Shown here piece by piece: positions 1 through 64,000 of a stretch of DNA of 64,000 bases (the first letter of the stretch is position 1; the number at the start of each line of letters is the position of its first letter). Source of the stretch: Nostoc sp. NMS9 (GTDB lineage Bacteria > Cyanobacteriota > Cyanobacteriia > Cyanobacteriales > Nostocaceae). The notes beneath the pieces are model-generated. The model did no database searches. It saw only the letters and a list, made by a program, of their open reading frames with translations, and was not told the origin of the DNA. Where the stretch lies: assembly GCF_017114995.1 (NCBI RefSeq), contig NZ_JABXKL010000019.1, forward strand, positions 1 through 64,000, given 5' to 3'. The position numbers and the translations under genes were made by a program.

Positions 1-249
1 GAAGATGCGCTAAACCATATTTAAGTACAAGAAAGAAAAACGAACCGCATTCGCGCAGCATCTCGTAAGAGTTGGACGCAAAGGACACAAAGAAAGAAAG
101 AAGAAGTTAAGAGGGTTTGGCGCAGCCTCACAAAGAAATGGTATTACCATTAAGACCGCAGAGGGGCAGAGTTTTTGGCCTTTCCGCATAGATTCGGTAA
201 TTATAACTAATTAGCGGGATACTATATTACATATAACGTCTCTACATTT

Positions 250-354
250 ATTCTCAGGCGTAAGAATGGCATTGTCAGCCGAAACAATGGCATTGTCAGG
301 CGTAACAATCGTATTGTCAGCCGAAACAATCGTATTGTCAGTCAAAACACTCGT
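250..354. repeat. Five tandem 21-bp repeats with palindromic units
   Basis: Five head-to-tail 21-bp units start at 250, 271, 292, 313 and 334. Most units read attgtcagccgaaacaat plus three bases, so each can fold by pairing ATTGT with ACAAT. The units differ at a few positions and degrade at both edges. They lie downstream of the convergent-facing 3' end of the metallophosphoesterase gene. The rest of 1-429 is repeat-like sequence, including a partial copy (about 141-222) of the element at 63270-63399. No gene is seen there. Confidence 0.85.
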
Positions 355-429
355 GTGTACACCGTAAGCAAACTCTGAAGGGGTGACAAAGCGTCTTTGG
401 GGTTCTACGGGTTTAATACAGCAGTATTA

Positions 430-1992
430 CTAGATAATCAGCGGCTCAAGTTCACGATTATGCCATTGCCGCTGATGCCATTCGGCAACTAAAGGACGGA
501 CAATAAACTTGGGCTGTCCATCGCCTTTAACGTCAATGCGTAAACCTGAATAAGGTCGTCGCTTCTGAAAACCTTGACCGTTGCGACCGATGAACAGATG
601 CGATCGCGCCACTAATCTATTTTCATTCCCAAAAGTTTCCATCAAATTTGCTCCCTCAATCCGCTGGCGTCGCAAACTAAACCCGCTACCGCCACAAACA
701 ATCCAGTGGATATGAGAGTCAGCGTGTCCCGTATCCATTGTTTCTAGATGTTCCAAGCAGTGTGCGTGACCGTTTAATACCAAATCCACCAAAGGACGAC
801 CCTGAGTTAAAGAACCGATTTCTTTAGCTACCGCATCCAGCACGCCACGCAGGCGATCGCGAACGATTAGAGTTTGTGCTTGTTGCCACTTCGTCGCCTC
901 AGTTACATAAGGTGGATGATGGAAATAAATTATCCTTCCCCGAACTTCAGGATTATTCCAAGATTCAATTAATCTTTGCTTGAGCCAATCGAGTTGTTCA
1001 GTGTCAGTCAGCGTTGTTTTATTAGTAGCTAGTTGCTTATCGATATCAACAATAATTTCTTCAATTTGTGACAGCTTGGCATGGAAGTCGTCTAATTGAT
1101 CGGCTTCATTAGGGTTTTCGGGACGAAGTTTGGCTGAAGTTTCAATAATTTGCTGCTTTTCTTGCTCGAAATCTTCACGGCGTTTTTCTAAGAGTTTGCG
1201 ATCGGCATCACCTTTTCTTGTTTTCGGTAGCGGTGGTGGATCGTTAAATGTATTAGAATCCAAAGCAAAGAAATCAATACCGCCATAACGAAAAGTGTAA
1301 TAGCGATTGGGAAGGCGGGTAAAGTGCCCAGGTTGATATGAAAGACAACGACCTGTATCTGTCTTGGCTGTGTAGTACCGATCTAAGTGACTCGCTAACT
1401 CTCCTGGAAGCTGAAACGCCTGAAGATAGTCGAGAAATGCCTTTGCGTAAGCGTCACCGCATCCTGAGCCATGCAAGCCTACATCTAGGTCTAACCGCGA
1501 TCGCAACAGGTGACGAATGGGTAATGTTGTTAGAGATGCCAAGCTTAATAAAATCGGCAAGTTATAGTAATCGTGATTTCCCGGCACAGGTAAAATGGGC
1601 AGCTTAAAAACCATCTGGTCATAGGCAATCCGTTTGCGATGCTCTGTGCCCAAGAGAAACTCTCGGTAAGGCTGAATGAAGTTTTGCTGGTAGTATTCAC
1701 TCGATCCCACTAAATAGATCACATCCCCCGTATGCAGCATAAAACGGGATTCGTTGTGATGGGGCAGCATAAGTTCAGCCACCTGTCGCTGGGGATTGTG
1801 TCCCCGGTGACTGCCGGAACCACTATCACCGACAACTAAAAATGAGAACTCAGAATTGTCTATTTGACCATCTTCCAAAACCAGCCGAGTTTGGTCGATA
1901 TTCCGTTCCATAATTAACGGATCTTGCCACCGTACCCGCTGATTCATTTTACGAATTTTGTTAGCGATCGTTGGATCAGATACAAGTTTCAA
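430..1992 (-). CDS. Calcineurin-like metallophosphoesterase
   Basis: A 520-residue protein of the calcineurin-like phosphoesterase superfamily, which uses a dinuclear metal centre to cleave phosphate esters. The metal-site motifs come in order: GDSGSGS near residue 55, GDV near 89, GNHD at 138-141, then FHHPPY and NGHAH in the C-terminal half. Between the core motifs lies a charged segment (about 265-320) likely to form a coiled coil, which makes the protein longer than minimal family members. No signal peptide is evident, so it is probably cytoplasmic. The substrate cannot be inferred. It stands alone on the minus strand, about 120 bases upstream of the lipid-kinase gene's 3' end and in the same orientation. 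Confidence 0.85.
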   Translation of the reverse strand: MKLVSDPTIANKIRKMNQRVRWQDPLIMERNIDQTRLVLEDGQIDNSEFSFLVVGDSGSGSHRGHNPQRQVAELMLPHHNESRFMLHTGDVIYLVGSSEYYQQNFIQPYREFLLGTEHRKRIAYDQMVFKLPILPVPGNHDYYNLPILLSLASLTTLPIRHLLRSRLDLDVGLHGSGCGDAYAKAFLDYLQAFQLPGELASHLDRYYTAKTDTGRCLSYQPGHFTRLPNRYYTFRYGGIDFFALDSNTFNDPPPLPKTRKGDADRKLLEKRREDFEQEKQQIIETSAKLRPENPNEADQLDDFHAKLSQIEEIIVDIDKQLATNKTTLTDTEQLDWLKQRLIESWNNPEVRGRIIYFHHPPYVTEATKWQQAQTLIVRDRLRGVLDAVAKEIGSLTQGRPLVDLVLNGHAHCLEHLETMDTGHADSHIHWIVCGGSGFSLRRQRIEGANLMETFGNENRLVARSHLFIGRNGQGFQKRRPYSGLRIDVKGDGQPKFIVRPLVAEWHQRQWHNRELEPLII

Positions 1993-2072
1993 TACAACCT
2001 ACTCCTGAATCTTTAATTGAAGGAAGCAGGGGAGCATGAGAGCAGGGGAAATTGCAGTAAATTTTTCCGCTC

Positions 2073-2112
2073 TGCCCAATGCCCAATGCCCCATGCCCCA
2101 TGCCCCATACCC
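2073..2112. repeat. Heptamer repeat tract (gcccaat/gccccat)
   Basis: Short tandem heptamers, gcccaat followed by gccccat variants, sit between two minus-strand genes. The same family appears in this window near 15945, 17187, 47526 and 60906. Such tracts are typical of intergenic DNA in heterocystous cyanobacteria. Confidence 0.8.
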
Positions 2113-3084
2113 TCATTCTCCTGCTGTATCTTTCATCTCAATAGTCAGATTAGGAAGTCCCTCTAGTTTTTCGGTAGGCTCAACTTCTTCTACTAATGGC
2201 ACAAAAATTCTTAAGCCTGCTGGTACACACTTAATTTCTACAGGTGTTGTGCCTACTATTTCACCATCTAGAACAACTTTTTGTGGTGGGTTAGTCGTAA
2301 TTTTAAATTGTTTAGCTCGCACAAAGCCAATATCATCCCGGTCTACGGCGTTACCTGTAGAAGCCGTTTGAAATAGATGAAACGTGGCAGCGATCGCTCC
2401 TGCCTTGTTCGCTGGAGCTACAATCGTTAAATCTAGTAACCCATCATCATAAATCAAACCTGCTGGTCCTTGAGCCAAAACTGAAGTGGGAGGCGCGGCA
2501 TTTGCTACCGTTACTGCACAGGCACTAGTTCTAATTATCCTATCTTCCGTTTCAATTTCAACATCAAAGTTATGTAAGCTTCTTAATTGCTGGATTCCTG
2601 CCAAAACGTAGGCCATCATCCCAAAGCGATTCTTGGCGTCTCGGTCTGCCAATTCTACAGTTTCAGCTTCAAAGCCAATACCTGCCAAGAGTACCATTGG
2701 CCGATCGTTGCAATAGGCTACGTCTACATGGGTGGTTGCTCCCTGCAAAATTGCCTGACACGCACCTGCGATCGTGTCAGGAATTCCTAAAGCTGTGGCA
2801 AAAGCGTTTGCTGTTCCTCTGGAAATGATCCCAAATGGGATATCAGTTCCGACTACAGCCGCCGCCGCTATTGAGAGAGTACCATCCCCCCCGGAAGCAA
2901 TGATTGCATCTACTCCTCGCTCTACAGCTTGATATGCCAGTTGGTCAGCATCGATTTCTTCAGTTGTAAAATAAATATCTAGATCGATATCTGGCTCTAA
3001 TATTGCCCGAATTTCTGCTAGCTCTGTATCTGGGTCGCCCTGACCCGCAACAGGATTGAAGATCAGACAGGCGGAACGATTCAT
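2113..3084 (-). CDS. YegS/BmrU-type lipid kinase (DAGK catalytic domain)
   Basis: A 323-residue protein with the diacylglycerol-kinase catalytic fold. GGDGTLS at residues 65-71 is the nucleotide-binding loop, and RGTANAFA at 89-96 is the second conserved motif of bacterial YegS/DgkB-type lipid kinases. The length fits the soluble two-domain members; there are no membrane spans. The C-terminal beta domain carries the usual VVLDGE motif. Members phosphorylate a lipid acceptor at the membrane face, but the substrate varies and is not predictable here. The start at 3084 gives MNRSACLIFNP, the typical beginning of the family. Confidence 0.85.
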   Translation of the reverse strand: MNRSACLIFNPVAGQGDPDTELAEIRAILEPDIDLDIYFTTEEIDADQLAYQAVERGVDAIIASGGDGTLSIAAAAVVGTDIPFGIISRGTANAFATALGIPDTIAGACQAILQGATTHVDVAYCNDRPMVLLAGIGFEAETVELADRDAKNRFGMMAYVLAGIQQLRSLHNFDVEIETEDRIIRTSACAVTVANAAPPTSVLAQGPAGLIYDDGLLDLTIVAPANKAGAIAATFHLFQTASTGNAVDRDDIGFVRAKQFKITTNPPQKVVLDGEIVGTTPVEIKCVPAGLRIFVPLVEEVEPTEKLEGLPNLTIEMKDTAGE

Positions 3085-3680
3085 AAGGTAAATAACTAGG
3101 CTTGGATAACTAATGAAGATAGCAAATTATTCTTAGCATTCCTGTAAATTTTCAACTTCCCTTTTGGGGCTGAGTTTTTTAGAGATATTGACCAAGTTCA
3201 CTGCGATGTGCGATCGCATCATACACCAAGAAAAGGCAAGAACCTTTATAGCAGTTCTCGTTTACGTGAGGTACACCCGTAGGGGCACGGCACTGCCCAT
3301 TGGTGTAAACTTAAGCCAAAACCCTTTTAAAAATCTCGTTTTCAGGAGCTGGTATGTTTCGCGATCGCCTGTGGTCTGGGTTTCCCACTCTTGGATTTCC
3401 CATCGTTTTTTTCCTTGATGCACCTGTTGACAAGCTTACATGAATCTTAAGTTGTCACTAATGGTCAGAGCAGGGGAACGAGATACACCCTACACTCGTG
3501 AATGTTGTACCGCATCTGAATGGGAACCGCTATAAAGGTATCCATCATCAGAATTGTATATACACAGGTTTTAAGAAATTCCTATATTATGGAAAGTGAG
3601 CAAATTACTGTTCTTGAGTCGTAGTTTCAGCAAAGTGAAATCAGCGATCGCAAGTTTATCCGTTTAGTAGCGAAGTTTGA
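3085..3680. other. Intergenic region without a recognised gene
   Basis: About 600 bases between the lipid kinase and the CpcL-like pseudogene. It contains HIP1 sites, a palindromic gggca/tgccc repeat near 3284-3299 inside a longer gtttac/gtaaac inverted repeat, and dispersed-repeat fragments. Open frames here show no family resemblance. Confidence 0.5.
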
Positions 3681-4453
3681 GTTGAGCAACCTAGAATTTA
3701 TACAGCCGAATATCTGCAATCATTACTAGAAATGGATGCCTTGATTAAGGCAGCCTATCGCCAGATTTTCCACGAACAACAGATGCTAGATAGCAATCGC
3801 CAAACTTGTCTAGAATCCCAACTGAGAATCGGTCAAATTACAGTCAGGGATTTCATTCGAGGGTTAGCAATATCTGATGCATTTCGGCGACTCAATTACG
3901 AAAGCAACAACAATTACCGCTTTGTGCAGATATGCGTACAGCGCTTGTTGGGTTGCAAGGTTTACAATGAACGCGAAAAACTAGCCTGGTCGATTGTGCT
4001 AGCTACTAAAGGACTGCACAGGTTTATCGACGATTTGGTGGATAGTGAGGAGTACATGAGTAATACCAATTCAAAATTCAAAATTCAAAATTCAAAATTA
4101 AGAAAGCCTGACAGAACAAAGGTTTGGGAGTATGTATCTGTCGCATTTTTTTTTTAAATTGGTATAACTTTGGTTACAATACAGTTCCCTCTCAACGGCG
4201 ACGGATTTTACAAGGACGCTCTTTACGGGAATTACCATTTGCCAGAATTGCTCGTTATGGCGAAGATTATCCTGATAAATTGCCGCTTTCCATGACGAGA
4301 AAGCAGGTTGAGCCTTTTAATTTACAGACCTTCTTACGCAGTTCTGACAGAGATGTGGTGTCATTGTTGTTAGCTTCGATGCTGACACTGATTGTCTTGT
4401 TTACTTTGCTGACTACATTTGGTTATTCCCAAAATTTGGTGGGTACTAGCTGA
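3681..4453 (+). pseudogene. CpcL-like rod linker gene, interrupted (pseudogene)
   Basis: The reading matches a phycobilisome rod linker (PBS linker domain) when compared with the intact CpcG at 16278: EQPRIYTAEYLQ, then [17 protein letters not shown] and NNYRFV. The second half reads FGYNTVPSQRRRI and ends in a hydrophobic segment (LLASMLTLIVLFTLL). That C-terminal membrane anchor is the hallmark of CpcL, formerly CpcG2/G3, which attaches rod-only phycobilisomes to photosystem I. The gene is broken twice. A TGA at 3678 cuts the reading just before EQPRIY, leaving no good start. A 101-bp element at 4064-4164 separates EYMSN from NFGYNTV and shifts the frame by two. An internal ATG at 3732 could only give a truncated product. 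Confidence 0.82.
4064..4164. mobile_element. 101-bp MITE-like insertion in the CpcL-like gene
   Basis: The element has short terminal inverted repeats, TACCAATT and AATTGGTA, and contains four tandem aattcaaa-type units followed by a T-run. Removing 4064-4164 joins agtaa to taactttgg and restores the linker reading frame exactly (SNNFGYNTV). The TA at the junction suggests TA-targeted insertion, as with Tc1/mariner- or IS630-related miniature elements, but the transposase family is inferred. Confidence 0.8.
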
Positions 4454-4459
4454 AACTTG

Positions 4460-4497
4460 AGATGTTGCGATCGCTCACAATGGCGATCGCAACATCT
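4460..4497 (+). terminator. Hairpin with HIP1-containing arms
   Basis: Perfect 14-bp arms, gatgttgcgatcgc at 4461-4474 and its complement at 4483-4496, extended by one pair on each side, with an 8-base loop. It lies just after the stop of the CpcL-like pseudogene. It could be a terminator, though there is no clear T-run. Confidence 0.55.
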
Positions 4498-4657
4498 TCA
4501 GTGCATAAAAATTCTATTATTTGAGATTCCTCAAACAAGCTTTTGGTAAAGAATTGTAATCCCAAATCCCAAATCCAAAACCCAAAATTCGTATCAGTCC
4601 CTGATTACGGTAGTCTAGATGAGAGTGAATTTATCGCCTCCTTTGATATATTGTTTT

Positions 4658-5629
4658 ATGACTTCAGTTGTTTCTAGTCCCCCACGCACTATTCGGATTG
4701 GTTCACGTAAAAGCCAACTTGCTCTGGTTCAGACCTACTGGGTACAAGAGCAACTTCAGAAAAGCTTTCCTGACATCACTTTTGAAGTCCACACCATGTC
4801 TACCCAAGGCGATAAAATCTTGGATGTAGCATTAGCTAAGATTGGCGATAAAGGACTTTTTACTAAAGAACTTGAACTCGGAATGCTCAATCAAGAGATT
4901 GACTTTGCGGTTCATTCTCTTAAGGATCTGCCGACTCACTTACCAGAAGGGTTAACGTTAGCAGCAATTACTGAACGAGAAAACCCAGCAGACGCATTAG
5001 TGGTGCATGAAAAGCACAAAGATAAACAAATCGATACATTGCCAGAAGGCGCGGTAATTGGTACATCTTCTCTACGGCGGTTAGCACAGTTACGCCATCA
5101 TTTCCCTCACTTTACCTTTAAGGATGTGCGGGGAAACTTAATTACACGGTTGGCAAAACTGGATGCAGGCGAATACGATGCTTTGATTTTGGCAGCAGCA
5201 GGGTTAGAGAGATTGGGAATGGGCGATCGCGTTCATCAAGTTCTACCTAAAGAAATCTCCCTGCACGCCGTTGGACAAGGTGCTTTAGGGATAGAATGCC
5301 GTGCTGATGATAGTGAAGTGCTATCTCTACTCAAAGCGATCGAACATACCGAAACACGCGATCGCTGTCTCGCCGAACGATCTTTTCTCCGTTCTCTAGA
5401 GGGTGGATGTCAAGTACCCATCGGTGTAAATACAGAAATATCTGGTGAGAATTTGACCTTAACTGGGATAGTCGCCAGTGTAGATGGTCAAAAGTTCGTC
5501 AAAGATACCGTAACCGGACTTGCCAATAACGCCGAAGCACTAGGCACAGAACTAGCAGAACTGTTGCGACAACAGGGAGCGCAAGAAATTTTATCAGAAA
5601 TTTTTGCGGTGATTCAGCGCGGTTCCTAA
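4658..5629 (+). CDS. hemC: Hydroxymethylbilane synthase (porphobilinogen deaminase)
   Basis: Polymerises four porphobilinogen molecules into hydroxymethylbilane in the tetrapyrrole pathway that feeds heme, chlorophyll and phycobilins. The N-terminus [15 protein letters not shown] is the family signature, followed by HSLKDLPT and IGTSSLRR. The cofactor cysteine is in EGGCQVPIG near the C-terminus. ATG 4658 starts a 323-residue protein, the normal length; an upstream ATG at 4619 adds thirteen unconserved residues and is less likely. The gene stands alone on the plus strand between the linker pseudogene and glgA. Confidence 0.95.
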
Positions 5630-5766
5630 GCAATTGGGCAAGCCGATGTGATTAGATAATAATTGATCGCCGTTGCACTAAAGATGTGCCAGACGCGACA
5701 AGTCGCGTTGGTCGGGATTTCAGAAAGTTAATTTGACAATATAGACTCAGGGAAGCAAAAATTACC

Positions 5767-7206
5767 ATGCGGATTCTATTTGTTGCAGCAGAAGCAGCAC
5801 CCGTTGCGAAAGTAGGAGGAATGGGTGATGTTGTCGGGGCATTACCCAAAGTCCTGAGAGAAATGGGGCATGATGTGCGGATATTCTTGCCTTACTACGG
5901 CTTCCTGCCAGACAAAATGGAAATTCCCCAAGAACCGATCTGGTGGGGAGATGCCATGTTCCAGCACTTTGCAGTATACGAAAGTATTCTGCCTGGTACT
6001 GATGTTCCCTTGTACTTATTTGGACATCCGTCCTTTATGCCGCGCCGCATCTATTCTGGAGATGATGAAGATTGGCGGTTCACATTGTTTGCTAATGGTG
6101 CAGCCGAGTTTGCCTGGAATTACTGGAAGCCAGATGTTATCCATTGTCACGATTGGCATACAGGGATGATTCCCGTGTGGATGCACCAAGATCCTGATAT
6201 CACCACAGTGTTTACCATCCATAACCTGGCTTATCAAGGACCGTGGCGTTGGTATTTAGAGAAAATTACTTGGTGTCCCTGGTACATGCAAGGACACAAC
6301 GTTATGGCGGCGGCAGTACAATTTGCCAATAAGGTAAATACAGTTTCCCCTACCTATGCCGAGCAAATCAAGACACCTACTTACGGTGAAACATTAGAAG
6401 GTTTGCTGTCTTTTATTAGCGGTAAATTATCTGGAATTATCAACGGTATTGATACTGAGGTATATAACCCAGAAAATGACAAATACATTGAGCAAACCTT
6501 TACTGCTGATACTTTAGAAAAACGCAAAGCCAATAAAATTGCTTTGCAACAAGAATTAGGACTAGAAGTCAACTCCAAAACCTTTTTTATTGGGATTGTT
6601 ACCCGATTAGTGGAACAAAAAGGCATTGATTTGATATTGCAAATCCTTGATCGCTTCCTATCTTATACAGATGCCCAGTTTGTACTGTTAGGGACAGGCG
6701 ATCGCTACTATGAAACTCAGATGTGGCAATTAGCATCCCGCTTTCCGGGACGCATGGCAACTTACTTACTGTATAACGATGCCCTGTCTCGCCGGATCTA
6801 CGCTGGTACTGATGCCTTCTTGATGCCCAGCCGTTTTGAACCATGCGGTATTAGCCAAATGATGGCTTTGCGCTACGGTTCTGTACCCATTGTCCGCCGC
6901 ACAGGTGGGTTAGTTGACACTGTAACCCATCACGATCCTGAAAATGCTGCCGGTACTGGTTATTGCTTCGATCGCTATGAACCGCTAGACCTTTTCACTT
7001 GTATGATCCGAGCTTGGGAAGGCTTCCGTTTCAAACCGCAATGGCAAGAACTACAAAAACGCGGCATGAGTCAAGATTTTAGTTGGTATCAATCTGCCAA
7101 GCAGTACGTGAAGTTGTACAGGTCAATTTTCAGTTTGCCAGAAGAGGAAGAGGAGACACCAGAACCAAAGTTAGTTTTAAACGAAGCAGTCACAACTAGC
7201 AAGTAA
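5767..7206 (+). CDS. glgA: Glycogen synthase (ADP-glucose type)
   Basis: Transfers glucose from ADP-glucose to growing alpha-1,4-glucan in the cytoplasm; a GT5-family enzyme. The N-terminal [10 protein letters not shown] (from residue 15) is the ADP-glucose binding signature. The C-terminal half carries the second nucleotide-binding region with [11 protein letters not shown] and the RRTGGL motif. At 479 residues it is full length. The acidic C-terminal tail ([10 protein letters not shown]) is not part of the catalytic fold. A hairpin follows the gene at 7239-7258. Confidence 0.95.
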
Positions 7207-7210
7207 AAGG

Positions 7211-7258
7211 GCGGTTATAAACCGCGTCTACACAGGCAAAACCCACCTTTGTGGGTTT
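7211..7258 (+). terminator. Hairpins downstream of glgA
   Basis: Two hairpins in series: gcggtt/aaccgc at 7211-7225, then aaacccac/gtgggttt at 7239-7258 with a CTTT loop. A short T-run (atttttcc) follows a few bases later. This fits a terminator for glgA. Confidence 0.6.
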
Positions 7259-7352
7259 CAAGCCTCAATTTTTCCTTGCCCAACGGGTTCGTTGAAAGCG
7301 TTCTCGTAAGAGTAGCCACGCCACGACTCCCAGTCACTAAGGCTAGAGTTGA

Positions 7353-8624
7353 CTATTGATTACTCGTCGCTTTCGCCCTAATTAACCAATCACGATCGCC
7401 AGTGCAAATTTCCCGACCAGAGGAGTCTCCTAAGCGGTCTAGCGCTAATAAACAAGTGTATTTCAAATCCCAAATCGGCGTATTTAGGCAAATTTTGATT
7501 TCAGGAATTGCTCGTGAATCACCCAATTCACCAAGAGCGATCGCACAGGCTGCACGAGATTTCTGAAACTGGGGTTCGCGGTTTTGCAGGTTTTCTATTA
7601 ATAAATCGTAGGCGGGTGCATATTTTAGCCAGCCGAAAAGTTTCATGACATGATAATGAGCGCCATAATCGTTATATGCCTTGTCCGAATAAGTTGCTAA
7701 AAGCGCTGCTGGTGCTTCTTGTGGATAAATATCTAGTAAGGTTTTTGTTGCTAAATAACACCGTCCAAAATCGGTTTCGTAGAGTTCGTTAATCACAAAA
7801 TCTAGAACAGGAGGAGCATCATATTCATGTACTAGATCGAGGTCGTTGGGATGATCGTAGAGTACTTGCTCTAAGTAAGGTTGAATTTCTGTAAAGCTAA
7901 TTTCACCACTGGGAACACCTATATCCAACAGCATCCGCAATCCTCGCAACCGAAACACCAGAGATACAGGACAACGGGCAATTTCTGGGATGGCTTTGTA
8001 GTAGCGGGAATCAATCAGGTCTTGAATGCAACCGCGCCGTGCATTGACACTAGAACTTTGTAGTAGCGCTATCACTTCACTAATTTGGGAATAGTTACCC
8101 GTGAAGCGACAAACTGTAGCGATCGCAGCACTACGGGTAGGTTCATCTTCAACTTGGGTAAACTTCCGTACACGTTCTAGGGACGGCTGATAGTCAGCGT
8201 TAGCTAAAGTGTGAATAATGACTCGATAGATTTGACCTGGTTTATCCAGCAGTTGCGCTACCTCTTCGAGAATTTCTGGATCTTTAGTCCCAATTTCTCC
8301 AATTGCCCACACGGTATTCTCAACAGTATAAATATCATCATCTTTAAGGCACTGCCGAATTACAGGTAAAGCTGATTCGGCTTGCAATCGCCCCAGACTT
8401 TCCACAGCTTTGCGTCGAACAATCCGGTGGTCTAACTCATCAGGGTTACTGGTTTCAATCGCCCGTACCAAAGCTGCGATCGATTGCTCAGTCTGGAAGT
8501 TAATTAAATGGGAAACAGCAATATACTTATCAGAAGCGTCTTCGAGTTGTTCTAATGGTGTATCAATAATTGCGATCGCTTCTTCTTCTGTTAGCCCAAA
8601 CATTTTAAAAAAACGTTTATCCAT
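7353..8624 (-). CDS. cpeY: Phycoerythrin bilin lyase subunit CpeY
   Basis: A 423-residue HEAT-repeat protein of the E/F bilin lyase clan. Repeats of the VRRKAVESLGRL and VENTVWAIGEIG type run through most of its length. Length, repeat pattern and position beside cpeBA and cpeZ fit CpeY, which with CpeZ attaches phycoerythrobilin to Cys82 of alpha-phycoerythrin. That role comes from studies of filamentous cyanobacteria. Here cpeY is separated from cpeZ by genes on the opposite strand. Its first 56 bases and upstream region are duplicated at 9733-9876. It could be another CpcE-clan lyase, but the context makes CpeY the best call. Confidence 0.78.
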   Translation of the reverse strand: MDKRFFKMFGLTEEEAIAIIDTPLEQLEDASDKYIAVSHLINFQTEQSIAALVRAIETSNPDELDHRIVRRKAVESLGRLQAESALPVIRQCLKDDDIYTVENTVWAIGEIGTKDPEILEEVAQLLDKPGQIYRVIIHTLANADYQPSLERVRKFTQVEDEPTRSAAIATVCRFTGNYSQISEVIALLQSSSVNARRGCIQDLIDSRYYKAIPEIARCPVSLVFRLRGLRMLLDIGVPSGEISFTEIQPYLEQVLYDHPNDLDLVHEYDAPPVLDFVINELYETDFGRCYLATKTLLDIYPQEAPAALLATYSDKAYNDYGAHYHVMKLFGWLKYAPAYDLLIENLQNREPQFQKSRAACAIALGELGDSRAIPEIKICLNTPIWDLKYTCLLALDRLGDSSGREICTGDRDWLIRAKATSNQ

Positions 8625-8712
8625 TGATCTATAAATGGCTCTTGGATAATTGCTTAGAGATCACTTTTACTATCGTACTAGGGACTGGGTACAGAGGATT
8701 GGGGATTGGGAA
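8569..8712. repeat. 144-bp direct repeat, copy 1 (cpeY start and upstream)
   Basis: This copy covers the first 56 bases of cpeY (reading leftwards) and about 88 bases upstream. It matches 9733-9876 at a constant offset of 1164 with only scattered substitutions and no gaps. It probably contains the cpeY ribosome-binding region and perhaps its promoter. Confidence 0.88.
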
Positions 8713-8791
8713 ATAGCGGTAAATTCTATTTCGGGATTGATTGAAGCATCAAAAGCGTCTACGTAGCTATTTGAGGATAATAGGAACAAAT

Positions 8792-9592
8792 ATGAGTGAT
8801 TATTTAGATGACTACGAATTTAACAACCTCGATTTTTACAGAAAAAATCATGGGTTACAGCTTTATTACAACTGGTCTGGAGAAATTTGGTGGCAAGAAA
8901 CACCAGAAAAATCAAAAGAAAAATTATTCTCTATTATTGGGATGAATGCTACCAAAGTATTTATCAAGCCTGATTCTGAGTACAGCGAAGTCGGATATCG
9001 CATCAATAGAGAGTTGGGTTTATTTTGTGACCCAGACACGCAAGAGATTCTGCACTTTTGGAAGTCACCAACAGCGAGTCAACCAGTACCAGTAGTACAT
9101 ATTGCTAATCGTATTGTCCAAGGTTCAGTCAAACCAAAGAAATTTATCATACCTAAAGGCAGTGGATATATTACCTCTGTCATGGAAATTCCTTTAGAAT
9201 ACCCGCATCCCTTAGCAGGAGATAGCAAATATTCAGACTATTGCCCTGGAGAAAAGTTTAAGGGAGTTGAGTACTTTATCTCAAATACTTGCCGACCTGA
9301 TACAACTGAAGTCCCTCCTGCTAAATGGGCGCGGGACTGTCCTTGGTTGCCCTGGATGAAGTTAGGATATGCTCATCCAGCTAAATTAAGATTTGAAACC
9401 ACAATATTTAGAGTAGATTCTTTTGAGCAACTTCATCCTAGCTTGGTCAAGCTGGTAAGGGAAAAAGTGCCAATTTATGAATTCACGCCAACAGAAAGCG
9501 ATGAGCCGAATGTGACAAGCATTCAATACTTTAAGAAAAACTTTGAATCCTACTTGCGGGGAGATATTTTTCCACTGGAAGAAATCTCTTAA
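8792..9592 (+). CDS. DUF1838 family protein
   Basis: A protein of unknown function resembling the DUF1838 family. The recognisable segment reads VGYRINRELGLFCDPDTQ, EILHFWKSP, then PVVHIANR; family members carry a DPxTGEiL...W+NP...VVHVAN pattern. There is no signal peptide and no known catalytic motif. ATG 8792 (MSDYLDDYEF) is chosen over 8741 because the preceding residues look like translated spacer. The gene sits inside the phycoerythrin island and is bracketed by the 144-bp duplication of the cpeY 5' end, so it may have arrived or moved with that duplication. A role in antenna biogenesis is only a guess from position. Confidence 0.7.
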   Translation: MSDYLDDYEFNNLDFYRKNHGLQLYYNWSGEIWWQETPEKSKEKLFSIIGMNATKVFIKPDSEYSEVGYRINRELGLFCDPDTQEILHFWKSPTASQPVPVVHIANRIVQGSVKPKKFIIPKGSGYITSVMEIPLEYPHPLAGDSKYSDYCPGEKFKGVEYFISNTCRPDTTEVPPAKWARDCPWLPWMKLGYAHPAKLRFETTIFRVDSFEQLHPSLVKLVREKVPIYEFTPTESDEPNVTSIQYFKKNFESYLRGDIFPLEEIS

Positions 9593-9732
9593 AGTAATTC
9601 GTAATGACGCTCCTACGCCGCTACTGCTGCGCTAACGTAATTTGTAATTGAATTCTTAGTGCGAATATAACTCTTAAGAAGGATGACAAAGTAATATCGT
9701 ATGATTTGTAATTACAAGGAGTTATTTGCTTG

Positions 9733-9876
9733 ATTGCGATTGCTTCTTCTTCTGTTAGCCCAAACATTTTAAAAAAAGGTTTATCCATTGATCTATAAAT
9801 GGCTCTTGGATAATTGCTTGCAGGTCACTTTTACTATCGTACTAGGGACTGGGTACTAGTGATTGGGGACTGGGAA
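9733..9876. repeat. 144-bp direct repeat, copy 2 (cpeY 5' remnant)
   Basis: Second copy of 8569-8712, without the rest of cpeY. Its HIP1 site has decayed (GCGATTGC instead of GCGATCGC), suggesting this is the non-functional copy. The remainder of 9593-9982 has dispersed-repeat fragments and no gene. Confidence 0.88.
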
Positions 9877-9982
9877 GAAGAAGCCTAAACGTGGAGAGTA
9901 CAAAATAACAACGTTTGGCCGAGGTAGAGCCAAAGAAACTAAAAAACGGCATCATTGCCCTCAAAAAAACTGTACAAAAAAG

Positions 9983-10165
9983 CTATTCATCCTCATCTCC
10001 TGATGGTCGTTCGCTGTCACTTTGTTGGGTGTTCCACTCTAAAACAATACGCTCTAGCATTTCCGCCTGCGTACAGTTATTTACAGCAGCGTATTGCTTA
10101 ATTAGCTCTCTTACTGTGGGACTAATATGACGTATATCTAGTGGGTTGTTTCTTGTCGTTTCCAC
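9983..10165 (-). CDS. Small hypothetical protein, possibly ribbon-helix-helix-like
   Basis: A 60-residue protein, MET...NPLDIRHISPTVREL, then AVNNCTQAEMLERIV and an acidic tail. The pattern of a short strand followed by two helices is compatible with small DNA-binding antitoxin-like proteins, but no family is recognised. The GTG at 10165 is preceded on the minus strand by ggaaaaag, a usable ribosome-binding site. It points away from the operon beginning at 10416. Confidence 0.4.
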   Translation of the reverse strand: METTRNNPLDIRHISPTVRELIKQYAAVNNCTQAEMLERIVLEWNTQQSDSERPSGDEDE

Positions 10166-10415
10166 GATCTTTTTCCAGAATGTAGTTGGATTAAACTTTT
10201 GAAGATTTACGTCAAAAAGCTTTACCAGTGGTAACGCGATCTGAGAAGATCATAATATATGCATTTGTCAGCTATTAGTTCAGTTGCCTCTTGCTAATTG
10301 TTCAGTTTTATGTAACAGCTAAACGTTGGTCTTTAGCGAGTAACCAAATACAAACATTTTTGGGAACACCGATCGCACATCATTCATATAAACACATATT
10401 TAGGAAACCAAACTT

Positions 10416-10655
10416 ATGGATGAAACCTCTGAACTCACAACAGCCAATAACATAACCGCTCAAGATGTAGCAGAAGTAATTGCAGAACTTGAGCAATATC
10501 GGGAACGTCTAGTTCAAGAAACTACGGAAACGGCAAAACGGGCAAAGTTGATGAGAGTAAGCGTTATGGCAAAACTGGAGCCTGAGCTTGCCAAGATTGA
10601 TTCTGCCCTCCAGGAACTCCGTAATCAACAGGCTGCACTGAGTGGCAGCAACTAG
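10416..10655 (+). CDS. Small coiled-coil hypothetical protein
   Basis: A 79-residue, mostly helical protein (QDVAEVIAELEQYRERLV, then LEPELAKIDSALQEL) with heptad-like spacing and no cysteines. No family is recognised. It begins a tight plus-strand cluster: 33 bases separate it from the HEAT-repeat gene, which in turn is 4 bases from the HigA-like gene. Co-transcription with a lyase-type protein suggests an accessory role, but nothing in the sequence shows one. Confidence 0.55.
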   Translation: MDETSELTTANNITAQDVAEVIAELEQYRERLVQETTETAKRAKLMRVSVMAKLEPELAKIDSALQELRNQQAALSGSN

Positions 10656-10688
10656 TCATTTGTCTTGATAATTTAGCTAGAAGTTAAT

Positions 10689-11597
10689 ATGCTCAACTCC
10701 GAAACTCAATCCGGGGCAGATTCGTTAAACTTGTCCCATGCAGAAACTGATGCTTTATTTGCAGTAGTGAGGGAGCAATTAAGCTTAAACACCTTCAACT
10801 CGGATGACCAAGAGCTACTAAAGCGGATGGTTGAGAGTATGGGGGACTCACGGGGCATGGTTAGGTTGAGTTTTGCAGAGGCTTTGGGTAAAATCGGCAA
10901 ACCAGCTACCCCTTTATTGATGGAAGCTGTGGCAAGTCATCCAAACCCAGTTGTGCGGAGAGCCAGCGCTAAAACTCTGACACTGATCGCTGACCCGATC
11001 GCAATTCCCACTTTGGTCAATGCCCTCTTAAATGATGAAGATATGGTGGTCAAAACCTCGTCGGTGGGGGGGCTTGCCAAAATAGGTGAAGCAGCTGTAC
11101 CAGCATTGCTGAAAATCTTAGCGTCAACCGAGTATCCAGAAAGTGCCAAAGGTCATGCGGTATGGGCGTTGGGATTTATTGGGGCAGAAGCGAAGGAGCA
11201 TTTATATCGAGAGATTAACTCAGAATCAGCTGAAGTTCGGGCTGCGGTGGTAGGTGCGATCGCTAAAATTGCTCAAGAAGGCACTGAAGAAGGAGCGTTT
11301 AATATTTTAATTAACGCCCTCAACGATCCATCTGAAATTGTGAGATGTGAAGCAGCAGCAGCTTTGGGTAGCCTGACCTATCGTTCGGCAATTCCTAGCC
11401 TCGTTGAGTTACTGCATCATCCCGATTGGGAAACTCGAAAAGCAGCGGCTTTGGCATTGATGAAGATTGGCGATGGTGCTGCTTTAGAACCCCTGCAAGC
11501 CGCATTAACTCAGGAAGAAAAAGCGGGGGTTCAGGCAGTTATTAAGTTGGCGATTTCTCAAATTGAGAGGCAGTTAGAGGAAGAAGCTTGGGAATAA
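10689..11597 (+). CDS. HEAT-repeat protein of the bilin-lyase clan (CpeF/NblB type)
   Basis: A 302-residue protein built of HEAT repeats (VRLSFAEALGKIG, VRRASAKTLTLIA, AKGHAVWALGFIG, VRCEAAAALGSL, TRKAAALALMKIG). Length and composition fit CpeF/MpeV-type proteins, which attach the doubly linked phycoerythrobilin to beta-phycoerythrin. They also resemble the related NblB proteins involved in phycobilisome disassembly. The location among cpeY, cpeZ and cpeBA favours a phycoerythrin role. The two alternatives cannot be separated by eye. The gene is middle in a three-gene plus-strand cluster. Confidence 0.65.
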   Translation: MLNSETQSGADSLNLSHAETDALFAVVREQLSLNTFNSDDQELLKRMVESMGDSRGMVRLSFAEALGKIGKPATPLLMEAVASHPNPVVRRASAKTLTLIADPIAIPTLVNALLNDEDMVVKTSSVGGLAKIGEAAVPALLKILASTEYPESAKGHAVWALGFIGAEAKEHLYREINSESAEVRAAVVGAIAKIAQEGTEEGAFNILINALNDPSEIVRCEAAAALGSLTYRSAIPSLVELLHHPDWETRKAAALALMKIGDGAALEPLQAALTQEEKAGVQAVIKLAISQIERQLEEEAWE

Positions 11598-11601
11598 GGC
11601 G

Positions 11602-11922
11602 ATGGACATTTACACTACCAAGGTGATTGAGACGGAAGAGGAGTGCGATCGCGCCCTAGCTGTAGCAGAGCGCCTAACATTTTGCAAAAACCGGACTCTA
11701 GAAGAGCAAGCTCTGCATAAGCTGATAGTAACCCTGATTGAAGCGTATGAGGCACAGAACTATTCAATGGAAGTCAGTGACACCCGTCAAGCGGACTTGG
11801 TGGGCATCATCGGGCCGAGCGGCGTGGTGTCTGAGGTTGTGAACGGTAAGCGGTCGATTAGTAAGGCACAAGCTAAGGTGCTCGGAGGTTCCTTTCAGGT
11901 GAAACCCAGTCTGTTCATCTAA
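11602..11922 (+). CDS. HigA-like antitoxin / HTH regulator
   Basis: A 106-residue protein. The C-terminal half (ADLVGIIGPSGVVSEVVNG, then KRSISKAQAKVLG and FQVKPSLFI) matches HigA-type antitoxins with an XRE helix-turn-helix, in which the VVSEVVNGKR region is the recognition helix. The ATG lies four bases after the stop of the HEAT-repeat gene, so it is probably translated from the same mRNA. No toxin gene adjoins it; the gene on its right, cpeZ, runs convergently. It may be a solitary regulator or an orphan antitoxin. Confidence 0.7.
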   Translation: MDIYTTKVIETEEECDRALAVAERLTFCKNRTLEEQALHKLIVTLIEAYEAQNYSMEVSDTRQADLVGIIGPSGVVSEVVNGKRSISKAQAKVLGGSFQVKPSLFI

Positions 11923-11969
11923 TCTATCTGCCCTATTGGGATTGATAAAAGTAGTTGTAAGAGCGATCG

Positions 11970-12578
11970 CTACTCTCTCTTATATTTAATCACTTGATCT
12001 AATCGCGGCAAAGCACTCACCGCTGACTCCCGAACATACGGATCGACAGATTCATCATTTGTCAATGCCGTCAGCACTTCCACCCCTCGGATATCACCCA
12101 TCGAACCGAGTGCATTGATGATCGCCACAGCCACCGCCACATTATCTATTGTTTTCAGAGCTTCAGTCAAAATCTCAAAGGCAGGAGAACCAATCTCACC
12201 CAGAGCCATCACTGATGCAATATAAACAACGGCATTTTGGTCATTGAGCGCTGTTTTTAATCCCTGTAAGCCCTCAGATGGGAAGGGAACATCGGGATGA
12301 TTAGCAGCAACCTGTGCTAAAGCCTTAGCACAACTACCCCGAATGGTCGCATTATCACTATTTACTAATGACTCTACCAGTAGCGGTACAGCATCTGTAC
12401 CAATAGCACCCAGTGCTTTTACCGCAGCTCGACGATAGGTGACATCTTCTTCATCTAAAATACCCATCAGCCGAGGAATGGTATTTTCATCTCGGACATC
12501 AGCCAGTTCCCACATGGCTCGTTCCCGCAAATTGGGGTTAGGGTGTTTTAACTGTGCAAATAGAGAATCTATTGTCAT
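11970..12578 (-). CDS. cpeZ: Phycoerythrin bilin lyase subunit CpeZ
   Basis: A 202-residue HEAT-repeat protein (LRERAMWELADVRD, YRRAAVKALGAIG, IRGSCAKALAQVA, YIASVMALGEIG). This is the usual size of CpeZ, the partner that works with CpeY, and probably with other lyases, in placing phycoerythrobilin on phycoerythrin. It is downstream of cpeB-cpeA on the same strand with a 225-base spacer containing a hairpin. It may therefore be read at reduced level from the cpeBA promoter or have its own. Confidence 0.8.
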   Translation of the reverse strand: MTIDSLFAQLKHPNPNLRERAMWELADVRDENTIPRLMGILDEEDVTYRRAAVKALGAIGTDAVPLLVESLVNSDNATIRGSCAKALAQVAANHPDVPFPSEGLQGLKTALNDQNAVVYIASVMALGEIGSPAFEILTEALKTIDNVAVAVAIINALGSMGDIRGVEVLTALTNDESVDPYVRESAVSALPRLDQVIKYKRE

Positions 12579-12638
12579 AAAAGAAAATTTTCCTGTTTAA
12601 ATCCCCCAAGTTCAATCATTAATTACGAACTGGTACTG

Positions 12639-12667
12639 AGCGTTCGCGTAGCGTCTCGTAGAGAAGT
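12639..12667. repeat. Palindromic short dispersed repeat
   Basis: The segment reads gcgttcgcgtagcgtctcgt followed by agagaag. It is a member of a dispersed family also seen near 41404 and, reversed, near 55155-55190. Confidence 0.65.
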
Positions 12668-12694
12668 CGAAGTATTACGAATTAATAACAACTT

Positions 12695-12753
12695 AGGGAC
12701 TCTTGGTCAATCACTCAACCTGATACAGGCAAAGCAACGGACTGAGAGTCCCT
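12695..12753 (-). terminator. Hairpin between cpeA and cpeZ
   Basis: Nine-bp perfect arms, agggactct at 12695-12703 and agagtccct at 12745-12753, with a long loop. It lies about 50 bases past the cpeA stop. Without a strong T-run it may act as a partial terminator or mRNA 3' stabiliser that keeps cpeBA transcripts more abundant than cpeZ. That function is inferred. Confidence 0.55.
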
Positions 12754-12803
12754 GAGTTTTAGAGTATGACGATCGCTCGTCTACGTCTAGTCAATCCCTA
12801 TGA

Positions 12804-13304
<501 letters not shown>

Positions 13305-13377
13305 TTATACTCCAGATTAGATTTGATCGAGTTTTAATTTCAGTTTGCTTGGCTAAACAGCCTTTAGCCGTGAGCGA

Positions 13378-14131
<754 letters not shown>

Positions 14132-14187
14132 GGCAAAAAATTTAAGACTTACGCATTTTTGTGGAACTTTGCCATTGCGTAAGTCTT
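14132..14187 (-). terminator. Rho-independent terminator of nblA
   Basis: Twelve-bp perfect arms, aagacttacgca at 14144-14155 and its complement at 14176-14187, loop of 20. On the minus strand the hairpin is followed by aaattttttg, giving a U-run. It ends nblA before cpeB begins. Confidence 0.8.
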
Positions 14188-14213
14188 AAGGAAAAATCTT
14201 ATTTTTTACTCGA

Positions 14214-14381
14214 TCAAGCTTGTTTGAGTAGATGTTTGACCAAATTATCTTTTACCATCATCTGCCGTAAAACTTCTAGTAAAAATTCTTGAGCCTCTTG
14301 TTGACTCAAACTTTTTACCTGGTCTTTCAAATTTTGTAAGCGAAACTGTTGTTCTAAAGTTAATTCAACTGGAAAGTCCAT
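14214..14381 (-). CDS. nblA: Phycobilisome degradation protein NblA
   Basis: A 55-residue protein: MDFPVELTLEQQF, then LKDQVKSLSQQEAQEFL, then LRQMMVKDNLVKHLL. This is the NblA pattern, a small helical-hairpin protein that binds phycobiliproteins and delivers them to the Clp protease during nutrient stress. The ELTLEQQF start and the Q-A-(Q/K)-(E/D)-FL central helix are diagnostic. ATG 14381 is six bases after AGGAG; an in-frame ATG at 14384 is also possible. The gene is upstream of cpeBA in the same direction and has its own terminator, so antenna synthesis and destruction genes are side by side. Confidence 0.9.
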   Translation of the reverse strand: MDFPVELTLEQQFRLQNLKDQVKSLSQQEAQEFLLEVLRQMMVKDNLVKHLLKQA

Positions 14382-14687
14382 CATTCACTCCTGTGATTGA
14401 CTGAATCGAAGGGTATTTGTTGTTAGTGGAAAACGATCGCTTTCTACTAGTTTAGCACTTGGATAGGAAAATGTCTACATTGTCAAGCCATAAAGAATCA
14501 AGCTCATAAAAGTTTACAATTAGATAACAGTCATGTCTGTTTCTTCCTTTTTAGGGTATTTATTGAAGCTGGGCGCTAATCGCTGTAATGTTTAGAATAT
14601 TTATATACCAACTACTCTAAAAAGAAAGAACTCGTAAAACATCATCCGCAGGAGCAATAAGTAGGAGTCAGAAGATTGATAGACGCA

Positions 14688-15296
14688 ATGGAATTTTTTC
14701 AGCTAAGTGCTGGTAAGTGGCGATCGCAACGTGCAACTCATCATCTAGCCTTCAAGCGCTCAGAGACGGGAGAATCGGATATACAGGTAGAAACTCTCGA
14801 TGCCGATCATCCAGAAATCATTGAACTATGTCGGTATCATGAGATTGACCCCAGCCTTTCAGTCGGTGGTTCGCGTGTGCGTTGGCTAGGGACAATGGCT
14901 TGGGATCGAGAGGATGAGGAGAATCATCAGGGGAAAACCATATTTGCGATCGTGCCTGATAGCGATAACCCAAGGCAAGGCAAATTACTCCGCGAAAGAG
15001 GCTACGCCGAAATAGTGCCTGTAGTCGGTCTTTTTCATATGGATGATGAAGATGGACTGGTGTTGACAACCGAATATGAAACAATGAGTTCCATTGAGCG
15101 ATTCTGGTTCGCCAGCCCAAATATGCGACTACGAACCAGTACAGTCAAACGGTTTGGTGGCTTTAGCACCGCATCCTTTTGTACTGAAAGCCGTATTGAT
15201 GCTTCCGTTGAGGTTTCCAGCGCAGAAGAAGTAACAGAAAGACTTGGGCCGGATGTTTTGGAAAAAAGACAGTTTTATTCAGTTTTGGGCTGGTGA
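14688..15296 (+). CDS. CpcS/CpeS-family phycobiliprotein lyase
   Basis: A lipocalin-fold bilin lyase of the CpcS/CpeS family, which attaches bilins to the Cys82-equivalent position of phycobiliproteins. Signatures are MEFFQLSAGKWRSQRATHHL, WLGTMAWD, GYAEIVPVVG, DDEDGLVLTTEYETMSS, ERFWFASPN and RLRTSTVKRFGG. The start at 14688 gives MEFFQLS; the upstream TTG at 14676 only adds MIDA. Whether it serves phycoerythrin (CpeS/CpeU) or phycocyanin (CpcS) is not decidable by eye. Its stop overlaps the GTG start of the next gene by a GTGA junction, so the two are translationally coupled. Confidence 0.88.
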   Translation: MEFFQLSAGKWRSQRATHHLAFKRSETGESDIQVETLDADHPEIIELCRYHEIDPSLSVGGSRVRWLGTMAWDREDEENHQGKTIFAIVPDSDNPRQGKLLRERGYAEIVPVVGLFHMDDEDGLVLTTEYETMSSIERFWFASPNMRLRTSTVKRFGGFSTASFCTESRIDASVEVSSAEEVTERLGPDVLEKRQFYSVLGW

Positions 15297-15838
15297 ATTA
15301 TCTCAAGCAGAGCGATGCTTTTACTCGTGGGCAAGATTATCTGCGTCTGGTACAGGGACTTGCCCTAGAACCGGGTATGGTGGATGTGTTGGATAACCTG
15401 CGCGATCGCATCCCCATTTGCACTTGGATCGGCGATAATATTAACGCCGTAAACGCTCAGATCAACGCCTATCTGGAAGTTTGTCATCAGTGCTTTCATC
15501 CCCAAGAACGTCGCCAAATCCAAATTTTTGCAGTTCCCATAGCTCAATCCTTCGGGATAGATGGGCTGTGCAATATTCTTACAAACCCAATCACTATTCT
15601 GGTAGATGTTGGTCGAGTTGCACCTAGAGATTGGTTTGGTGTAGTCGTCCATGAATATGCCCATGCCCATCTAGGAGAGTTTGGTCACAATGAGCAGTTT
15701 GCTAGCATCCTATCTCATCTATGCTTAGGACTGGGATTGGAACCACCCTACTGGCAAGCAGGAATGGAAGCAACTTTGCGTAGCTGGCCTCACTGTAAAT
15801 CAACCATAGATCCCCTGGAATTTTGGATAGGTCGCTGA
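15293..15838 (+). CDS. SprT-like zinc metallopeptidase-type protein
   Basis: A 181-residue protein with HEYAHAH at 120-126 followed by GHNEQF at 131-136. The HExxH...H arrangement resembles small zinc metallopeptidases of the SprT/minigluzincin type, where the third histidine lies in GHxxxF. The N-terminal half (IPICTWIGDNINAVNAQI) has no known motif. It starts on GTG overlapping the stop of the CpcS/CpeS-family lyase gene by four bases. Such tight coupling suggests a joint task, for example quality control of the apoprotein or lyase, but peptidase activity is not shown. It could also be a non-catalytic zinc protein. Confidence 0.6.
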   Translation: MNYLKQSDAFTRGQDYLRLVQGLALEPGMVDVLDNLRDRIPICTWIGDNINAVNAQINAYLEVCHQCFHPQERRQIQIFAVPIAQSFGIDGLCNILTNPITILVDVGRVAPRDWFGVVVHEYAHAHLGEFGHNEQFASILSHLCLGLGLEPPYWQAGMEATLRSWPHCKSTIDPLEFWIGR

Positions 15839-16277
15839 GTCGCCGAGGGCGCAGGGGAGCAGGGGAGCAGGGGAGCCAAAGGGACTTTAGTGAGAACTTG
15901 CAACAAGTCTTTCCGCTTGTCCCCAATTCTCCTTGTCCTCTTCACCATGCCCAATGCCCAATGCCCCATTAATTTCTTTTGCTAAATGTTAAAAATTATT
16001 GCTTCAGTTCAAATAGGTGAAACTGAATCTCCTAATCTAAAATATGTGAATAAAATTTTTTAGTCATTTACGTAGCCATTAAACTGGAAGCCTGACTCCC
16101 TATTTATTGATTAGCTATGGGTTGAATCCACCAGGCTAATCATTTATCCTACGAATACTTAAATTCCCTTAGTTAAGTTTCGTGAAATTTTATCAGAATC
16201 TGAAGTTCTGATACAACTACTCCCTTAATATGTGATTAAAAGTTGTTAACTTTAATTAAGAACATGGAGGCTTTAGA
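15839..16277. repeat. Intergenic region with short tandem repeats
   Basis: The 439 bases between the SprT-like gene and cpcG start with tandem gcaggggagc units (15851-15877) and a gcccaat heptamer tract (15945-15970). The rest is AT-rich and should contain the cpcG promoter, which I could not place. GGAGG at 16266-16270 is the cpcG ribosome-binding site. Confidence 0.6.
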
Positions 16278-17045
16278 GTGGCAATTCCTCTGTTAGAATA
16301 TGACCCTTCAAGTCAAAATCAGCGTGTAGCTTCATACGAAATACCGGGTGATGAACAGCCCAGGATTTTTACTACCGACAATATACTTTCTCCGTCAGAT
16401 TTAGGTGATTTGATCGAAGCAGCATATCGTCAAATTTTCTTTTATGCTTTTGCTGCCGATCGCGAAACATATTTAGAGTCTCAACTCCGTAATGGACAAA
16501 TTACAGTACGGGACTTCATTCGTGGGTTGGTGCTTTCCAATACCTTTAAGAAAAGCTTCTACAACCTCAACAATAATTATCGCTTTGTTGAGCAAGTAAT
16601 TCAGCGGGTTCTAGGACGCGATCCATACAACGAACGGGAAAAAATCGCCTGGTCAATTGTAGTCGCTACCAAGGGTATTGTCGGCTTTATTGATGAAGTG
16701 CTCAACACTGAAGAGTACCTGAGCAATTTTGGATACTCCACAGTGCCTTATCAGCGCCGTCGGATACTGCCATCCCAATCTCAGGGTGAGTTGCCATTCA
16801 ACATCAAATCTCCACGATACGAAGATTATCACCGTGCCAAATTGGGTTTCCCCCAAATCATTTGGCAGGTCGAAGTACGCAGATTCCTCCCACAAGAGCA
16901 AAAGCCCAAGGCTGGCGATCCAGCTTTATTCTTGGCTTTGGCACAAAGTATCAATGCAACTGGCAATGCTCCACAACGGATCTCGCCATACAACATCGAT
17001 ATCGAAAAGTCTGTACCTTATCGGCAACTGTCAGGAATTAAATAA
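16278..17045 (+). CDS. cpcG: Phycobilisome rod-core linker CpcG
   Basis: Links phycocyanin rods to the allophycocyanin core. The 255-residue protein begins [17 protein letters not shown], typical of CpcG. It contains the PBS linker domain ([53 protein letters not shown]) and a hydrophilic C-terminal arm without a membrane span, unlike the CpcL-like pseudogene at 3681. The start is GTG with a strong GGAGG. It ends the antenna island. Confidence 0.92.
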
Positions 17046-17186
17046 CGATTTTTAGTCGGTGGCTGGCTAGGACATCCATTTAATCGTTTTATAGCGTGCA
17101 TAAGTCTTGGGTTATGTAGGAGTTTTATTTAGATATAACTAAGTGAAACAGACTCTATCCCATGTCTAATGCACGCTAGTTGTTAA

Positions 17187-17215
17187 TGGGCATTGGGCAT
17201 TGGGCATTGGGCATG
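17187..17215. repeat. Heptamer repeat tract (gggcatt)
   Basis: Four tandem gggcatt heptamers between cpcG and the convergent pseudouridine synthase gene. Confidence 0.8.
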
Positions 17216-17273
17216 GTTTTTTTATCAATGCTCGATGTGTTTAAAATGGGGATATTTTTAGGCGTGGATGAGG

Positions 17274-18311
17274 TTAAAGTGTAGCTCGTCTTTTTAGCAT
17301 CTCTAAAAGTTTTGTAAAGTGGGCGGGAGGAGTCGCTGTCACCTCAATCAACTCCTCAGATAGGGGATGCTGCAATTTGAGTCGCCAAGCGTGTAGTGCT
17401 TGACCAGGTAAATTTACACCCACTGAATGGCCAGAACTATAAACTGGGTCGCCGACAATGGGATGACCAATTTTGCTGCTGTGGACGCGAATTTGATGGG
17501 TGCGTCCAGTTTCTAATTGAAAGTGAATTAAGGTGAAGTTACCAAGGCGTTCTAATACTTTCCAGTGAGTGACGGCGACTCGCCCACCTTGTTCAACAGG
17601 CATAACAGCCATTTTTTTACGGTCTTGGGGATGGCGACCAATTGGCAAGTCTATAGTGCCACTTTCAGTTTTTGGCGCACCGTAAACTACGCCCAAGTAT
17701 TCTCGTCTTGCAGTTTTTGCTTTGAGTTGTGCTTGTAGATGATGATGGGCAATATCTGTTTTAGCGATCGCGATCGCTCCTGTTGTATCCTTATCCAATC
17801 GATGGACGATTCCCGGACGTTGGACTCCGCCAATTCCTGGTAAATTAGGACAGTGAGCCAGCAGGGCATTTACCAAAGTACCATCTGGATGACCGGGCGC
17901 AGGATGGACAACTAAGCCTGCGGGTTTGTTGAGAATAAGTAACTGGTCGTCTTCATAAAGGATATCTAAGGGGATATCTTCTGCTTGCAGTTCTAAAGGT
18001 TGAACTTCTGGTATTTCGAGAGTGATGCGATCGCCTACCTTGACATTGATCTTTTTGGATGTACAAACTTGATCGTTAAGTTGGACGTTACCCTGTTCGA
18101 TTAACTGTTGGATGCGGGAACGGGATAAGTCTGGTAATTCTTGGGAAAGGTAACGGTCGAGGCGATCGCCTTTGGTGTTGACGCAGTGTATCGTACTCTT
18201 AAGGGGAAGCAAGCTAGGTGTAGCATCCTCATGTGGAGTTGACAAGCGTTCGCCCTTGGCGTTGGCGAAGCCATCGCTATTTTCTTGGATTTGTAAATTA
18301 AATTCGGTCAC
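17274..18311 (-). CDS. RluD-type 23S rRNA pseudouridine synthase
   Basis: Converts uridines in 23S rRNA to pseudouridine. An S4 RNA-binding domain (RLDRYLSQELPDLSRSRIQQ, residues 50-69) precedes the catalytic domain with HRLDKDTTG at 170-178, where D173 is the nucleophile, and HQIRVHSSKIGHPIVGDPVY. The start is GTG at 18311. Residues 14-35 (FANAKGERLSTPHEDATPS) are encoded by a dispersed repeat, so the N-terminus has been extended by repeat DNA and is unlike the family. Confidence 0.88.
   Translation of the reverse strand: MTEFNLQIQENSDGFANAKGERLSTPHEDATPSLLPLKSTIHCVNTKGDRLDRYLSQELPDLSRSRIQQLIEQGNVQLNDQVCTSKKINVKVGDRITLEIPEVQPLELQAEDIPLDILYEDDQLLILNKPAGLVVHPAPGHPDGTLVNALLAHCPNLPGIGGVQRPGIVHRLDKDTTGAIAIAKTDIAHHHLQAQLKAKTARREYLGVVYGAPKTESGTIDLPIGRHPQDRKKMAVMPVEQGGRVAVTHWKVLERLGNFTLIHFQLETGRTHQIRVHSSKIGHPIVGDPVYSSGHSVGVNLPGQALHAWRLKLQHPLSEELIEVTATPPAHFTKLLEMLKRRATL
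18240..18282. repeat. Dispersed repeat inside the RluD-type gene N-terminus
   Basis: The segment contains gcgttcgcccttggcgttgg and cgaagccatcgct, a palindromic family found between genes across Nostoc genomes. Here it is translated as part of the pseudouridine synthase. Confidence 0.6.
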
Positions 18312-18453
18312 AATTGCTCTAGATTAATTCCCGTTCTTTAAGTAAAGCGCGGAATGCCTTTAATTTGGCGGTTAGAAATCGCGTATACCCAGGCAAAACC
18401 TTGATTTGACCTTAGTCCACGGAGGCGGACGAGAGTTTGTGTACCCGCGAATT

Positions 18454-19113
18454 CTATTCGCCTTGGCTGTCTTGTATTTGTTTTCTTACCGATTGTCGAA
18501 ATACTCTAAGTGCTGAACTCATTCCTGTAGTTCGTGCCATTTCTACAAACCGGGGAATGAGTTCCATGATAGAAAAAGTAGGAAATGTGGGGCTGATGAG
18601 AGACTTCACATATTGTTTACCTTGCAGCAAGCTAATTTCTAGGTTTTTGTTTTCATATCGCCAAATTTCAGGTACTTTTAACGCCTCGTAGGCACTAATT
18701 TGGGTTTTAGAGGTGACATCAATTTCAATCGCCAAATCAGGAGGAGGATCAACAGTTAGGTCGATCCTGTCTTTGCCAATCATTAACTCATAGTTTTGAA
18801 TATAAAAACAATCATCAGGTTCAATACCTGCACTTATATCTTTTCGTTTAAAGGTAGTTGAACCTAAAGACTCCCAATTGAGATCGAGTTCATCTAACAA
18901 AGCTTTCACCAAGTCTCCGATGATTACCTTAGCTCGCTCATGTTCTGGTAATGGAGCCATAATTTCTAACGTTCCTTGGCTGTATGCTATTCGACTTCCG
19001 CGATGTTCCCCTAACTCATTGAGAATTGCTTCAAATACTTGCCAACTCACATCTTCCAGTATTATTCTTTGCCCTGGCGGAACTCGAATTTGGCTGAGTT
19101 GAAGAGTAACCAT
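18454..19113 (-). CDS. Uma2 family endonuclease-like protein (DUF820)
   Basis: A 219-residue member of the Uma2/DUF820 family, a PD-(D/E)xK restriction-nuclease fold greatly expanded in cyanobacteria. Characteristic segments are RIAYSQGTLEIMAPLPEHE, then GIEPDDCFYI and PPPDLAIEIDVTS, which supply the acidic metal ligands, and EIWRYENKNLEI. Cellular role is unknown; some workers link the family to transposition or defence. It stands alone between the pseudouridine synthase and the HAD-DUF952 gene, all on the minus strand. Confidence 0.85.
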   Translation of the reverse strand: MVTLQLSQIRVPPGQRIILEDVSWQVFEAILNELGEHRGSRIAYSQGTLEIMAPLPEHERAKVIIGDLVKALLDELDLNWESLGSTTFKRKDISAGIEPDDCFYIQNYELMIGKDRIDLTVDPPPDLAIEIDVTSKTQISAYEALKVPEIWRYENKNLEISLLQGKQYVKSLISPTFPTFSIMELIPRFVEMARTTGMSSALRVFRQSVRKQIQDSQGE

Positions 19114-19405
19114 AGAATGTTAGTTGTTAAATAATTTCATTTTTACTCAAATTTGACATGAGCGAAAAGGGAATTTCCCGGATTGGATGTAGAAAAGGCC
19201 CTGTAAAAAGCGATCGCTTAAATTCAATACGCTTGAGTTAAGGGCTAATTGTACAAAATTGTGGGTTTTCGATACGCGATAAATCGCCGTCTCTACAAGT
19301 GTTTTGGTTTTATCTGAACTGTATTGTGCTTAAATGATCTCCATCTCTCCTCCTCCGTATCCTCCGCGCCTCTGCGGTAGCCTGCGGCAAGCCGAAGCGT
19401 CTACG

Positions 19406-20446
19406 TTATTCTAAATCTATAACTTCTTGCGGTAACTCAAATAAACCATCTTTCCCAGCTTCAAAATCAATCACCTGATACACAGCATCAATATTTAACG
19501 CACCATAAATATGAGGAAATAATTCCCCTATTTCAGCAGGTTCATAGCGAATTTCAGCTTGGACTTTTTCAGAATCAATAAAAAGTAGTACCAATTCTTT
19601 TTGATTATCAAAAAATCTCTTTGCAACCTTGAGTATTTGCGTTGATTTTGAACAATGTATAAAACCTTCACTGTCTAACGAATCAGCGCGATATCTACCA
19701 AGATTTTTTGCTTGTTCCCATTGTTGGCGTTTGGTAATATGGAGAATGGTGTTCATAGAAAATCTAGGAATTTCTGCGTCTTGTAATATTTTCAGGAAAT
19801 CTTCTAAATTTGTAAAGTCTTTAATTACTTTTGTAGCGCCTACATTTTTTAATTTATTATCACCTATTCCAATAAAAGTAATATTCAACCGATAGGCTGC
19901 TTTTACATCCCAAACACCATCACCTACAAAAACAACTTTCTTAAATTTTTCAACTTGATAAATATTTTCTGCTTTGATAATAGCTGTCTTAATAATATCT
20001 TCTCGTGAATATGCATCATTAGCTGAAGCCAACGGAATACCTTCTATTTGTAAATTAGCTTTTTGAAGTTTTAATTTAGCAGACTCATGCCAAGCACCAG
20101 TTGCGATCGCAACACACCAATCAGGGTTTAGCTGTAATTTAGCTAATACGTTTGCAGAACCAGGAATTTCGCTGAATAAATCTTGCTTGTTAATAGATGC
20201 TTCCTGGAGTAGGCTAACAAAACGTGCTTTAAGTCTGAATAACTCTTCATCTGAAGGAAGACGTTTTAATTTTTCTTTGAAAATTTGCTGGGTGATGCCA
20301 GAATCTGTTGTGTATGTGTATTTAGTCCAATTCGTATTTATACCAAAAAGACCAAATTCCAATGCAAAAGCTTGTACAAAACAATTTTCATCAATTTTTT
20401 TGGTATTTGTTAGTGTACCATCAATATCAAAAACGACTAATTTCAT
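19406..20446 (-). CDS. HAD hydrolase fused to a DUF952 domain
   Basis: A two-domain protein of 346 residues. Residues 1-225 are a HAD-superfamily phosphatase of the phosphoglycolate-phosphatase type: DIDGT at 7-11 with the nucleophile D7, an ATGAWHE second motif, and GDGVWD for metal binding. Residues 231-340 are a DUF952 domain (HITKRQQWEQA, then ADSLDSEGFIHCS). The linker EIPRFSMN joins them in frame. The fusion is unusual: DUF952 proteins normally stand alone. A DUF952 fragment also occurs at 22233, showing this domain has been copied locally. Confidence 0.82.
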   Translation of the reverse strand: MKLVVFDIDGTLTNTKKIDENCFVQAFALEFGLFGINTNWTKYTYTTDSGITQQIFKEKLKRLPSDEELFRLKARFVSLLQEASINKQDLFSEIPGSANVLAKLQLNPDWCVAIATGAWHESAKLKLQKANLQIEGIPLASANDAYSREDIIKTAIIKAENIYQVEKFKKVVFVGDGVWDVKAAYRLNITFIGIGDNKLKNVGATKVIKDFTNLEDFLKILQDAEIPRFSMNTILHITKRQQWEQAKNLGRYRADSLDSEGFIHCSKSTQILKVAKRFFDNQKELVLLFIDSEKVQAEIRYEPAEIGELFPHIYGALNIDAVYQVIDFEAGKDGLFELPQEVIDLE

Positions 20447-20541
20447 ACAAGCGATCGCTAAATAATATTATTCTTGAAAATTTCATAACCAGACGACTAA
20501 ATCCAAAGTTCTGATTTGCACCTTTAAGGAAGGTGATTATT

Positions 20542-22056
20542 CTATAAATTCGGTGGAATACAAACATCTGGCGCACATAAACCAGGAAATTGAAGCGTTA
20601 TTACTTCAAAAGTATTCAAATCTACGCGGCGGATAGCGTGGTTATTAGTATCACTAATATATAGATATGAATCCATAGCACTCAATCCTGAAGGTTCAAA
20701 AAAACGAGTGTTCTTACCCTGCCCATTTTGTAAACCAGCAGAACCATCTCCCAAAACTGTTTGACAATTCCCACTGGGATTTACTAATTTAATTTTATGG
20801 TTATAAGTATCTGCCACCCACAAAAAATTCTGAGCGTATTCCACTCCTAAACAGTGTTGTAAACGGACATCTTCACCTTGTCCATCTACATCGCCAAAAC
20901 CAAATAAACCGCCACTACCGCAAACAGTTCTTACTTGGTACGGTTCGACAATTCCAACACCACGAATTGAACTAACTTCACTGTCCGCAATATATAATTC
21001 ATGCCCATTATTAGTAATACCGCTAGGTTGGGCAAAGGCAGATTCGGTAAGTGAACCATCAATACACGCTTCTGCACCAGTACCAGCATAAGTTTTGATG
21101 ATGCCAGTTTCTAAATTCATTTGCCAAATTTGATGCGCCCCAGCCATTGCAATAAATAGGGTATTTTCTACTTTCACTAAATCCCAAGGGGAATTCAGTG
21201 CGGTTTCTAACCCAGCACCGCCATGAGGATGGATATTGCGGCTTTGTTCGCCAGTTCCCGCAATAGTTTCGACTATTTGGCGCTTTAAATAAACTCGCCG
21301 CAGCGCATGATTTTCTGTATCAGCAACGTAAAGAATGTGATTTTCGGCATCAAATGCCATTCCTTGCGGTGCAAAAAATTGCGCTTCGTTAAAAGCACCA
21401 TCGGTTAAGCCAGATTTTCCAGTACCAATTAAATGTAGAATTTCTCCGTCAAAACTACTTATAACTAGGCGGTGATGTCCAGAGTCAGCGATAAACAAAC
21501 CTGCTTGAGTAGCCAGAACTTTACCAGGAAAAGCTAAAGGTGTGATTAATGGTTGGCGCTGTTTTTCTAAAGTCAAGCTGATTTCTTGGAAATTAATTGT
21601 GCCTTTGTTTTGGTGTTGCTGAATTAACTTTTGAATCAACTCGTCTAAAGCGTCACGATTTCCTTCACCAGAAATCTGGCCAATCACATAACCTTCTGGA
21701 TCAATAATTATTAACGTAGGCCAAGCACGCACAGTATACTCTTCCCAAATCCGAAAACCGCTGTCAACTACAACAGGATGTTCAATGTCGTAGCGGAGGA
21801 TGGCTTGGCGAATATTTTCTGTTTCTTTTTCGTTATCAAATTTGGCGGAGTGAACGCCGATAATAGTAAGACTATCTTTATATTTTTGTTCTAAATATTT
21901 CAGGTTTGGTAGAATATGCAGACAATTGATACAGCAGTATGTCCAAAAGTCTAAAATTACGACTCTACCTTTGATTTGTTTAAGAGACAATGGTTTATCG
22001 GTATTGAGCCAAGAGTAATTTGGTGGTAATTCTGGCGCTCTTACACGAGAAATCAT
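20542..22056 (-). CDS. Thioredoxin-like domain with NHL beta-propeller (NHLRC2-like)
   Basis: A 504-residue protein. Residues 1-150 form a thioredoxin/TlpA-like domain with the redox motif C42-I-N-C45 in FWTYCCINCLHILPNL. Residues 170-490 contain repeated NHL blades (GLFIADSGHHRLVI, LYVADTENHALRRV, LYIADSEVSSIRGV, LWVADTYNHKIKLV, LYISDTNNHAIRRV), predicting a beta-propeller. The order matches the NHLRC2 family of bacteria and animals. There is no signal peptide. A thiol-redox scaffold role is likely, but the substrate is unknown. Confidence 0.88.
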   Translation of the reverse strand: MISRVRAPELPPNYSWLNTDKPLSLKQIKGRVVILDFWTYCCINCLHILPNLKYLEQKYKDSLTIIGVHSAKFDNEKETENIRQAILRYDIEHPVVVDSGFRIWEEYTVRAWPTLIIIDPEGYVIGQISGEGNRDALDELIQKLIQQHQNKGTINFQEISLTLEKQRQPLITPLAFPGKVLATQAGLFIADSGHHRLVISSFDGEILHLIGTGKSGLTDGAFNEAQFFAPQGMAFDAENHILYVADTENHALRRVYLKRQIVETIAGTGEQSRNIHPHGGAGLETALNSPWDLVKVENTLFIAMAGAHQIWQMNLETGIIKTYAGTGAEACIDGSLTESAFAQPSGITNNGHELYIADSEVSSIRGVGIVEPYQVRTVCGSGGLFGFGDVDGQGEDVRLQHCLGVEYAQNFLWVADTYNHKIKLVNPSGNCQTVLGDGSAGLQNGQGKNTRFFEPSGLSAMDSYLYISDTNNHAIRRVDLNTFEVITLQFPGLCAPDVCIPPNL

Positions 22057-22164
22057 AAGTATCCTTTGCTAAAGTTAGCTCATCAGTTTAACTTTAAATT
22101 TAGAGCAATTTTCCTCAGAATTTGCTGCCTTGATACACAGTTATTACACAATAAGTAAATAAGG

Positions 22165-22231
22165 TTAGATGAGGTAATGCTGGCATGCTGGCTTCAGTGC
22201 TATTAACACACTCAACAGCCGATCAAGTGAT
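22165..22231 (+). pseudogene. Glutaminase gene fragment
   Basis: Bases here match the plus strand of the glutaminase gene near 29854-29912 (ttagatgaggtaatgctgg, gcttcagtg, ttaac-c-ctcaa-agcc), with a small duplication of atgctggc. Only some 65 bases remain. It is a displaced fragment of a second glutaminase copy or a recombination product. Confidence 0.65.
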
Positions 22232-22720
22232 CGTTTTTGACTATCTGCGTTGCTTTTGAACAGTGAATAAAGCCTTCAGTATCGAGTGAATCATTCATTT
22301 CTGAATTGAGCTTCTTTTTCCCAATCTTGTTCGTGTTTTTTGGGACTGATATCGGAGGAACATTGTGCTTCCCAAGCTTGTAGTAAAGGATGCCATTTGG
22401 ATAAAAGCGGACGCAATCCTCGGTTGAGGACAGCGATCGCAATTCCTCCCACTGACTCACGAGATCCACCGATATCGGGCCCTGCGTCTTTGAGGATTTG
22501 TCGGTAGTGTTAAACAGGCTGTGTAAGGATGAAAGTACTTCTCGTAACAATCCTTGGTCTTGTTCGGAATCAAGAGGTTGAATGGCAATGCGGGTAACAA
22601 GTTCTACATATAGCGAGTCGCCTTACGTTCTGTGGAGTCGGGTTCTCATTCTGTCCCACCAATATCAAAGGGGAAGTTAACAGATACTTTCTTTAATTTT
22701 GCTGGATTTGGTTTGGGCAT
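22212..22720 (-). pseudogene. Broken gene downstream of the TIR gene, fused to a DUF952 fragment
   Basis: On the minus strand an ATG at 22720 begins MPKPNPAKLKKVSVNFPFD, then reaches TGA where a tryptophan would fit (GGTE-stop-EPDSTERK). Readable protein continues in other frames: YVELVTRIAIQPLDSEQDQG, then ILKDAGPDIGGSRESVGG, IAIAVLNRGLRPLLSKWHP. So at least one stop and two frameshifts are present. I recall a conserved cyanobacterial protein of this type beside TIR/GTPase genes. The last part, NDSLDTEGFIHCSKATQI (about 22233-22292), is a DUF952 piece. It starts 34 bases after the stop of the TIR gene, as a second operon gene would. Confidence 0.72.
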
Positions 22721-22754
22721 CGGTAGATTTCTGGGTTGATGGTGGGGTTGATTA

Positions 22755-25736
22755 TTAGCAATTGAGTGAATTGATATCTATAATTACTTGTATTAGCTTT
22801 TCTAAAGGTTCCTTCTCATAAACATTCTCAACAAAACGTACCCAATTTAATTCCTTGAGAAATAGTAGCCTTGGATGATTTGGGATCTCAGTAACACCGG
22901 GTAACAAAACTGGAATTAAAGGCAGACCTTCGTTAACCCGTCGGTTGGTCAATAATAACAATTCTTCTTGTTGCCATTTTCCCAAACCATTAAGACTAAT
23001 AAAGAAAGCACCAGATTTAACTTGCTGGATTCCTTTCTGTATAGCATCTTGAAAGCTCTTTCCGGCAGGAATCGCCTTTTTATCCAGCCAGGGATTCAAA
23101 CCCCGCTGTCGCAGTTGGTTAGCGATTGCTTCTATTAGAAGTTCGTCTTTACTATTGTGAGATAAAAAGACATCAAAATCATTGGTGGCAACTTTGCCTT
23201 GAATGATAGAAGTAGCTGTGTCAATCTCACGCTGCTTATCAGCCGCTTTATCCATCTGCGGAGTCATCACAGTCTGATCTGCTGTCAGGCGTTCCTCACC
23301 ATCTAGTAGGGAAATACGAGTGTCGCAGACGCTACAATTAATCCAGTTATTGCGCTCTCGCCTGCGTATCGCTTGTAATTCACTAACTGGTGTTTTGCAG
23401 TCCGAACAAACAAAAATGCGGCGGCGACGGATACTTTCTGGCAAAGCTCGCCGCTTCAGGTGGGTATGCACGTACTCTTCAAAGTGCAGCCTTGTCTCCT
23501 CACTCGCTTTTGGCTTAAAGAACAGAGTTAACTCCGCTTTTCCTTCCTCAATATGGCGCAGCCAGATGCCACACTCTCCGACCTTGGCTGTGAACATAGC
23601 AGCATTTTTCCACATTTCTTTGCGTTTAAAAATTTCGCTGCGAGACAAACGTACTGCCAAAGTGGTATACACATTTAATACAGCCCCCTCAAACTCAAAA
23701 ATCACCGCTTTCCCTTCAGGATCGGGAGCTTCTGGCCATTCGCGGGTGAACTGGGAGGGGAAAACCAGCTCAGTCTGCTCTCGCAAAGCAATTTCACGAG
23801 TTAATAATTCTTTTACCGTGGCAATTAACAGCAATTTCTCCTGTTCTTTATCGGCGATGCGTTCATCTTGTGGCATCCGAAACTGCCCCGCGAGTACCTT
23901 TTCTTCGACAATACAACCCATACCCTCTGGTTCATCTTTGGCGGCGTTTACAATTGCTGAGGCGTAAGCATCCAATAGTTCCGGTTGCAAAAGAATTAGA
24001 TTGCCAAAGCTGAGTCTACGGATTAAATCCCGCGACTCCACTAGCCGAATGCAAGTTTCAAACTTGTCTCGCACTTCTTTGGAATCAGCAAGAGCATTGT
24101 TGCTTTGCAAGAAGGCACGGCACAGGTCATCTACTTGAGATAACAGCCTTTTTGATTTTTTTTCTTGAATTAAAAAAACTTTGATTTTCTGAAATAGTTC
24201 TGTAGAAATTACCTTTGGTAAATCCTCCCAGTCAATAGCGTTGCAAATGACTGTAGCTAGTTCCTTGATTCCCAATCCTTCCTTGGCGCTAGTCTCAAAG
24301 TAACCATCAAAACCAAGTTCGCTAACTAAAGTATTGATGCGTGCCTTAGAAACACCGATGCTACCCCGATCTACACGGGCGGATACTAAAAATTTTTTCA
24401 AAGCGATCGCGGAATTACCTGGCAAATTTTGTGCTTGCCGTAAGGCACGGTTCCAGTAATAGACTCCTGCAAAAGGATCAGTTTCACTGCGCGCATCAAA
24501 TACAATCAAGGCGATCACTACTTCATTCAAATGTAATTGGTGAATCAAACGATAACCAGGCTGTCCTGCTAAGTCCCATAACAGTATTTCCCGCAATTCT
24601 TTGCGATCGTCACCTAGCTGCAACTCCTGTGTGTCGAAAGTCCAAACATGACGACCGTGAGTTGATTCTGTAGGGACAAACTTTTGATTAGTCAGCACTA
24701 AACTCAATCCCGACTTACCTACACCACTCTCACCCACAAGTACTACCTTGGCGTTTCTGTATAGATCAGAGGGATTAGTAGGAGACGTATTCAACATAAC
24801 TTTCGCGTCGATTTTCCAAATACGGATAACGGTGTCCGCTTCCCCCAGAGTCGCCAAGATGGGTTTTGTTGGGTGAAAAGCTAACCCAAAAGGCAGTGAT
24901 TTAGAAGTTGCTTCCTTCAGCACTGTCAAAGTTTCCCAAGGATCGAAGTGCCAGAGACGAACAGTACCATCAGAAGATTTAGAAGCCAGAAATTTACCAT
25001 CATGAGAGAATTCCACACAATTTACCGATCCTGTATGTCCTTCCAATACAAATAATGTCTGTACTGTCTGGGGATTCCATAGCCGAATTGTGTTGTCAAG
25101 AGAAGCTGATGCTAGTAGGGTTCCATCTGGTGACCATGCAACACTGTAAACATCACCAGAATGTCCTTTCAGAGTTTTTTTCAGTTGTTTTGTCTCTTTG
25201 TCCCAAAGACGAATCGTGCTGTCGTGAGAAGCAGATGCCAAGACTTTTCCATCTGGCGACCATACCAAACTATTTACTTGTCCTGAATGTCCTTCAATGG
25301 TTTCACTTTTTCTGGTTTTAATATCCATCAAATTAATCGACCAATCATCACCTGTACCACCAGCAGCAACTATCGTCTCATTCGGTGACCATGCCATACA
25401 CAAGCACACACCTGTATGCATGGAAGATTTTCGTATCAATTTGCCAGTATCCGTTCTCCAAACTCGAATGGTATTATCAGCCGAACCGGAGGCAATATAT
25501 TGACTATCCGGTGACCAGACAATTGTCCAAACCCGTCCATTGTGTCCTTTAAGATTATGAATGCATTGACCAGTTTCTAAATTCCAAAGTTTAATTGTGC
25601 GATCAAATGATGCCGATGCCAATGTCTTGCCATCTGGTGACCATTCCACCCGACTAATTAACCCATCATGTCCGTAAAGCTTATATTTTAGTTCCCAACC
25701 AAAAGGTATTTCGCTGTCGCTGCCTTGATTTGTCAT
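22755..25736 (-). CDS. WD40-GTPase-TIR protein, candidate immune sensor
   Basis: A 993-residue multidomain protein. Residues 17-317 form a seven-bladed WD40 propeller with clear LASASxDxTIRLW repeats. Next is a Ras-like/ROC GTPase: P-loop GESGVGKSG near 333, DLAGQPG, and VSARVDRG in place of NKxD. A helical, COR-like region follows, then a zinc-ribbon (CSDC near 780, CSVC near 803). Residues 855-990 are a TIR domain (FDVFLSHNSKDELL, GKWQQEELLLL). The WQQEE segment holds the glutamate position used by NAD-cleaving TIR enzymes. The architecture, a repeat sensor with an NTPase switch and TIR effector, parallels NLR-type immune proteins. Function in phage defence is inferred. A divergent NACHT gene lies upstream, and a broken partner gene downstream. 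Confidence 0.85.
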   Translation of the reverse strand: MTNQGSDSEIPFGWELKYKLYGHDGLISRVEWSPDGKTLASASFDRTIKLWNLETGQCIHNLKGHNGRVWTIVWSPDSQYIASGSADNTIRVWRTDTGKLIRKSSMHTGVCLCMAWSPNETIVAAGGTGDDWSINLMDIKTRKSETIEGHSGQVNSLVWSPDGKVLASASHDSTIRLWDKETKQLKKTLKGHSGDVYSVAWSPDGTLLASASLDNTIRLWNPQTVQTLFVLEGHTGSVNCVEFSHDGKFLASKSSDGTVRLWHFDPWETLTVLKEATSKSLPFGLAFHPTKPILATLGEADTVIRIWKIDAKVMLNTSPTNPSDLYRNAKVVLVGESGVGKSGLSLVLTNQKFVPTESTHGRHVWTFDTQELQLGDDRKELREILLWDLAGQPGYRLIHQLHLNEVVIALIVFDARSETDPFAGVYYWNRALRQAQNLPGNSAIALKKFLVSARVDRGSIGVSKARINTLVSELGFDGYFETSAKEGLGIKELATVICNAIDWEDLPKVISTELFQKIKVFLIQEKKSKRLLSQVDDLCRAFLQSNNALADSKEVRDKFETCIRLVESRDLIRRLSFGNLILLQPELLDAYASAIVNAAKDEPEGMGCIVEEKVLAGQFRMPQDERIADKEQEKLLLIATVKELLTREIALREQTELVFPSQFTREWPEAPDPEGKAVIFEFEGAVLNVYTTLAVRLSRSEIFKRKEMWKNAAMFTAKVGECGIWLRHIEEGKAELTLFFKPKASEETRLHFEEYVHTHLKRRALPESIRRRRIFVCSDCKTPVSELQAIRRRERNNWINCSVCDTRISLLDGEERLTADQTVMTPQMDKAADKQREIDTATSIIQGKVATNDFDVFLSHNSKDELLIEAIANQLRQRGLNPWLDKKAIPAGKSFQDAIQKGIQQVKSGAFFISLNGLGKWQQEELLLLTNRRVNEGLPLIPVLLPGVTEIPNHPRLLFLKELNWVRFVENVYEKEPLEKLIQVIIDINSLNC

Positions 25737-26237
25737 TTGAATTTTTTATACCGCCAATTAAGTAGTAAAATTTGCATTCAAAAACATATCCAAAGTGTGC
25801 TATGCACATATCTAGCTGATTGACTGGATTTCCGAGAATATATATTAGCTATGCAGTATTCTTTTGTCCTCGGTTCAAGGATTTATAGATGAAATAGTTG
25901 TTATTAGTATCAGAGAAGACTTCTATTTTATCTGATTATATAATTTTTAACGGATGACAATGGTTTGTATTATGTGATTTTTCTTAATAAGATGCTTAAT
26001 CATTTTTATAAATTTTTATAAATGCTTTTTTGGGAAACAAAAGGTAATTAGCGGCAATTAGCGGCAATTTATTATAGATATTCTTTTTTCAGACTAAGAT
26101 TAGAAATAGTGCAATTGAAAAGTAATCAAAATCATGTTTGTTAATTAATTTGTAATTTTGCGGAAAAATAAAATTATAATTGGAAGTTGTAATAGGGCGT
26201 TGATTCTTGCATAATCCAGAACCAGGGGAATTCTATA
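25737..26237. promoter_or_regulatory. AT-rich divergent promoter region
   Basis: About 500 very AT-rich bases separate the divergent TIR and NACHT genes and should hold both promoters. Tandem agcggcaatt units occur near 26051-26069. No gene, operator or defined -10/-35 pair was recognised. Confidence 0.45.
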
Positions 26238-26318
26238 ATGGACAAACTAAGCTCAATGTATCACAAAGAGCAGTCTTTATCTTTATCCAAACTTAAAATC
26301 AGCCAAAAGGAGGAAGAG

Positions 26319-28685
26319 ATGGCAGCAATTCAAGTGGAACAAGAGATTTTTCAATTATTGAGACAAGCATACTCTGAAAAATTTGGAAGTTCACCAAGTT
26401 CTTTAATTAATAGGTTAAACCATCTCTTTAGAGAAGAATTAATAGATGAAAGCGAGAATCTAATTGCAGATCGAACAATTCGTGCTTTTTTTAATTCTTC
26501 TGTGCCTCCAAAAATGCAAGAGAAAAATCTTAATTACTTATGTAGTGTACTTTTAGACCAAACAAGCTATAGAGAAGCGTTAAGGCAACATATTAATATT
26601 AAGTCCGATCTGGAAGGAGATTGGCTAGATCCTTACTGGAAGCATCTCGATAGAAAGTGCAAAACGATGCGGGTATTGGATATGAATGAACCAATACTTA
26701 TAGATAGCATTTATGTGAGATTTAATATTCTTAAAAATATTCAAGGACGTAGGCAGCAAACTATTCAGTATTTACTAAATAGTAGTTTAGAAAATGAGCC
26801 TAATAATAAAACTGTTAAACGCTTCCCTTTTTCGGGGAATGAAGAGCATGTGCCAGCATTAGAAGCTGCAATTCAACACCGGAAACTCATGATATTAGGA
26901 AAACCAGGAGCAGGTAAGACAACATTCTTAAAATATTTAGCTATTCATTTTCCAGCCGAAAAATCCAAGGAGAATATTATACCAATTTTTATTGCTTTGC
27001 GAGATATATCAGATAATGAAAGAAAAATTAGTTTAGTAGATGCATTAATTCAAGAATTTACTAATTATATTCCTAACTCAGAAAATACTGTTAGGAAGTT
27101 ATTAGAACGTGGACAGTGCTTAATTTTATTAGATGGCTTGGATGAAATAAAAGCGGACAATAATAATATTTGTCGCCAAATTGATCAACTTACCGAACAA
27201 TTTCCAGATAATCGATTCATAATTACTTGCCGAAGTGCAGCTTGTGATTATGTTTTTAATAATTTTACAGAAGTAGAAATTGCAGATTTTGAACGTGAAG
27301 AGATCGAGATATTTGTAAGAAATTGGTTTCAAGCTCGTGGAGAGCAAAATATTTGCGATCGCTTTCTAGAAAAATTAGAAGAAAATCAACAAGTTAAAGA
27401 ATTAGCAACAAATCCTTTATTGTTGACAATTTTATGTTTGACCTTTGAAGATAACTACGATTTTTCCAGCAATCGCTATGGATTATATGCAGATGCAGTA
27501 GATACTCTTTTGAGAAGATGGGATGCTAGTCGTCGCATAGAACGTCAACCTAATTTTCATCTATCACGGCAGCGAAAAATTAATATGTTTAGTGAAATAG
27601 CTTATGAAGGATTAAGTCATAAACCTCCAAAATTTTTATGGACACAGTGGGAATTACAAGACCAAATTGCTAAATTTTTGAAAAATGTTAATTTCGAGAT
27701 AGACACTCAGCAAATTCTCAAGCTCATTGAAGCTAACTATGGATTACTAATTCAGCAAGCTAAAGGTATTTATTCTTTTTCTCATTTAACTTTTCAAGAA
27801 TATTTTGCTGCTGAATATATAGTAGAGAACCGCCAACCGGAATTTTTTAAAGCTTTTGTTGAACAAAACCTCTTAGAACAACAATGGCGAGAAGTATTCA
27901 TTTTAATTACTGAAAGATTGAGAAATGCGGATGAATTTTTAAAATTGATGTTTAGATGTATCAATGACATTGTAAAAAACAGTCAAGAATTACAATCTAT
28001 GCTCAAGTGGCTACATAAGATGACTGTTGATGCTGATATTTCATCTAGTGGGTGGAGAGCTTATTACTTAGCTATTGATTTAGACGTAGAACTTTATATT
28101 AGTCAAGACATTCAAATTGAACGCCCTCTTTTTGGTAAATTGGCAACAGAGTTGAGAAATTATAATAAAAAAAATAAAAAATTAACTCGTCCGCAACCAA
28201 AGGCTTTACTCATTTCTCGATTAGTAGCTATTCATGCTTTAGCTATAGATCGCGCTAATGGTAAACATGTTCAAAAAACTGATTTTACCCGTCAACGCTT
28301 AGAATTTAGTGACGATTTGGATATAGATATTAATAAAAAACTAAGTTTCGCAATTGAGAAAGCAAAAGAAGTAAAGATAACTGATTTAGTTAGCGAATTG
28401 ATAGATTTACAAGGTCGTTATCCTGCTATTGATGCTTCTAGCTCAGAATGGAAAACATGGGCAGAATATCTGCAACAACTTATGGTTACTCATCTTGATG
28501 TTGGTTACAGCATTGATCTGCCAGCAGATGATGTTAAAGCTTTAGAGGAATATATTTATGCAAATTATTTACTACTAGAGTGTATTTCTGGAGAGAATAA
28601 TTCCTCGAGAAGCCTGAGAGATGCAATTATTGATAATTTGCTACTACCTCAAGATGAAATTCCAACTCATTTATTAAGTATTTGA
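26319..28685 (+). CDS. NACHT-domain STAND NTPase
   Basis: A NACHT ATPase of about 790 residues. Walker A is GKPGAGKTTF (near residue 221 counting from the upstream ATG 26238), Walker B is LILLDGLDEI (near 295), followed by FIITCRS. The segment TMRVLDMNEPILIDSIYV before it is typical of cyanobacterial NACHT proteins. The N-terminal helical region (EIFQLLRQAYSEKFG) has no recognised effector. The C-terminal part is helical with no WD40 or LRR repeats. ATG 26319 is preceded by AGGAGG at ideal spacing; ATG 26238 is an alternative. Related bacterial NACHT proteins defend against phage, so immunity is the leading inference. The gene is AT-rich, suggesting transfer. Confidence 0.85.
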   Translation: MAAIQVEQEIFQLLRQAYSEKFGSSPSSLINRLNHLFREELIDESENLIADRTIRAFFNSSVPPKMQEKNLNYLCSVLLDQTSYREALRQHINIKSDLEGDWLDPYWKHLDRKCKTMRVLDMNEPILIDSIYVRFNILKNIQGRRQQTIQYLLNSSLENEPNNKTVKRFPFSGNEEHVPALEAAIQHRKLMILGKPGAGKTTFLKYLAIHFPAEKSKENIIPIFIALRDISDNERKISLVDALIQEFTNYIPNSENTVRKLLERGQCLILLDGLDEIKADNNNICRQIDQLTEQFPDNRFIITCRSAACDYVFNNFTEVEIADFEREEIEIFVRNWFQARGEQNICDRFLEKLEENQQVKELATNPLLLTILCLTFEDNYDFSSNRYGLYADAVDTLLRRWDASRRIERQPNFHLSRQRKINMFSEIAYEGLSHKPPKFLWTQWELQDQIAKFLKNVNFEIDTQQILKLIEANYGLLIQQAKGIYSFSHLTFQEYFAAEYIVENRQPEFFKAFVEQNLLEQQWREVFILITERLRNADEFLKLMFRCINDIVKNSQELQSMLKWLHKMTVDADISSSGWRAYYLAIDLDVELYISQDIQIERPLFGKLATELRNYNKKNKKLTRPQPKALLISRLVAIHALAIDRANGKHVQKTDFTRQRLEFSDDLDIDINKKLSFAIEKAKEVKITDLVSELIDLQGRYPAIDASSSEWKTWAEYLQQLMVTHLDVGYSIDLPADDVKALEEYIYANYLLLECISGENNSSRSLRDAIIDNLLLPQDEIPTHLLSI

Positions 28686-28752
28686 GCTTTTATTAAGCAT
28701 ATTTTAGACAGAACCTTACCTGATATCTTGCACCATTCTCAATAAGCTCCGA

Positions 28753-28810
28753 GTGGACACTGCACATAAGGTAAATATAAGGGTTTGACCGAAAATTAGG
28801 CAGTGTCCAC
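28753..28810. repeat. Inverted repeat with 11-bp arms
   Basis: gtggacactgc at 28753-28763 pairs perfectly with gcagtgtccac at 28800-28810, loop 36. It lies 70 bases after the NACHT gene stop in a 314-base gap. It could be a terminator-like structure or a miniature-element remnant. Confidence 0.7.
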
Positions 28811-28999
28811 CCTACGAAAATCGTGATAACTTTATAAATAACCTTTCAATAGAGTTAATTTATGTGTATAATTAAATACAATTTAACTGTTATTTGAGGA
28901 AAATGCCGCTTATTACCGCTTGTTGCCGCATATTGCCATAAGAGTTTATACTTAAGTAAGCATTCTGATACGCGTCTGCAAGTAAGGTAAGGCTTAGTT

Positions 29000-29197
29000 A
29001 TGTCGAAGAAAGACAATAACACTAAACAACCTGTAAAATTCTGCAACCACAAACCTGGCGACCCCTGGGAAGAAGAAGGTTGTTGTGGAGAGTTAGAAGC
29101 AATTAATCAGCTTCAAGGAAATCAGATAGTTAATGAAGAAACTGGAAAACTAACTCAACAAGCTGAAGAAGATAATTTTAGTCAGATACTAATTTAG
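29000..29197 (+). CDS. Small hypothetical protein with Cys/His motif
   Basis: A 65-residue reading frame: MSKKDNNTKQPVKFCNHK, then PGDPWEEEGCCGELEAINQL and an acidic, glutamine-rich end. The C-x-H plus CC arrangement could bind a metal, but no family is recognised. There is no strong ribosome-binding site. It ends eight bases before the miniature element at 29205. The gene call rests on open length and sensible composition only. Confidence 0.4.
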   Translation: MSKKDNNTKQPVKFCNHKPGDPWEEEGCCGELEAINQLQGNQIVNEETGKLTQQAEEDNFSQILI

Positions 29198-29204
29198 TAA
29201 GGTA

Positions 29205-29338
29205 ACGCCGTGTGCGACTTTATCTCAAGCCTAACCCCCAACCTCTTCCCTACGAGGGAGGGGGAGCAAGAATCGAAGCCTCTCCCCGAAACAGAGAGAG
29301 TAATGGAAGCGGGATTCCAAGAATAAGTCGCACATCGC
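29205..29338. mobile_element. 134-bp MITE-like element with 8-bp direct repeats
   Basis: Terminal inverted repeats include tgtgcgactt at 29211-29220 and aagtcgcaca at 29325-29334, continuing imperfectly outward. The element is flanked by identical GTAAGGTA octamers at 29197-29204 and 29339-29346, the expected footprint of a target-site duplication. It carries no gene and lies immediately upstream of the glutaminase gene. Confidence 0.8.
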
Positions 29339-29357
29339 GTAAGGTACTTCTTGTATC

Positions 29358-30305
29358 TTGTTAAAAAAACCTCTGCATCTTGCATCACTGTTGAAAAGAC
29401 TTACAAGATTAACTAATACTGAATTATTAGCTTGCATACAGCAAACCACATCCCAGGCTGACCAAGGAAAAGTAAGCGATCGCATTCCGCAACTAGCTTT
29501 AGCCGATCCTGGTTGGTTTGCAATTCATATCTGCTGTAAATCGGGGAAAAATATCAGCTTTGGCGATACAGCTTGTGTCTTCCCGCTAATGAGCGTGATT
29601 AAGACATTTTCTCTACTTTATCTGCTAGAACATCTAGGAGCAGAAAAGGTTTTCGGGTGGGTTGGGGTTGAACCATCGGATGCACCCTTCAATTGTTTAG
29701 AACAATTAATTAGCGATCGCGGCTATCCCCGCAACCCCATGATTAATAGTGGGGCAATTACTTTGTCTGATAAGTTACCAGGAAAGGACGCGAACGAACG
29801 CACTCTTTTATTTTGTCAATGGCTCAACCAATTAGCAGGTTGCCAACTAGATTTAGATGAGGTAATGCTGGCTTCAGTGAGATTAACCCGCTCAAAAGCC
29901 AATGAAGCGATCGCTAATTATCTCGCCCAAGCTGGTCATCTAGAAAATATTGAAATAGCACTTGACACTTATGAGCAAATATGCTGTCTATCTGGGCGAG
30001 TTGAAGATTTAGCTCTGTTAGGAAAACTCTTAGCTTTTGACAATGGCTGTATATCACCACAAAACCGCCGAATTGTCAACGCTGTAATGTCAACTTGTGG
30101 ACTGTACGAAGCTTCTGCCGAGTTTGCCGTCAAAATTGGTCTACCGATGAAATCTGGGATTGGTGGTGGACTTTTGGCAATAGTACCAGGAGAGGGAGCG
30201 ATCGCTTGTTATAGTCCAGCTTTAGATAGGGTAGGAAATCCGGTAGCAGGACTTGTTTTTGTTGAGGCTCTAGCACAAGAGTTACAGTTGAGTATCTTTG
30301 GGTAA
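29358..30305 (+). CDS. glsA: Glutaminase (serine-dependent, GlsA type)
   Basis: Hydrolyses glutamine to glutamate and ammonia; beta-lactamase-like fold with a Ser-x-x-Lys pair. The pair is S79-V-I-K82 in FPLMSVIKTFSLLYLL, with NPMINSGAI and MSTCGLYEASAEFA following. Length is normal for the family. The start is uncertain: no ATG fits. TTG 29358 gives the longest form and TTG 29391 (MKRLTRLTNTELL) begins where relatives usually begin. The miniature element ends 20 bases upstream, so the native promoter may have been displaced. Its 3' end overlaps the convergent kinase gene by 24 bases. Confidence 0.9.
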   Translation: MLKKPLHLASLLKRLTRLTNTELLACIQQTTSQADQGKVSDRIPQLALADPGWFAIHICCKSGKNISFGDTACVFPLMSVIKTFSLLYLLEHLGAEKVFGWVGVEPSDAPFNCLEQLISDRGYPRNPMINSGAITLSDKLPGKDANERTLLFCQWLNQLAGCQLDLDEVMLASVRLTRSKANEAIANYLAQAGHLENIEIALDTYEQICCLSGRVEDLALLGKLLAFDNGCISPQNRRIVNAVMSTCGLYEASAEFAVKIGLPMKSGIGGGLLAIVPGEGAIACYSPALDRVGNPVAGLVFVEALAQELQLSIFG

Positions 30306-32087
30306 ATATTGCTTTTGGACGGGGAGAGAAATGGTAAATTCTGTACCACTACCCACCTCAGATTTACAAATTAGTCGTCCTCCATGTTTTTCGACGACAA
30401 TCTGATGACTAATTGAAAGTCCCATACCAGTGCCAACACCTGTTGGTTTAGTGGTAAAGAACATCTCAAAAATTTTCTCTTGAGTCTCTGGGGCAATACC
30501 AGAACCGTTATCAGCAATACGGACAACTACCCAGTTTTTGTCTTGAAGTTCGGTAGCGATCGTAATTCGTGGGTAGTCCTGAGTATTGTGCTGTTCCTCC
30601 AAAGCATCAAGCGCATTGTTGATAATGTTCATAAACACTTGATAAAGCGAGCTAGAAAAACCTTCAATGTTAGGAATATCACCGTAGCAGCGCTCAATCG
30701 TAATCCCTTTTTTGATCCGGTTATTGAGAATGAGTAGTGTACTCTCAATACATTCATGCAAATTGACTGCATGAGCTTCTGCTTCATCTAAACGAGAGAA
30801 GTTTTTCAAACTCAAGACAATTTGGCGGACGCGATCGGCGCCGAACTTCATTGACTGCAAAACTTTAGGTAAATCTTCTTCCACAAATTCTGCATCAATT
30901 TCGGTGGCGTGGTCTTGTACCGCTAGAGGTGGACTAGGTACTTCTTGGCGATAGGTTTGTAACAATGCTAATAAATCGTCTACATGCTCAATAGCAGGAT
31001 CTAAATTGCCGTAGATAAAATTTACCGGATTATTAATTTCATGGGCAATGCCAGCTACCATTCGTCCTAAACTAGACATTTTCTCACTTTGAAGCAATTG
31101 CGCTTCTTGCATTTGCTGCTGACGAAAGGCAGCTGCTTGCTGTTCTTCCAGTAAGCATTTAACCCTGTGCAAAACTTGGTTAAATGCAGTAGCAAGTATG
31201 CCAATTTCATCTGTGGTTATGACGGGTGCTTGCAGATCAAAGTTAGATTCTTTGGTGACTCGCTGCGCTACATTCGTCAGCACTTCGACGGGATGGGTAA
31301 TGGTTCGACTCGTCAAAAAAGCTAAAAGAGTAGCAATTACTGCTGACAACAGAATGCTAACAACAATAATTTGAATCCGTATTTGTGCTACTGTCTTGAA
31401 CGTCGTCGTTGCTGCTTGTAATTCCTCATAAGAGGTATTAATGACAGTAACCAGTTCATCGGAGATACCATCAAACTTAAGTGCTAACTCACTATTGGTA
31501 AACTTCAACAGTCGTCGTTGAGCGATCGCAATTTTATCGTCAGTTACAGAGTATAAATCGAGTTGCTGAAATAGTTCCTCAAGTTGCTGGATATAAGTTT
31601 GTGTTATACCTTCATAAGTTTTTAGAAGCAGGGGAATATTTTCAGTGTGTTTTTGGTTCGCATAATCGACAGTTTTTATATACGTTTGGAGTTCCAACCA
31701 AACCTGCTTAATTTCAGGTGCATGTGTATTAGTTATGTGGGCATATTCCTCTTTGTACAGCTTTAGATTTGCCACTAAGGGAATGAGTTGCTGCTGGTGC
31801 GTCCGGGTTTGCAGGATACTTGTCTGAAGGCGATAGAGCAAATTGATTTCCTTAAAGGCATTTTGTTGCTGCTGCAACGCCTGTTGCTGATAGCGATCTC
31901 CTAAAATTAACCCAATTGTGGTTCCGACAATTCCCACACCGAGGGCAAGACTGTAGCCAAATTTAATTTTGTTGCCAATACTCAGACCGTTGGTAATTTT
32001 TGAGAACCACCCTTTTCGGCTCGATTGGACGACGGCGATATCACCGGAAACTGATGGAAAATCTGAATCTGGAGTCTGGAAAGCCAT
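30282..32087 (-). CDS. Membrane sensor histidine kinase with HAMP domain
   Basis: A 601-residue sensor kinase. A membrane span at about 43-63 and a second at about 231-252 enclose a periplasmic, mostly helical sensor region. A HAMP domain follows (TSRTITHPVEVLTNVAQRV), then a coiled coil, the phosphoacceptor box [13 protein letters not shown] and a HATPase domain with NNALDAL, DNGSGI and GTGMGLSIS motifs. No response regulator adjoins it. The H-box belongs to the HEINNPV subfamily shared by three more kinases at 51-57 kb. Confidence 0.9.
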   Translation of the reverse strand: MAFQTPDSDFPSVSGDIAVVQSSRKGWFSKITNGLSIGNKIKFGYSLALGVGIVGTTIGLILGDRYQQQALQQQQNAFKEINLLYRLQTSILQTRTHQQQLIPLVANLKLYKEEYAHITNTHAPEIKQVWLELQTYIKTVDYANQKHTENIPLLLKTYEGITQTYIQQLEELFQQLDLYSVTDDKIAIAQRRLLKFTNSELALKFDGISDELVTVINTSYEELQAATTTFKTVAQIRIQIIVVSILLSAVIATLLAFLTSRTITHPVEVLTNVAQRVTKESNFDLQAPVITTDEIGILATAFNQVLHRVKCLLEEQQAAAFRQQQMQEAQLLQSEKMSSLGRMVAGIAHEINNPVNFIYGNLDPAIEHVDDLLALLQTYRQEVPSPPLAVQDHATEIDAEFVEEDLPKVLQSMKFGADRVRQIVLSLKNFSRLDEAEAHAVNLHECIESTLLILNNRIKKGITIERCYGDIPNIEGFSSSLYQVFMNIINNALDALEEQHNTQDYPRITIATELQDKNWVVVRIADNGSGIAPETQEKIFEMFFTTKPTGVGTGMGLSISHQIVVEKHGGRLICKSEVGSGTEFTISLPVQKQYLPKDTQL

Positions 32088-32321
32088 ATTAATCCTAAGT
32101 AAGCAATAAGAGTCAATCCTTACTTAGAATTCCCTAGTTATTCAGCAAAAGCAAAATTTTTGAAACCAAGATTTGCTCGTTTCCTCCGTGTCCTCTTCTC
32201 CAATGAGAGCTTACGCTCAATATCCGTCAGAGAACTGTCGTCAACTCACGCGCAATTCATCTCATCACCTTCCAACGGCAACGGTGAGAGGCTTCTTGCT
32301 GTTTTAGCTAAATCCTGTTTT

Positions 32322-33980
32322 TTATGGCTGTTGCACTTGTTTTTCGGGTAATTCAGCAGACGGAGGTGTTGGCGTTACTGTTGGCTGTGGTTCTAGTGTT
32401 GGCGTAATAATTTCTGGTGCTGGAGACTCAATAATCTCTGGCAGCGTTGGTGGCAAACTAGGAGATGGCGCAACTGTTACCTGGGGAGTAGGTGTCTTGG
32501 CCGTTCGACGATTAAAAAACCCACCAAATCTAGAAGATTTTTTTGGCTGAGGCGTTACTTTTTCGGGTAACGGCGTTGATTCAGGAGTTGGCGTTACCGT
32601 TGGTTGTGGTTCTAGTGTTGGCGTAATAATTTCTGGTGTCGGAGACTCAATAATCTCTGGCAGTGTGGGTGGCAAACTAGGAGATGGTGCAACTGGTGCT
32701 TCTGGGGTGGGAACTTTACCAGCCCCACGGTTAAAAAATCCACCAAATCTAGGTTTTGTTGGCTGAGGCGCAACTTTTTCGGGTAACGGCGTTGATTCAG
32801 GAGTTGGTGTTACTTCCGGCTGTGGTTCTGGTGCTGGAGACTCAATAATTTCTGGTGGCGTTGGGGACAAGCTGGGAGATGGTGCAGCCGTTGGAACTTC
32901 TAATTTTGGTTTTTCTGGCCGTGTTTTGGATTGTTCTGGAATTTCAGTTTCAGGAATAGGCTGTATTTGGGGTGTTTTTTCAACAGAAGGTGTGGGTGTG
33001 GGTTTAGGTGCAAGTTTATAATTCGGGTCTACAATAGGGCGCACCTCAGCTGCTGTGAGTTCTCCTCTGACAATTCTCGACAGAGTGTCTTTACCTTTTG
33101 GCTGGTAGTCAATCAATCTAACTGTAGTATTAAAAGCATTTTTGACAGCATTTCCCTGATTATCGAGAAATTCTAGCTTTACCCAGTTTTTCCCTGGATG
33201 GAAGCCTTTAAGGTAGACTGCTTGCCAGCGATCAAAAATAAAACTTTCACCATTAATAGTGGAGCGAATGCGCCAATCACTGAACTTGTCGTTGGGGTTT
33301 TCCTTAGCAACGAGGTGGAGAGGAGCATTAGTTAGGTAAAAGTCCAGTAAAATTGGTTCTGCTCCGTAGCTACTTTGAGGACGACTGTAAGTTAGCAGGG
33401 GTAATTTAGGATCTGGGGTGTTGTCGTCGGTTTTGGTGAAGACGTGAAATGTTGTTTGGGCATAAGCACCCTCATTCTTAAAGCTTTCATGCCAAGGACG
33501 AGAAGCAAAAACACGCAGGGTATGACTACCTGGAGACAAGTCTGGCAAAACCAAGGGCTGATTCAGGTCGTAAATAGGTATATAAGGTTGATTATCCAGA
33601 ATTACGTGTAGATGTGGACCCAGTTGTAATTGTGGGTCTTTAAATATTGGTAGATCCTTAACCTGAAAACTGGCTGTGACTTTGTTATCTTGAAGAACTT
33701 CATCAATTTTTGGAGTAACAATTGTCACTTGTGGCTGATAAACTTCCAAAATTGTCCGCAGTTCTTGAATAACAGATGGAGGGGAAACTTCCGAAAATTG
33801 CTTTGAAATTTGAGAAATCTGTGGGGAGTTTTCTTTATAGCCAGTAGATACTTCCTGGCTGTCGGCTTTCTCGCCGCAACTGGTCAAGTGTAATACCAGC
33901 ACCAATGTCATTACCCACCTGAGAATCGGGAACCTCTGAGGGAGGAGCTTCTCTAACACCCTTTTCTGCCACGAGTTCAT
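32322..33980 (-). CDS. Lipoprotein with tandem proline-rich repeats
   Basis: A 552-residue protein. A hydrophobic signal ending in the lipobox LTSC (C35) predicts a lipid-anchored exported protein. Residues 60-310 form a globular part (LQLGPHLHVILDNQPYIPIYD, LSPGSHTLRVFASRPWHES) with no named family I can assign; it may be beta-sandwich-like. The C-terminal 230 residues consist of three repeats of about 72 residues. Each has a Pro/Ser/Thr-rich stretch (PSLPPTLPEIIESP, VTPTPESTPLPEK) and, in the first two, a basic patch RFGGFFNR. The third repeat is cut short at QVQQP. Confidence 0.75.
   Translation of the reverse strand: MNSWQKRVLEKLLPQRFPILRWVMTLVLVLHLTSCGEKADSQEVSTGYKENSPQISQISKQFSEVSPPSVIQELRTILEVYQPQVTIVTPKIDEVLQDNKVTASFQVKDLPIFKDPQLQLGPHLHVILDNQPYIPIYDLNQPLVLPDLSPGSHTLRVFASRPWHESFKNEGAYAQTTFHVFTKTDDNTPDPKLPLLTYSRPQSSYGAEPILLDFYLTNAPLHLVAKENPNDKFSDWRIRSTINGESFIFDRWQAVYLKGFHPGKNWVKLEFLDNQGNAVKNAFNTTVRLIDYQPKGKDTLSRIVRGELTAAEVRPIVDPNYKLAPKPTPTPSVEKTPQIQPIPETEIPEQSKTRPEKPKLEVPTAAPSPSLSPTPPEIIESPAPEPQPEVTPTPESTPLPEKVAPQPTKPRFGGFFNRGAGKVPTPEAPVAPSPSLPPTLPEIIESPTPEIITPTLEPQPTVTPTPESTPLPEKVTPQPKKSSRFGGFFNRRTAKTPTPQVTVAPSPSLPPTLPEIIESPAPEIITPTLEPQPTVTPTPPSAELPEKQVQQP
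32345..32900. repeat. Tandem repeats coding the proline-rich tail
   Basis: Three repeats of roughly 210-220 bp in the lipoprotein gene, the two left-hand ones nearly identical over long stretches (ggcgtaataatttctggtg, caaactaggagatgg). High identity suggests recent duplication or gene conversion. Confidence 0.75.
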
Positions 33981-34516
33981 GCGTTACACCCAGTGATAGT
34001 CTTCGACAATTGACAGATTATTTTGGCTCAAACTGTCCATCTGGAACTATAGCCCAAAAGGTGAAATCTACCTCATATCCCATAGGTTTTCCTTTGTATC
34101 TCATAAAATTTTAAAATAAGTCATATTCTTTACAGCGTTTTACTTGCAAAATTGAAATATGACATAAATGTTCATGAGTAATAGCAGTAAAAGTTGGGAC
34201 ATCGGCTACATACAGCCAAACCATAAATTTTACGAATTGTTATTGTTTGTAAATTAAATAGATAAACTATTGACTTTTGGACAAAAAGTTTGAAGTTAAA
34301 AGCCAGTTAAGGCATGAATTCCAGCAATATTCGAGCAAGTTTGAATTATTGTTAAAATATCTCTAACAATGTACAAGTGAAGACTTTATAATTCAACGAG
34401 AAACAACTCTCCACATAGGGTCTTCATCGCGGCTTCAGTAAAATTCTGGAGTATGCGACTAAGCTTTACATTGTGGGATTCATGATTCCTCATTCCTGAT
34501 CAAGAGAGGAGGTCGA
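33981..34516. promoter_or_regulatory. Upstream region of psaA
   Basis: 536 AT-rich bases between the divergent lipoprotein gene and psaA. The psaA promoter and leader must lie here, but I could not place -10/-35 elements with confidence. AGGAGG at 34506-34511 precedes the psaA ATG at 34517. Confidence 0.5.
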
Positions 34517-36775
34517 ATGACAATAAGTCCTCCGGAGCGAGAGGAAAAACAGGCAAGAATAATCGTCGATAACGACCCGGTTCCTACCTCTTTCGAGAGA
34601 TGGGCACAACCTGGGCACTTTGACAGATCCTTAGCCAGAGGTCCAAAAACCACCACATGGATTTGGAACCTGCACGCACTCGCCCATGATTTTGATACAC
34701 ATACAAGCGATTTAGAAGACATCTCCCGCAAGATATTCTCAGCCCACTTCGGCCACCTGGCTGTAGTGACCATCTGGTTGAGCGGGATGATTTTCCACGG
34801 CGCGAAGTTTTCTAACTACGAAGCTTGGTTAAGCGACCCGTTAAACGTTAAGCCAAGTGCTCAAGTTGTTTGGCCCATTGTCGGGCAAGACATTTTAAAC
34901 GGTGATGTTGGCGGTGGTTTCCACGGTATTCAAATCACCTCCGGTTTGTTCCAAGTATGGCGTGGCTGGGGGATTACAAACTCCTTCCAGCTTTACGTAA
35001 CTGCGATCGGTGGATTGGTATTAGCAGGCTTGTTCCTATTTGCCGGCTGGTTCCACTACCACAAGCGCGCTCCCAAACTGGAATGGTTCCAGAATGTGGA
35101 GTCGATGCTGAATCACCACTTGCAAGTACTGCTAGGTTGTGGTTCCTTGGGATGGGCAGGTCACTTAATCCACGTGTCCGCACCGACCAACAAGCTTTTG
35201 GATGCAGGCGTTGCTCTCAAAGACATACCCCTGCCCCACGAGTTCATCTTGAACAAAGACTTGTTGACCGAACTGTACCCTGGCTTTGCAGCTGGTTTAG
35301 CACCTTTCTTCACCTTGAACTGGGGTCAGTATGCTGACTTCCTTACCTTCAAGGGCGGTCTGAACCCGGTAACAGGCGGCTTGTGGTTGACTGATATTTC
35401 TCATCACCACTTAGCGATCGCAGTTCTCTTTATCGTTGCTGGTCATCAGTACCGTACCAACTGGGGTATTGGTCACAGCATTAAAGAGATCCTAGAAAAC
35501 CACAAAGGTCCTTTCACCGGTGAAGGTCACAAAGGTCTCTACGAAAACCTGACCACATCCTGGCACGCTCAGTTGGCTACTAACTTGGCCTTCTTGGGTT
35601 CGCTGACCATCATCATCGCGCATCACATGTACGCGATGCCCCCCTATCCATATTTGGCAACTGACTACGCTACGCAGTTGTGCATATTCACTCACCATAT
35701 TTGGATCGGTGGCTTCTTGATTGTTGGTGGAGCGGCTCACGCTGCTATCTTCATGGTGCGGGATTACGATCCAGTTGTGAATCAAAACAACTTGCTGGAT
35801 CGGGTGATTCGTCACCGTGACGCGATTATTTCTCACCTGAACTGGGTGTCTATTTTCCTCGGCTTCCATAGCTTTGGACTTTACATCCACAACGACACAA
35901 TGCGTGCATTGGGTCGTCCTCAAGACTTGTTCTCTGATACAGGGATTCAATTGCAGCCAGTATTTGCCCAGTGGATACAAAATATTCACGCCTTGGCTCC
36001 TGGTACAACTGCACCCAATGCCCTAGAACCAGTTAGCTATGTCTTTGGCGGCGGTATATTGGCTGTTGGCGGTAAAGTGGCAGCTGCACCCATTGTTTTG
36101 GGCACAGCGGACTTCCTAATTCACCACATTCACGCTTTCACCATTCACGTCACCGTCCTAATTTTGCTTAAAGGTGTGCTGTACGCCCGTAGCTCTCGTC
36201 TGATTCCAGACAAGGCAAACTTGGGCTTCCGCTTCCCTTGCGACGGCCCCGGTCGTGGCGGTACCTGTCAAGTATCTGGTTGGGATCACGTATTCCTCGG
36301 ACTCTTCTGGATGTACAACTCCATATCGATTGTAATTTTCCACTTCAGCTGGAAGATGCAATCAGATGTATGGGGAACCGTAGATGCAGATGGTACTGTA
36401 ACTCATATCACTGGTGGTAACTTCGCCCAAAGTGCAATTACCATCAACGGTTGGTTGCGAGACTTCTTGTGGGCACAAGCTACACAAGTCATCAATTCCT
36501 ATGGCAGCGCGCTATCTGCCTATGGTCTACTCTTCTTAGGCGCTCACTTTGTCTGGGCATTCAGTTTGATGTTCCTGTTCAGTGGTCGCGGCTACTGGCA
36601 AGAACTGATTGAGTCCATTGTTTGGGCGCATAACAAACTGAAGGTAGCACCAGCAATTCAGCCTCGCGCTCTGAGCATTATTCAGGGTCGGGCTGTAGGG
36701 GTAGCTCACTACCTCTTGGGAGGAATTGCCACAACTTGGGCATTCTTCCATGCACACATCCTTTCAGTAGGGTAG
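34517..36775 (+). CDS. psaA: Photosystem I P700 apoprotein A1
   Basis: One half of the photosystem I reaction-centre heterodimer in the thylakoid membrane, carrying P700, chlorophylls, phylloquinone and half the Fx ligands. The 752-residue length is standard, with eleven hydrophobic spans rich in histidines. [18 protein letters not shown] (C575 and C584) supplies two of the four Fx [4Fe-4S] ligands. The N-terminus [15 protein letters not shown] is typical. A strong AGGAGG precedes the ATG. psaB follows after 145 bases. Confidence 0.98.
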
Positions 36776-36788
36776 CAATCAGCTGCAT

Positions 36789-36875
36789 TGAGTTATGAGT
36801 TATGAGTGCTGAGTGCTGAGTTTAAGAAATAGTTTTTAGATTTAAAACTCCTAACTCCTAACTCCTAACTCGTGT
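36789..36875. repeat. Heptamer repeats between psaA and psaB
   Basis: Tandem gagttat/gagtgct heptamers (about 36790-36822) and aactcct heptamers (about 36849-36872) fill most of the psaA-psaB spacer. The two tracts are complementary, so the transcript could fold across them. Confidence 0.8.
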
Positions 36876-36920
36876 AAAGCTGGTATTTGATGGCTAAAGG
36901 TCAGAGGATTTATTAAACCT

Positions 36921-39146
36921 ATGGCGACAAAATTTCCGAAATTTAGCCAGGATCTCGCACAGGACCCGACGACTCGTCGGATATGGTATGCGATCGCTAC
37001 AGGCAACGATTTTGAAACCCATGATGGCATCACAGAGGAAAATCTTTACCAAAAGATTTTCGCAACTCACTTCGGTCACTTGGCAATCATCTTCCTGTGG
37101 GCATCCAGCCTCCTGTTCCACGTAGCCTGGCAAGGTAACTTTGAACAGTGGATTAAAGATCCCCTTCACATCCGTCCCATCGCCCACGCGATTTGGGACC
37201 CCCACTTCGGTAAACCAGCGATCGAAGCTTTTACCCAAGCTGGCGCTAGCAATCCGGTAAACATTACCTACTCTGGTCTCTACCACTGGTGGTATACCAT
37301 CGGAATGCGGAATAACGGCGAACTGTACAACGGTTCAGTGTTCTTGTTGTTATTCGCAGCTGTATTCTTGTTTGCTGGTTGGCTGCACTTGCAACCCAAG
37401 TTCCGTCCTAGCTTGGCATGGTTTAAGAGCGCTGAACATCGTCTAAACCACCACTTAGCAGGTTTGTTTGGTGTTAGTTCTTTGGCGTGGGCTGGTCACT
37501 TAATTCACGTTGCTGTCCCCGAAGCTCGCGGTCAGCACGTAGGTTGGGATAACTTCCTGAATACCCCACCCCACCCAGCAGGTTTGACACCATTCTTTAC
37601 AGGCAACTGGGGTGTTTACTCTCAAAACCCTGACACTCCTGGACATATCTTCGGGACATCGCAAGGTGCAGGAACTGCAATTCTGAGTTTCTTGGGTGGT
37701 TTCCATCCCCAGACAGAAGCTTTGTGGCTGACTGACATAGCTCATCACCACTTAGCGATCGCAGTTCTATTCATCATTGCTGGTCACATGTACCGGACAA
37801 ACTTTGGGATTGGTCACAGTCTCAAGGAAGCCTTGAATGCCAAGAATTTCTTTGGTATTCCTGTTGAAGGCCCGTTTAACCTACCTCACCAAGGTATCTA
37901 CGACACCTACAACAACTCCCTGCACTTCCAATTGGGATGGCACTTAGCAGCGTTAGGTGTTGTCACTTCCTGGGTAGCGCAGCACATGTACTCCATGCCT
38001 TCCTACGCATTTATTGCGAAGGACTACACAACCCAGGCAGCGTTGTACACGCATCACCAGTATATTGCTGGATTCTTGATGCTTGGTGCTTTTGCCCACG
38101 GAGCAATATTCTGGGTGCGTGATTACGATCCAGAGCAAAATAAGGGCAACGTTCTTGAGCGCGTGCTGAAGCACAAAGAAGCGATTATTTCCCACCTCAG
38201 CTGGGTATCCCTTTTCTTGGGCTTCCACACCCTTGGTCTTTACGTCCACAACGACGTAGTAGTTGCTTTCGGTACTCCTGAAAAGCAAATCCTGATTGAG
38301 CCAGTGTTTGCCCAGTTCGTCCAAGCTGCTAACGGTAAAGTACTGTACGGTTTAGATACCTTGCTATCTAACCCAGATAGTATTGCTTACACAGCATGGC
38401 CCAACTACGCTAACGTCTGGTTACCAGGCTGGTTAGATGCCATCAATGCTGGTACTAACTCCCTGTTCTTGACAATTGGCCCTGGCGACTTCTTGGTACA
38501 CCATGCGATCGCCTTAGGTCTGCACACCACCACCTTGATCTTGGTCAAAGGTGCTTTGGATGCCCGTGGTTCTAAGCTGATGCCCGATAAAAAGGACTTC
38601 GGCTATGCCTTCCCTTGCGACGGACCCGGTCGTGGCGGTACTTGCGACATCTCAGCATGGGATTCCTTCTACCTCGCTACATTCTGGATGCTCAACACCC
38701 TTGGTTGGGTTACGTTCTACTGGCATTGGAAACATCTAGGTATTTGGCAAGGCAACGTAGCTCAGTTCAATGAGAACTCTACATATCTCATGGGCTGGTT
38801 CCGCGATTACCTCTGGGCTAACTCTGCTCAGTTGATTAACGGTTACAACCCCTACGGCGTGAATAACCTATCTGTCTGGGCTTGGATGTTCCTGTTTGGA
38901 CACCTAGTTTGGGCTACTGGCTTCATGTTCTTAATCTCCTGGAGAGGTTACTGGCAAGAGTTGATTGAAACCCTTGTTTGGGCACACGAACGCACTCCTC
39001 TAGCTAACCTAGTTCGCTGGAAAGACAAGCCCGTGGCTCTGTCTATTGTTCAAGCTCGTGTAGTTGGTCTAGCTCACTTCACTGTTGGCTATGTCGTAAC
39101 TTACGCCGCGTTTTTGATTGCTTCTACTGCTGGTAAGTTCGGTTAA
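36921..39146 (+). CDS. psaB: Photosystem I P700 apoprotein A2
   Basis: The second half of the photosystem I core. It has 741 residues with eleven spans. [18 protein letters not shown] (C566 and C575) gives the other two Fx ligands. The opening [20 protein letters not shown] is typical of the family. It is read with psaA and ends 30 bases before a strong terminator. Confidence 0.98.
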
Positions 39147-39175
39147 TTCGGCTGCTAGTTTTGTAGGTAAGTAAT

Positions 39176-39208
39176 AAAAATCCCCTGCCGCAAGGTGGGG
39201 GATTTTTT
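39176..39208 (+). terminator. Rho-independent terminator of psaAB
   Basis: Arms aaaaatcccc (39176-39185) and ggggattttt (39198-39207) with a short loop and terminal T-run. Confidence 0.9.
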
Positions 39209-39247
39209 CATTAGTCTACGAAGTATAAAAATGTTAATTTATCAATA

Positions 39248-39379
39248 ATGAACATTCAACTCGTAGAATCTTTCATAGAAGTTATCCTGTCTTTCTCTGA
39301 TGAGGAGCAATCGCTATTGTTAGAAAAATTAATTTTAAATTCATCGACAAATATCAATAAAAAGCTTATCCCATACTGA
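39248..39379 (+). CDS. Short antitoxin-like peptide, probably a truncated remnant
   Basis: A 43-codon frame reading MNIQLVESFIEVILSFSDEE, then QSLLLEKLILNS. The MNxQLVESxxxVIxSLSxEE start resembles small cyanobacterial proteins encoded next to PIN-type toxins, but those are usually longer and no toxin follows. It is probably a remnant. The 316 bases after it carry AT-rich sequence and dispersed-repeat fragments without a gene. Confidence 0.4.
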   Translation: MNIQLVESFIEVILSFSDEEQSLLLEKLILNSSTNINKKLIPY

Positions 39380-39696
39380 AATCTTTTAAATTGTAATTTC
39401 ATTACTACTCATGAAACATTTTAAAAAATGGAGAGCCTATCTAACAAGAAAGCGATTTCTACGACGGTCTAGGTCTACGCCTAACCATGACAAACTAGCA
39501 AAAGCGCATTACAGAAACCCCAAATATATGTCACCGTAAACCGTGCATCAGGGTATCCAAAGTTAATATACTCCTCTGTGTTACTTTGCGCTTACCTCTG
39601 CGTCCCTCTGCGTTAAAAAAATAACTTTTAAAATTAAATCCTTAAACAATACTAAAACAAGTTATAACTATAAAAAACTAGATAATTTTATAACTC

Positions 39697-40602
39697 TTGC
39701 AAGAAGAATCAATAACGCCACAAAAAGAAATAATTTTTAATCCCTCTTATACTCAGCAAAACGGAGCCGCATATTTAGGCGATAGCCTTAAACTTATTAA
39801 ATTCATTGATGATAATAGTATTAATTTAATTATCACCTCACCTCCATTCGCACTCACCCGAAAAAAAGAATACGGTAACGAAACTGCTGAAAAATATATT
39901 GAGTGGTTCCTACCTTTTGCATCCGAATTTAAAAGAGTACTGGCAGATAATGGCTCATTCGTACTAGATTTAGGTGGCGCTTACCTACCTGGTAATCCCG
40001 TGCGGAGTATCTACCAATACGAACTTTTAGTAAGATTATGCAAAGAAGTTGGTTTCTTTCTTGCTCAAGAATTCTATCACTATAATCCGGCTCGACTGCC
40101 AAGCCCTGCTGAGTGGGTGACAATCAGGCGGATTCGTGTGAAAGATTCTGTAAATACAGTTTGGTGGTTGTCTAAAACACCGCATCCTAAAGCAGATAAC
40201 AGAAAAGTATTAAAGCCCTATAGCCAAAGTATGAAACAGTTATTAAAAAATGGTTATAAAGCAAAAATACGTCCTAGTGGACATGATATTTCTGATAAAT
40301 TTCAAAAAGATAACCAAGGTGCAATTCCGCCGAATTTGCTAGAAATTGCTAATACTGAATCGAATAGTGCTTATTTACGACGCTGCAAAACAGCAGAAAT
40401 TAGACCCCATCCAGCACGTTTTCCTCAAGGGTTCGCCGAGTTCTTCATCAAATTTTTAACTGATGAAGGTGATATGGTATTAGATCCATTTGCAGGTTCT
40501 AATACGACCGGCTTTGTTGCTGAAACTCTGCAACGCCGATGGATATCTTTTGAAATTAATGAAAGTTATGTAATTGGAAGTCGTTATCGATTTAGCCAAT
40601 AA
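39697..40602 (+). CDS. Site-specific DNA methyltransferase (class beta, TSPPF type)
   Basis: A 301-residue amino-methyltransferase. The catalytic motif TSPPF is at 47-51 and the S-adenosylmethionine-binding motif DMVLDPFAGSNTTG at about 262-275, the order of class beta enzymes. TSPP-type motifs are more often N4-cytosine than N6-adenine enzymes. No restriction endonuclease gene is adjacent, so this looks like a solitary methylase like those conserved in filamentous cyanobacteria. The recognition site cannot be read from sequence. The start appears to be TTG at 39697. Confidence 0.88.
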   Translation: MQEESITPQKEIIFNPSYTQQNGAAYLGDSLKLIKFIDDNSINLIITSPPFALTRKKEYGNETAEKYIEWFLPFASEFKRVLADNGSFVLDLGGAYLPGNPVRSIYQYELLVRLCKEVGFFLAQEFYHYNPARLPSPAEWVTIRRIRVKDSVNTVWWLSKTPHPKADNRKVLKPYSQSMKQLLKNGYKAKIRPSGHDISDKFQKDNQGAIPPNLLEIANTESNSAYLRRCKTAEIRPHPARFPQGFAEFFIKFLTDEGDMVLDPFAGSNTTGFVAETLQRRWISFEINESYVIGSRYRFSQ

Positions 40603-40615
40603 CCAAATTAAGTAA

Positions 40616-40670
40616 AGAGTTAGGAGTGAGACGTTAAAATTTATAACTCATAACTCTTAACTCATAACTA
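40616..40670. repeat. Heptamer-type repeats (gttagga / ataactc)
   Basis: A degenerate tract of gttagga and its complement-type ataactc units between the convergent methyltransferase and the small gene at 40676. Confidence 0.7.
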
Positions 40671-40675
40671 CTGAA

Positions 40676-40888
40676 TTAAATTTCTCCATTCACCTGCATT
40701 TGATGAACTTGATCTGCTAGCTCTTGACGACCTCGATCATCTAGTTTATCAATAGCTAACATCCCCATGAGAATAACTTCTTTCAGGGTCAAACGTGTGG
40801 AATGTGCCTGTTTTTGCACAATCTCCTTAATAATGGGACTGACACCAATCGCTGTACTAGCTCTTGCCACAGAAGAAAAGGAAAACAC
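40676..40888 (-). CDS. Small hypothetical protein
   Basis: A 70-residue frame starting on GTG: VARASTAIGVSPIIKEIVQK, then LTLKEVILMGMLAIDKLD and RQELADQVHQMQVNGEI. The layout resembles the small protein at 9983 (a short segment, then a helix-turn-helix-like pair), but no family is recognised. Convergent with the methyltransferase gene. Confidence 0.4.
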   Translation of the reverse strand: MFSFSSVARASTAIGVSPIIKEIVQKQAHSTRLTLKEVILMGMLAIDKLDDRGRQELADQVHQMQVNGEI

Positions 40889-41103
40889 TAATGATTCAGC
40901 CTAAATCTTAGCACTTTCAATGAGGTTATTCTCTAGATTTAAAACTTAATTTAAATGTGTTTCAACTCATACTTCAATTAGTAAACATAAATTTTAAATT
41001 ACGTATAGTGAGTTCTGAAATTCTCAGTATGGCAAACGTCATACTTGCTCATTGAGTACATATCATCGTATGATATCAATATTCTCAAAAGTTATAATTT
41101 TGC

Positions 41104-41277
41104 CTATTTATCCAAAATTTCCACCAAGTCCTCAATCGTCAGATTAAAGGCACAAGCTAATTTGTATATAGTAGGAAAGTCAACTGTTGTCATTTCGTGA
41201 CGACGCGCATAACTTATAACTGTGCTGGAAATTATCCCAGAACGTGCAGAAACTTCTTTTAGTGACCATACTTTCAC
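41104..41277 (-). CDS. Small XRE-type helix-turn-helix protein
   Basis: A 57-residue protein: WSLKEVSARSGIISSTVISYARR, broken as helix 2 (LKEVSARSG) and recognition helix (STVISYA), then FPTIYKLACAFNLTIEDLVE. This is the compact XRE pattern seen in cyanobacterial regulators and antitoxins (xxxIYKLAxAFxVxxEDLVE). The start is GTG 41277, since an in-frame stop lies three codons upstream. There is no obvious partner. Confidence 0.62.
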   Translation of the reverse strand: MKVWSLKEVSARSGIISSTVISYARRHEMTTVDFPTIYKLACAFNLTIEDLVEILDK

Positions 41278-41875
41278 TTGTGCTAGTTATCGAATGTTTA
41301 ATCTGAACTAGTCACATCTTTAATAACTGGTGCATTTGCACTGCTTAATTTAACATGACAAAGTGAAAAGTGTAGAAGTGTACTCCTGCAAACAAGCAAG
41401 CTATGCGTAGCGTCTCGTACAGAAACTGCTTGTCGTCAGAGATAGCCTCTGGACCTAGCAAACTCTCATGCAATCGCAACAATTGACTGAAATCTAGAAA
41501 CCTAAAATCTGATGGTTATTTCACATACTAGCAACATCAAAAGCAAAAACCTCTGTCTTGATCTCCTCAAAAATCACTCACTAATTGCCGAGTTTGCAAA
41601 CACTAGTAATATTTGTGATAACTAAGTTAGAAAAAGTGGTCGGCTGATGAAAACAGTGCTTTCAGTAGAAGTATTCTCACAAATAAGACTTGTATACCAC
41701 CGGAAAAACCGTACTTTAAAGAGATCGTAAATTGTCAAATATAATCTCATGAACACGCTTTACAGAACTATACAGCGTAAATAAGAATAATAACTTAACC
41801 GAAGTAAAATTTTCCTGAATACAGGCAATTAATGCCGTCATAAGGAAAAGCAGTGAGTAGAGGAGAGAGAAAGCG
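41278..41875. other. Intergenic region with one dispersed repeat
   Basis: About 600 AT-rich bases before the SGNH hydrolase gene. A gcgtagcgtctcgtacagaa repeat occurs at about 41405-41424. No gene was recognised. Confidence 0.5.
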
Positions 41876-42931
41876 ATGAGGGACCCTTATCTGTTGGCAG
41901 CAGGCTTGTTAACAGGATTAGCAATACCAGCATCGGCTCTTCCACATCTGTCAATTGTCCTGCCAGAAAGTTCTAGATTCCTGTGGGATTTAAAACAGGG
42001 TTCGCAGACAATAGTCAGTACAAAAATTATCAAGAGCGTTGATCTCTCCTTACCCGAACTCAGCGGCCAAGCGTTCCAACCCCTAAAAAGTTCGCAGCCA
42101 ATAGTAAGTGAGAAAAACGTCCCTAGCGTACCAGAATTCAGCAGTCAGGGATTACCAGTATCAACAGAGTCATCACTCAACCCCAGCACCCAAGCAACTA
42201 GCCTTTTATTGACATCTGGAAATCAACTTTACTACCAAAGATTGGCGGCTCTGAAAACAGGTCAGATTTATACACGCGTAGATAGTGATAATTTGCAATC
42301 ATTGTGGGAGTCGATCAAGAAACGTCAGCTAACTTATGACGACTGGAAAAGTTTACTAGCTTTAGAAGCTAGAGCGATCGCTCAAGGTCAAGGTGCCAAT
42401 CATCTAAGTATTTTAGTTGGTGATTCTTTGAGTATGTGGTTTCCGAGAGAAAAACTGCCTGCTGGTAAATTGTGGCTAAATCAAGGCATATCTGGAGATA
42501 CTTCTAGTGGCGTTTTAAAAAGATTGGGGGCATTTTCGGCAACGCGGCCAGATGTTATTTACATCATGGCTGGGATTAACGACTTACGAAAAGGCGCTAG
42601 TGATGAAACAATTTTGCATAATTATCGCCGGATTGTCCGGCGTTTACGCCAGACTCACCCCAAAGCTCAAATCATTGTCCAATCAATTTTGCCTACTCGT
42701 CTACCAAAAATTTCCAATAGCCGTATTCGTCATCTCAACATCCAACTAACCGTGATTGCCAAACAAGAAGGCGCTAATTATCTCAATATTTATAGCTGGT
42801 TTACAGATATGGAAGGCAATTTGCGCCCAGAGTTGACCACAGATGGGTTGCACCTGTCTCAAGAGGGATATGATGTGTGGCGAACGGCACTACAGCAGAT
42901 AGAATACACACTCACTCAGCGTGAGAATTGA
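41876..42931 (+). CDS. SGNH/GDSL-family hydrolase
   Basis: A 351-residue protein with an N-terminal hydrophobic segment (YLLAAGLLTGLAIPASAL), a probable signal peptide. A low-complexity spacer contains an internal near-repeat (SLPELSGQAFQPLKSSQPIVS / SVPEFSSQGLPVS). The SGNH domain occupies 175-345: block I GDSLS at 182-186, block II around GISGDT at 204-209, block III GIND at 233-236, block V DGLH near 324. These supply the Ser, Gly, Asn and Asp-His residues of an esterase/lipase. It is probably exported and acts on acyl or acetyl esters, substrate unknown. A good gagg site precedes the ATG. Confidence 0.87.
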   Translation: MRDPYLLAAGLLTGLAIPASALPHLSIVLPESSRFLWDLKQGSQTIVSTKIIKSVDLSLPELSGQAFQPLKSSQPIVSEKNVPSVPEFSSQGLPVSTESSLNPSTQATSLLLTSGNQLYYQRLAALKTGQIYTRVDSDNLQSLWESIKKRQLTYDDWKSLLALEARAIAQGQGANHLSILVGDSLSMWFPREKLPAGKLWLNQGISGDTSSGVLKRLGAFSATRPDVIYIMAGINDLRKGASDETILHNYRRIVRRLRQTHPKAQIIVQSILPTRLPKISNSRIRHLNIQLTVIAKQEGANYLNIYSWFTDMEGNLRPELTTDGLHLSQEGYDVWRTALQQIEYTLTQREN

Positions 42932-42997
42932 GCGATCGCTTTGCCGACACTTGGAGCGATGTCTACGACGGGCTGCGCCTACGCAATTTTTAAATTT

Positions 42998-43354
42998 ATG
43001 GAAGTTATTGATACCGATTTTATCAACATACGTTCTGTAATTGAATACCAATTGGCAGCCTTTAAAAAAGATGATGCCCAAGGCGCTTTTGCCTTTGCTA
43101 GTCCGGCGATTCAGGCGCAATTCGGAACACCAGAAAATTTTATGCAGATGGTAAAGACAAGCTACCCAGCAGTATACCGTCCTCGTTCTGTATTTTTTGA
43201 GAAGATAAGAACCATCCAGGGAAACATAACTCAACCAGTACTGCTACTTGCTCCTGATGGAGTACCCTTGAAGGCTTTATATTTTATGGAAAAACAGCCC
43301 AATAATATCTGGAGGATTAACGGTTGCTTTCTAGTTTCTCTAGAGGGTAAATAA
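42998..43354 (+). CDS. DUF4864 domain protein
   Basis: A 118-residue protein matching DUF4864, an uncharacterised NTF2-like family: VIEYQLAAFKKDDAQGAFAF, SPAIQAQFGTPENFMQMV, YPAVYRPRSVFF. ATG 42998 (MEVIDTDF) is preferred. The upstream ATG at 42941 would add residues encoded by a dispersed repeat (gtctacgacgggctgcgcct). Confidence 0.8.
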   Translation: MEVIDTDFINIRSVIEYQLAAFKKDDAQGAFAFASPAIQAQFGTPENFMQMVKTSYPAVYRPRSVFFEKIRTIQGNITQPVLLLAPDGVPLKALYFMEKQPNNIWRINGCFLVSLEGK

Positions 43355-43379
43355 ACTCTATATTTATAGAACTAAAATC

Positions 43380-44210
43380 CTATACTTTAACGCCCAAGGC
43401 TTCCCTATTTAAAACCTGATTTAACTTACCACTACGATAACCTTCTAAATCTAAGGTTACGTAGATAAATCCAAAATCTTGAAATGCCGAAACTAATGTT
43501 TGTAAATCGTTAGTCAACACAAACTCTTTGATTTGTTCTGGTGGTAATTCAATACGGGCTGTATCGCCTTGCGATCGCACACGTAAATTTTGCCAACCTA
43601 GTTTTCGCAGATAAATTTCTCCTCTACCAACTCGTTGCAACTTAGCGACAGTAATCTCTTCACCGTAAGGAAACCGGGAACTGAGACAAGGTTGAGCAGG
43701 TTTATCCCACCAAGGTAAACCGAGTTGTTGCGAAAGTTGGCGAACTTCAACTTTGGTGACACCCACTTCTGCTAAAGGCGATCGCGCCCCTCTTTCCTTA
43801 GCCGCCTGAATTCCTGGGCGATAATCATGCAAATCATCAGCATTCACCCCATCCACTACATAAGGATAACCCAGTTCTAAAGCTAAAGGTTTGAGAGTGT
43901 CGTGCAACTCACTTTTGCAAAAATAACAGCGATTAACAGGGTTAGAGGTGTAATTGGGATTTTCCATCTCGTGAGTCTGGACGATTTTATGAGGAATCCC
44001 AATAGTTGCAGCTTGAATTTTGGCATCTTCTAACTCTTCTGGCAAAAGCGAAGGAGAAACAGCCGTGACAGCCAAAGCGCGATCGCCCAACACATCATAA
44101 GCAATTTTGGCAACCAAAGTGCTATCAACACCACCAGAGTAGGCAATCAACGCCTGCTCCATTTCTCTAAATAAGACTCTTAATTGCTCAAATTTTTCTG
44201 TCAGCATCAT
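43380..44210 (-). CDS. larE: ATP-dependent sacrificial sulfur transferase LarE-like
   Basis: A PP-loop ATPase family protein. LarE adenylates and then sulfurates the nickel-pincer cofactor precursor, giving up its own cysteine sulfur. SGGVDST is the PP-loop. NRCYFCKSELHD and QPCLSSRFPYGEE match LarE, the last holding the cysteine used as sulfur donor in some members. ATG 44210 or 44207 fits the family start better than 44243. LarB and LarC are not in the window, so the cofactor pathway is either encoded elsewhere or the protein serves another sulfur-transfer task. Confidence 0.85.
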   Translation of the reverse strand: MMLTEKFEQLRVLFREMEQALIAYSGGVDSTLVAKIAYDVLGDRALAVTAVSPSLLPEELEDAKIQAATIGIPHKIVQTHEMENPNYTSNPVNRCYFCKSELHDTLKPLALELGYPYVVDGVNADDLHDYRPGIQAAKERGARSPLAEVGVTKVEVRQLSQQLGLPWWDKPAQPCLSSRFPYGEEITVAKLQRVGRGEIYLRKLGWQNLRVRSQGDTARIELPPEQIKEFVLTNDLQTLVSAFQDFGFIYVTLDLEGYRSGKLNQVLNREALGVKV

Positions 44211-44298
44211 TTCCCAATCCTGCCAAAACCCTACAGCACCCAATCATTTATATTGTAGTCATTAGTTATGGAGCATTGGGCACAAAAGGCAGAGGGAC

Positions 44299-46212
44299 TT
44301 ACTGTAACTTCCCCTCTGCTCCTCTGCTCCCCTGCTCCTCTGCTCCCCTGCTCCTCTGCTCCCCATCAACCAACGTTGGTGCTTGACTGTACTTGGCCAC
44401 CAGACTGGCTAAAAGCGGTAAATCAATTGGTTTAGAAATATAGTCATTTACTCCAGCTGCTAGACAGGTTTCGCGATCGCCTTTCATCGCCATTGCTGTT
44501 TGAACAATTACCGGAATCGTCCGATATTGCTGATGTTCTCGCAGTTGTTGTACCAAGTTAAGACCATTTCCATCTGCCAGAAAAACATCCATTAAAATTA
44601 CCGCTGGATCTAACTGTGTTAGGGCTTCCCACATCTTGTCAGCATTCTTAACCCAAGTCACTTGATATCCCAATTTACGTAGATAAATTTGCATCAAATT
44701 AGCATTGGGTAAATCATTTTCTACCAGTAAAATTTCTACAGAAGAACTAGGTGTCAAAGGCACAGGAAATAAGGAAAATTTTGCTTCCCCTGCTTCCTCA
44801 TCTTCCCCTGTACCCTCATCTTCCCCCACTCCCAGTTCTTGCTTAAGGGGAAGTACAAGAGTAAAACGGGAGCCACGATCTATTTCAGATTCAACTTTCA
44901 CCAAACCACCGTGAATTTGGGCAAGTTTCTGAGTCACTGCTAAACCCAAACCAGTACCTTCAATACCATCTGCTACGGCCTTGGCAATTTGGAAGTATGG
45001 TTGAAACAGTTGAACCTGGTCTTCTTGGGAAATGCCAGTGCCAGTATCCCAAACTGTAAAATGCATAAATCCACCTTTGGGAGCAACTTGTAAGCCAACA
45101 CTTCCGTTATTGGTAAACTTTAGGGCGTTGAAGAGTAAATTCAACAACATTTGCTTGAGTCGTAAGGGGTCAGCTACTAAGGTTGTAATATCGGGTTCAA
45201 GTTCTAGACACAGTTTCAAACCTTTATTAGCAGCTTTCTCTTTCACCAATGCCAAAACATTGTTACACAGTATTGGCACATCTACTCTTTCCCACTGTAC
45301 CTCTAGCTGATTTGCTTCAATTTTAGAGAGATCCAAAATATCATTAATCAGATCTAGTAAGTGTTTGCCGCTAGACTTGATGATATTTAAATACTCTTGC
45401 TGACGTTCTTTAGTTGGTTCGTACCCTGGGGCTAAAAGCAGATCGGTAAACCCAATAATGGAACTAAGCGGTGTGCGAATTTCGTGGCTGGTGTTTGCCA
45501 GAAACTGATTTTTCAGTTGATTAGTGCGCTCCAATTCTTGATTAGAGTTACTTAACTGTTGACACCGTTGCGGCCAAGATAAGATGTGTCTAAGTTGTAC
45601 CAAAGCTGTAGTACAGTATTTAGCAGACCTTGCCATCAATTGCGATCTGAGTTGAGCTTGCGATTCTATGAGCGACTCATGATGAGAGCTTAGGGGCGCT
45701 GTGGCGATAATTAGCCAACCCATAATGCCAGAATCATCAGCTAACCGCCAAGCGCTCGGTAGCTGTTGATTCTCAAGCTGTTGCAAATCTTCAAATTCTA
45801 TCACCTCTTGCAATCTCAGCAGCAGCTTTTTTTCTGCTGTCAGCACTTCTAGAAATAAAGGTGGTGAATTTGGGGATGGAGAACGAGAAACATAGCAAAC
45901 TGTGGCAACAGTTTCTTGTGGTTGACACATAGCGATGCCTACGGCACATTCTGTAAGTGCCAGATTACTGCTGTGAACAGCACTGTTAATCTCGTTAACC
46001 ACGGTTTGGAAAATTTCCGCTTGTGCGGCTTCTGCCTGTGGGACAGTGTTACAAGCAGAAAGCAAGCAATCATTAAGGCGACTTTGCAACTGGTTTAAGC
46101 TGTTCTCTAGCCACAGCTGCGCGCGAAGTTGCTCAATTGTTGTCAAAAGTTTTGGCGTTGCATCTATCAGTGAGTTCTGGTCTGGTAAGCTTGAATACTG
46201 CTGCATGGTCAA
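44299..46212 (-). CDS. Hybrid sensor histidine kinase with C-terminal receiver
   Basis: A 637-residue soluble protein. The N-terminal 200 residues may be a GAF-like sensor (AQAEIFQTVVNEINSAV, ECAVGIAMC). The phosphoacceptor box is NTSHEIRTPLSSIIGF; the HATPase domain has DPLRLKQMLLNLLFNALKFT and GTGLGLAV. A receiver follows (ILLVENDLPNANLM, ILMDVFLADGNGL, KPIDLP) with the acceptor aspartate in LMDVF. The last 20 residues (GEQRSRGAEEQGSRGAEGK) are encoded by the repeat tract at 44311-44364. Confidence 0.9.
   Translation of the reverse strand: MTMQQYSSLPDQNSLIDATPKLLTTIEQLRAQLWLENSLNQLQSRLNDCLLSACNTVPQAEAAQAEIFQTVVNEINSAVHSSNLALTECAVGIAMCQPQETVATVCYVSRSPSPNSPPLFLEVLTAEKKLLLRLQEVIEFEDLQQLENQQLPSAWRLADDSGIMGWLIIATAPLSSHHESLIESQAQLRSQLMARSAKYCTTALVQLRHILSWPQRCQQLSNSNQELERTNQLKNQFLANTSHEIRTPLSSIIGFTDLLLAPGYEPTKERQQEYLNIIKSSGKHLLDLINDILDLSKIEANQLEVQWERVDVPILCNNVLALVKEKAANKGLKLCLELEPDITTLVADPLRLKQMLLNLLFNALKFTNNGSVGLQVAPKGGFMHFTVWDTGTGISQEDQVQLFQPYFQIAKAVADGIEGTGLGLAVTQKLAQIHGGLVKVESEIDRGSRFTLVLPLKQELGVGEDEGTGEDEEAGEAKFSLFPVPLTPSSSVEILLVENDLPNANLMQIYLRKLGYQVTWVKNADKMWEALTQLDPAVILMDVFLADGNGLNLVQQLREHQQYRTIPVIVQTAMAMKGDRETCLAAGVNDYISKPIDLPLLASLVAKYSQAPTLVDGEQRSRGAEEQGSRGAEGKLQ
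44311..44364. repeat. Tandem ctcctctgctcccctg repeats in a gene 3' end
   Basis: Repeats of cccctgctcctctgct overlap the 3' end of the hybrid kinase gene and encode its RSRGAEEQ tail. Confidence 0.8.
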
Positions 46213-46413
46213 CTAGACCGCTGAACAAGTTTAGCTTCACATAAAAATCCCAAAAGGATTTTATGTATATTAGCGGACAATTCTTTTTTATTTATAAACG
46301 ATAACTTATGTTGTTATAAACCATAACTTATGATGTCGAGTTTAGCAGCTAGTCCAAAAAAAATTATTGTATGAACCACTAACCTAAAATTTTCTAAACA
46401 CAACTTAAGACTT

Positions 46414-47280
46414 ATGGATGCACAATTCGCCCAACTAATCGTTAATGGGATTGCGGTGGGGAGCATTATTGCTCTAGCCGCAGTTGGACTGACTCTTACT
46501 TATGGAATTTTACGGCTATCTAACTTTGCTCATGGTGACTTTCTCACTTTAGGAGCCTATCTCACCTGGTTGATAAACACCATTGGAGTCAATATTTGGC
46601 TGTCGATGATCCTAGCGGCGGCGGGAACAGTAGCAGCAATGCTGTTATCGGAAAAGTTACTGTGGTCAAAGATGCGCTCTATCCGTGCTACTTCCACTAC
46701 GCTGATTATTATTTCTATCGGACTTGCCTTATTTCTTCGCAATGGGATTATTTTTATCTGGGGTGGCAAGAACCAAAATTATAATTTACCTGTTACTCCG
46801 GCTTTAGATATTTTGGGTTTAAAGATACCGCAAAATCAATTATTGGTATTAGGGTTGGCGGTGCTAGCAATTTTGGCGCTGCATTACCTGCTGCAAAATA
46901 CCAAAATTGGTAAGGCGATGCGAGCAGTTGCTGACGATCTGGACTTAGCCAGGGTTTCAGGTATCAATGTTGACCGAGTAATTTTCTGGACTTGGCTAAT
47001 AGCTGGCACTCTTACGTCATTGGGCGGCAGTATGTATGGGTTAATTACAGCCGTGCGCCCGAATATGGGTTGGTTTTTAATATTACCATTGTTTGCCTCG
47101 GTAATTCTTGGTGGGATTGGCAATCCCTACGGTGCGATCGCAGCAGCTTTTATCATTGGCATCGTCCAGGAAATCAGCACTCCTTGGCTGGGTTCACAGT
47201 ATAAACAAGGTGTCGCGCTGTTCATCATGATTTTGGTGCTGCTCATTCGTCCCAAAGGTTTATTCAAAGGAACGATTTGA
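46414..47280 (+). CDS. Branched-chain/neutral amino acid ABC transporter permease (LivH type)
   Basis: A 288-residue inner-membrane permease with about eight hydrophobic spans. IVNGIAVGSIIALAAVGLTL, LSNFAHGDFLTLGAYL and MRAVADDLDLARVSGINVD are LivH-family signatures; the last is the loop touching the ATPase. In filamentous cyanobacteria the equivalent is NatD of the neutral amino acid system, encoded away from its partners, which would explain why it stands alone. Its 3' end faces psaX. Confidence 0.88.
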   Translation: MDAQFAQLIVNGIAVGSIIALAAVGLTLTYGILRLSNFAHGDFLTLGAYLTWLINTIGVNIWLSMILAAAGTVAAMLLSEKLLWSKMRSIRATSTTLIIISIGLALFLRNGIIFIWGGKNQNYNLPVTPALDILGLKIPQNQLLVLGLAVLAILALHYLLQNTKIGKAMRAVADDLDLARVSGINVDRVIFWTWLIAGTLTSLGGSMYGLITAVRPNMGWFLILPLFASVILGGIGNPYGAIAAAFIIGIVQEISTPWLGSQYKQGVALFIMILVLLIRPKGLFKGTI

Positions 47281-47301
47281 GCAGCACCATTCCACTTCTA
47301 A

Positions 47302-47439
47302 TTATTCAATAATGTGGAAATAGTAGGCTGCTACCAGGAAATTGATCGCTAATAAGAACAGTGCCCAGCCTGTGCGATAGGCGTAGGGAGGTTTAGCTCC
47401 GCTGTCGGCAACTGGCGAATTGTTAGGTTTAGAAGTCAT
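47302..47439 (-). CDS. psaX: Photosystem I subunit PsaX
   Basis: A 45-residue single-span protein: MTSKPNNSPVADSG, then AKPPYAYRTGWALFLLAINF, then LVAAYYFHIIE. The YxFRTxWALLLLAINFLVAAYYF pattern is diagnostic of PsaX, the small photosystem I subunit found in some cyanobacteria. The ATG at 47439 is preceded on the minus strand by AGGAG at nine bases. It is convergent with the LivH-type gene, 21 bases apart, and is some 8 kb from psaAB. Confidence 0.93.
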   Translation of the reverse strand: MTSKPNNSPVADSGAKPPYAYRTGWALFLLAINFLVAAYYFHIIE

Positions 47440-47525
47440 AATGCGATTCTCCTTATGTCATGACTTTTTAAGAAATACCAAACTGGCGTACCAAATACCC
47501 AAATTCTTTAAGAATATTTGTGTGA

Positions 47526-47650
47526 AGTTAGGAATTGGGGATTGGGCATGGGGCATTGGGCATTGGGTATTGGGCATCGGGCATTGGGTGTTTTCTTTCC
47601 CTGCTCCTGTGCTCCTGTGCTCCTGTGCTCCTGTGCTCCCTACTCCCCAC
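47526..47650. repeat. Heptamer and octamer repeat tracts
   Basis: Tandem gggcatt/gggtatt heptamers (47537-47590) are followed by gctcctgt octamers (47603-47637) and ctccccactc units, between psaX and lipA. Apparent open frames across this block are repeat translations. Confidence 0.85.
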
Positions 47651-48566
47651 TCCTTACTCCTTCCTCTCCAGCATGATAGGAACTGCGAACCAGAGGCCCA
47701 GAACGAACATGATTGAATCCCATTTTCCATGCTAATCTGCCAAGCCGATCGAATTCCTCTGGAGTCCAATATTTTTGGACTGGCAAATGTTCTAGAGAAG
47801 GACGCATATACTGCCCGATAGTCAAGCGATCGCACCCCACAGTCCTTAAATCAGTCATTGCTTCAATGACTTCATCAAGTGTTTCTCCGTGTCCCAGCAT
47901 CAAACCTGATTTGGTGGGAATTGTCGAATCGATTTCTTTAACCGTAGCCAGCACCAAGAGCGAGCGATCGTACTTGGCTCCCCGGCGCACTGGGCCAGTT
48001 AATCGTTGCACTGTCTCGATATTGTGATTAAAACAAGCTGGTTTGGCTTTGACAATCATCCCTATCCGCTGGCGTTGACCTGACTCTCGAACACCAGCAC
48101 CACCCCAAAAATCTGGGGTCAGCACTTCAATTTGAGTCTCTGGGTTCAATTGGCGGATAGTCGCGATCGTCTCTACAAAGTGCCCTGCACCCTGATCGGG
48201 CAAGTCATCACGGGCTACAGAAGTCAGCACCACATAACGCAATCCCAAAAGCTGCACCGCCTGGGCAACCTTTTCAGGTTCCTCTAAATCAAGAGGCATT
48301 GGTGCATGACCTTTATCTACTTGACAGAAAGCACAAGAGCGTGTACAAGTAGGCCCCATTAGCAAAAAAGTTGCAGTTTTTTGGGCATAGCACTCTCCGC
48401 GGTTAGGGCAGCGTCCTTCTTCGCAAATCGTGTGAATTTGGCGCTGCTTAATAATGCGTTGTACGGTAGAGATTTCACTGGCTTTACCAATTGGGCGACG
48501 TAACCAGCTAGGCATTGCCATAATTTCAGACTTTAGTTCGGCTTGTTGTGACGAAATCATAGACAT
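47640..48566 (-). CDS. lipA: Lipoyl synthase
   Basis: A radical-SAM enzyme that inserts two sulfurs into octanoyl groups to make lipoate. C48, C53 and C59 ([15 protein letters not shown]) bind the auxiliary cluster that donates sulfur. C74, C78 and C81 (CTRSCAFC) bind the SAM cluster. The C-terminus contains [13 protein letters not shown] with the serine that binds the auxiliary cluster. About 308 residues, normal length; an internal ATG (MAMPSWL) is an alternative start. The final residues GEEGVRSGE run into the repeat tract. Confidence 0.95.
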
Positions 48567-48794
48567 CCAAGCAAGATGCGGATATAGATGTAGTGGTCTG
48601 TTGATTAAATATCACAATGACACAAATTTAAAAGAGCACAAGCAAAAGTTTTGCAAAACACCTCTAACAATGTCATTTATACCGAAATATACTATCCCCC
48701 AATTGCTAGAAATTATGTATATAGTGGGAGGATTCTCAAGGACAATCGGCAAAGCCGCTATTTACACTTATAGTTTCTGTTAGAGCAAACAGTC

Positions 48795-49430
48795 GTGGCA
48801 AGCAACAAGATTTTAGTTATCGATGACACTACAGTTGTCAGGGTAAAAGTACGAGAAATGTTGCCTCCGGGCAATTTTGAGGTACTAGAAGCAAAAGACG
48901 GTGTGGAAGGACTAAATTTCATCCTTCAGGAAAAACTCAGCCTGATTATGCTGGATTTCCTGTTACCTAAAATGAGTGGCTGGGAAGTTTTTCAGCAAGT
49001 TCAAGCCCACCCAGAATTAAGGAAAATTCCTTTAGTGATCATGTCTGGTCGCAAGGAAGAAGTGACGGAGAAAATCACAGAACCATTTGAATATTTTGAA
49101 TTTCTGGGCAAGCCTTTTGATCAGAAACAACTAATTGGCGCGATTAAGTTAGCTATGGCTAAGGCGAAACAGCCACGCCCAGAACTAGTTTCAGTAGGAG
49201 CAGGAGTTTCCGTAAAAAACGGCACATCATCAACCTCTGATGTCGCCAATAGTACGGTAGTAGCCCCTAGCGTTGCAATTCCTAGTGTCGCAACCCCTAG
49301 TACTGGAGGAGTCTCCGAGGCAGAGATTAATGCATTGAATGAGAAAATTGTCAAAATGCAAACAGAAATTGATGGTTTGAAGAAACAGCTAACTCAGGTT
49401 GTGACTTTTATTAAACAAAAAATCAAGTAG
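48795..49430 (+). CDS. Response regulator with coiled-coil tail
   Basis: A 211-residue protein. Residues 1-120 form a receiver (KILVIDDTTVVRVKVREML, LIMLDFLLPKMSGWEVF, LVIMSGRKEE, LGKPFDQ) with the phosphoacceptor in MLDF. A Val/Ala/Ser/Thr/Pro-rich linker (VAIPSVATPSTGG) leads to a short coiled coil (EINALNEKIVKMQTEIDGL). There is no DNA-binding domain, so the output is probably protein-protein contact. The start is GTG. A hairpin at 49553-49587 follows. Confidence 0.88.
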   Translation: MASNKILVIDDTTVVRVKVREMLPPGNFEVLEAKDGVEGLNFILQEKLSLIMLDFLLPKMSGWEVFQQVQAHPELRKIPLVIMSGRKEEVTEKITEPFEYFEFLGKPFDQKQLIGAIKLAMAKAKQPRPELVSVGAGVSVKNGTSSTSDVANSTVVAPSVAIPSVATPSTGGVSEAEINALNEKIVKMQTEIDGLKKQLTQVVTFIKQKIK

Positions 49431-49552
49431 TATTTGTGCTCGTTATTATTATCGCAGCCAAAAATACACCATCTATACTGGTGTCCGATTAAAAGCGGAT
49501 AAAATAGTTAGTTCAAAAACACTTATATTGACAAATCATCATTATTTAGTGA

Positions 49553-49587
49553 GGTACAGCTTTACCTTAGCCCGGTAAAGCTGTACT
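49553..49587 (+). terminator. Hairpin downstream of the response regulator
   Basis: Thirteen-bp arms gtacagctttacc (49554-49566) and its complement (49574-49586), loop 7, one further A-T pair. The rest of 49431-49983 is intergenic with no gene recognised. Confidence 0.65.
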
Positions 49588-49983
49588 TTATCTTCCCTCT
49601 TCGTCAGTTCGGAGAGGGGTTGTGGTTGAGGTTTTGATATGTACTTAACTTGATGAGGAAACGCTACAGTTTAAGATTCAGATATTTAGTAAAAAAAATA
49701 TATTAAAAGTCATATTTTCTAATACAAATTAGACAAAAAAATCCTATTTCATGATGAGGATAGTCTTTGCGCGGGAATAATAAGCCATAGAAACAATAAC
49801 TATGAGCCTAGTCTGCAATGTTAGTAGTATTGGATACATTAACCCTCTTTTGTCACTCTAGGAAAACAATAATCTCAGCCAAATTCTGAGACTTTGATTT
49901 AATCTAGGTTTGAAGTTCTATTTTCTAACAGAAACTAAAATTTATAGGCAAAAAGTGGAAACTAAAGCCCCGTAAGGGTTTGG

Positions 49984-50265
49984 GTGATTGGATTCTCCCA
50001 AAGTGACAAAAGAGGGTTATATTCGTTTCCTGGCTATCGCATTACTGAACAAATCTACTCAGGCAGTAAAACCCTGGTTTATCGGGGTATTAGAGAAGAA
50101 GACCAAAAATCAGTCGTTCTCAAATTGATGCGGAATGAATATCCTAGCTTTGCGGAAATAGCTCAGTTCCGAAATCAATATATCATCACCAAAAACCTCA
50201 ATCTTCCTGGGATAGTCAAAACCTATAGCTTAGAAAAGCAGATTCAACTGCTCCAGAACCAATAG
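49984..50265 (+). pseudogene. 5' fragment of a large Ser/Thr kinase gene
   Basis: The 93 residues FPGYRITEQIYSGSKTLVYR, then SVVLKLMRNEYPSFAEIAQF and NLNLPGIVKTYSLEK match the beginning of the large cyanobacterial kinases with an N-terminal Ser/Thr kinase domain, AAA domain, GAF and histidine kinase. The glycine loop and the catalytic lysine (VVLKLM) are present; everything after the third strand is missing. The reading ends at a stop 20 bases before a truncated transposase gene. The rest was evidently lost through IS activity. Confidence 0.8.
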
Positions 50266-50286
50266 AACACAGTATAGAGATTTTCT

Positions 50287-51014
50287 TTATCGTTGATACC
50301 AATCTAAGATTTCCCAACGCTCAAAAGGCTCTGTTTTACCAAACTCTTTGACTAAATTCCACACACCATCATGACCATCTCCCAAGCATAGAAGCGGGTT
50401 AACTAGACACTGGCTATTGACATAATCAACTAATGATTGGCTGTCATCAAAAAATGCGCCATAGTAAATTCCTTGTAGACGAACGGTTTTATAGTCTCGC
50501 CAGTGACAACCTACTTGCGATTTGCTCCGCAGTCTTACTTTTCCACCATCTACACTCACTTCTGACACGGCTTGTTTTGCTTGTGGCAGTTGAAAATCTT
50601 GTTCGAGAACTAGTTTTTGTTGCGTCGTGTGACCAACTTTCACTCCTGTTAATGCTTCAATCTCGATTTCTGCTTTTTGGTATGATTCATTGGCTGATAG
50701 TCGCAAACAGCATTTTTGAAGTAATGGACTTAAACGACTTCTTGGCTTCAAACCCAGTCTCTGTAACTGTTTGGCTTTTACTTTTAGTTTCCCTACTAGG
50801 CTTTTGACTTTCCTAGTTTTGCCTACTTTTGTTTTGGTTGTTTGTTCGATAAAAAAAGGGCTATTTCTGGACTTACCAGTTCTAATATTTGACTCCGTAC
50901 TGTTTTTTCTTTGCCTTCAAGGTCTATCACCTGACTTTTGTCAGCTTCTTCATACAACAATGTTGCCAATTCTTCTAAGCAGGCTTTGAGCCGTTCTTGT
51001 TTATCCTGGTTCAT
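50287..51014 (-). mobile_element. Truncated IS transposase with candidate -1 frameshift (ISKra4-like)
   Basis: Frame one from 51014 reads MNQDKQERLKACLEELATLL and stops after 63 codons. A second frame continues without interruption from about 50850: IEQTTKTKVGKTRKVKSLVG, KPRSRLSPLLQKCCLRLS, then SEVSVDGGKVRLRSKSQV, a core typical of ISKra4-family transposases as I recall them. The frames meet at CTT TTT TTA, a perfect T-TTT-TTA slippery heptamer in phase for -1 slippage. The protein ends abruptly at EILDWYQR, so the C-terminal catalytic part is missing and the element should be inactive. Confidence 0.75.
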
Positions 51015-51433
51015 GCTTGCTGATTCACACTTGTTTATCTCTGTTATATTCTCCTAAAACTTGTATATCTTCCAAAACTGGATGCTCCCGAAAATATTAA
51101 CTTATGGCATCAAGAATATTGTTCTTAGTTAGCGCTAATTTTCTAATAAAACAAGGGTAAAAATAACTAATTTCAGACCGTTCGCCTTTATAAAAAAGGA
51201 TTTTAAACTTTGGTGAAAATTAAAATTGGTGATTGATGTCCATTAGCGATCGCTTCAGCAAAAAGCTGTAGGCAATTTAGTGTGAAAATGTTGCTGTTAT
51301 CACAGTTTTTGGGAACTATAGGGTTGTCAGACGAGAAATTTGCAGTCAGTCTGCCAATAAAATAGAGGTGACTTAGCTGCGATCGCAGGGCAAATAGGAA
51401 ATAACTAACAATGAATAAAATTAATTTAAATAT
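51015..51433. other. Intergenic region right of the IS remnant
   Basis: About 420 AT-rich bases including a HIP1 site near 51246. The IS outer end should fall here, but no inverted repeat could be matched because the other end is deleted. No gene recognised. Confidence 0.45.
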
Positions 51434-52753
51434 ATGAATGAAAAACCAGATATGAAAATGCTTTATACCCCAAAAGAGAGTTTGATATTAGTAGTAGATG
51501 ATACTACTACTAATTTAGAAATTGTCTTTAATACATTAACTAATGTAGGCTTTAAAGTTATCACAGAAAATGATGGAGAAAGAGCACTTAAGCAGGTTGA
51601 GTTCCAACTTCCCGATTTAATTTTATTAGATGTGATGATGCCAGGAATAGATGGATTTGAAACTTGTAAAAAACTCAAAGAAAATTCAGCTACTTGTGAT
51701 ATACCCGTAATTTTTATGACAGCCAATTCTGATACTCATAGTAAGGTAAAGGGTCTAAACATCGGAGCAGTTGATTACATCACAAAACCCTTTCATGAAG
51801 AAGAATTATTAGCTAGAATTAAAACCCATCTTCAATTACGAAATCTCACAAAAACTTTAGAAAAACGAGTTTTAGAAAGGACATCAGCATTATCTAGGGC
51901 ATTAAAAGACCTACAAGAGTCTCAACTTCAGCTTGTACAGACAGAAAAAATGTCAGCCCTTGGTCAATTAGTAGCAGGAGTTGCTCATGAAATTAATAAT
52001 CCAGTTGGTTTCATTCATGGCAATCTTGGACACGCTTCAGTATATTTCCAAGACATGATTAACATTATTGACCTCTATCATCAGCACTATCCTAATCCAG
52101 TTCCAGAAATTCAAGAGGAAATTGCAGCGATAGATTTGAAGTATATACTTGCCGATCTACCTAATTTAATTTCCTCAATGAAAGAGGGAGTTCAGCGCAT
52201 TCGCAACATTAGTACCAGCTTGAGAACCTTTTCTCGAGCAGATAGCGATCGCAAAGTTTATTGCAATATTCATGATGGCATAGACAGTACAATTATGATT
52301 CTCAAACACCGTTTAAAAGCATCCGAAGTTCGACCCGATATTCAAGTAATTAGAGATTACGATATATTGCCAGAATTAGAATGTTTTATCGGACAACTCA
52401 ATCAGGTATTTATGAATTTATTAGCTAATGCTATTGATGCTTTAGAGGAGTCTAATGTAGGACTTACCTATATGGAGATTGAAGCAAATCCTAATCAAAT
52501 TTTAATTCAAACTACTCTCACTGAAGAGAAAAATTATATCTTGATTAGGATTAAAGATAATGGCGTGGGAATGTCGGCTGATGTCCAAGAAAAAATCTTT
52601 GACTATTTATTCACCACCAAGCCTGTGGGTCAAGGTACAGGATTAGGATTATCAATTGCCCGTCAAATTGTTGTCGAAAAACATGGAGGAACTCTAGAGG
52701 TAAATTCATCAATAGGGCAAGGTTCAGAGTTTATCATTAAACTTCCCATTTAA
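51434..52753 (+). CDS. Receiver-histidine kinase protein
   Basis: A 439-residue soluble protein. An N-terminal receiver (LILVVDDTTTNLEIVFNTL, ILLDVMMPGIDGFETC, YITKPFHEEEL) is joined by a coiled coil (LEKRVLERTSALSRALKDLQ) to a kinase core with [33 protein letters not shown] and GTGLGLSIA. The input arrives as phosphate from another kinase, or the receiver regulates the kinase core. It is the first gene of a tight plus-strand set, 42 bases before the FIST gene. Confidence 0.92.
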   Translation: MNEKPDMKMLYTPKESLILVVDDTTTNLEIVFNTLTNVGFKVITENDGERALKQVEFQLPDLILLDVMMPGIDGFETCKKLKENSATCDIPVIFMTANSDTHSKVKGLNIGAVDYITKPFHEEELLARIKTHLQLRNLTKTLEKRVLERTSALSRALKDLQESQLQLVQTEKMSALGQLVAGVAHEINNPVGFIHGNLGHASVYFQDMINIIDLYHQHYPNPVPEIQEEIAAIDLKYILADLPNLISSMKEGVQRIRNISTSLRTFSRADSDRKVYCNIHDGIDSTIMILKHRLKASEVRPDIQVIRDYDILPELECFIGQLNQVFMNLLANAIDALEESNVGLTYMEIEANPNQILIQTTLTEEKNYILIRIKDNGVGMSADVQEKIFDYLFTTKPVGQGTGLGLSIARQIVVEKHGGTLEVNSSIGQGSEFIIKLPI

Positions 52754-52795
52754 TAATTATAGTAAGTTCCGTTTATAAACATAATAAATAAATTT

Positions 52796-53947
52796 ATGTT
52801 CAAGGCAGTAGTAGGTCACAGTAACGATCCAGATTCTCTCTCAGCAGTTGAAGAAGTTCTTCAGCAATGTGCCAGTTCTCTTGCAGGAGATATACCAAAA
52901 GCTGGGATTATTTTTGCTGCAATTGACTTTGATCATTCTCTCATTTTGCAGCAAATTCATCAAGCTTTTCCGGGAATTGAGTTGATTGGTGGAACAACAG
53001 ACGGAGAAATTTCTTCAGTCTTAGAATTTCAGCAGGACTCAATCACCTTGATGTTGTTTTGCTCAGACGAAGTTGAAATTCATGCAGGAGTTGGACGCAA
53101 AGTTTCAGCCGATCCAATTACTGCAACTAAACAAGCTGTGGAGCAAGCCAAAGCAAAAAGTACCGCACCTCCAAAGCTATGCTTAACTCATCCAGAGAGC
53201 CTCACAACTAGTGGTGTCTCTATATTGAATGGCTTAAAGCTAGCTCTTGGTCAATATGTGCCAATATTCGGTGGTTTGGCAGGCGATCAGTCAAGATATC
53301 AAAATACATATCAATTTTTTCAAACACAAGTATTAAGTGATTCTGTACCAATTCTGCTTTTTTCCGGCACAATCTTGTTTTCCCACGCTGTTGCAAGTGG
53401 TTGGCATCCCATCGGTCAAACAAGCAAAGTGACTAAGGTAGATAAAAACATAGTCTATGAAATAGATGGTAAGCCAGCTTTAGATTTTTATCATCATTAT
53501 CTAGGTTTGCTTCCTCCTTCAATGGAATATCCACTAGCAGTGTTTGATCAGAAAGGAGAAAATTTTTATATAAGAGCACCTATTGCTTACAATCAGGAAT
53601 CTGGTAGCATAACTTTTTTTGGAGATATTCCCGATCAAGCAGTTATTCAAATTTCAGAAGCAGCTTATGAAGATATTCTGGCAGCTTCAAAAGCATCATT
53701 CATGAATGCCTTAGATAATTATTCAGGTACAGAACCAAGTGCTGTTTTATTTTTTTCATGTGTAGCTCGTCGGCAAATACTTGGTACGAGGGCACAAGAA
53801 GAGTATCAGAATACAAAACTTTGTCTAACTGACTATTTACCTAGCTGTGGATTTTATTCTTATGGAGAAATTGCTCCTATAGATGGAATTAGCCAGACGC
53901 AATTCCACAATGAAACTTTTGTAACTTTAATTTTGGGAAATCAGTAA
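52796..53947 (+). CDS. FIST-domain sensory protein
   Basis: A 383-residue protein made of FIST N (MFKAVVGHSNDPDSLSAVEE, GGTTDGEISS, GGLAGDQSRY) and FIST C domains (DFYHHYLGLLP, FFSCVARRQILGTRAQEE). FIST is a ligand-sensing module thought to bind small molecules such as amino acids. The kinase at 53954 follows after six bases, so it is probably the sensor for that kinase. Both are soluble, implying an intracellular signal. Confidence 0.92.
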   Translation: MFKAVVGHSNDPDSLSAVEEVLQQCASSLAGDIPKAGIIFAAIDFDHSLILQQIHQAFPGIELIGGTTDGEISSVLEFQQDSITLMLFCSDEVEIHAGVGRKVSADPITATKQAVEQAKAKSTAPPKLCLTHPESLTTSGVSILNGLKLALGQYVPIFGGLAGDQSRYQNTYQFFQTQVLSDSVPILLFSGTILFSHAVASGWHPIGQTSKVTKVDKNIVYEIDGKPALDFYHHYLGLLPPSMEYPLAVFDQKGENFYIRAPIAYNQESGSITFFGDIPDQAVIQISEAAYEDILAASKASFMNALDNYSGTEPSAVLFFSCVARRQILGTRAQEEYQNTKLCLTDYLPSCGFYSYGEIAPIDGISQTQFHNETFVTLILGNQ

Positions 53948-53953
53948 AAATTA

Positions 53954-54997
53954 ATGGAAATATTAGATTATCAACAAGAAATTAAGGAATTAAAAAAAGC
54001 CAATAGAATTCTCCATAAAAAATTAGAGCGCTCTGAATCAGACCGGATAAAACTTGAAGAAACAAATCGAAAAAAAGAATGTTTACTCAGGAGAGTAATT
54101 GATGAATTAAAGGAATATCAAAATAAGTTAGAAGAAAGAAGCCATGAGCTAGAAATAATGCTTCTTAATCTTCAGATAATGGAGAATAAGATGTCTACTT
54201 TGGGAAGCATGGTAGCAGATGTAGCTCATGAAATTAACAACCCAGTTGGCTTTATTGCAGGTAATCTGACTCCGGCTAAAGAGTATATTGATAATTTATT
54301 ACATCTAATTGACCTCTATCAGCAGACCTATCCCAAAACATCTCAGCAAATTCAAGAAACAATCAAAATGATTGACCTAGAATACGTGCGCGAGGATCTA
54401 CCTAAACTCATTTCCTCAATGAAAGAAGGTACAGATCGTATTTCCAATATTAGCAACAGCCTGCGAACTTTCTCTAGAGCAGATACAGAACAAAAAATTC
54501 TGTTTAATATTCATGAAGGTATTAACAGTACTCTCCTCATTCTCAAGCACCGTTTACAAGCTAATAAGATTCGTCCTGCTATTCAAGTAGTTCAATATTA
54601 CGAAGAACTTCCGCTAGTAGAATGCTTTCCAGGACAATTGAATCAGGTATTTATGAATCTCTTGGCAAATGCCATTGATGCTTTAGATGAGTCTAATGCT
54701 GGACTGAGTTTTAATGATATTAAGCTAAATCCCAATCAAATTACAATTCAGACTGCCCTCACTGAAGATAAGAATCACGTCTCGATTCGGATTCAAGATA
54801 ATGGGGTGGGAATATCGGCTGATGTTCAGCAAAAAATGTTTGATCATTTATTCACAACAAAACCTGTGGGAAAAGGAACAGGATTAGGATTATCAATTGC
54901 TTATCAAATAATTGTCCAAAAACATAAAGGAACTCTAGAAGTAAATTCTGTGTTAGAAAAAGGTTCTGAGTTTATAATCACTATTCCAATTTCTTAA
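53954..54997 (+). CDS. Soluble histidine kinase paired with FIST protein
   Basis: A 347-residue kinase beginning with a long coiled coil (QQEIKELKKANRILHKKLER), with no sensor of its own. The core reads [37 protein letters not shown] and GTGLGLSIAYQ. It is closely similar to the core of the 51434 protein, indicating local duplication. With only six bases after the FIST gene it is very likely translated from the same message. Confidence 0.92.
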   Translation: MEILDYQQEIKELKKANRILHKKLERSESDRIKLEETNRKKECLLRRVIDELKEYQNKLEERSHELEIMLLNLQIMENKMSTLGSMVADVAHEINNPVGFIAGNLTPAKEYIDNLLHLIDLYQQTYPKTSQQIQETIKMIDLEYVREDLPKLISSMKEGTDRISNISNSLRTFSRADTEQKILFNIHEGINSTLLILKHRLQANKIRPAIQVVQYYEELPLVECFPGQLNQVFMNLLANAIDALDESNAGLSFNDIKLNPNQITIQTALTEDKNHVSIRIQDNGVGISADVQQKMFDHLFTTKPVGKGTGLGLSIAYQIIVQKHKGTLEVNSVLEKGSEFIITIPIS

Positions 54998-55042
54998 AGT
55001 GATAAATATAAAAATTATTCAAATTAATATTAGGAAAAATAA

Positions 55043-55076
55043 ATGTTCAATGTGGTAGCAGGTCATACTGCTGGAA
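55043..55076 (+). pseudogene. Remnant start of a second FIST gene
   Basis: The codons MFNVVAGHTAG match the opening MFKAVVGHSND of the FIST gene at 52796, in the same position after a kinase gene. They run straight into the inverted-repeat element at 55077. Nothing of the remaining FIST domain is visible to 55439. Confidence 0.6.
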
Positions 55077-55297
55077 GATCCTCCCAACCCACGCCACTTG
55101 CTCCACTTGGGGAGATCCCAAGACCCTTCGGGTTCGGCAGTCCCCCAGACGCTCGTTCCTCTCTACGAGACGCTGCGCGAACGCTACCGCTAGCGCTAAC
55201 GACAGAAACCGCCAAGACGGGGGCTGCCTCACCGCGCTGGCTCCTCTTAAAAAGTGGGGCTTAATTTCCTCCTTTTTAAGGAGGGTTAGGGAGGATC
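55077..55297. mobile_element. Inverted-repeat element interrupting the FIST remnant
   Basis: Ends gatcctcccaaccc (55077-55090) and gggttagggaggatc (55283-55297) are inverted repeats with one extra base. The inside contains palindromic dispersed repeats (ctctacgagacgctgcgcga) and a cctcc/ggagg hairpin at 55268-55284. It carries no transposase, so it is a non-autonomous or repeat-derived element. After it, 55298-55439 has no gene. Confidence 0.65.
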
Positions 55298-55454
55298 AAG
55301 CCTTAAAAGTAGCGTATGGGGTGATAATGAGGACGTAAGGTAGAAGGGACTTTGCAAAATCAGGAACTGTCGCAATAACAAGGTTCAGAAGTTACTTTAA
55401 AGGCATTTTAGGGAACTCTATAACTGTAGTTTCAATATTGTGTCCTCAAAATTT

Positions 55455-55997
55455 ATGACCAATCCACTTAACCATTCAATAGCTACACTTAATCTTTCTT
55501 TAGAACGCGATATATTTTTACGTACATTAATCAGAGAATTATCTGGCACTTTGCAAGATGTAGTTGGCTTAGAAGAAGTTTCGGGATTTATTAGCGTCGT
55601 TGGTGAAAGGATGGGTAGGCAGATTAACCAAGATTATAAATCTGCCCTGGAAATCTCTAACCTTTCTCGTAAGCAGGTAGCTGATATCTTGATTGATTTA
55701 AAAAGACGAATCCAGGGCGATTTTTATGTTATTGAGCAAAATGATGAAAAAATTGTCTTTGGCAACCGTGTTTGCCCATTTGGCGACAAAGTACTTAATC
55801 GCCCTGCCATGTGTATGATGACTTCAAACGTTTTTGGAACGATCGCAGCTAATAATCTGGGGTATGCGAAAGTAGAATTGCAAGAGACTATAGCAGAGGG
55901 TGCTTCTGGATGTAGAGTTATTATTTACTTAAAATTTACTGAAGAGGCAGAAGATGCAAAAGGTCGAGAATACTTTAGGGGACTAGAATCTGTGTAA
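55455..55997 (+). CDS. Methanogen output domain 1 (MetOD1)-type protein
   Basis: A 180-residue protein. Segments [75 protein letters not shown] and [16 protein letters not shown] match the MetOD1 family, found in signalling proteins of archaea and bacteria. Two cysteines in CPFG and MCMM could bind a ligand or metal. A PAS-kinase gene begins 83 bases downstream in the same direction, so it may be a sensor or output partner. ATG 55455 is preferred over GTG 55440. Confidence 0.75.
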
Positions 55998-56080
55998 ACT
56001 TGTCAGCACCAAAATAACTACGCGATACAAGCTTAGTGCACATATGTGAAGTATAGTCGAACTCTGAAATTGGAAGCTTC

Positions 56081-57472
56081 ATGACTCCTGAACAATTTCT
56101 TGAACTTGCCAGAGTTTTACCAGAACCTTTACTCCTGGTGAGTGGAGAGGGTCAGTTGTTAGCTACCAATCAACCAGTAACAGATATGCTGGGGTTACGC
56201 CGTCAGGAACTGCGGGGGAAAATGATCTTTGAACTTGTAACTGAGCCTGCCAACGATGTTGTAAAGTACTTGCAAGCTTGTTCAAGTAGCAGGGCAATGG
56301 TTATTGGCTCCTTAACTTTACGAAAGAATGATGGACAAACGTTAATATGTCGTAGTCAAGGAGCCGTTATTCAACCTTGGTCTCCTGAATGTTCAGCTTT
56401 AATTCTCTTACGCTTGGAAAATAGAACTTTAGCCAGCAGTAATTTCGTTCTCTTGAACGAGAAAATCGATGAGTTAGCAAAGGAAGTGCAGAGACGAAAA
56501 CAAGCGGAGGAAGCGCTTTGGAAAGCAAATCAAGAGCTAGAAATTCGGGTTGAAGAACGTACAACTGCTTTACAAGAAACACTAAACGAACTACAACTTA
56601 CCCAAACTCAGCTTATCCAAGCTGAGAAAATGTCTAGTTTAGGTCAGATGGTTGCTGGTATTGCCCATGAAATTAACAATCCTGTAAGTTTTATTTATGG
56701 GAATCTTCACCACGCTTATAAATACACTCAGGATTTACTGAAATTGGTGCAAATTTATCAACAATTTTGTCCAAGTAGTCCTCCAGAAATCCAAGATAAA
56801 GTAGAAGAAATAGACTTAGATTTTCTGATTAAAGATATAACTAAACTTTTCCAATCAATGACAGTGGGAACAGAGCGCATTCAGGAAATTGTTAAATCAC
56901 TACGTAATTTTTCCAGACTTGATGAAGCAGAACTTAAGCAAGTCAATATCCATGAAGGAATTAATAGTACTTTAATGATTTTGGAGCATCGCCTGCAAGC
57001 TACACATGAGTACCCAGAAATCAAAATCATCAAAAAATATAGTAAACTGCCGAATGTAATTTGCTACCCTGGTCAACTTAATCAAGTGTTTATGAATATT
57101 CTTGCTAATGCGATCGATGCACTGGAGGTATCGGCGCTCAACAGTCAGTATTCAGCAGTAAATACACAAACAACTGACAATCAAAAACTGATAAATAATA
57201 ATCCTCAAATTCAAATTAAAACTGAGCTAATCGATGAAAAATGGATAGCGGTTAGTATTGCTGATAATGGTTTGGGGATAAATGAACAAGTTCGCTCAAA
57301 AGTATTTGATCCGTTTTTTACCACTAAAACTGTGGGCAAAGGTACTGGACTAGGGCTATATATAAGCTATCAGATTATAGTCGAAAAACATAAAGGGCAA
57401 CTTAACTGTTTTTCTGTTCCAGGAAAAGGTGCAGAATTTGTAATTAAAATACCTATTCAATCAGCCTCATAA
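56081..57472 (+). CDS. PAS-domain histidine kinase
   Basis: A 463-residue soluble kinase. Residues 5-125 form a PAS domain ([37 protein letters not shown]). A coiled coil follows ([20 protein letters not shown]), then [33 protein letters not shown] and [10 protein letters not shown] low-complexity insert near [18 protein letters not shown] sits inside the ATPase domain. It follows the MetOD1 gene and faces ndhB across a hairpin. Confidence 0.92.
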
Positions 57473-57497
57473 AATTTCAGTTAAAAGATATGACAAT

Positions 57498-57523
57498 GCC
57501 TGTCTGCTAATTAGCAAACAGGC
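57498..57523. terminator. Bidirectional hairpin between convergent genes
   Basis: gcctgt, then tgctaa/ttagca, then acaggc form a long near-perfect stem between the PAS-kinase and ndhB 3' ends. It could terminate both. Confidence 0.7.
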
Positions 57524-57557
57524 GTGTCTTTGAGTACAAAGTTTGGTTGAGACTCGG

Positions 57558-59162
57558 TTAAATCTTAGCAGTAGAATCAACTGAGGGTTGAGACTTACTA
57601 ACCGAATCTAACTTTGGTAAAAGCGAAAGGTTTTTTGCTTTTACACTACTGTTGATTGTTGCTTGCAAAAATGGGGTATGGGAGATGGAATTGTTAGCCA
57701 ATGTAAACAGTGGATTTGACAAAATCCCTGCTATGGAAGTGGCAATTAATGTTACCACTAACCCGACCTGTAAAGGTCTTAGCCCAGGCAAATCCCAACG
57801 CACTTGTGGATAATTCTTCACCGCGTCGGACATTTCATGGGGTTCTTTGACTACCATCATCTTAACTACGCGAATGTAGTAGTAGATGGAGACGACGCTG
57901 GTGACTAAGCCCAACAAAACTAACCAATAAAGTCCTGCTTGCCAACCAGCCCAGAATAAGTAAATCTTGCCGAAAAACCCAGCTAAAGGTGGAATACCAC
58001 CCAAGGAAAGCAGGGAGATACTCAGGGCTAGTGTTAGGAGTGGGTCTTTTTGATATAAGCCAGAGTATTCGGCAATCTGGTCGGTTCCCGTCCGCAGTGA
58101 GAACAGGATAATGCAGGTAAAACCGCACAGGTTCATGAACAGGTAAACCAGTAGGTAAAATATCATACTGGCGTATCCTGCCTGTGTGCCAGCAATCAAG
58201 CCAATCATCACAAACCCAGCTTGGGCAATGGATGAATAAGCTAGCATCCGTTTCATGCTGGTTTGAGCTAGGGCGACAACGTTACCCAAAATCATGCTGA
58301 GAACGGCTAGAGCTGTGAAGACAAACCTCCACTCGTCAGCAACAAGGGGGAAAGCTGTTGTCAGCAAGCGGATGGCTAGGGCAAACCCAGCTGCTTTAGA
58401 ACCAACAGATAAAAAGGCGATAACTGGGGTGGGAGCGCCTTCGTAAACGTCTGGTGTCCACTGGTGGAAGGGTGCAGCAGAGATTTTGAAGCCAATACCT
58501 GCGATCGCAAAAACCAACGCAATCACTAAACCTAAAGATTGTCCCACTTTCGCTGTGGCAATGCCATTAGCGATCGCACTAAGTTCCGTTTGTCCTCCAG
58601 ATAGTCCATACAGCAGTGATACACCGTACAAAAATATTGCCGTACTGGAAGCTCCAATTAACAAGTATTTCAGCGCCGCTTCATTGGAGCGGGGGTCACG
58701 CTTGGTATAACCTGTTAACAAGTAAGAGGAAATACTCAGGGTTTCTAGGGAGATGAAAATCATCACCAACTCACTAGCCCCGGATAAAAACATCCCTCCT
58801 AAAGTAGCACTTAGCAAAATAGCGATGAATTCGGCTAAAGCGGTGCCGCTCTGCTCAACGTAGCGAATTGACATCAGTATAGTTGCGATCGCAGACAAGG
58901 CAATAATACCGCGAAAGACGATACTCAGGTCATCACTATTAAAGCTACCGGTAAAACCGATGGGATTAGGAGCGTCCCATTGAAAATATAGGGCGACAAT
59001 CGAAGCAAATAAACCTGCGATCGCTAGATATCCAATCCAGCGTGCGGATGTACGCCCCAAAATCAAATCAACAATCAAAACCCCCAAGAGGGTGAGAATA
59101 ACAATCCCCTCTGGCAAAATCGTTCCAGCGTTTAGCTGGGATGCAATATTAGCAAAATCCAT
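57558..59162 (-). CDS. ndhB: NAD(P)H-quinone oxidoreductase subunit 2
   Basis: A membrane proton-pumping subunit of cyanobacterial NDH-1, which takes electrons from ferredoxin and serves respiration, cyclic electron flow and CO2 uptake. The 534-residue protein has about fourteen spans and begins [19 protein letters not shown]. It contains [20 protein letters not shown] with the conserved glutamate, [17 protein letters not shown] and [15 protein letters not shown]. The last 30 residues ([18 protein letters not shown]) are a soluble tail. Confidence 0.96.
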
Positions 59163-59490
59163 GAGATGTATAGGTTTTGGCGATTAGACATTCAGGCTAA
59201 CTCTGTTCACTCTAGCAAGTTTTCTAATCCCCGGACTAGCTCTTTTAACAAGAGCTTAACAGCTTGGGTGCAGATGGCGATTGCACCAATTTCACTAGCT
59301 GACCAGCAGCTTTCTCAGTATTTAGGAATTTACCTAACAGCTTTCATACCTCGTTTTCAGGCGCGATCTTCAGCGAATATCATAAATATTTATGCCGCAA
59401 CCAGTGCGATCGTTACGTACAAAAAGCTTAGAAAATTAATAAGGGCACAGCAATGCTGTGCCCCGACAATATTTATAACTCCTAAGTTTA
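59163..59490. terminator. Spacer with gggcacagc hairpin
   Basis: In this 328-base spacer, gggcacagc (59443-59451) pairs with gctgtgccc (59455-59463) around a three-base loop. It lies downstream of the small secreted-protein gene on the minus strand. The same palindrome family is dispersed elsewhere (compare 3284-3299). No gene in the spacer. Confidence 0.6.
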
Positions 59491-59763
59491 TTAAAAACGG
59501 GCTGATGGCAGCTTGCCTTGTAGCGACTGAAATTTAGCTTGAACACAGTTGGTACAATTACAACCAAGTTGATCAATTATCGGATTAGATGTTTGAATCA
59601 AGTTTGGTGTTACCAGATCGGGAATTTGTTGTGTAGATACTACCGTTACAATTTGGGTAGCGTATGTAGATTTCAGGCTGGATGCGTTTGCTGGATTGAC
59701 TACCAGCAGCATGGATACCAGAAATGCAGGACAGGCAAGTAGAATCAGTTTGATAATGTTCAT
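59491..59763 (-). CDS. Small secreted protein with CNCTNC motif
   Basis: A 90-residue protein with a clear signal peptide (MNIIKLILLACPAFLVSMLL, cleavage likely after NANAS-type residues near 28). The mature part has IIDQLGCNCTNCVQAKFQSL. The C-x-C-x-x-C cluster could bind a metal or undergo thiol chemistry in the periplasm or thylakoid lumen. No family name is known to me. It stands between ndhB and the WD40 gene on the same strand. Confidence 0.65.
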   Translation of the reverse strand: MNIIKLILLACPAFLVSMLLVVNPANASSLKSTYATQIVTVVSTQQIPDLVTPNLIQTSNPIIDQLGCNCTNCVQAKFQSLQGKLPSARF

Positions 59764-59839
59764 AATTTACAAAGATACCTTTGCTGATACAGCATAGCCA
59801 ATAAATTGTCGAGGTTCAACTTTAATTAGTGAGTATTGC

Positions 59840-60901
59840 TTAACTACGCCCAAATCCTTGACCCCGCAAAACCTTTGACCATACAACTAATTCGCCCTGT
59901 TCACCACCTGCGGCCAGTAACTTGCCTTGGGGATGCCAAGCTAAGGTGGAAAATCCTGCTGAGACACCTGTGAGAATTTGGGATACTTCCTTGGCTTTGT
60001 TCCACAAACATAACCAGCCGTCAGCAGCAGCAGAAGCGAGAAGGAAGCTTTTGGGTGCAAAGGCGATCGCATTAATCACACCCACATGATTAGTTAATAC
60101 TCGCGCTTCCCAACCTAAAGAATCATCCTCTAGCTTTTCCCACACCACAATACCTTCAACGCTAGAAGATGCCAATATTGGCGCACCTACTTTAGTCATA
60201 GCTTCTGACCATGCCAATTGGCGAATTTTACCAGGGAAGCCACGCATCACCCAAGGATCGGGGTTGTTCCATTCCAAAACGGTGACACTACGATCCATAT
60301 TACCAGAAGCCAGAAATTTGCCATCGGGCGACCAAGCCATCGCTAAACTGACAGTAGTCATATCTAAGCTGTATGGTTCTTCATCCCAGCTTTGACTATG
60401 CCAAATCTTGACTCCCTTGTAACCACTAATGGCTAAGTATTGTCCGTCAATGCGCCAATCTATACCCAAGACTGAAGAGTTGTCGAAATTCAGCGTCACG
60501 ACAATTTCATGAGTATCTGCATTCCAAACTTGGACGTAACGCCCCAAACTAAAAGCCAGTTGGTTACTAGTGTAATTCCAAGCTAGCTTGTCAACCCATG
60601 CGCGGGCATTTTCCAACGTCGCAATTAATTCGGTGTCGCGCCAAATTTTCACCTGTCCATCTTGTCCACCAACGGCTAAAAATTTGCCATCAGGCGAAAA
60701 GGCAAGACAGTCTACCGATTTACCGTTAGCAGTTTGTAAGGTTGTGAGTTTGCCATCATTCCACAAAACTACTTCACCGGCGGCGGAAGTTGCTGCTAAA
60801 GTTTGACCTTGTGGCGACCAAGCGATCGCAGTTACATAATCTGAAAGTGTCCCCGAATAGTGTTGTTCAAATTCCTTAGATTTGCTGGTTGTGGTGTTCA
60901 T
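59840..60901 (-). CDS. WD40 repeat protein
   Basis: A 353-residue protein made almost wholly of WD40 blades (VTAIAWSPQGQTLAATSAAG, VDCLAFSPDGKFLAVGGQDG, LAMAWSPDGKFLASGNMD, VINAIAFAPKSFLLASAAAD). It is a predicted seven-bladed propeller acting as a protein scaffold. ATG 60901 is chosen because the 15 residues from 60946 (MPNSQCPMPHALF) are translated heptamer repeat. It lies next to the COG0523 GTPase on the same strand, a pairing that may reflect a metal-related job, but this is inference. Confidence 0.85.
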   Translation of the reverse strand: MNTTTSKSKEFEQHYSGTLSDYVTAIAWSPQGQTLAATSAAGEVVLWNDGKLTTLQTANGKSVDCLAFSPDGKFLAVGGQDGQVKIWRDTELIATLENARAWVDKLAWNYTSNQLAFSLGRYVQVWNADTHEIVVTLNFDNSSVLGIDWRIDGQYLAISGYKGVKIWHSQSWDEEPYSLDMTTVSLAMAWSPDGKFLASGNMDRSVTVLEWNNPDPWVMRGFPGKIRQLAWSEAMTKVGAPILASSSVEGIVVWEKLEDDSLGWEARVLTNHVGVINAIAFAPKSFLLASAAADGWLCLWNKAKEVSQILTGVSAGFSTLAWHPQGKLLAAGGEQGELVVWSKVLRGQGFGRS

Positions 60902-60905
60902 ATTT

Positions 60906-60954
60906 GTAAAGAGGGCATGGGGCATGGGGCATTGGGAATTGGGCATTGGGCATT
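60906..60954. repeat. Heptamer repeat tract (gggcatt)
   Basis: Tandem ggggcat/gggcatt heptamers upstream of the WD40 gene. Confidence 0.8.
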
Positions 60955-61004
60955 AGTTATTTCCCCTCTGCCCTAATGTCTCCTCTGCACAAGAACAGCT
61001 TGTT

Positions 61005-61976
61005 TTATGCTATACAAGCGAGAAAATCTTGCTTTAGTTGGGCTGCATCAAGATTGCGACCGATGAAAACTAGTTCGTTTTTGGGGGTTTCGCTGGGTTT
61101 CCAGGGGCGATCGGGTTTGCCATCGAATATCATGTGTACTCCCTGGAATACAAATCGATTATCTTCTCCAGCAATATTTAAAATGCCTTTCATCCGAAAA
61201 ATATCTGGCCCTTGGGTACGCAGTAACTCGGAAATCCAAGCGTTTAATTTTTCTCCATCGACTGCACCTGCTTCTACTAAAGCTACAGAAAAGACAGTTT
61301 CATCGTGTACGTGGGCATCTTCGCCTAAGAAATCTGAATCAATTTCTAATGCGCGGTCTAAATCAAAAGCTTTTACACCTAATAAAGCATCCATTCCTAG
61401 TTCGGAATTTTGGGTACGGTAGATTTTTGCGATCGCATTCATCGCCCGAATCCGTTTTTCTAATTCATCTAACTCTTCTGGCGCTACCAAATCAGTTTTA
61501 TTAAGTAAAATTACATCGGCAAAGGCAATCTGTTCTTGTGCTTCGTCTGCATCCCAGTGCTGCGAGATATGCTTCGCATCTACAACTGTCACCACCGCAT
61601 CTAGAGACAGTTGGCTTTGCAAATCTTCATCAACAAAAAATGTCTGAATTACTGGTGCCGGATCGGCTAATCCAGTTGTTTCAATTACTAAATGGTCAAA
61701 TTTATCGCGCCGCTTCATCAAATTGCCAATGATGCGAATTAAGTCGCCGCGCACTGTACAACAGATACAGCCATTGTTCATTTCAAATATTTCTTCATCT
61801 GCATCGATAATCAATTGATTATCAATACCCACTTCCCCAAATTCATTGACAATCACAGCAACTTTTTTGCCGTGTTCGTAGGTGAGGATGTGATTAAGTA
61901 GAGTCGTTTTACCTGCTCCCAAATAGCCTGTAAGAACAGTAACGGGAACTGAATTGTTGATTACGTCAGCCACCAT
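61005..61976 (-). CDS. COG0523 GTPase (CobW/ZNG1-type putative zinc metallochaperone)
   Basis: A 323-residue G3E GTPase. GYLGAGKTT at 17-25 is the P-loop, C70-I-C72-C73 (GCICCTVR) the metal-binding motif, ETTGLADP and NKTD the other nucleotide motifs. The C-terminal CobW domain contains MKGILNIAGEDNRFVFQGVH. This subfamily delivers zinc or related metals to target proteins. A palindrome GATAATCATTATC lies 30 bases upstream of the start, matching the Zur box, so zinc-starvation control is likely. This supports a zinc role over cobalamin. Confidence 0.88.
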   Translation of the reverse strand: MVADVINNSVPVTVLTGYLGAGKTTLLNHILTYEHGKKVAVIVNEFGEVGIDNQLIIDADEEIFEMNNGCICCTVRGDLIRIIGNLMKRRDKFDHLVIETTGLADPAPVIQTFFVDEDLQSQLSLDAVVTVVDAKHISQHWDADEAQEQIAFADVILLNKTDLVAPEELDELEKRIRAMNAIAKIYRTQNSELGMDALLGVKAFDLDRALEIDSDFLGEDAHVHDETVFSVALVEAGAVDGEKLNAWISELLRTQGPDIFRMKGILNIAGEDNRFVFQGVHMIFDGKPDRPWKPSETPKNELVFIGRNLDAAQLKQDFLACIA

Positions 61977-62005
61977 ACTCTAAATTCCTCTTGTCTCACC
62001 TTATG

Positions 62006-62018
62006 GATAATCATTATC
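62006..62018. promoter_or_regulatory. Zur-box-like palindrome at the GTPase promoter
   Basis: GATAATCATTATC, a perfect 13-bp palindrome 30 bases upstream of the COG0523 start, agreeing with the Zur box of filamentous cyanobacteria (tgATAATnATTATCa). Confidence 0.75.
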
Positions 62019-62238
62019 GCCCATGATAAATCTTTTTCTATTTTTGTGCGAACTTGCTGTTATTTTGGGTTTCAGCAAAATCATCACATAATTTAATCAA
62101 GAAATATTTTCTTTTTACGCATCTGTAATAAGTAATAAATATTCATAAGTTGGCATAGCCTGGTGGAAATATTGCATATAAGCCGATTCATCCTGCGGGA
62201 AGTCGCAGGTTAGTACCTTGACAATGCCACAGAATTAG

Positions 62239-62253
62239 TGATAATCATTATCA
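62239..62253. promoter_or_regulatory. Second Zur-box-like palindrome
   Basis: TGATAATCATTATCA, a perfect 15-bp palindrome about 260 bases upstream of the GTPase gene. It may serve a distal promoter of that gene or an unrecognised transcript. A cctgcg/cgcagg hairpin lies between the two palindromes at about 62191-62208. Confidence 0.7.
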
Positions 62254-62315
62254 AATAGAGAAAATTTAATCTCCCACCTTGGTGCAAAATGATCTTTGCG
62301 TCTTGGTGCGAGTAT

Positions 62316-63230
62316 TTAATTTTCTGAAGAGAACAAAAAATCTTGAACTGCTTCTAAAACAACTGCTGGGTATTCTTCATGTAGTCCCAGAGAACCAGGA
62401 ATTACAACGCTTCTCACTCCTGGTAAGGCTACCAAAGCGTTCATTTCTTCTCGTGATTTGGGGGGGCTAGATTCTCCAATTACTACCATCAGCGGTACGG
62501 TTAAAGACTGTACAAGTTCTAAAAAATCAGATTGTTCGCGTACAGCATCGAGATTACCAGTTACAAAGGCAGCAGATGCAAATCGCGCTCCTGGTTGTTG
62601 AGTTGTGTGCCACTTTTTCTCAATGAAACTGGGTGTAATTTTAGCCGCGTCAGTAAAGACATGACGGCGGTACATAAAACTTAAAAAAGATTGGGTAGTG
62701 TTGAGTTTGTAGAGAGCTTGACCAAGTATAGGCGATCGCACCAATTCTCTCACAATGCCAGCTATTTGCTGGCTTGCTCCCATTGTCGGTAAAGGCCCAC
62801 GCCAAGTAGGGCCTAACAACATAATTTGTGAGAAAGCAGTAGGTTGTTTGACAGCTAATTGTAAAACGTAACTAGCAGCATGACCAGCCGCCACCACAGT
62901 AATTGGAGTATTAAAAATAGCTTTGACAAAATCTTCCAAAAATTGCTGATATATTTCTGGTCGGTAATTCAAACTAGGGCGAGAAGATTCACCAAATCCA
63001 GGCCAGTCTATGGCTACAACTTGAAAATGGGGAGCTAGTAACTTGGCAAGTTCGCCCATTTCCAAACGTGTCGAAACACTGCTGAAAGCTGGTATTAGCA
63101 ATAGCGGTGAACCTTTACCGAGGGTTTCATAAACAACGCGCAATTGCTGATTTTCCCAGTTCCAGAGATATTCTTGAACTACTCCACCAAAGCCAATAGC
63201 ACCAGAGGTAGATAATAGATTGGTTGACAT
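62316..63230 (-). CDS. Alpha/beta-hydrolase fold protein without the usual serine
   Basis: A 304-residue alpha/beta-hydrolase. LLLIPAFSSVSTRLEM is the oxyanion region, VVAIDWPGFGESSRP the typical strand-4 motif, and GLHEEYPAVVLEAVQDFL holds the C-terminal histidine. The nucleophile elbow, normally G-x-S-x-G, reads G116-H-A118-A-S, so alanine takes the serine position. The protein may be non-catalytic or use another residue. Compare the LLGPTWRGPLPTMG segment with plant and cyanobacterial relatives when assigning it. Confidence 0.8.
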   Translation of the reverse strand: MSTNLLSTSGAIGFGGVVQEYLWNWENQQLRVVYETLGKGSPLLLIPAFSSVSTRLEMGELAKLLAPHFQVVAIDWPGFGESSRPSLNYRPEIYQQFLEDFVKAIFNTPITVVAAGHAASYVLQLAVKQPTAFSQIMLLGPTWRGPLPTMGASQQIAGIVRELVRSPILGQALYKLNTTQSFLSFMYRRHVFTDAAKITPSFIEKKWHTTQQPGARFASAAFVTGNLDAVREQSDFLELVQSLTVPLMVVIGESSPPKSREEMNALVALPGVRSVVIPGSLGLHEEYPAVVLEAVQDFLFSSEN

Positions 63231-63269
63231 TAGACTAAATTTATTATTAAGAGTGAGGAGTTAGGAGTT

Positions 63270-63399
63270 ATATCATGTCCGGTTAAAGACTTATCATTAA
63301 GACCGCACAGGGGCAGAGGGGCAGAGGTGCAGAGGGGATGGGTTTTTGGGCTTTCTGCATAGAGAAAGGGAATTATAACTAATTAGCCGGACATGATAT
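63270..63399. mobile_element. 130-bp MITE-like element with 13-bp perfect terminal repeats
   Basis: Terminal inverted repeats ATATCATGTCCGG (63270-63282) and CCGGACATGATAT (63387-63399). The interior has ggggcagag units. ttaggagtta occurs on both sides (63261-63270 and 63399-63408), either a target duplication or insertion into heptamer repeats. A partial relative is at about 141-222, sharing cattaagaccgca and aattataactaattag. Confidence 0.8.
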
Positions 63400-63461
63400 T
63401 AGGAGTTAGGAATTCAAAACTCATCACTCTTAACTTTTGAGATTTATCTGGACTTATCTGT

Positions 63462-63902
63462 TTAGCTAGGTAAATCTAACTTACATTCCAATGCTTTTTT
63501 TTGCATGGTTTTAAAAATGTTGTAAAATCCATTGGCACGGGAAGGTGTCAGGCTAACATTTAAACCTGTTTCTTGAATAAAATCTGGAGTAAGCTGGACA
63601 ATCTCACTTGGCGTTAGTCCATGTAATCCTTCAACCAGAAGCCCGACTAATCCTTTGGTTAACTGGGAATCGGAATCGCCCTGAAATACAACTTTACCAT
63701 CATCCAAGACTGCGGTGATATAAACTTGAGACACGCAACCAGGAACTTTATTTTCGGGTAATTTATCAGCTTCTGGGAACTCATTAAGCTTCTGAGCATA
63801 CCAGATTAGCTGTTCGTAGCGTCGCTTCGGTTCAGAAGCGCGTTGAAAGCGCTGGACAATTTTAGCGAGTGCAGGTGGCAAAGAATCTAGAGTTGAGGAC
63901 AT
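63462..63902 (-). CDS. sufE: SufE sulfur acceptor protein
   Basis: Accepts persulfide sulfur from SufS cysteine desulfurase and stimulates it during Fe-S cluster assembly. The 146-residue length is typical. C56 in NKVPGCVSQVYI is the acceptor cysteine; YEQLIWYAQKLNEFP and SRANGFYNIFKTMQKKA are family segments. The gene stands alone, without other suf genes in view. Confidence 0.93.
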   Translation of the reverse strand: MSSTLDSLPPALAKIVQRFQRASEPKRRYEQLIWYAQKLNEFPEADKLPENKVPGCVSQVYITAVLDDGKVVFQGDSDSQLTKGLVGLLVEGLHGLTPSEIVQLTPDFIQETGLNVSLTPSRANGFYNIFKTMQKKALECKLDLPS

Positions 63903-63956
63903 AAACAGAAGCTGAAAACGATCGGTATCTCCTTGAGTGTAGATTATCTTTAGAGG

Positions 63957-63985
63957 GATGCCTACGGCGGGCTGCGCCTACGCGC
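63957..63985. repeat. Palindromic dispersed repeat (cctacggcgggctgcgccta)
   Basis: A copy of the tgcctacggcgggctgcgcc family, also present at 42959-42983, at the window edge upstream of sufE. Confidence 0.75.
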
Positions 63986-64000
63986 CTCTGGTTCGCTTGG

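Follow-up and report, generated by a model that had tools for sequence, protein, structure and literature searches.

A divergent TIR–NACHT gene pair in Nostoc sp. NMS9 may join a TIR module to a NACHT–S75 gene-control circuit

The stretch of DNA analysed here (hereafter the window; 64,000 nucleotides of Nostoc sp. NMS9) is part of contig C92, in a genome of 8.1 Mb, and contains two genes, for a WD40–GTPase–TIR protein and a NACHT protein, that are transcribed away from each other (Table 1). A sequence-only reading had described them as diverging from one AT-rich spacer of about 500 bp, and this description holds: both open reading frames are intact, the gap between them is 501 bp and GC content is 28% at positions 25750–26249 (500-base windows within 22750–25749 have 38–49%, the last one 41%). 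The span assigned to the pair stands in that both genes are real, but the NACHT gene probably starts further downstream, which lengthens the spacer, and the left part of the span contains a pseudogene. Behind the NACHT gene lies a small Cys/His-rich open reading frame, here called S75, and tandem arrays of a 10-bp repeat precede both the NACHT gene and S75. No RNA family reached its gathering score between 22000 and 29400, and no tRNA genes were found in the window.

Table 1 Features of the TIR–NACHT–S75 island in the window
Feature	Positions	Strand	Remarks
Coding scrap of DUF952, fused to the end of the T169 pseudogene	22236..22316	-	27 residues match (67%) the HAD-DUF952 gene (19406-20446)
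T169 pseudogene	22294..22744	-	Three pieces in different frames, a stop in one, 3' end missing; tblastn 83-93% against the intact NMS2 gene
WD40-Roc-(COR-like region)-four-cysteine motif-TIR protein	22755..25736	-	993 aa; intact ORF; Pfam domains
TIR domain	22791..23171	-	Residues 856-982; E925 codon at 22962-22964
Four invariant cysteines	23325..23408	-	C777, C780, C801, C804; alignments of 7 and 29 sequences
Roc GTPase domain	24255..24755	-	About residues 328-494; GESGVGKS P-loop
AT-rich divergent spacer between TIR and NACHT genes	25737..26318	.	582 bp with NACHT start at 26319; 501 bp to the open ORF
Array A, tandem 10-bp repeats	26042..26071	+	AGGTAATTAG CGGCAATTAG CGGCAATTTA; 277 bases before the NACHT start
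NACHT-NCH2 STAND protein	26319..28685	+	788 aa; ORF open from 26238 (815 aa from there)
Predicted five-helix HTH-like N-terminal domain of the NACHT protein	26319..26612	+	Residues 1-98; structure model with weak structural matches; conserved in 30 homologs
Array B, tandem 10-bp repeats	28899..28928	-	Orientation opposite to array A; upstream of S75, over its predicted promoter
TATACT, -10-like box	28947..28952	+	18 bases after TTGCCG (28923-28928) of the last array B repeat
S75, Cys/His-rich ORF	29000..29197	+	65 aa; C15, H17, G20, W23, G27, C28 and C29 invariant in 14 homologs

Both proteins are switch-type NTPases, as had been proposed, with Roc in one and NACHT in the other recognised by Pfam and with the P-loops of both intact. 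In the TIR protein, Pfam found WD40, Roc (PF08477, 1e-14), Ras and TIR_2 (1.3e-19). This WD40–Roc–TIR architecture is common: of 7993 candidates scored, 2212 are homologs at E 1e-3 or better. It includes the Roc GTPase domain that marks Roco proteins. The profile searches suggested earlier for TIR, ROC/COR and NACHT recovered TIR, Roc and NACHT but not COR. A long conserved stretch does lie between Roc and the four cysteines (possibly a zinc site), at the position expected for COR; it gave no COR match in Pfam and none below E 0.3 in the PDB. Profile comparison with four Roco proteins of the same genome produced an in-register alignment, the score of which (18.5) falls within the shuffled range (10.3–24.8), so that a COR domain was not recognised by sequence. 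The protein resembles bacterial Roco/TIR proteins (LRR–Roc–COR–TIR; WD40–Roc–TIR) in having Roc, a long region and then a C-terminal TIR domain; COR-A and COR-B, clear in the four Roco proteins of its own genome, were not recognised in it.

The TIR domain aligns with the NAD hydrolase AbTIR (8g83, E 2e-8), with E925 opposite the glutamate of the AbTIR W-x3-E motif, which we take to be the catalytic residue; by sequence, the TIR fold and catalytic glutamate of a TIR-domain NADase are both present. E925 belongs to the WQQEE motif (residues 921–925) that had been singled out for its retained glutamate, and is the sole invariant position of the motif among 7 aligned relatives (the window included) and also in 29 homologs. 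A matching glutamate is present in 10 of 12 main TIRs at loci where the TIR and NACHT genes are paired. The two exceptions, G448 and G449, each encode a second TIR that keeps the glutamate, which suggests that TIR catalysis is preserved by selection. The locus does not have the composition of Thoeris (that is, a ThsB-type TIR with an adjacent ThsA): matches to the ThsB profile were partial, at 4.5e-6 or weaker. SIR2, SLOG and macro domains were found neither in the four neighbouring ORFs (at least 100 aa, up to 30305) nor in the T169, enzyme, membrane and S75 genes of relatives.

For the NACHT protein, Pfam recognised NACHT (1e-18) and NCH2 (3e-16), and the Walker A and DGLDE-type Walker B motifs of a NACHT-clade STAND NTPase are present. 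Its start is most likely 26319 rather than 26238, given that AAGGAGG lies 5 bases upstream of the former and that relatives use the same start. Residues 1–98 were folded separately (with the full-length model, structural matches barely reached the N-terminus), and the resulting model hints at an HTH domain. Among the N-termini of 30 homologs, Pfam searches at E values up to 5 found no family common to more than 3 and no recognised effector domain; the best match of any single N-terminus was to an unrelated DUF (E 0.0009). Sequence comparison of the domain with the PDB gave nothing below E 0.06.

A TIR search of 217 Nostocaceae genomes at E 1e-180 returned 20 places in 17 genomes. Close copies of the TIR gene (that is, the copy in the window and 12 orthologs, 66–81% identical) occur in 13 of the 217. 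The earlier reading would have been refuted by the two genes never being neighbours in relatives; instead, this NACHT gene is divergently adjacent at all 13 loci, among which the TIR gene of G395 is split across two contig ends and the genome of G486 is 38% contaminated. More distant copies (55–58%) were found in G446, G500, G013 and G033 and at a second locus in the same genome as the window (C92:230187), with no NACHT gene in the stretches read around these five. Within the first 79 genomes (that of NMS9 included), only one other, G001, has close orthologs of both genes; we take it to be Nostoc sp. NMS2, the nearest island-bearing relative. TIR and NACHT distances are correlated (Mantel r 0.976, p 0.0002; 12 loci, G395 left out), and these data support the view that the TIR and NACHT genes form a conserved, co-inherited unit.

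The link between NACHT and S75 reaches further. When the 217 Nostocaceae genomes were searched with a profile of 14 S75 sequences, S75 was located in 36 of them (16 loci known beforehand and 20 fetched after the search), at a single locus each, with an extra partial copy alongside in G448. In all 36 this NACHT gene lies beside S75 (at least 39% identical to the NACHT of the window or of G025), with S75 on the opposite strand in G523. Beyond the Nostocaceae, G068, G218 and G291 carry both. Conversely, when 388 genomes of the order were searched for NACHT, each of the top 8 hits, at E 1e-130 or better, was accompanied by S75. A large protein database yielded 32 S75 homologs among 291 candidates, and all those with a named source are cyanobacterial. 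S75 is 52–87 aa long in relatives, with only about 15 conserved residues; no DNA-binding fold was recognised in it by Pfam or in the PDB, where searches were empty even at E 10. A close TIR ortholog is lacking in 23 of the 36 genomes. We read NACHT, S75 and the repeats as the core, on which TIR modules dock as optional outputs.

The repeat unit has the consensus CGGCAATTAG. A strict three-unit pattern matched six times in 4 of 53 Nostoc genomes, always at NACHT–S75 loci (reversed control, 0). A matrix whose training set comprised 16 loci placed array A in the spacer (scores 16.7–46.7) and array B before S75 (20.7–46.3) at every one of the 13 paired loci, the next best place there scoring 6.8 or less; the suggestion of shared control of the pair thereby gains a candidate shared element in array A. 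At a cut-off of 14, array B was recovered at 14 and array A at 11 of the 20 loci outside the training set, and over all 39 loci array B was recovered at 32, array A within 1 kb of NACHT at 26 and both at 24; 764 kb of other sequence contained three arrays scoring at least 15. At four loci (G025, G490, G433 and G426), NACHT has both arrays on its upstream side, where they flank S75. In the window, array B and TATACT have the layout of an operator over the -35 region of a predicted promoter. An exact TATACT follows array B within 45 bases at 18 of 32 loci (shuffled rate 2.6%; the loci are related and the counts not independent), always offset from the array start by 37–39, 48 or 58 bases, which corresponds to a single phase relative to the repeat. 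Towards the TIR gene, TATA[C/A]T was found within 60 bases of array A at 1 of the 14 loci listed, possibly G449.

The closest characterised homolog found for the NACHT protein is the presumed XssQ of Synechocystis sp. PCC 6803 (WP_011153595.1, on pSYSM; identified by gene order only). The two are 30% identical over residues 110–780 of 788 (85% of the length; E 5e-79), profile comparison gave E 8e-62, and NACHT and NCH2 were also found in the presumed XssQ; the homologous NACHT–NCH2 body of an XssQ-like protein is thus present. XssQ is described as a STAND transcription activator with an N-terminal HTH and with single or tandem target sites (AAGTTXXAC) upstream of the exopolysaccharide genes that it regulates (PMC8205485). 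As far as that account goes, the likeness extends to an N-terminal domain of similar size and to single or tandem sites (here candidate sites only), whereas the regulated genes and the target sequence differ and the N-terminal sequences have no detectable similarity. On the basis of the homology over most of its length, we read the NACHT protein as a signal-gated transcription factor. The further suggestion that the pair forms one layered defence unit survives in part: the pair is conserved and co-inherited, but TIR and NACHT are not equal layers, since NACHT, S75 and repeats occur without a close TIR ortholog in most S75-bearing genomes, no NACHT effector was recognised and the closest characterised homolog is, judged by gene order, an activator of transcription.

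The proposed immunity pair is partly supported, and we recast it as a putative NACHT–S75 gene-control circuit with an attached TIR module. We tentatively favour, at a little under an even chance, an island of two modules, in which an XssQ-like NACHT protein, S75 and two repeat operators would constitute the circuit to which the TIR module is attached. Less probable, though a serious contender, is a classical immune pair, in which NACHT would be a sensor or executioner of the NLR type and TIR a second effector, the divergent layout would keep the genes together and some other factor would bind the repeats. Some antiphage bNACHT proteins are described as having no discernible effector domain, and bNACHT25 and 32 as having an N-terminal nuclease and NCH1 (PMC12169576); the NACHT STAND fold is common to these and to the protein in the window, which has NCH2 and a putative HTH-like N-terminus instead. 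The layout likewise recalls plant paired NLRs such as RRS1/RPS4, the genes of which are described as lying head to head and sharing their intergenic region (PMC9528088), and the analogy (no more is intended) extends to two switch proteins; here, however, one partner has a Roc GTPase domain and the other is a NACHT protein. Against a classical pair stand the lack of any effector family common to more than 3 of the 30 NACHT N-termini and the transcription activator (by gene order) as closest characterised homolog; it also leaves the strict S75 link and the promoter-phased repeats unexplained.

We consider it rather improbable that S75 itself is a repeat-binding autoregulator, cooperative on direct repeats, with NACHT as its signal-gated partner or target. 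The link of S75 to the repeats is as strict as that of NACHT, and there is a precedent in BldC, a 68-residue regulator described as forming cooperative multimers on direct repeats one helical turn apart (PMC5859096); the few conserved residues of S75 and the lack of a DNA-binding fold recognised by Pfam or in the PDB speak against it. Helically phased repeats as in BldC and a STAND transcription factor such as MalT (PMC6468293), as described in these sources, resemble the proposed two-module circuit in mode.

In the two-module reading, a signal would open the NACHT protein, which would then oligomerise, and its N-terminal HTH-like domains could line up on the 10-bp repeats, with one domain on each turn of the DNA. 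NACHT bound to the arrays would switch on S75 and act on its own spacer; the TIR gene, transcribed away from array A, would probably fall under the same switch. Within the TIR protein, the WD40 propeller may sense and Roc may gate, and the TIR domain would consume NAD as a cell-sacrificing response, the whole island possibly serving phage defence or controlled death. In intact relatives, the TIR protein is accompanied by T169 and a nucleoside-deoxyribosyltransferase-like protein, or by a second TIR. A bolder proposal, which we consider somewhat less likely than not, is that NACHT, S75 and iterons form an undescribed cyanobacterial two-gene system, in which a triggered NLR-like protein polymerises along its own phased repeats (a transcriptional counterpart of the inflammasome), S75 is the built-in output, and TIR, deoxyribosyltransferase-like and membrane modules are interchangeable executioners. 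Among the matches listed from open-licence literature, no title or abstract described a NACHT–S75–repeat system or a WD40–Roc–TIR/NACHT pair. What is new is the small partner S75 and the system-specific (predicted) operator, the other parts being known. If the two-module reading is right, transcription of a TIR effector would be switched by a bacterial relative of NLRs, which would connect regulators of the MalT/XssQ type with immune NLRs. The role of cyanobacterial NACHT proteins, long open, would then be directly testable, since the circuit is small, its binding sites are predicted exactly and each Nostocaceae genome with S75 has it at one locus.

The genes around the core vary. Behind TIR, 7 of the 13 paired loci carry T169 (165–178 aa, no Pfam domain) with a PF15891 nucleoside-deoxyribosyltransferase-like gene, and at 3 there is a further TIR gene separate from the first. 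Behind NACHT, a membrane-type protein of 350 aa is encoded at 8 loci; of this protein, the G291 relative alone matched a Na+/H+ antiporter, weakly and below the cut-off. In the 79 genomes, 21 of 22 near-full-length T169 genes adjoin a TIR gene (the exception is G019), and truncated T169 remnants without TIR, in similar surroundings, occur in six genomes. None of the 120 listed among 1388 T169 homologs (E 0.001) has a Pfam domain. T169 is probably a partner dedicated to many of the TIR proteins of cyanobacteria. We discarded the idea that T169 is an antitoxin the TIR gene cannot do without, as T169 is broken in the window while the TIR gene is intact, although the genome of NMS9 carries three further T169 genes, which might act in trans.

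HAD-DUF952, NHL and glutaminase genes flank the island in NMS2 and in the window; NIES-4105 (G463, taken as Calothrix sp. NIES-4105), G418 and G395 have other flanks in common. Among 30 of the 49 NHL loci found, a glutaminase gene is divergent from NHL in 22 (starts 15–1314 bp apart), and none was found within the 1.5-kb flank of NHL in the other 8, which include the window; the island in the window therefore sits between genes that usually adjoin. Sequence comparison indicates that this copy is a mosaic: TIR residues 451–993 resemble NMS2 (dS 0.19–0.41), and NACHT is nearer to G496 than to NMS2 (dS 0.63 versus 0.93); the same holds for the portion of the spacer that contains the array. Such a history and the varying flanks, together with the inverted arrays on both sides of NACHT at paired loci, would suit arrays that are the ends of a mobile cassette carrying NACHT rather than operators; we judge this distinctly unlikely, as the two arrays enclose S75 on the upstream side of NACHT in the four genomes named above and array B keeps a fixed phase to the -10 box. 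Least probable is a decaying remnant in which the intact TIR and NACHT genes no longer act together: T169 is broken and the deoxyribosyltransferase-like and membrane genes are absent, leaving TIR, NACHT and S75 as the only intact island genes, but dN/dS against NMS2 (0.21 for TIR, 0.23 for NACHT) lies inside the range of four flanking genes (0.09–0.29), S75 and both arrays are intact and G496 has the same reduced set. In plasmid records there was one TIR match (58% over 80%), and the best NACHT match was 41%.

T169, a protein of 165–178 amino acids that matches no Pfam domain and survives in the window as a pseudogene, adjoins a TIR gene in 21 of the 22 near-full-length cases found across 79 genomes, usually lying a few bases 5′ of a gene whose TIR domain is N-terminal and whose C-terminal part is variable. 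We consider T169 likely to be a TIR partner family, as yet unnamed. As truncated T169 fragments also occur without a TIR gene in comparable surroundings, we suggest that the pair has been lost repeatedly from one chromosomal site. In Calothrix sp. NIES-4105, three ORFs separate the TIR gene from T169; two match parts of DUF4365, and the third has no Pfam match.

Positions of the features discussed
Feature	Position or locus
T169	L083-L100, L053, L055; in the window's own genome (G000), C97:37206, C31:298744, C68:112326
Truncated T169 without TIR	L075, L077, L078, L080, L081, L102
ORFs between TIR and T169, Calothrix	L062:13045-14136
Main and second TIR genes, G448 and G449	L136, L137
Second homolog of the window TIR protein	G000:C92:230187-232601 (L059)
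LRR-Roc-COR-TIR proteins, G000	L147, L148, L150
Match to NMS2 glutaminase gene	window 22157-22233
Cross-matching stretches	window 35381-38255
Short tandem repeat	window 60913-60966

In two relatives (G448 and G449), the main TIR has lost its predicted catalytic glutamate, which is kept in a separate second TIR gene immediately 3′; a third (G442) also carries such a second gene, with both TIRs intact. The window's TIR protein has a longer homolog (57%), encoded at a second locus on the same contig with no NACHT neighbour within the stretch read, and the window's genome encodes three LRR-Roc-COR-TIR proteins.

At the island's left edge, 77 bases match (77%) DNA within the glutaminase gene of Nostoc sp. 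NMS2, the nearest relative with the island, and are perhaps a rearrangement scar. Farther right, two stretches each match the other's NMS2 counterpart at approximately 67%, and this cross-matching suggests a tandem duplication. The short tandem repeat is also present in several of the loci compared.
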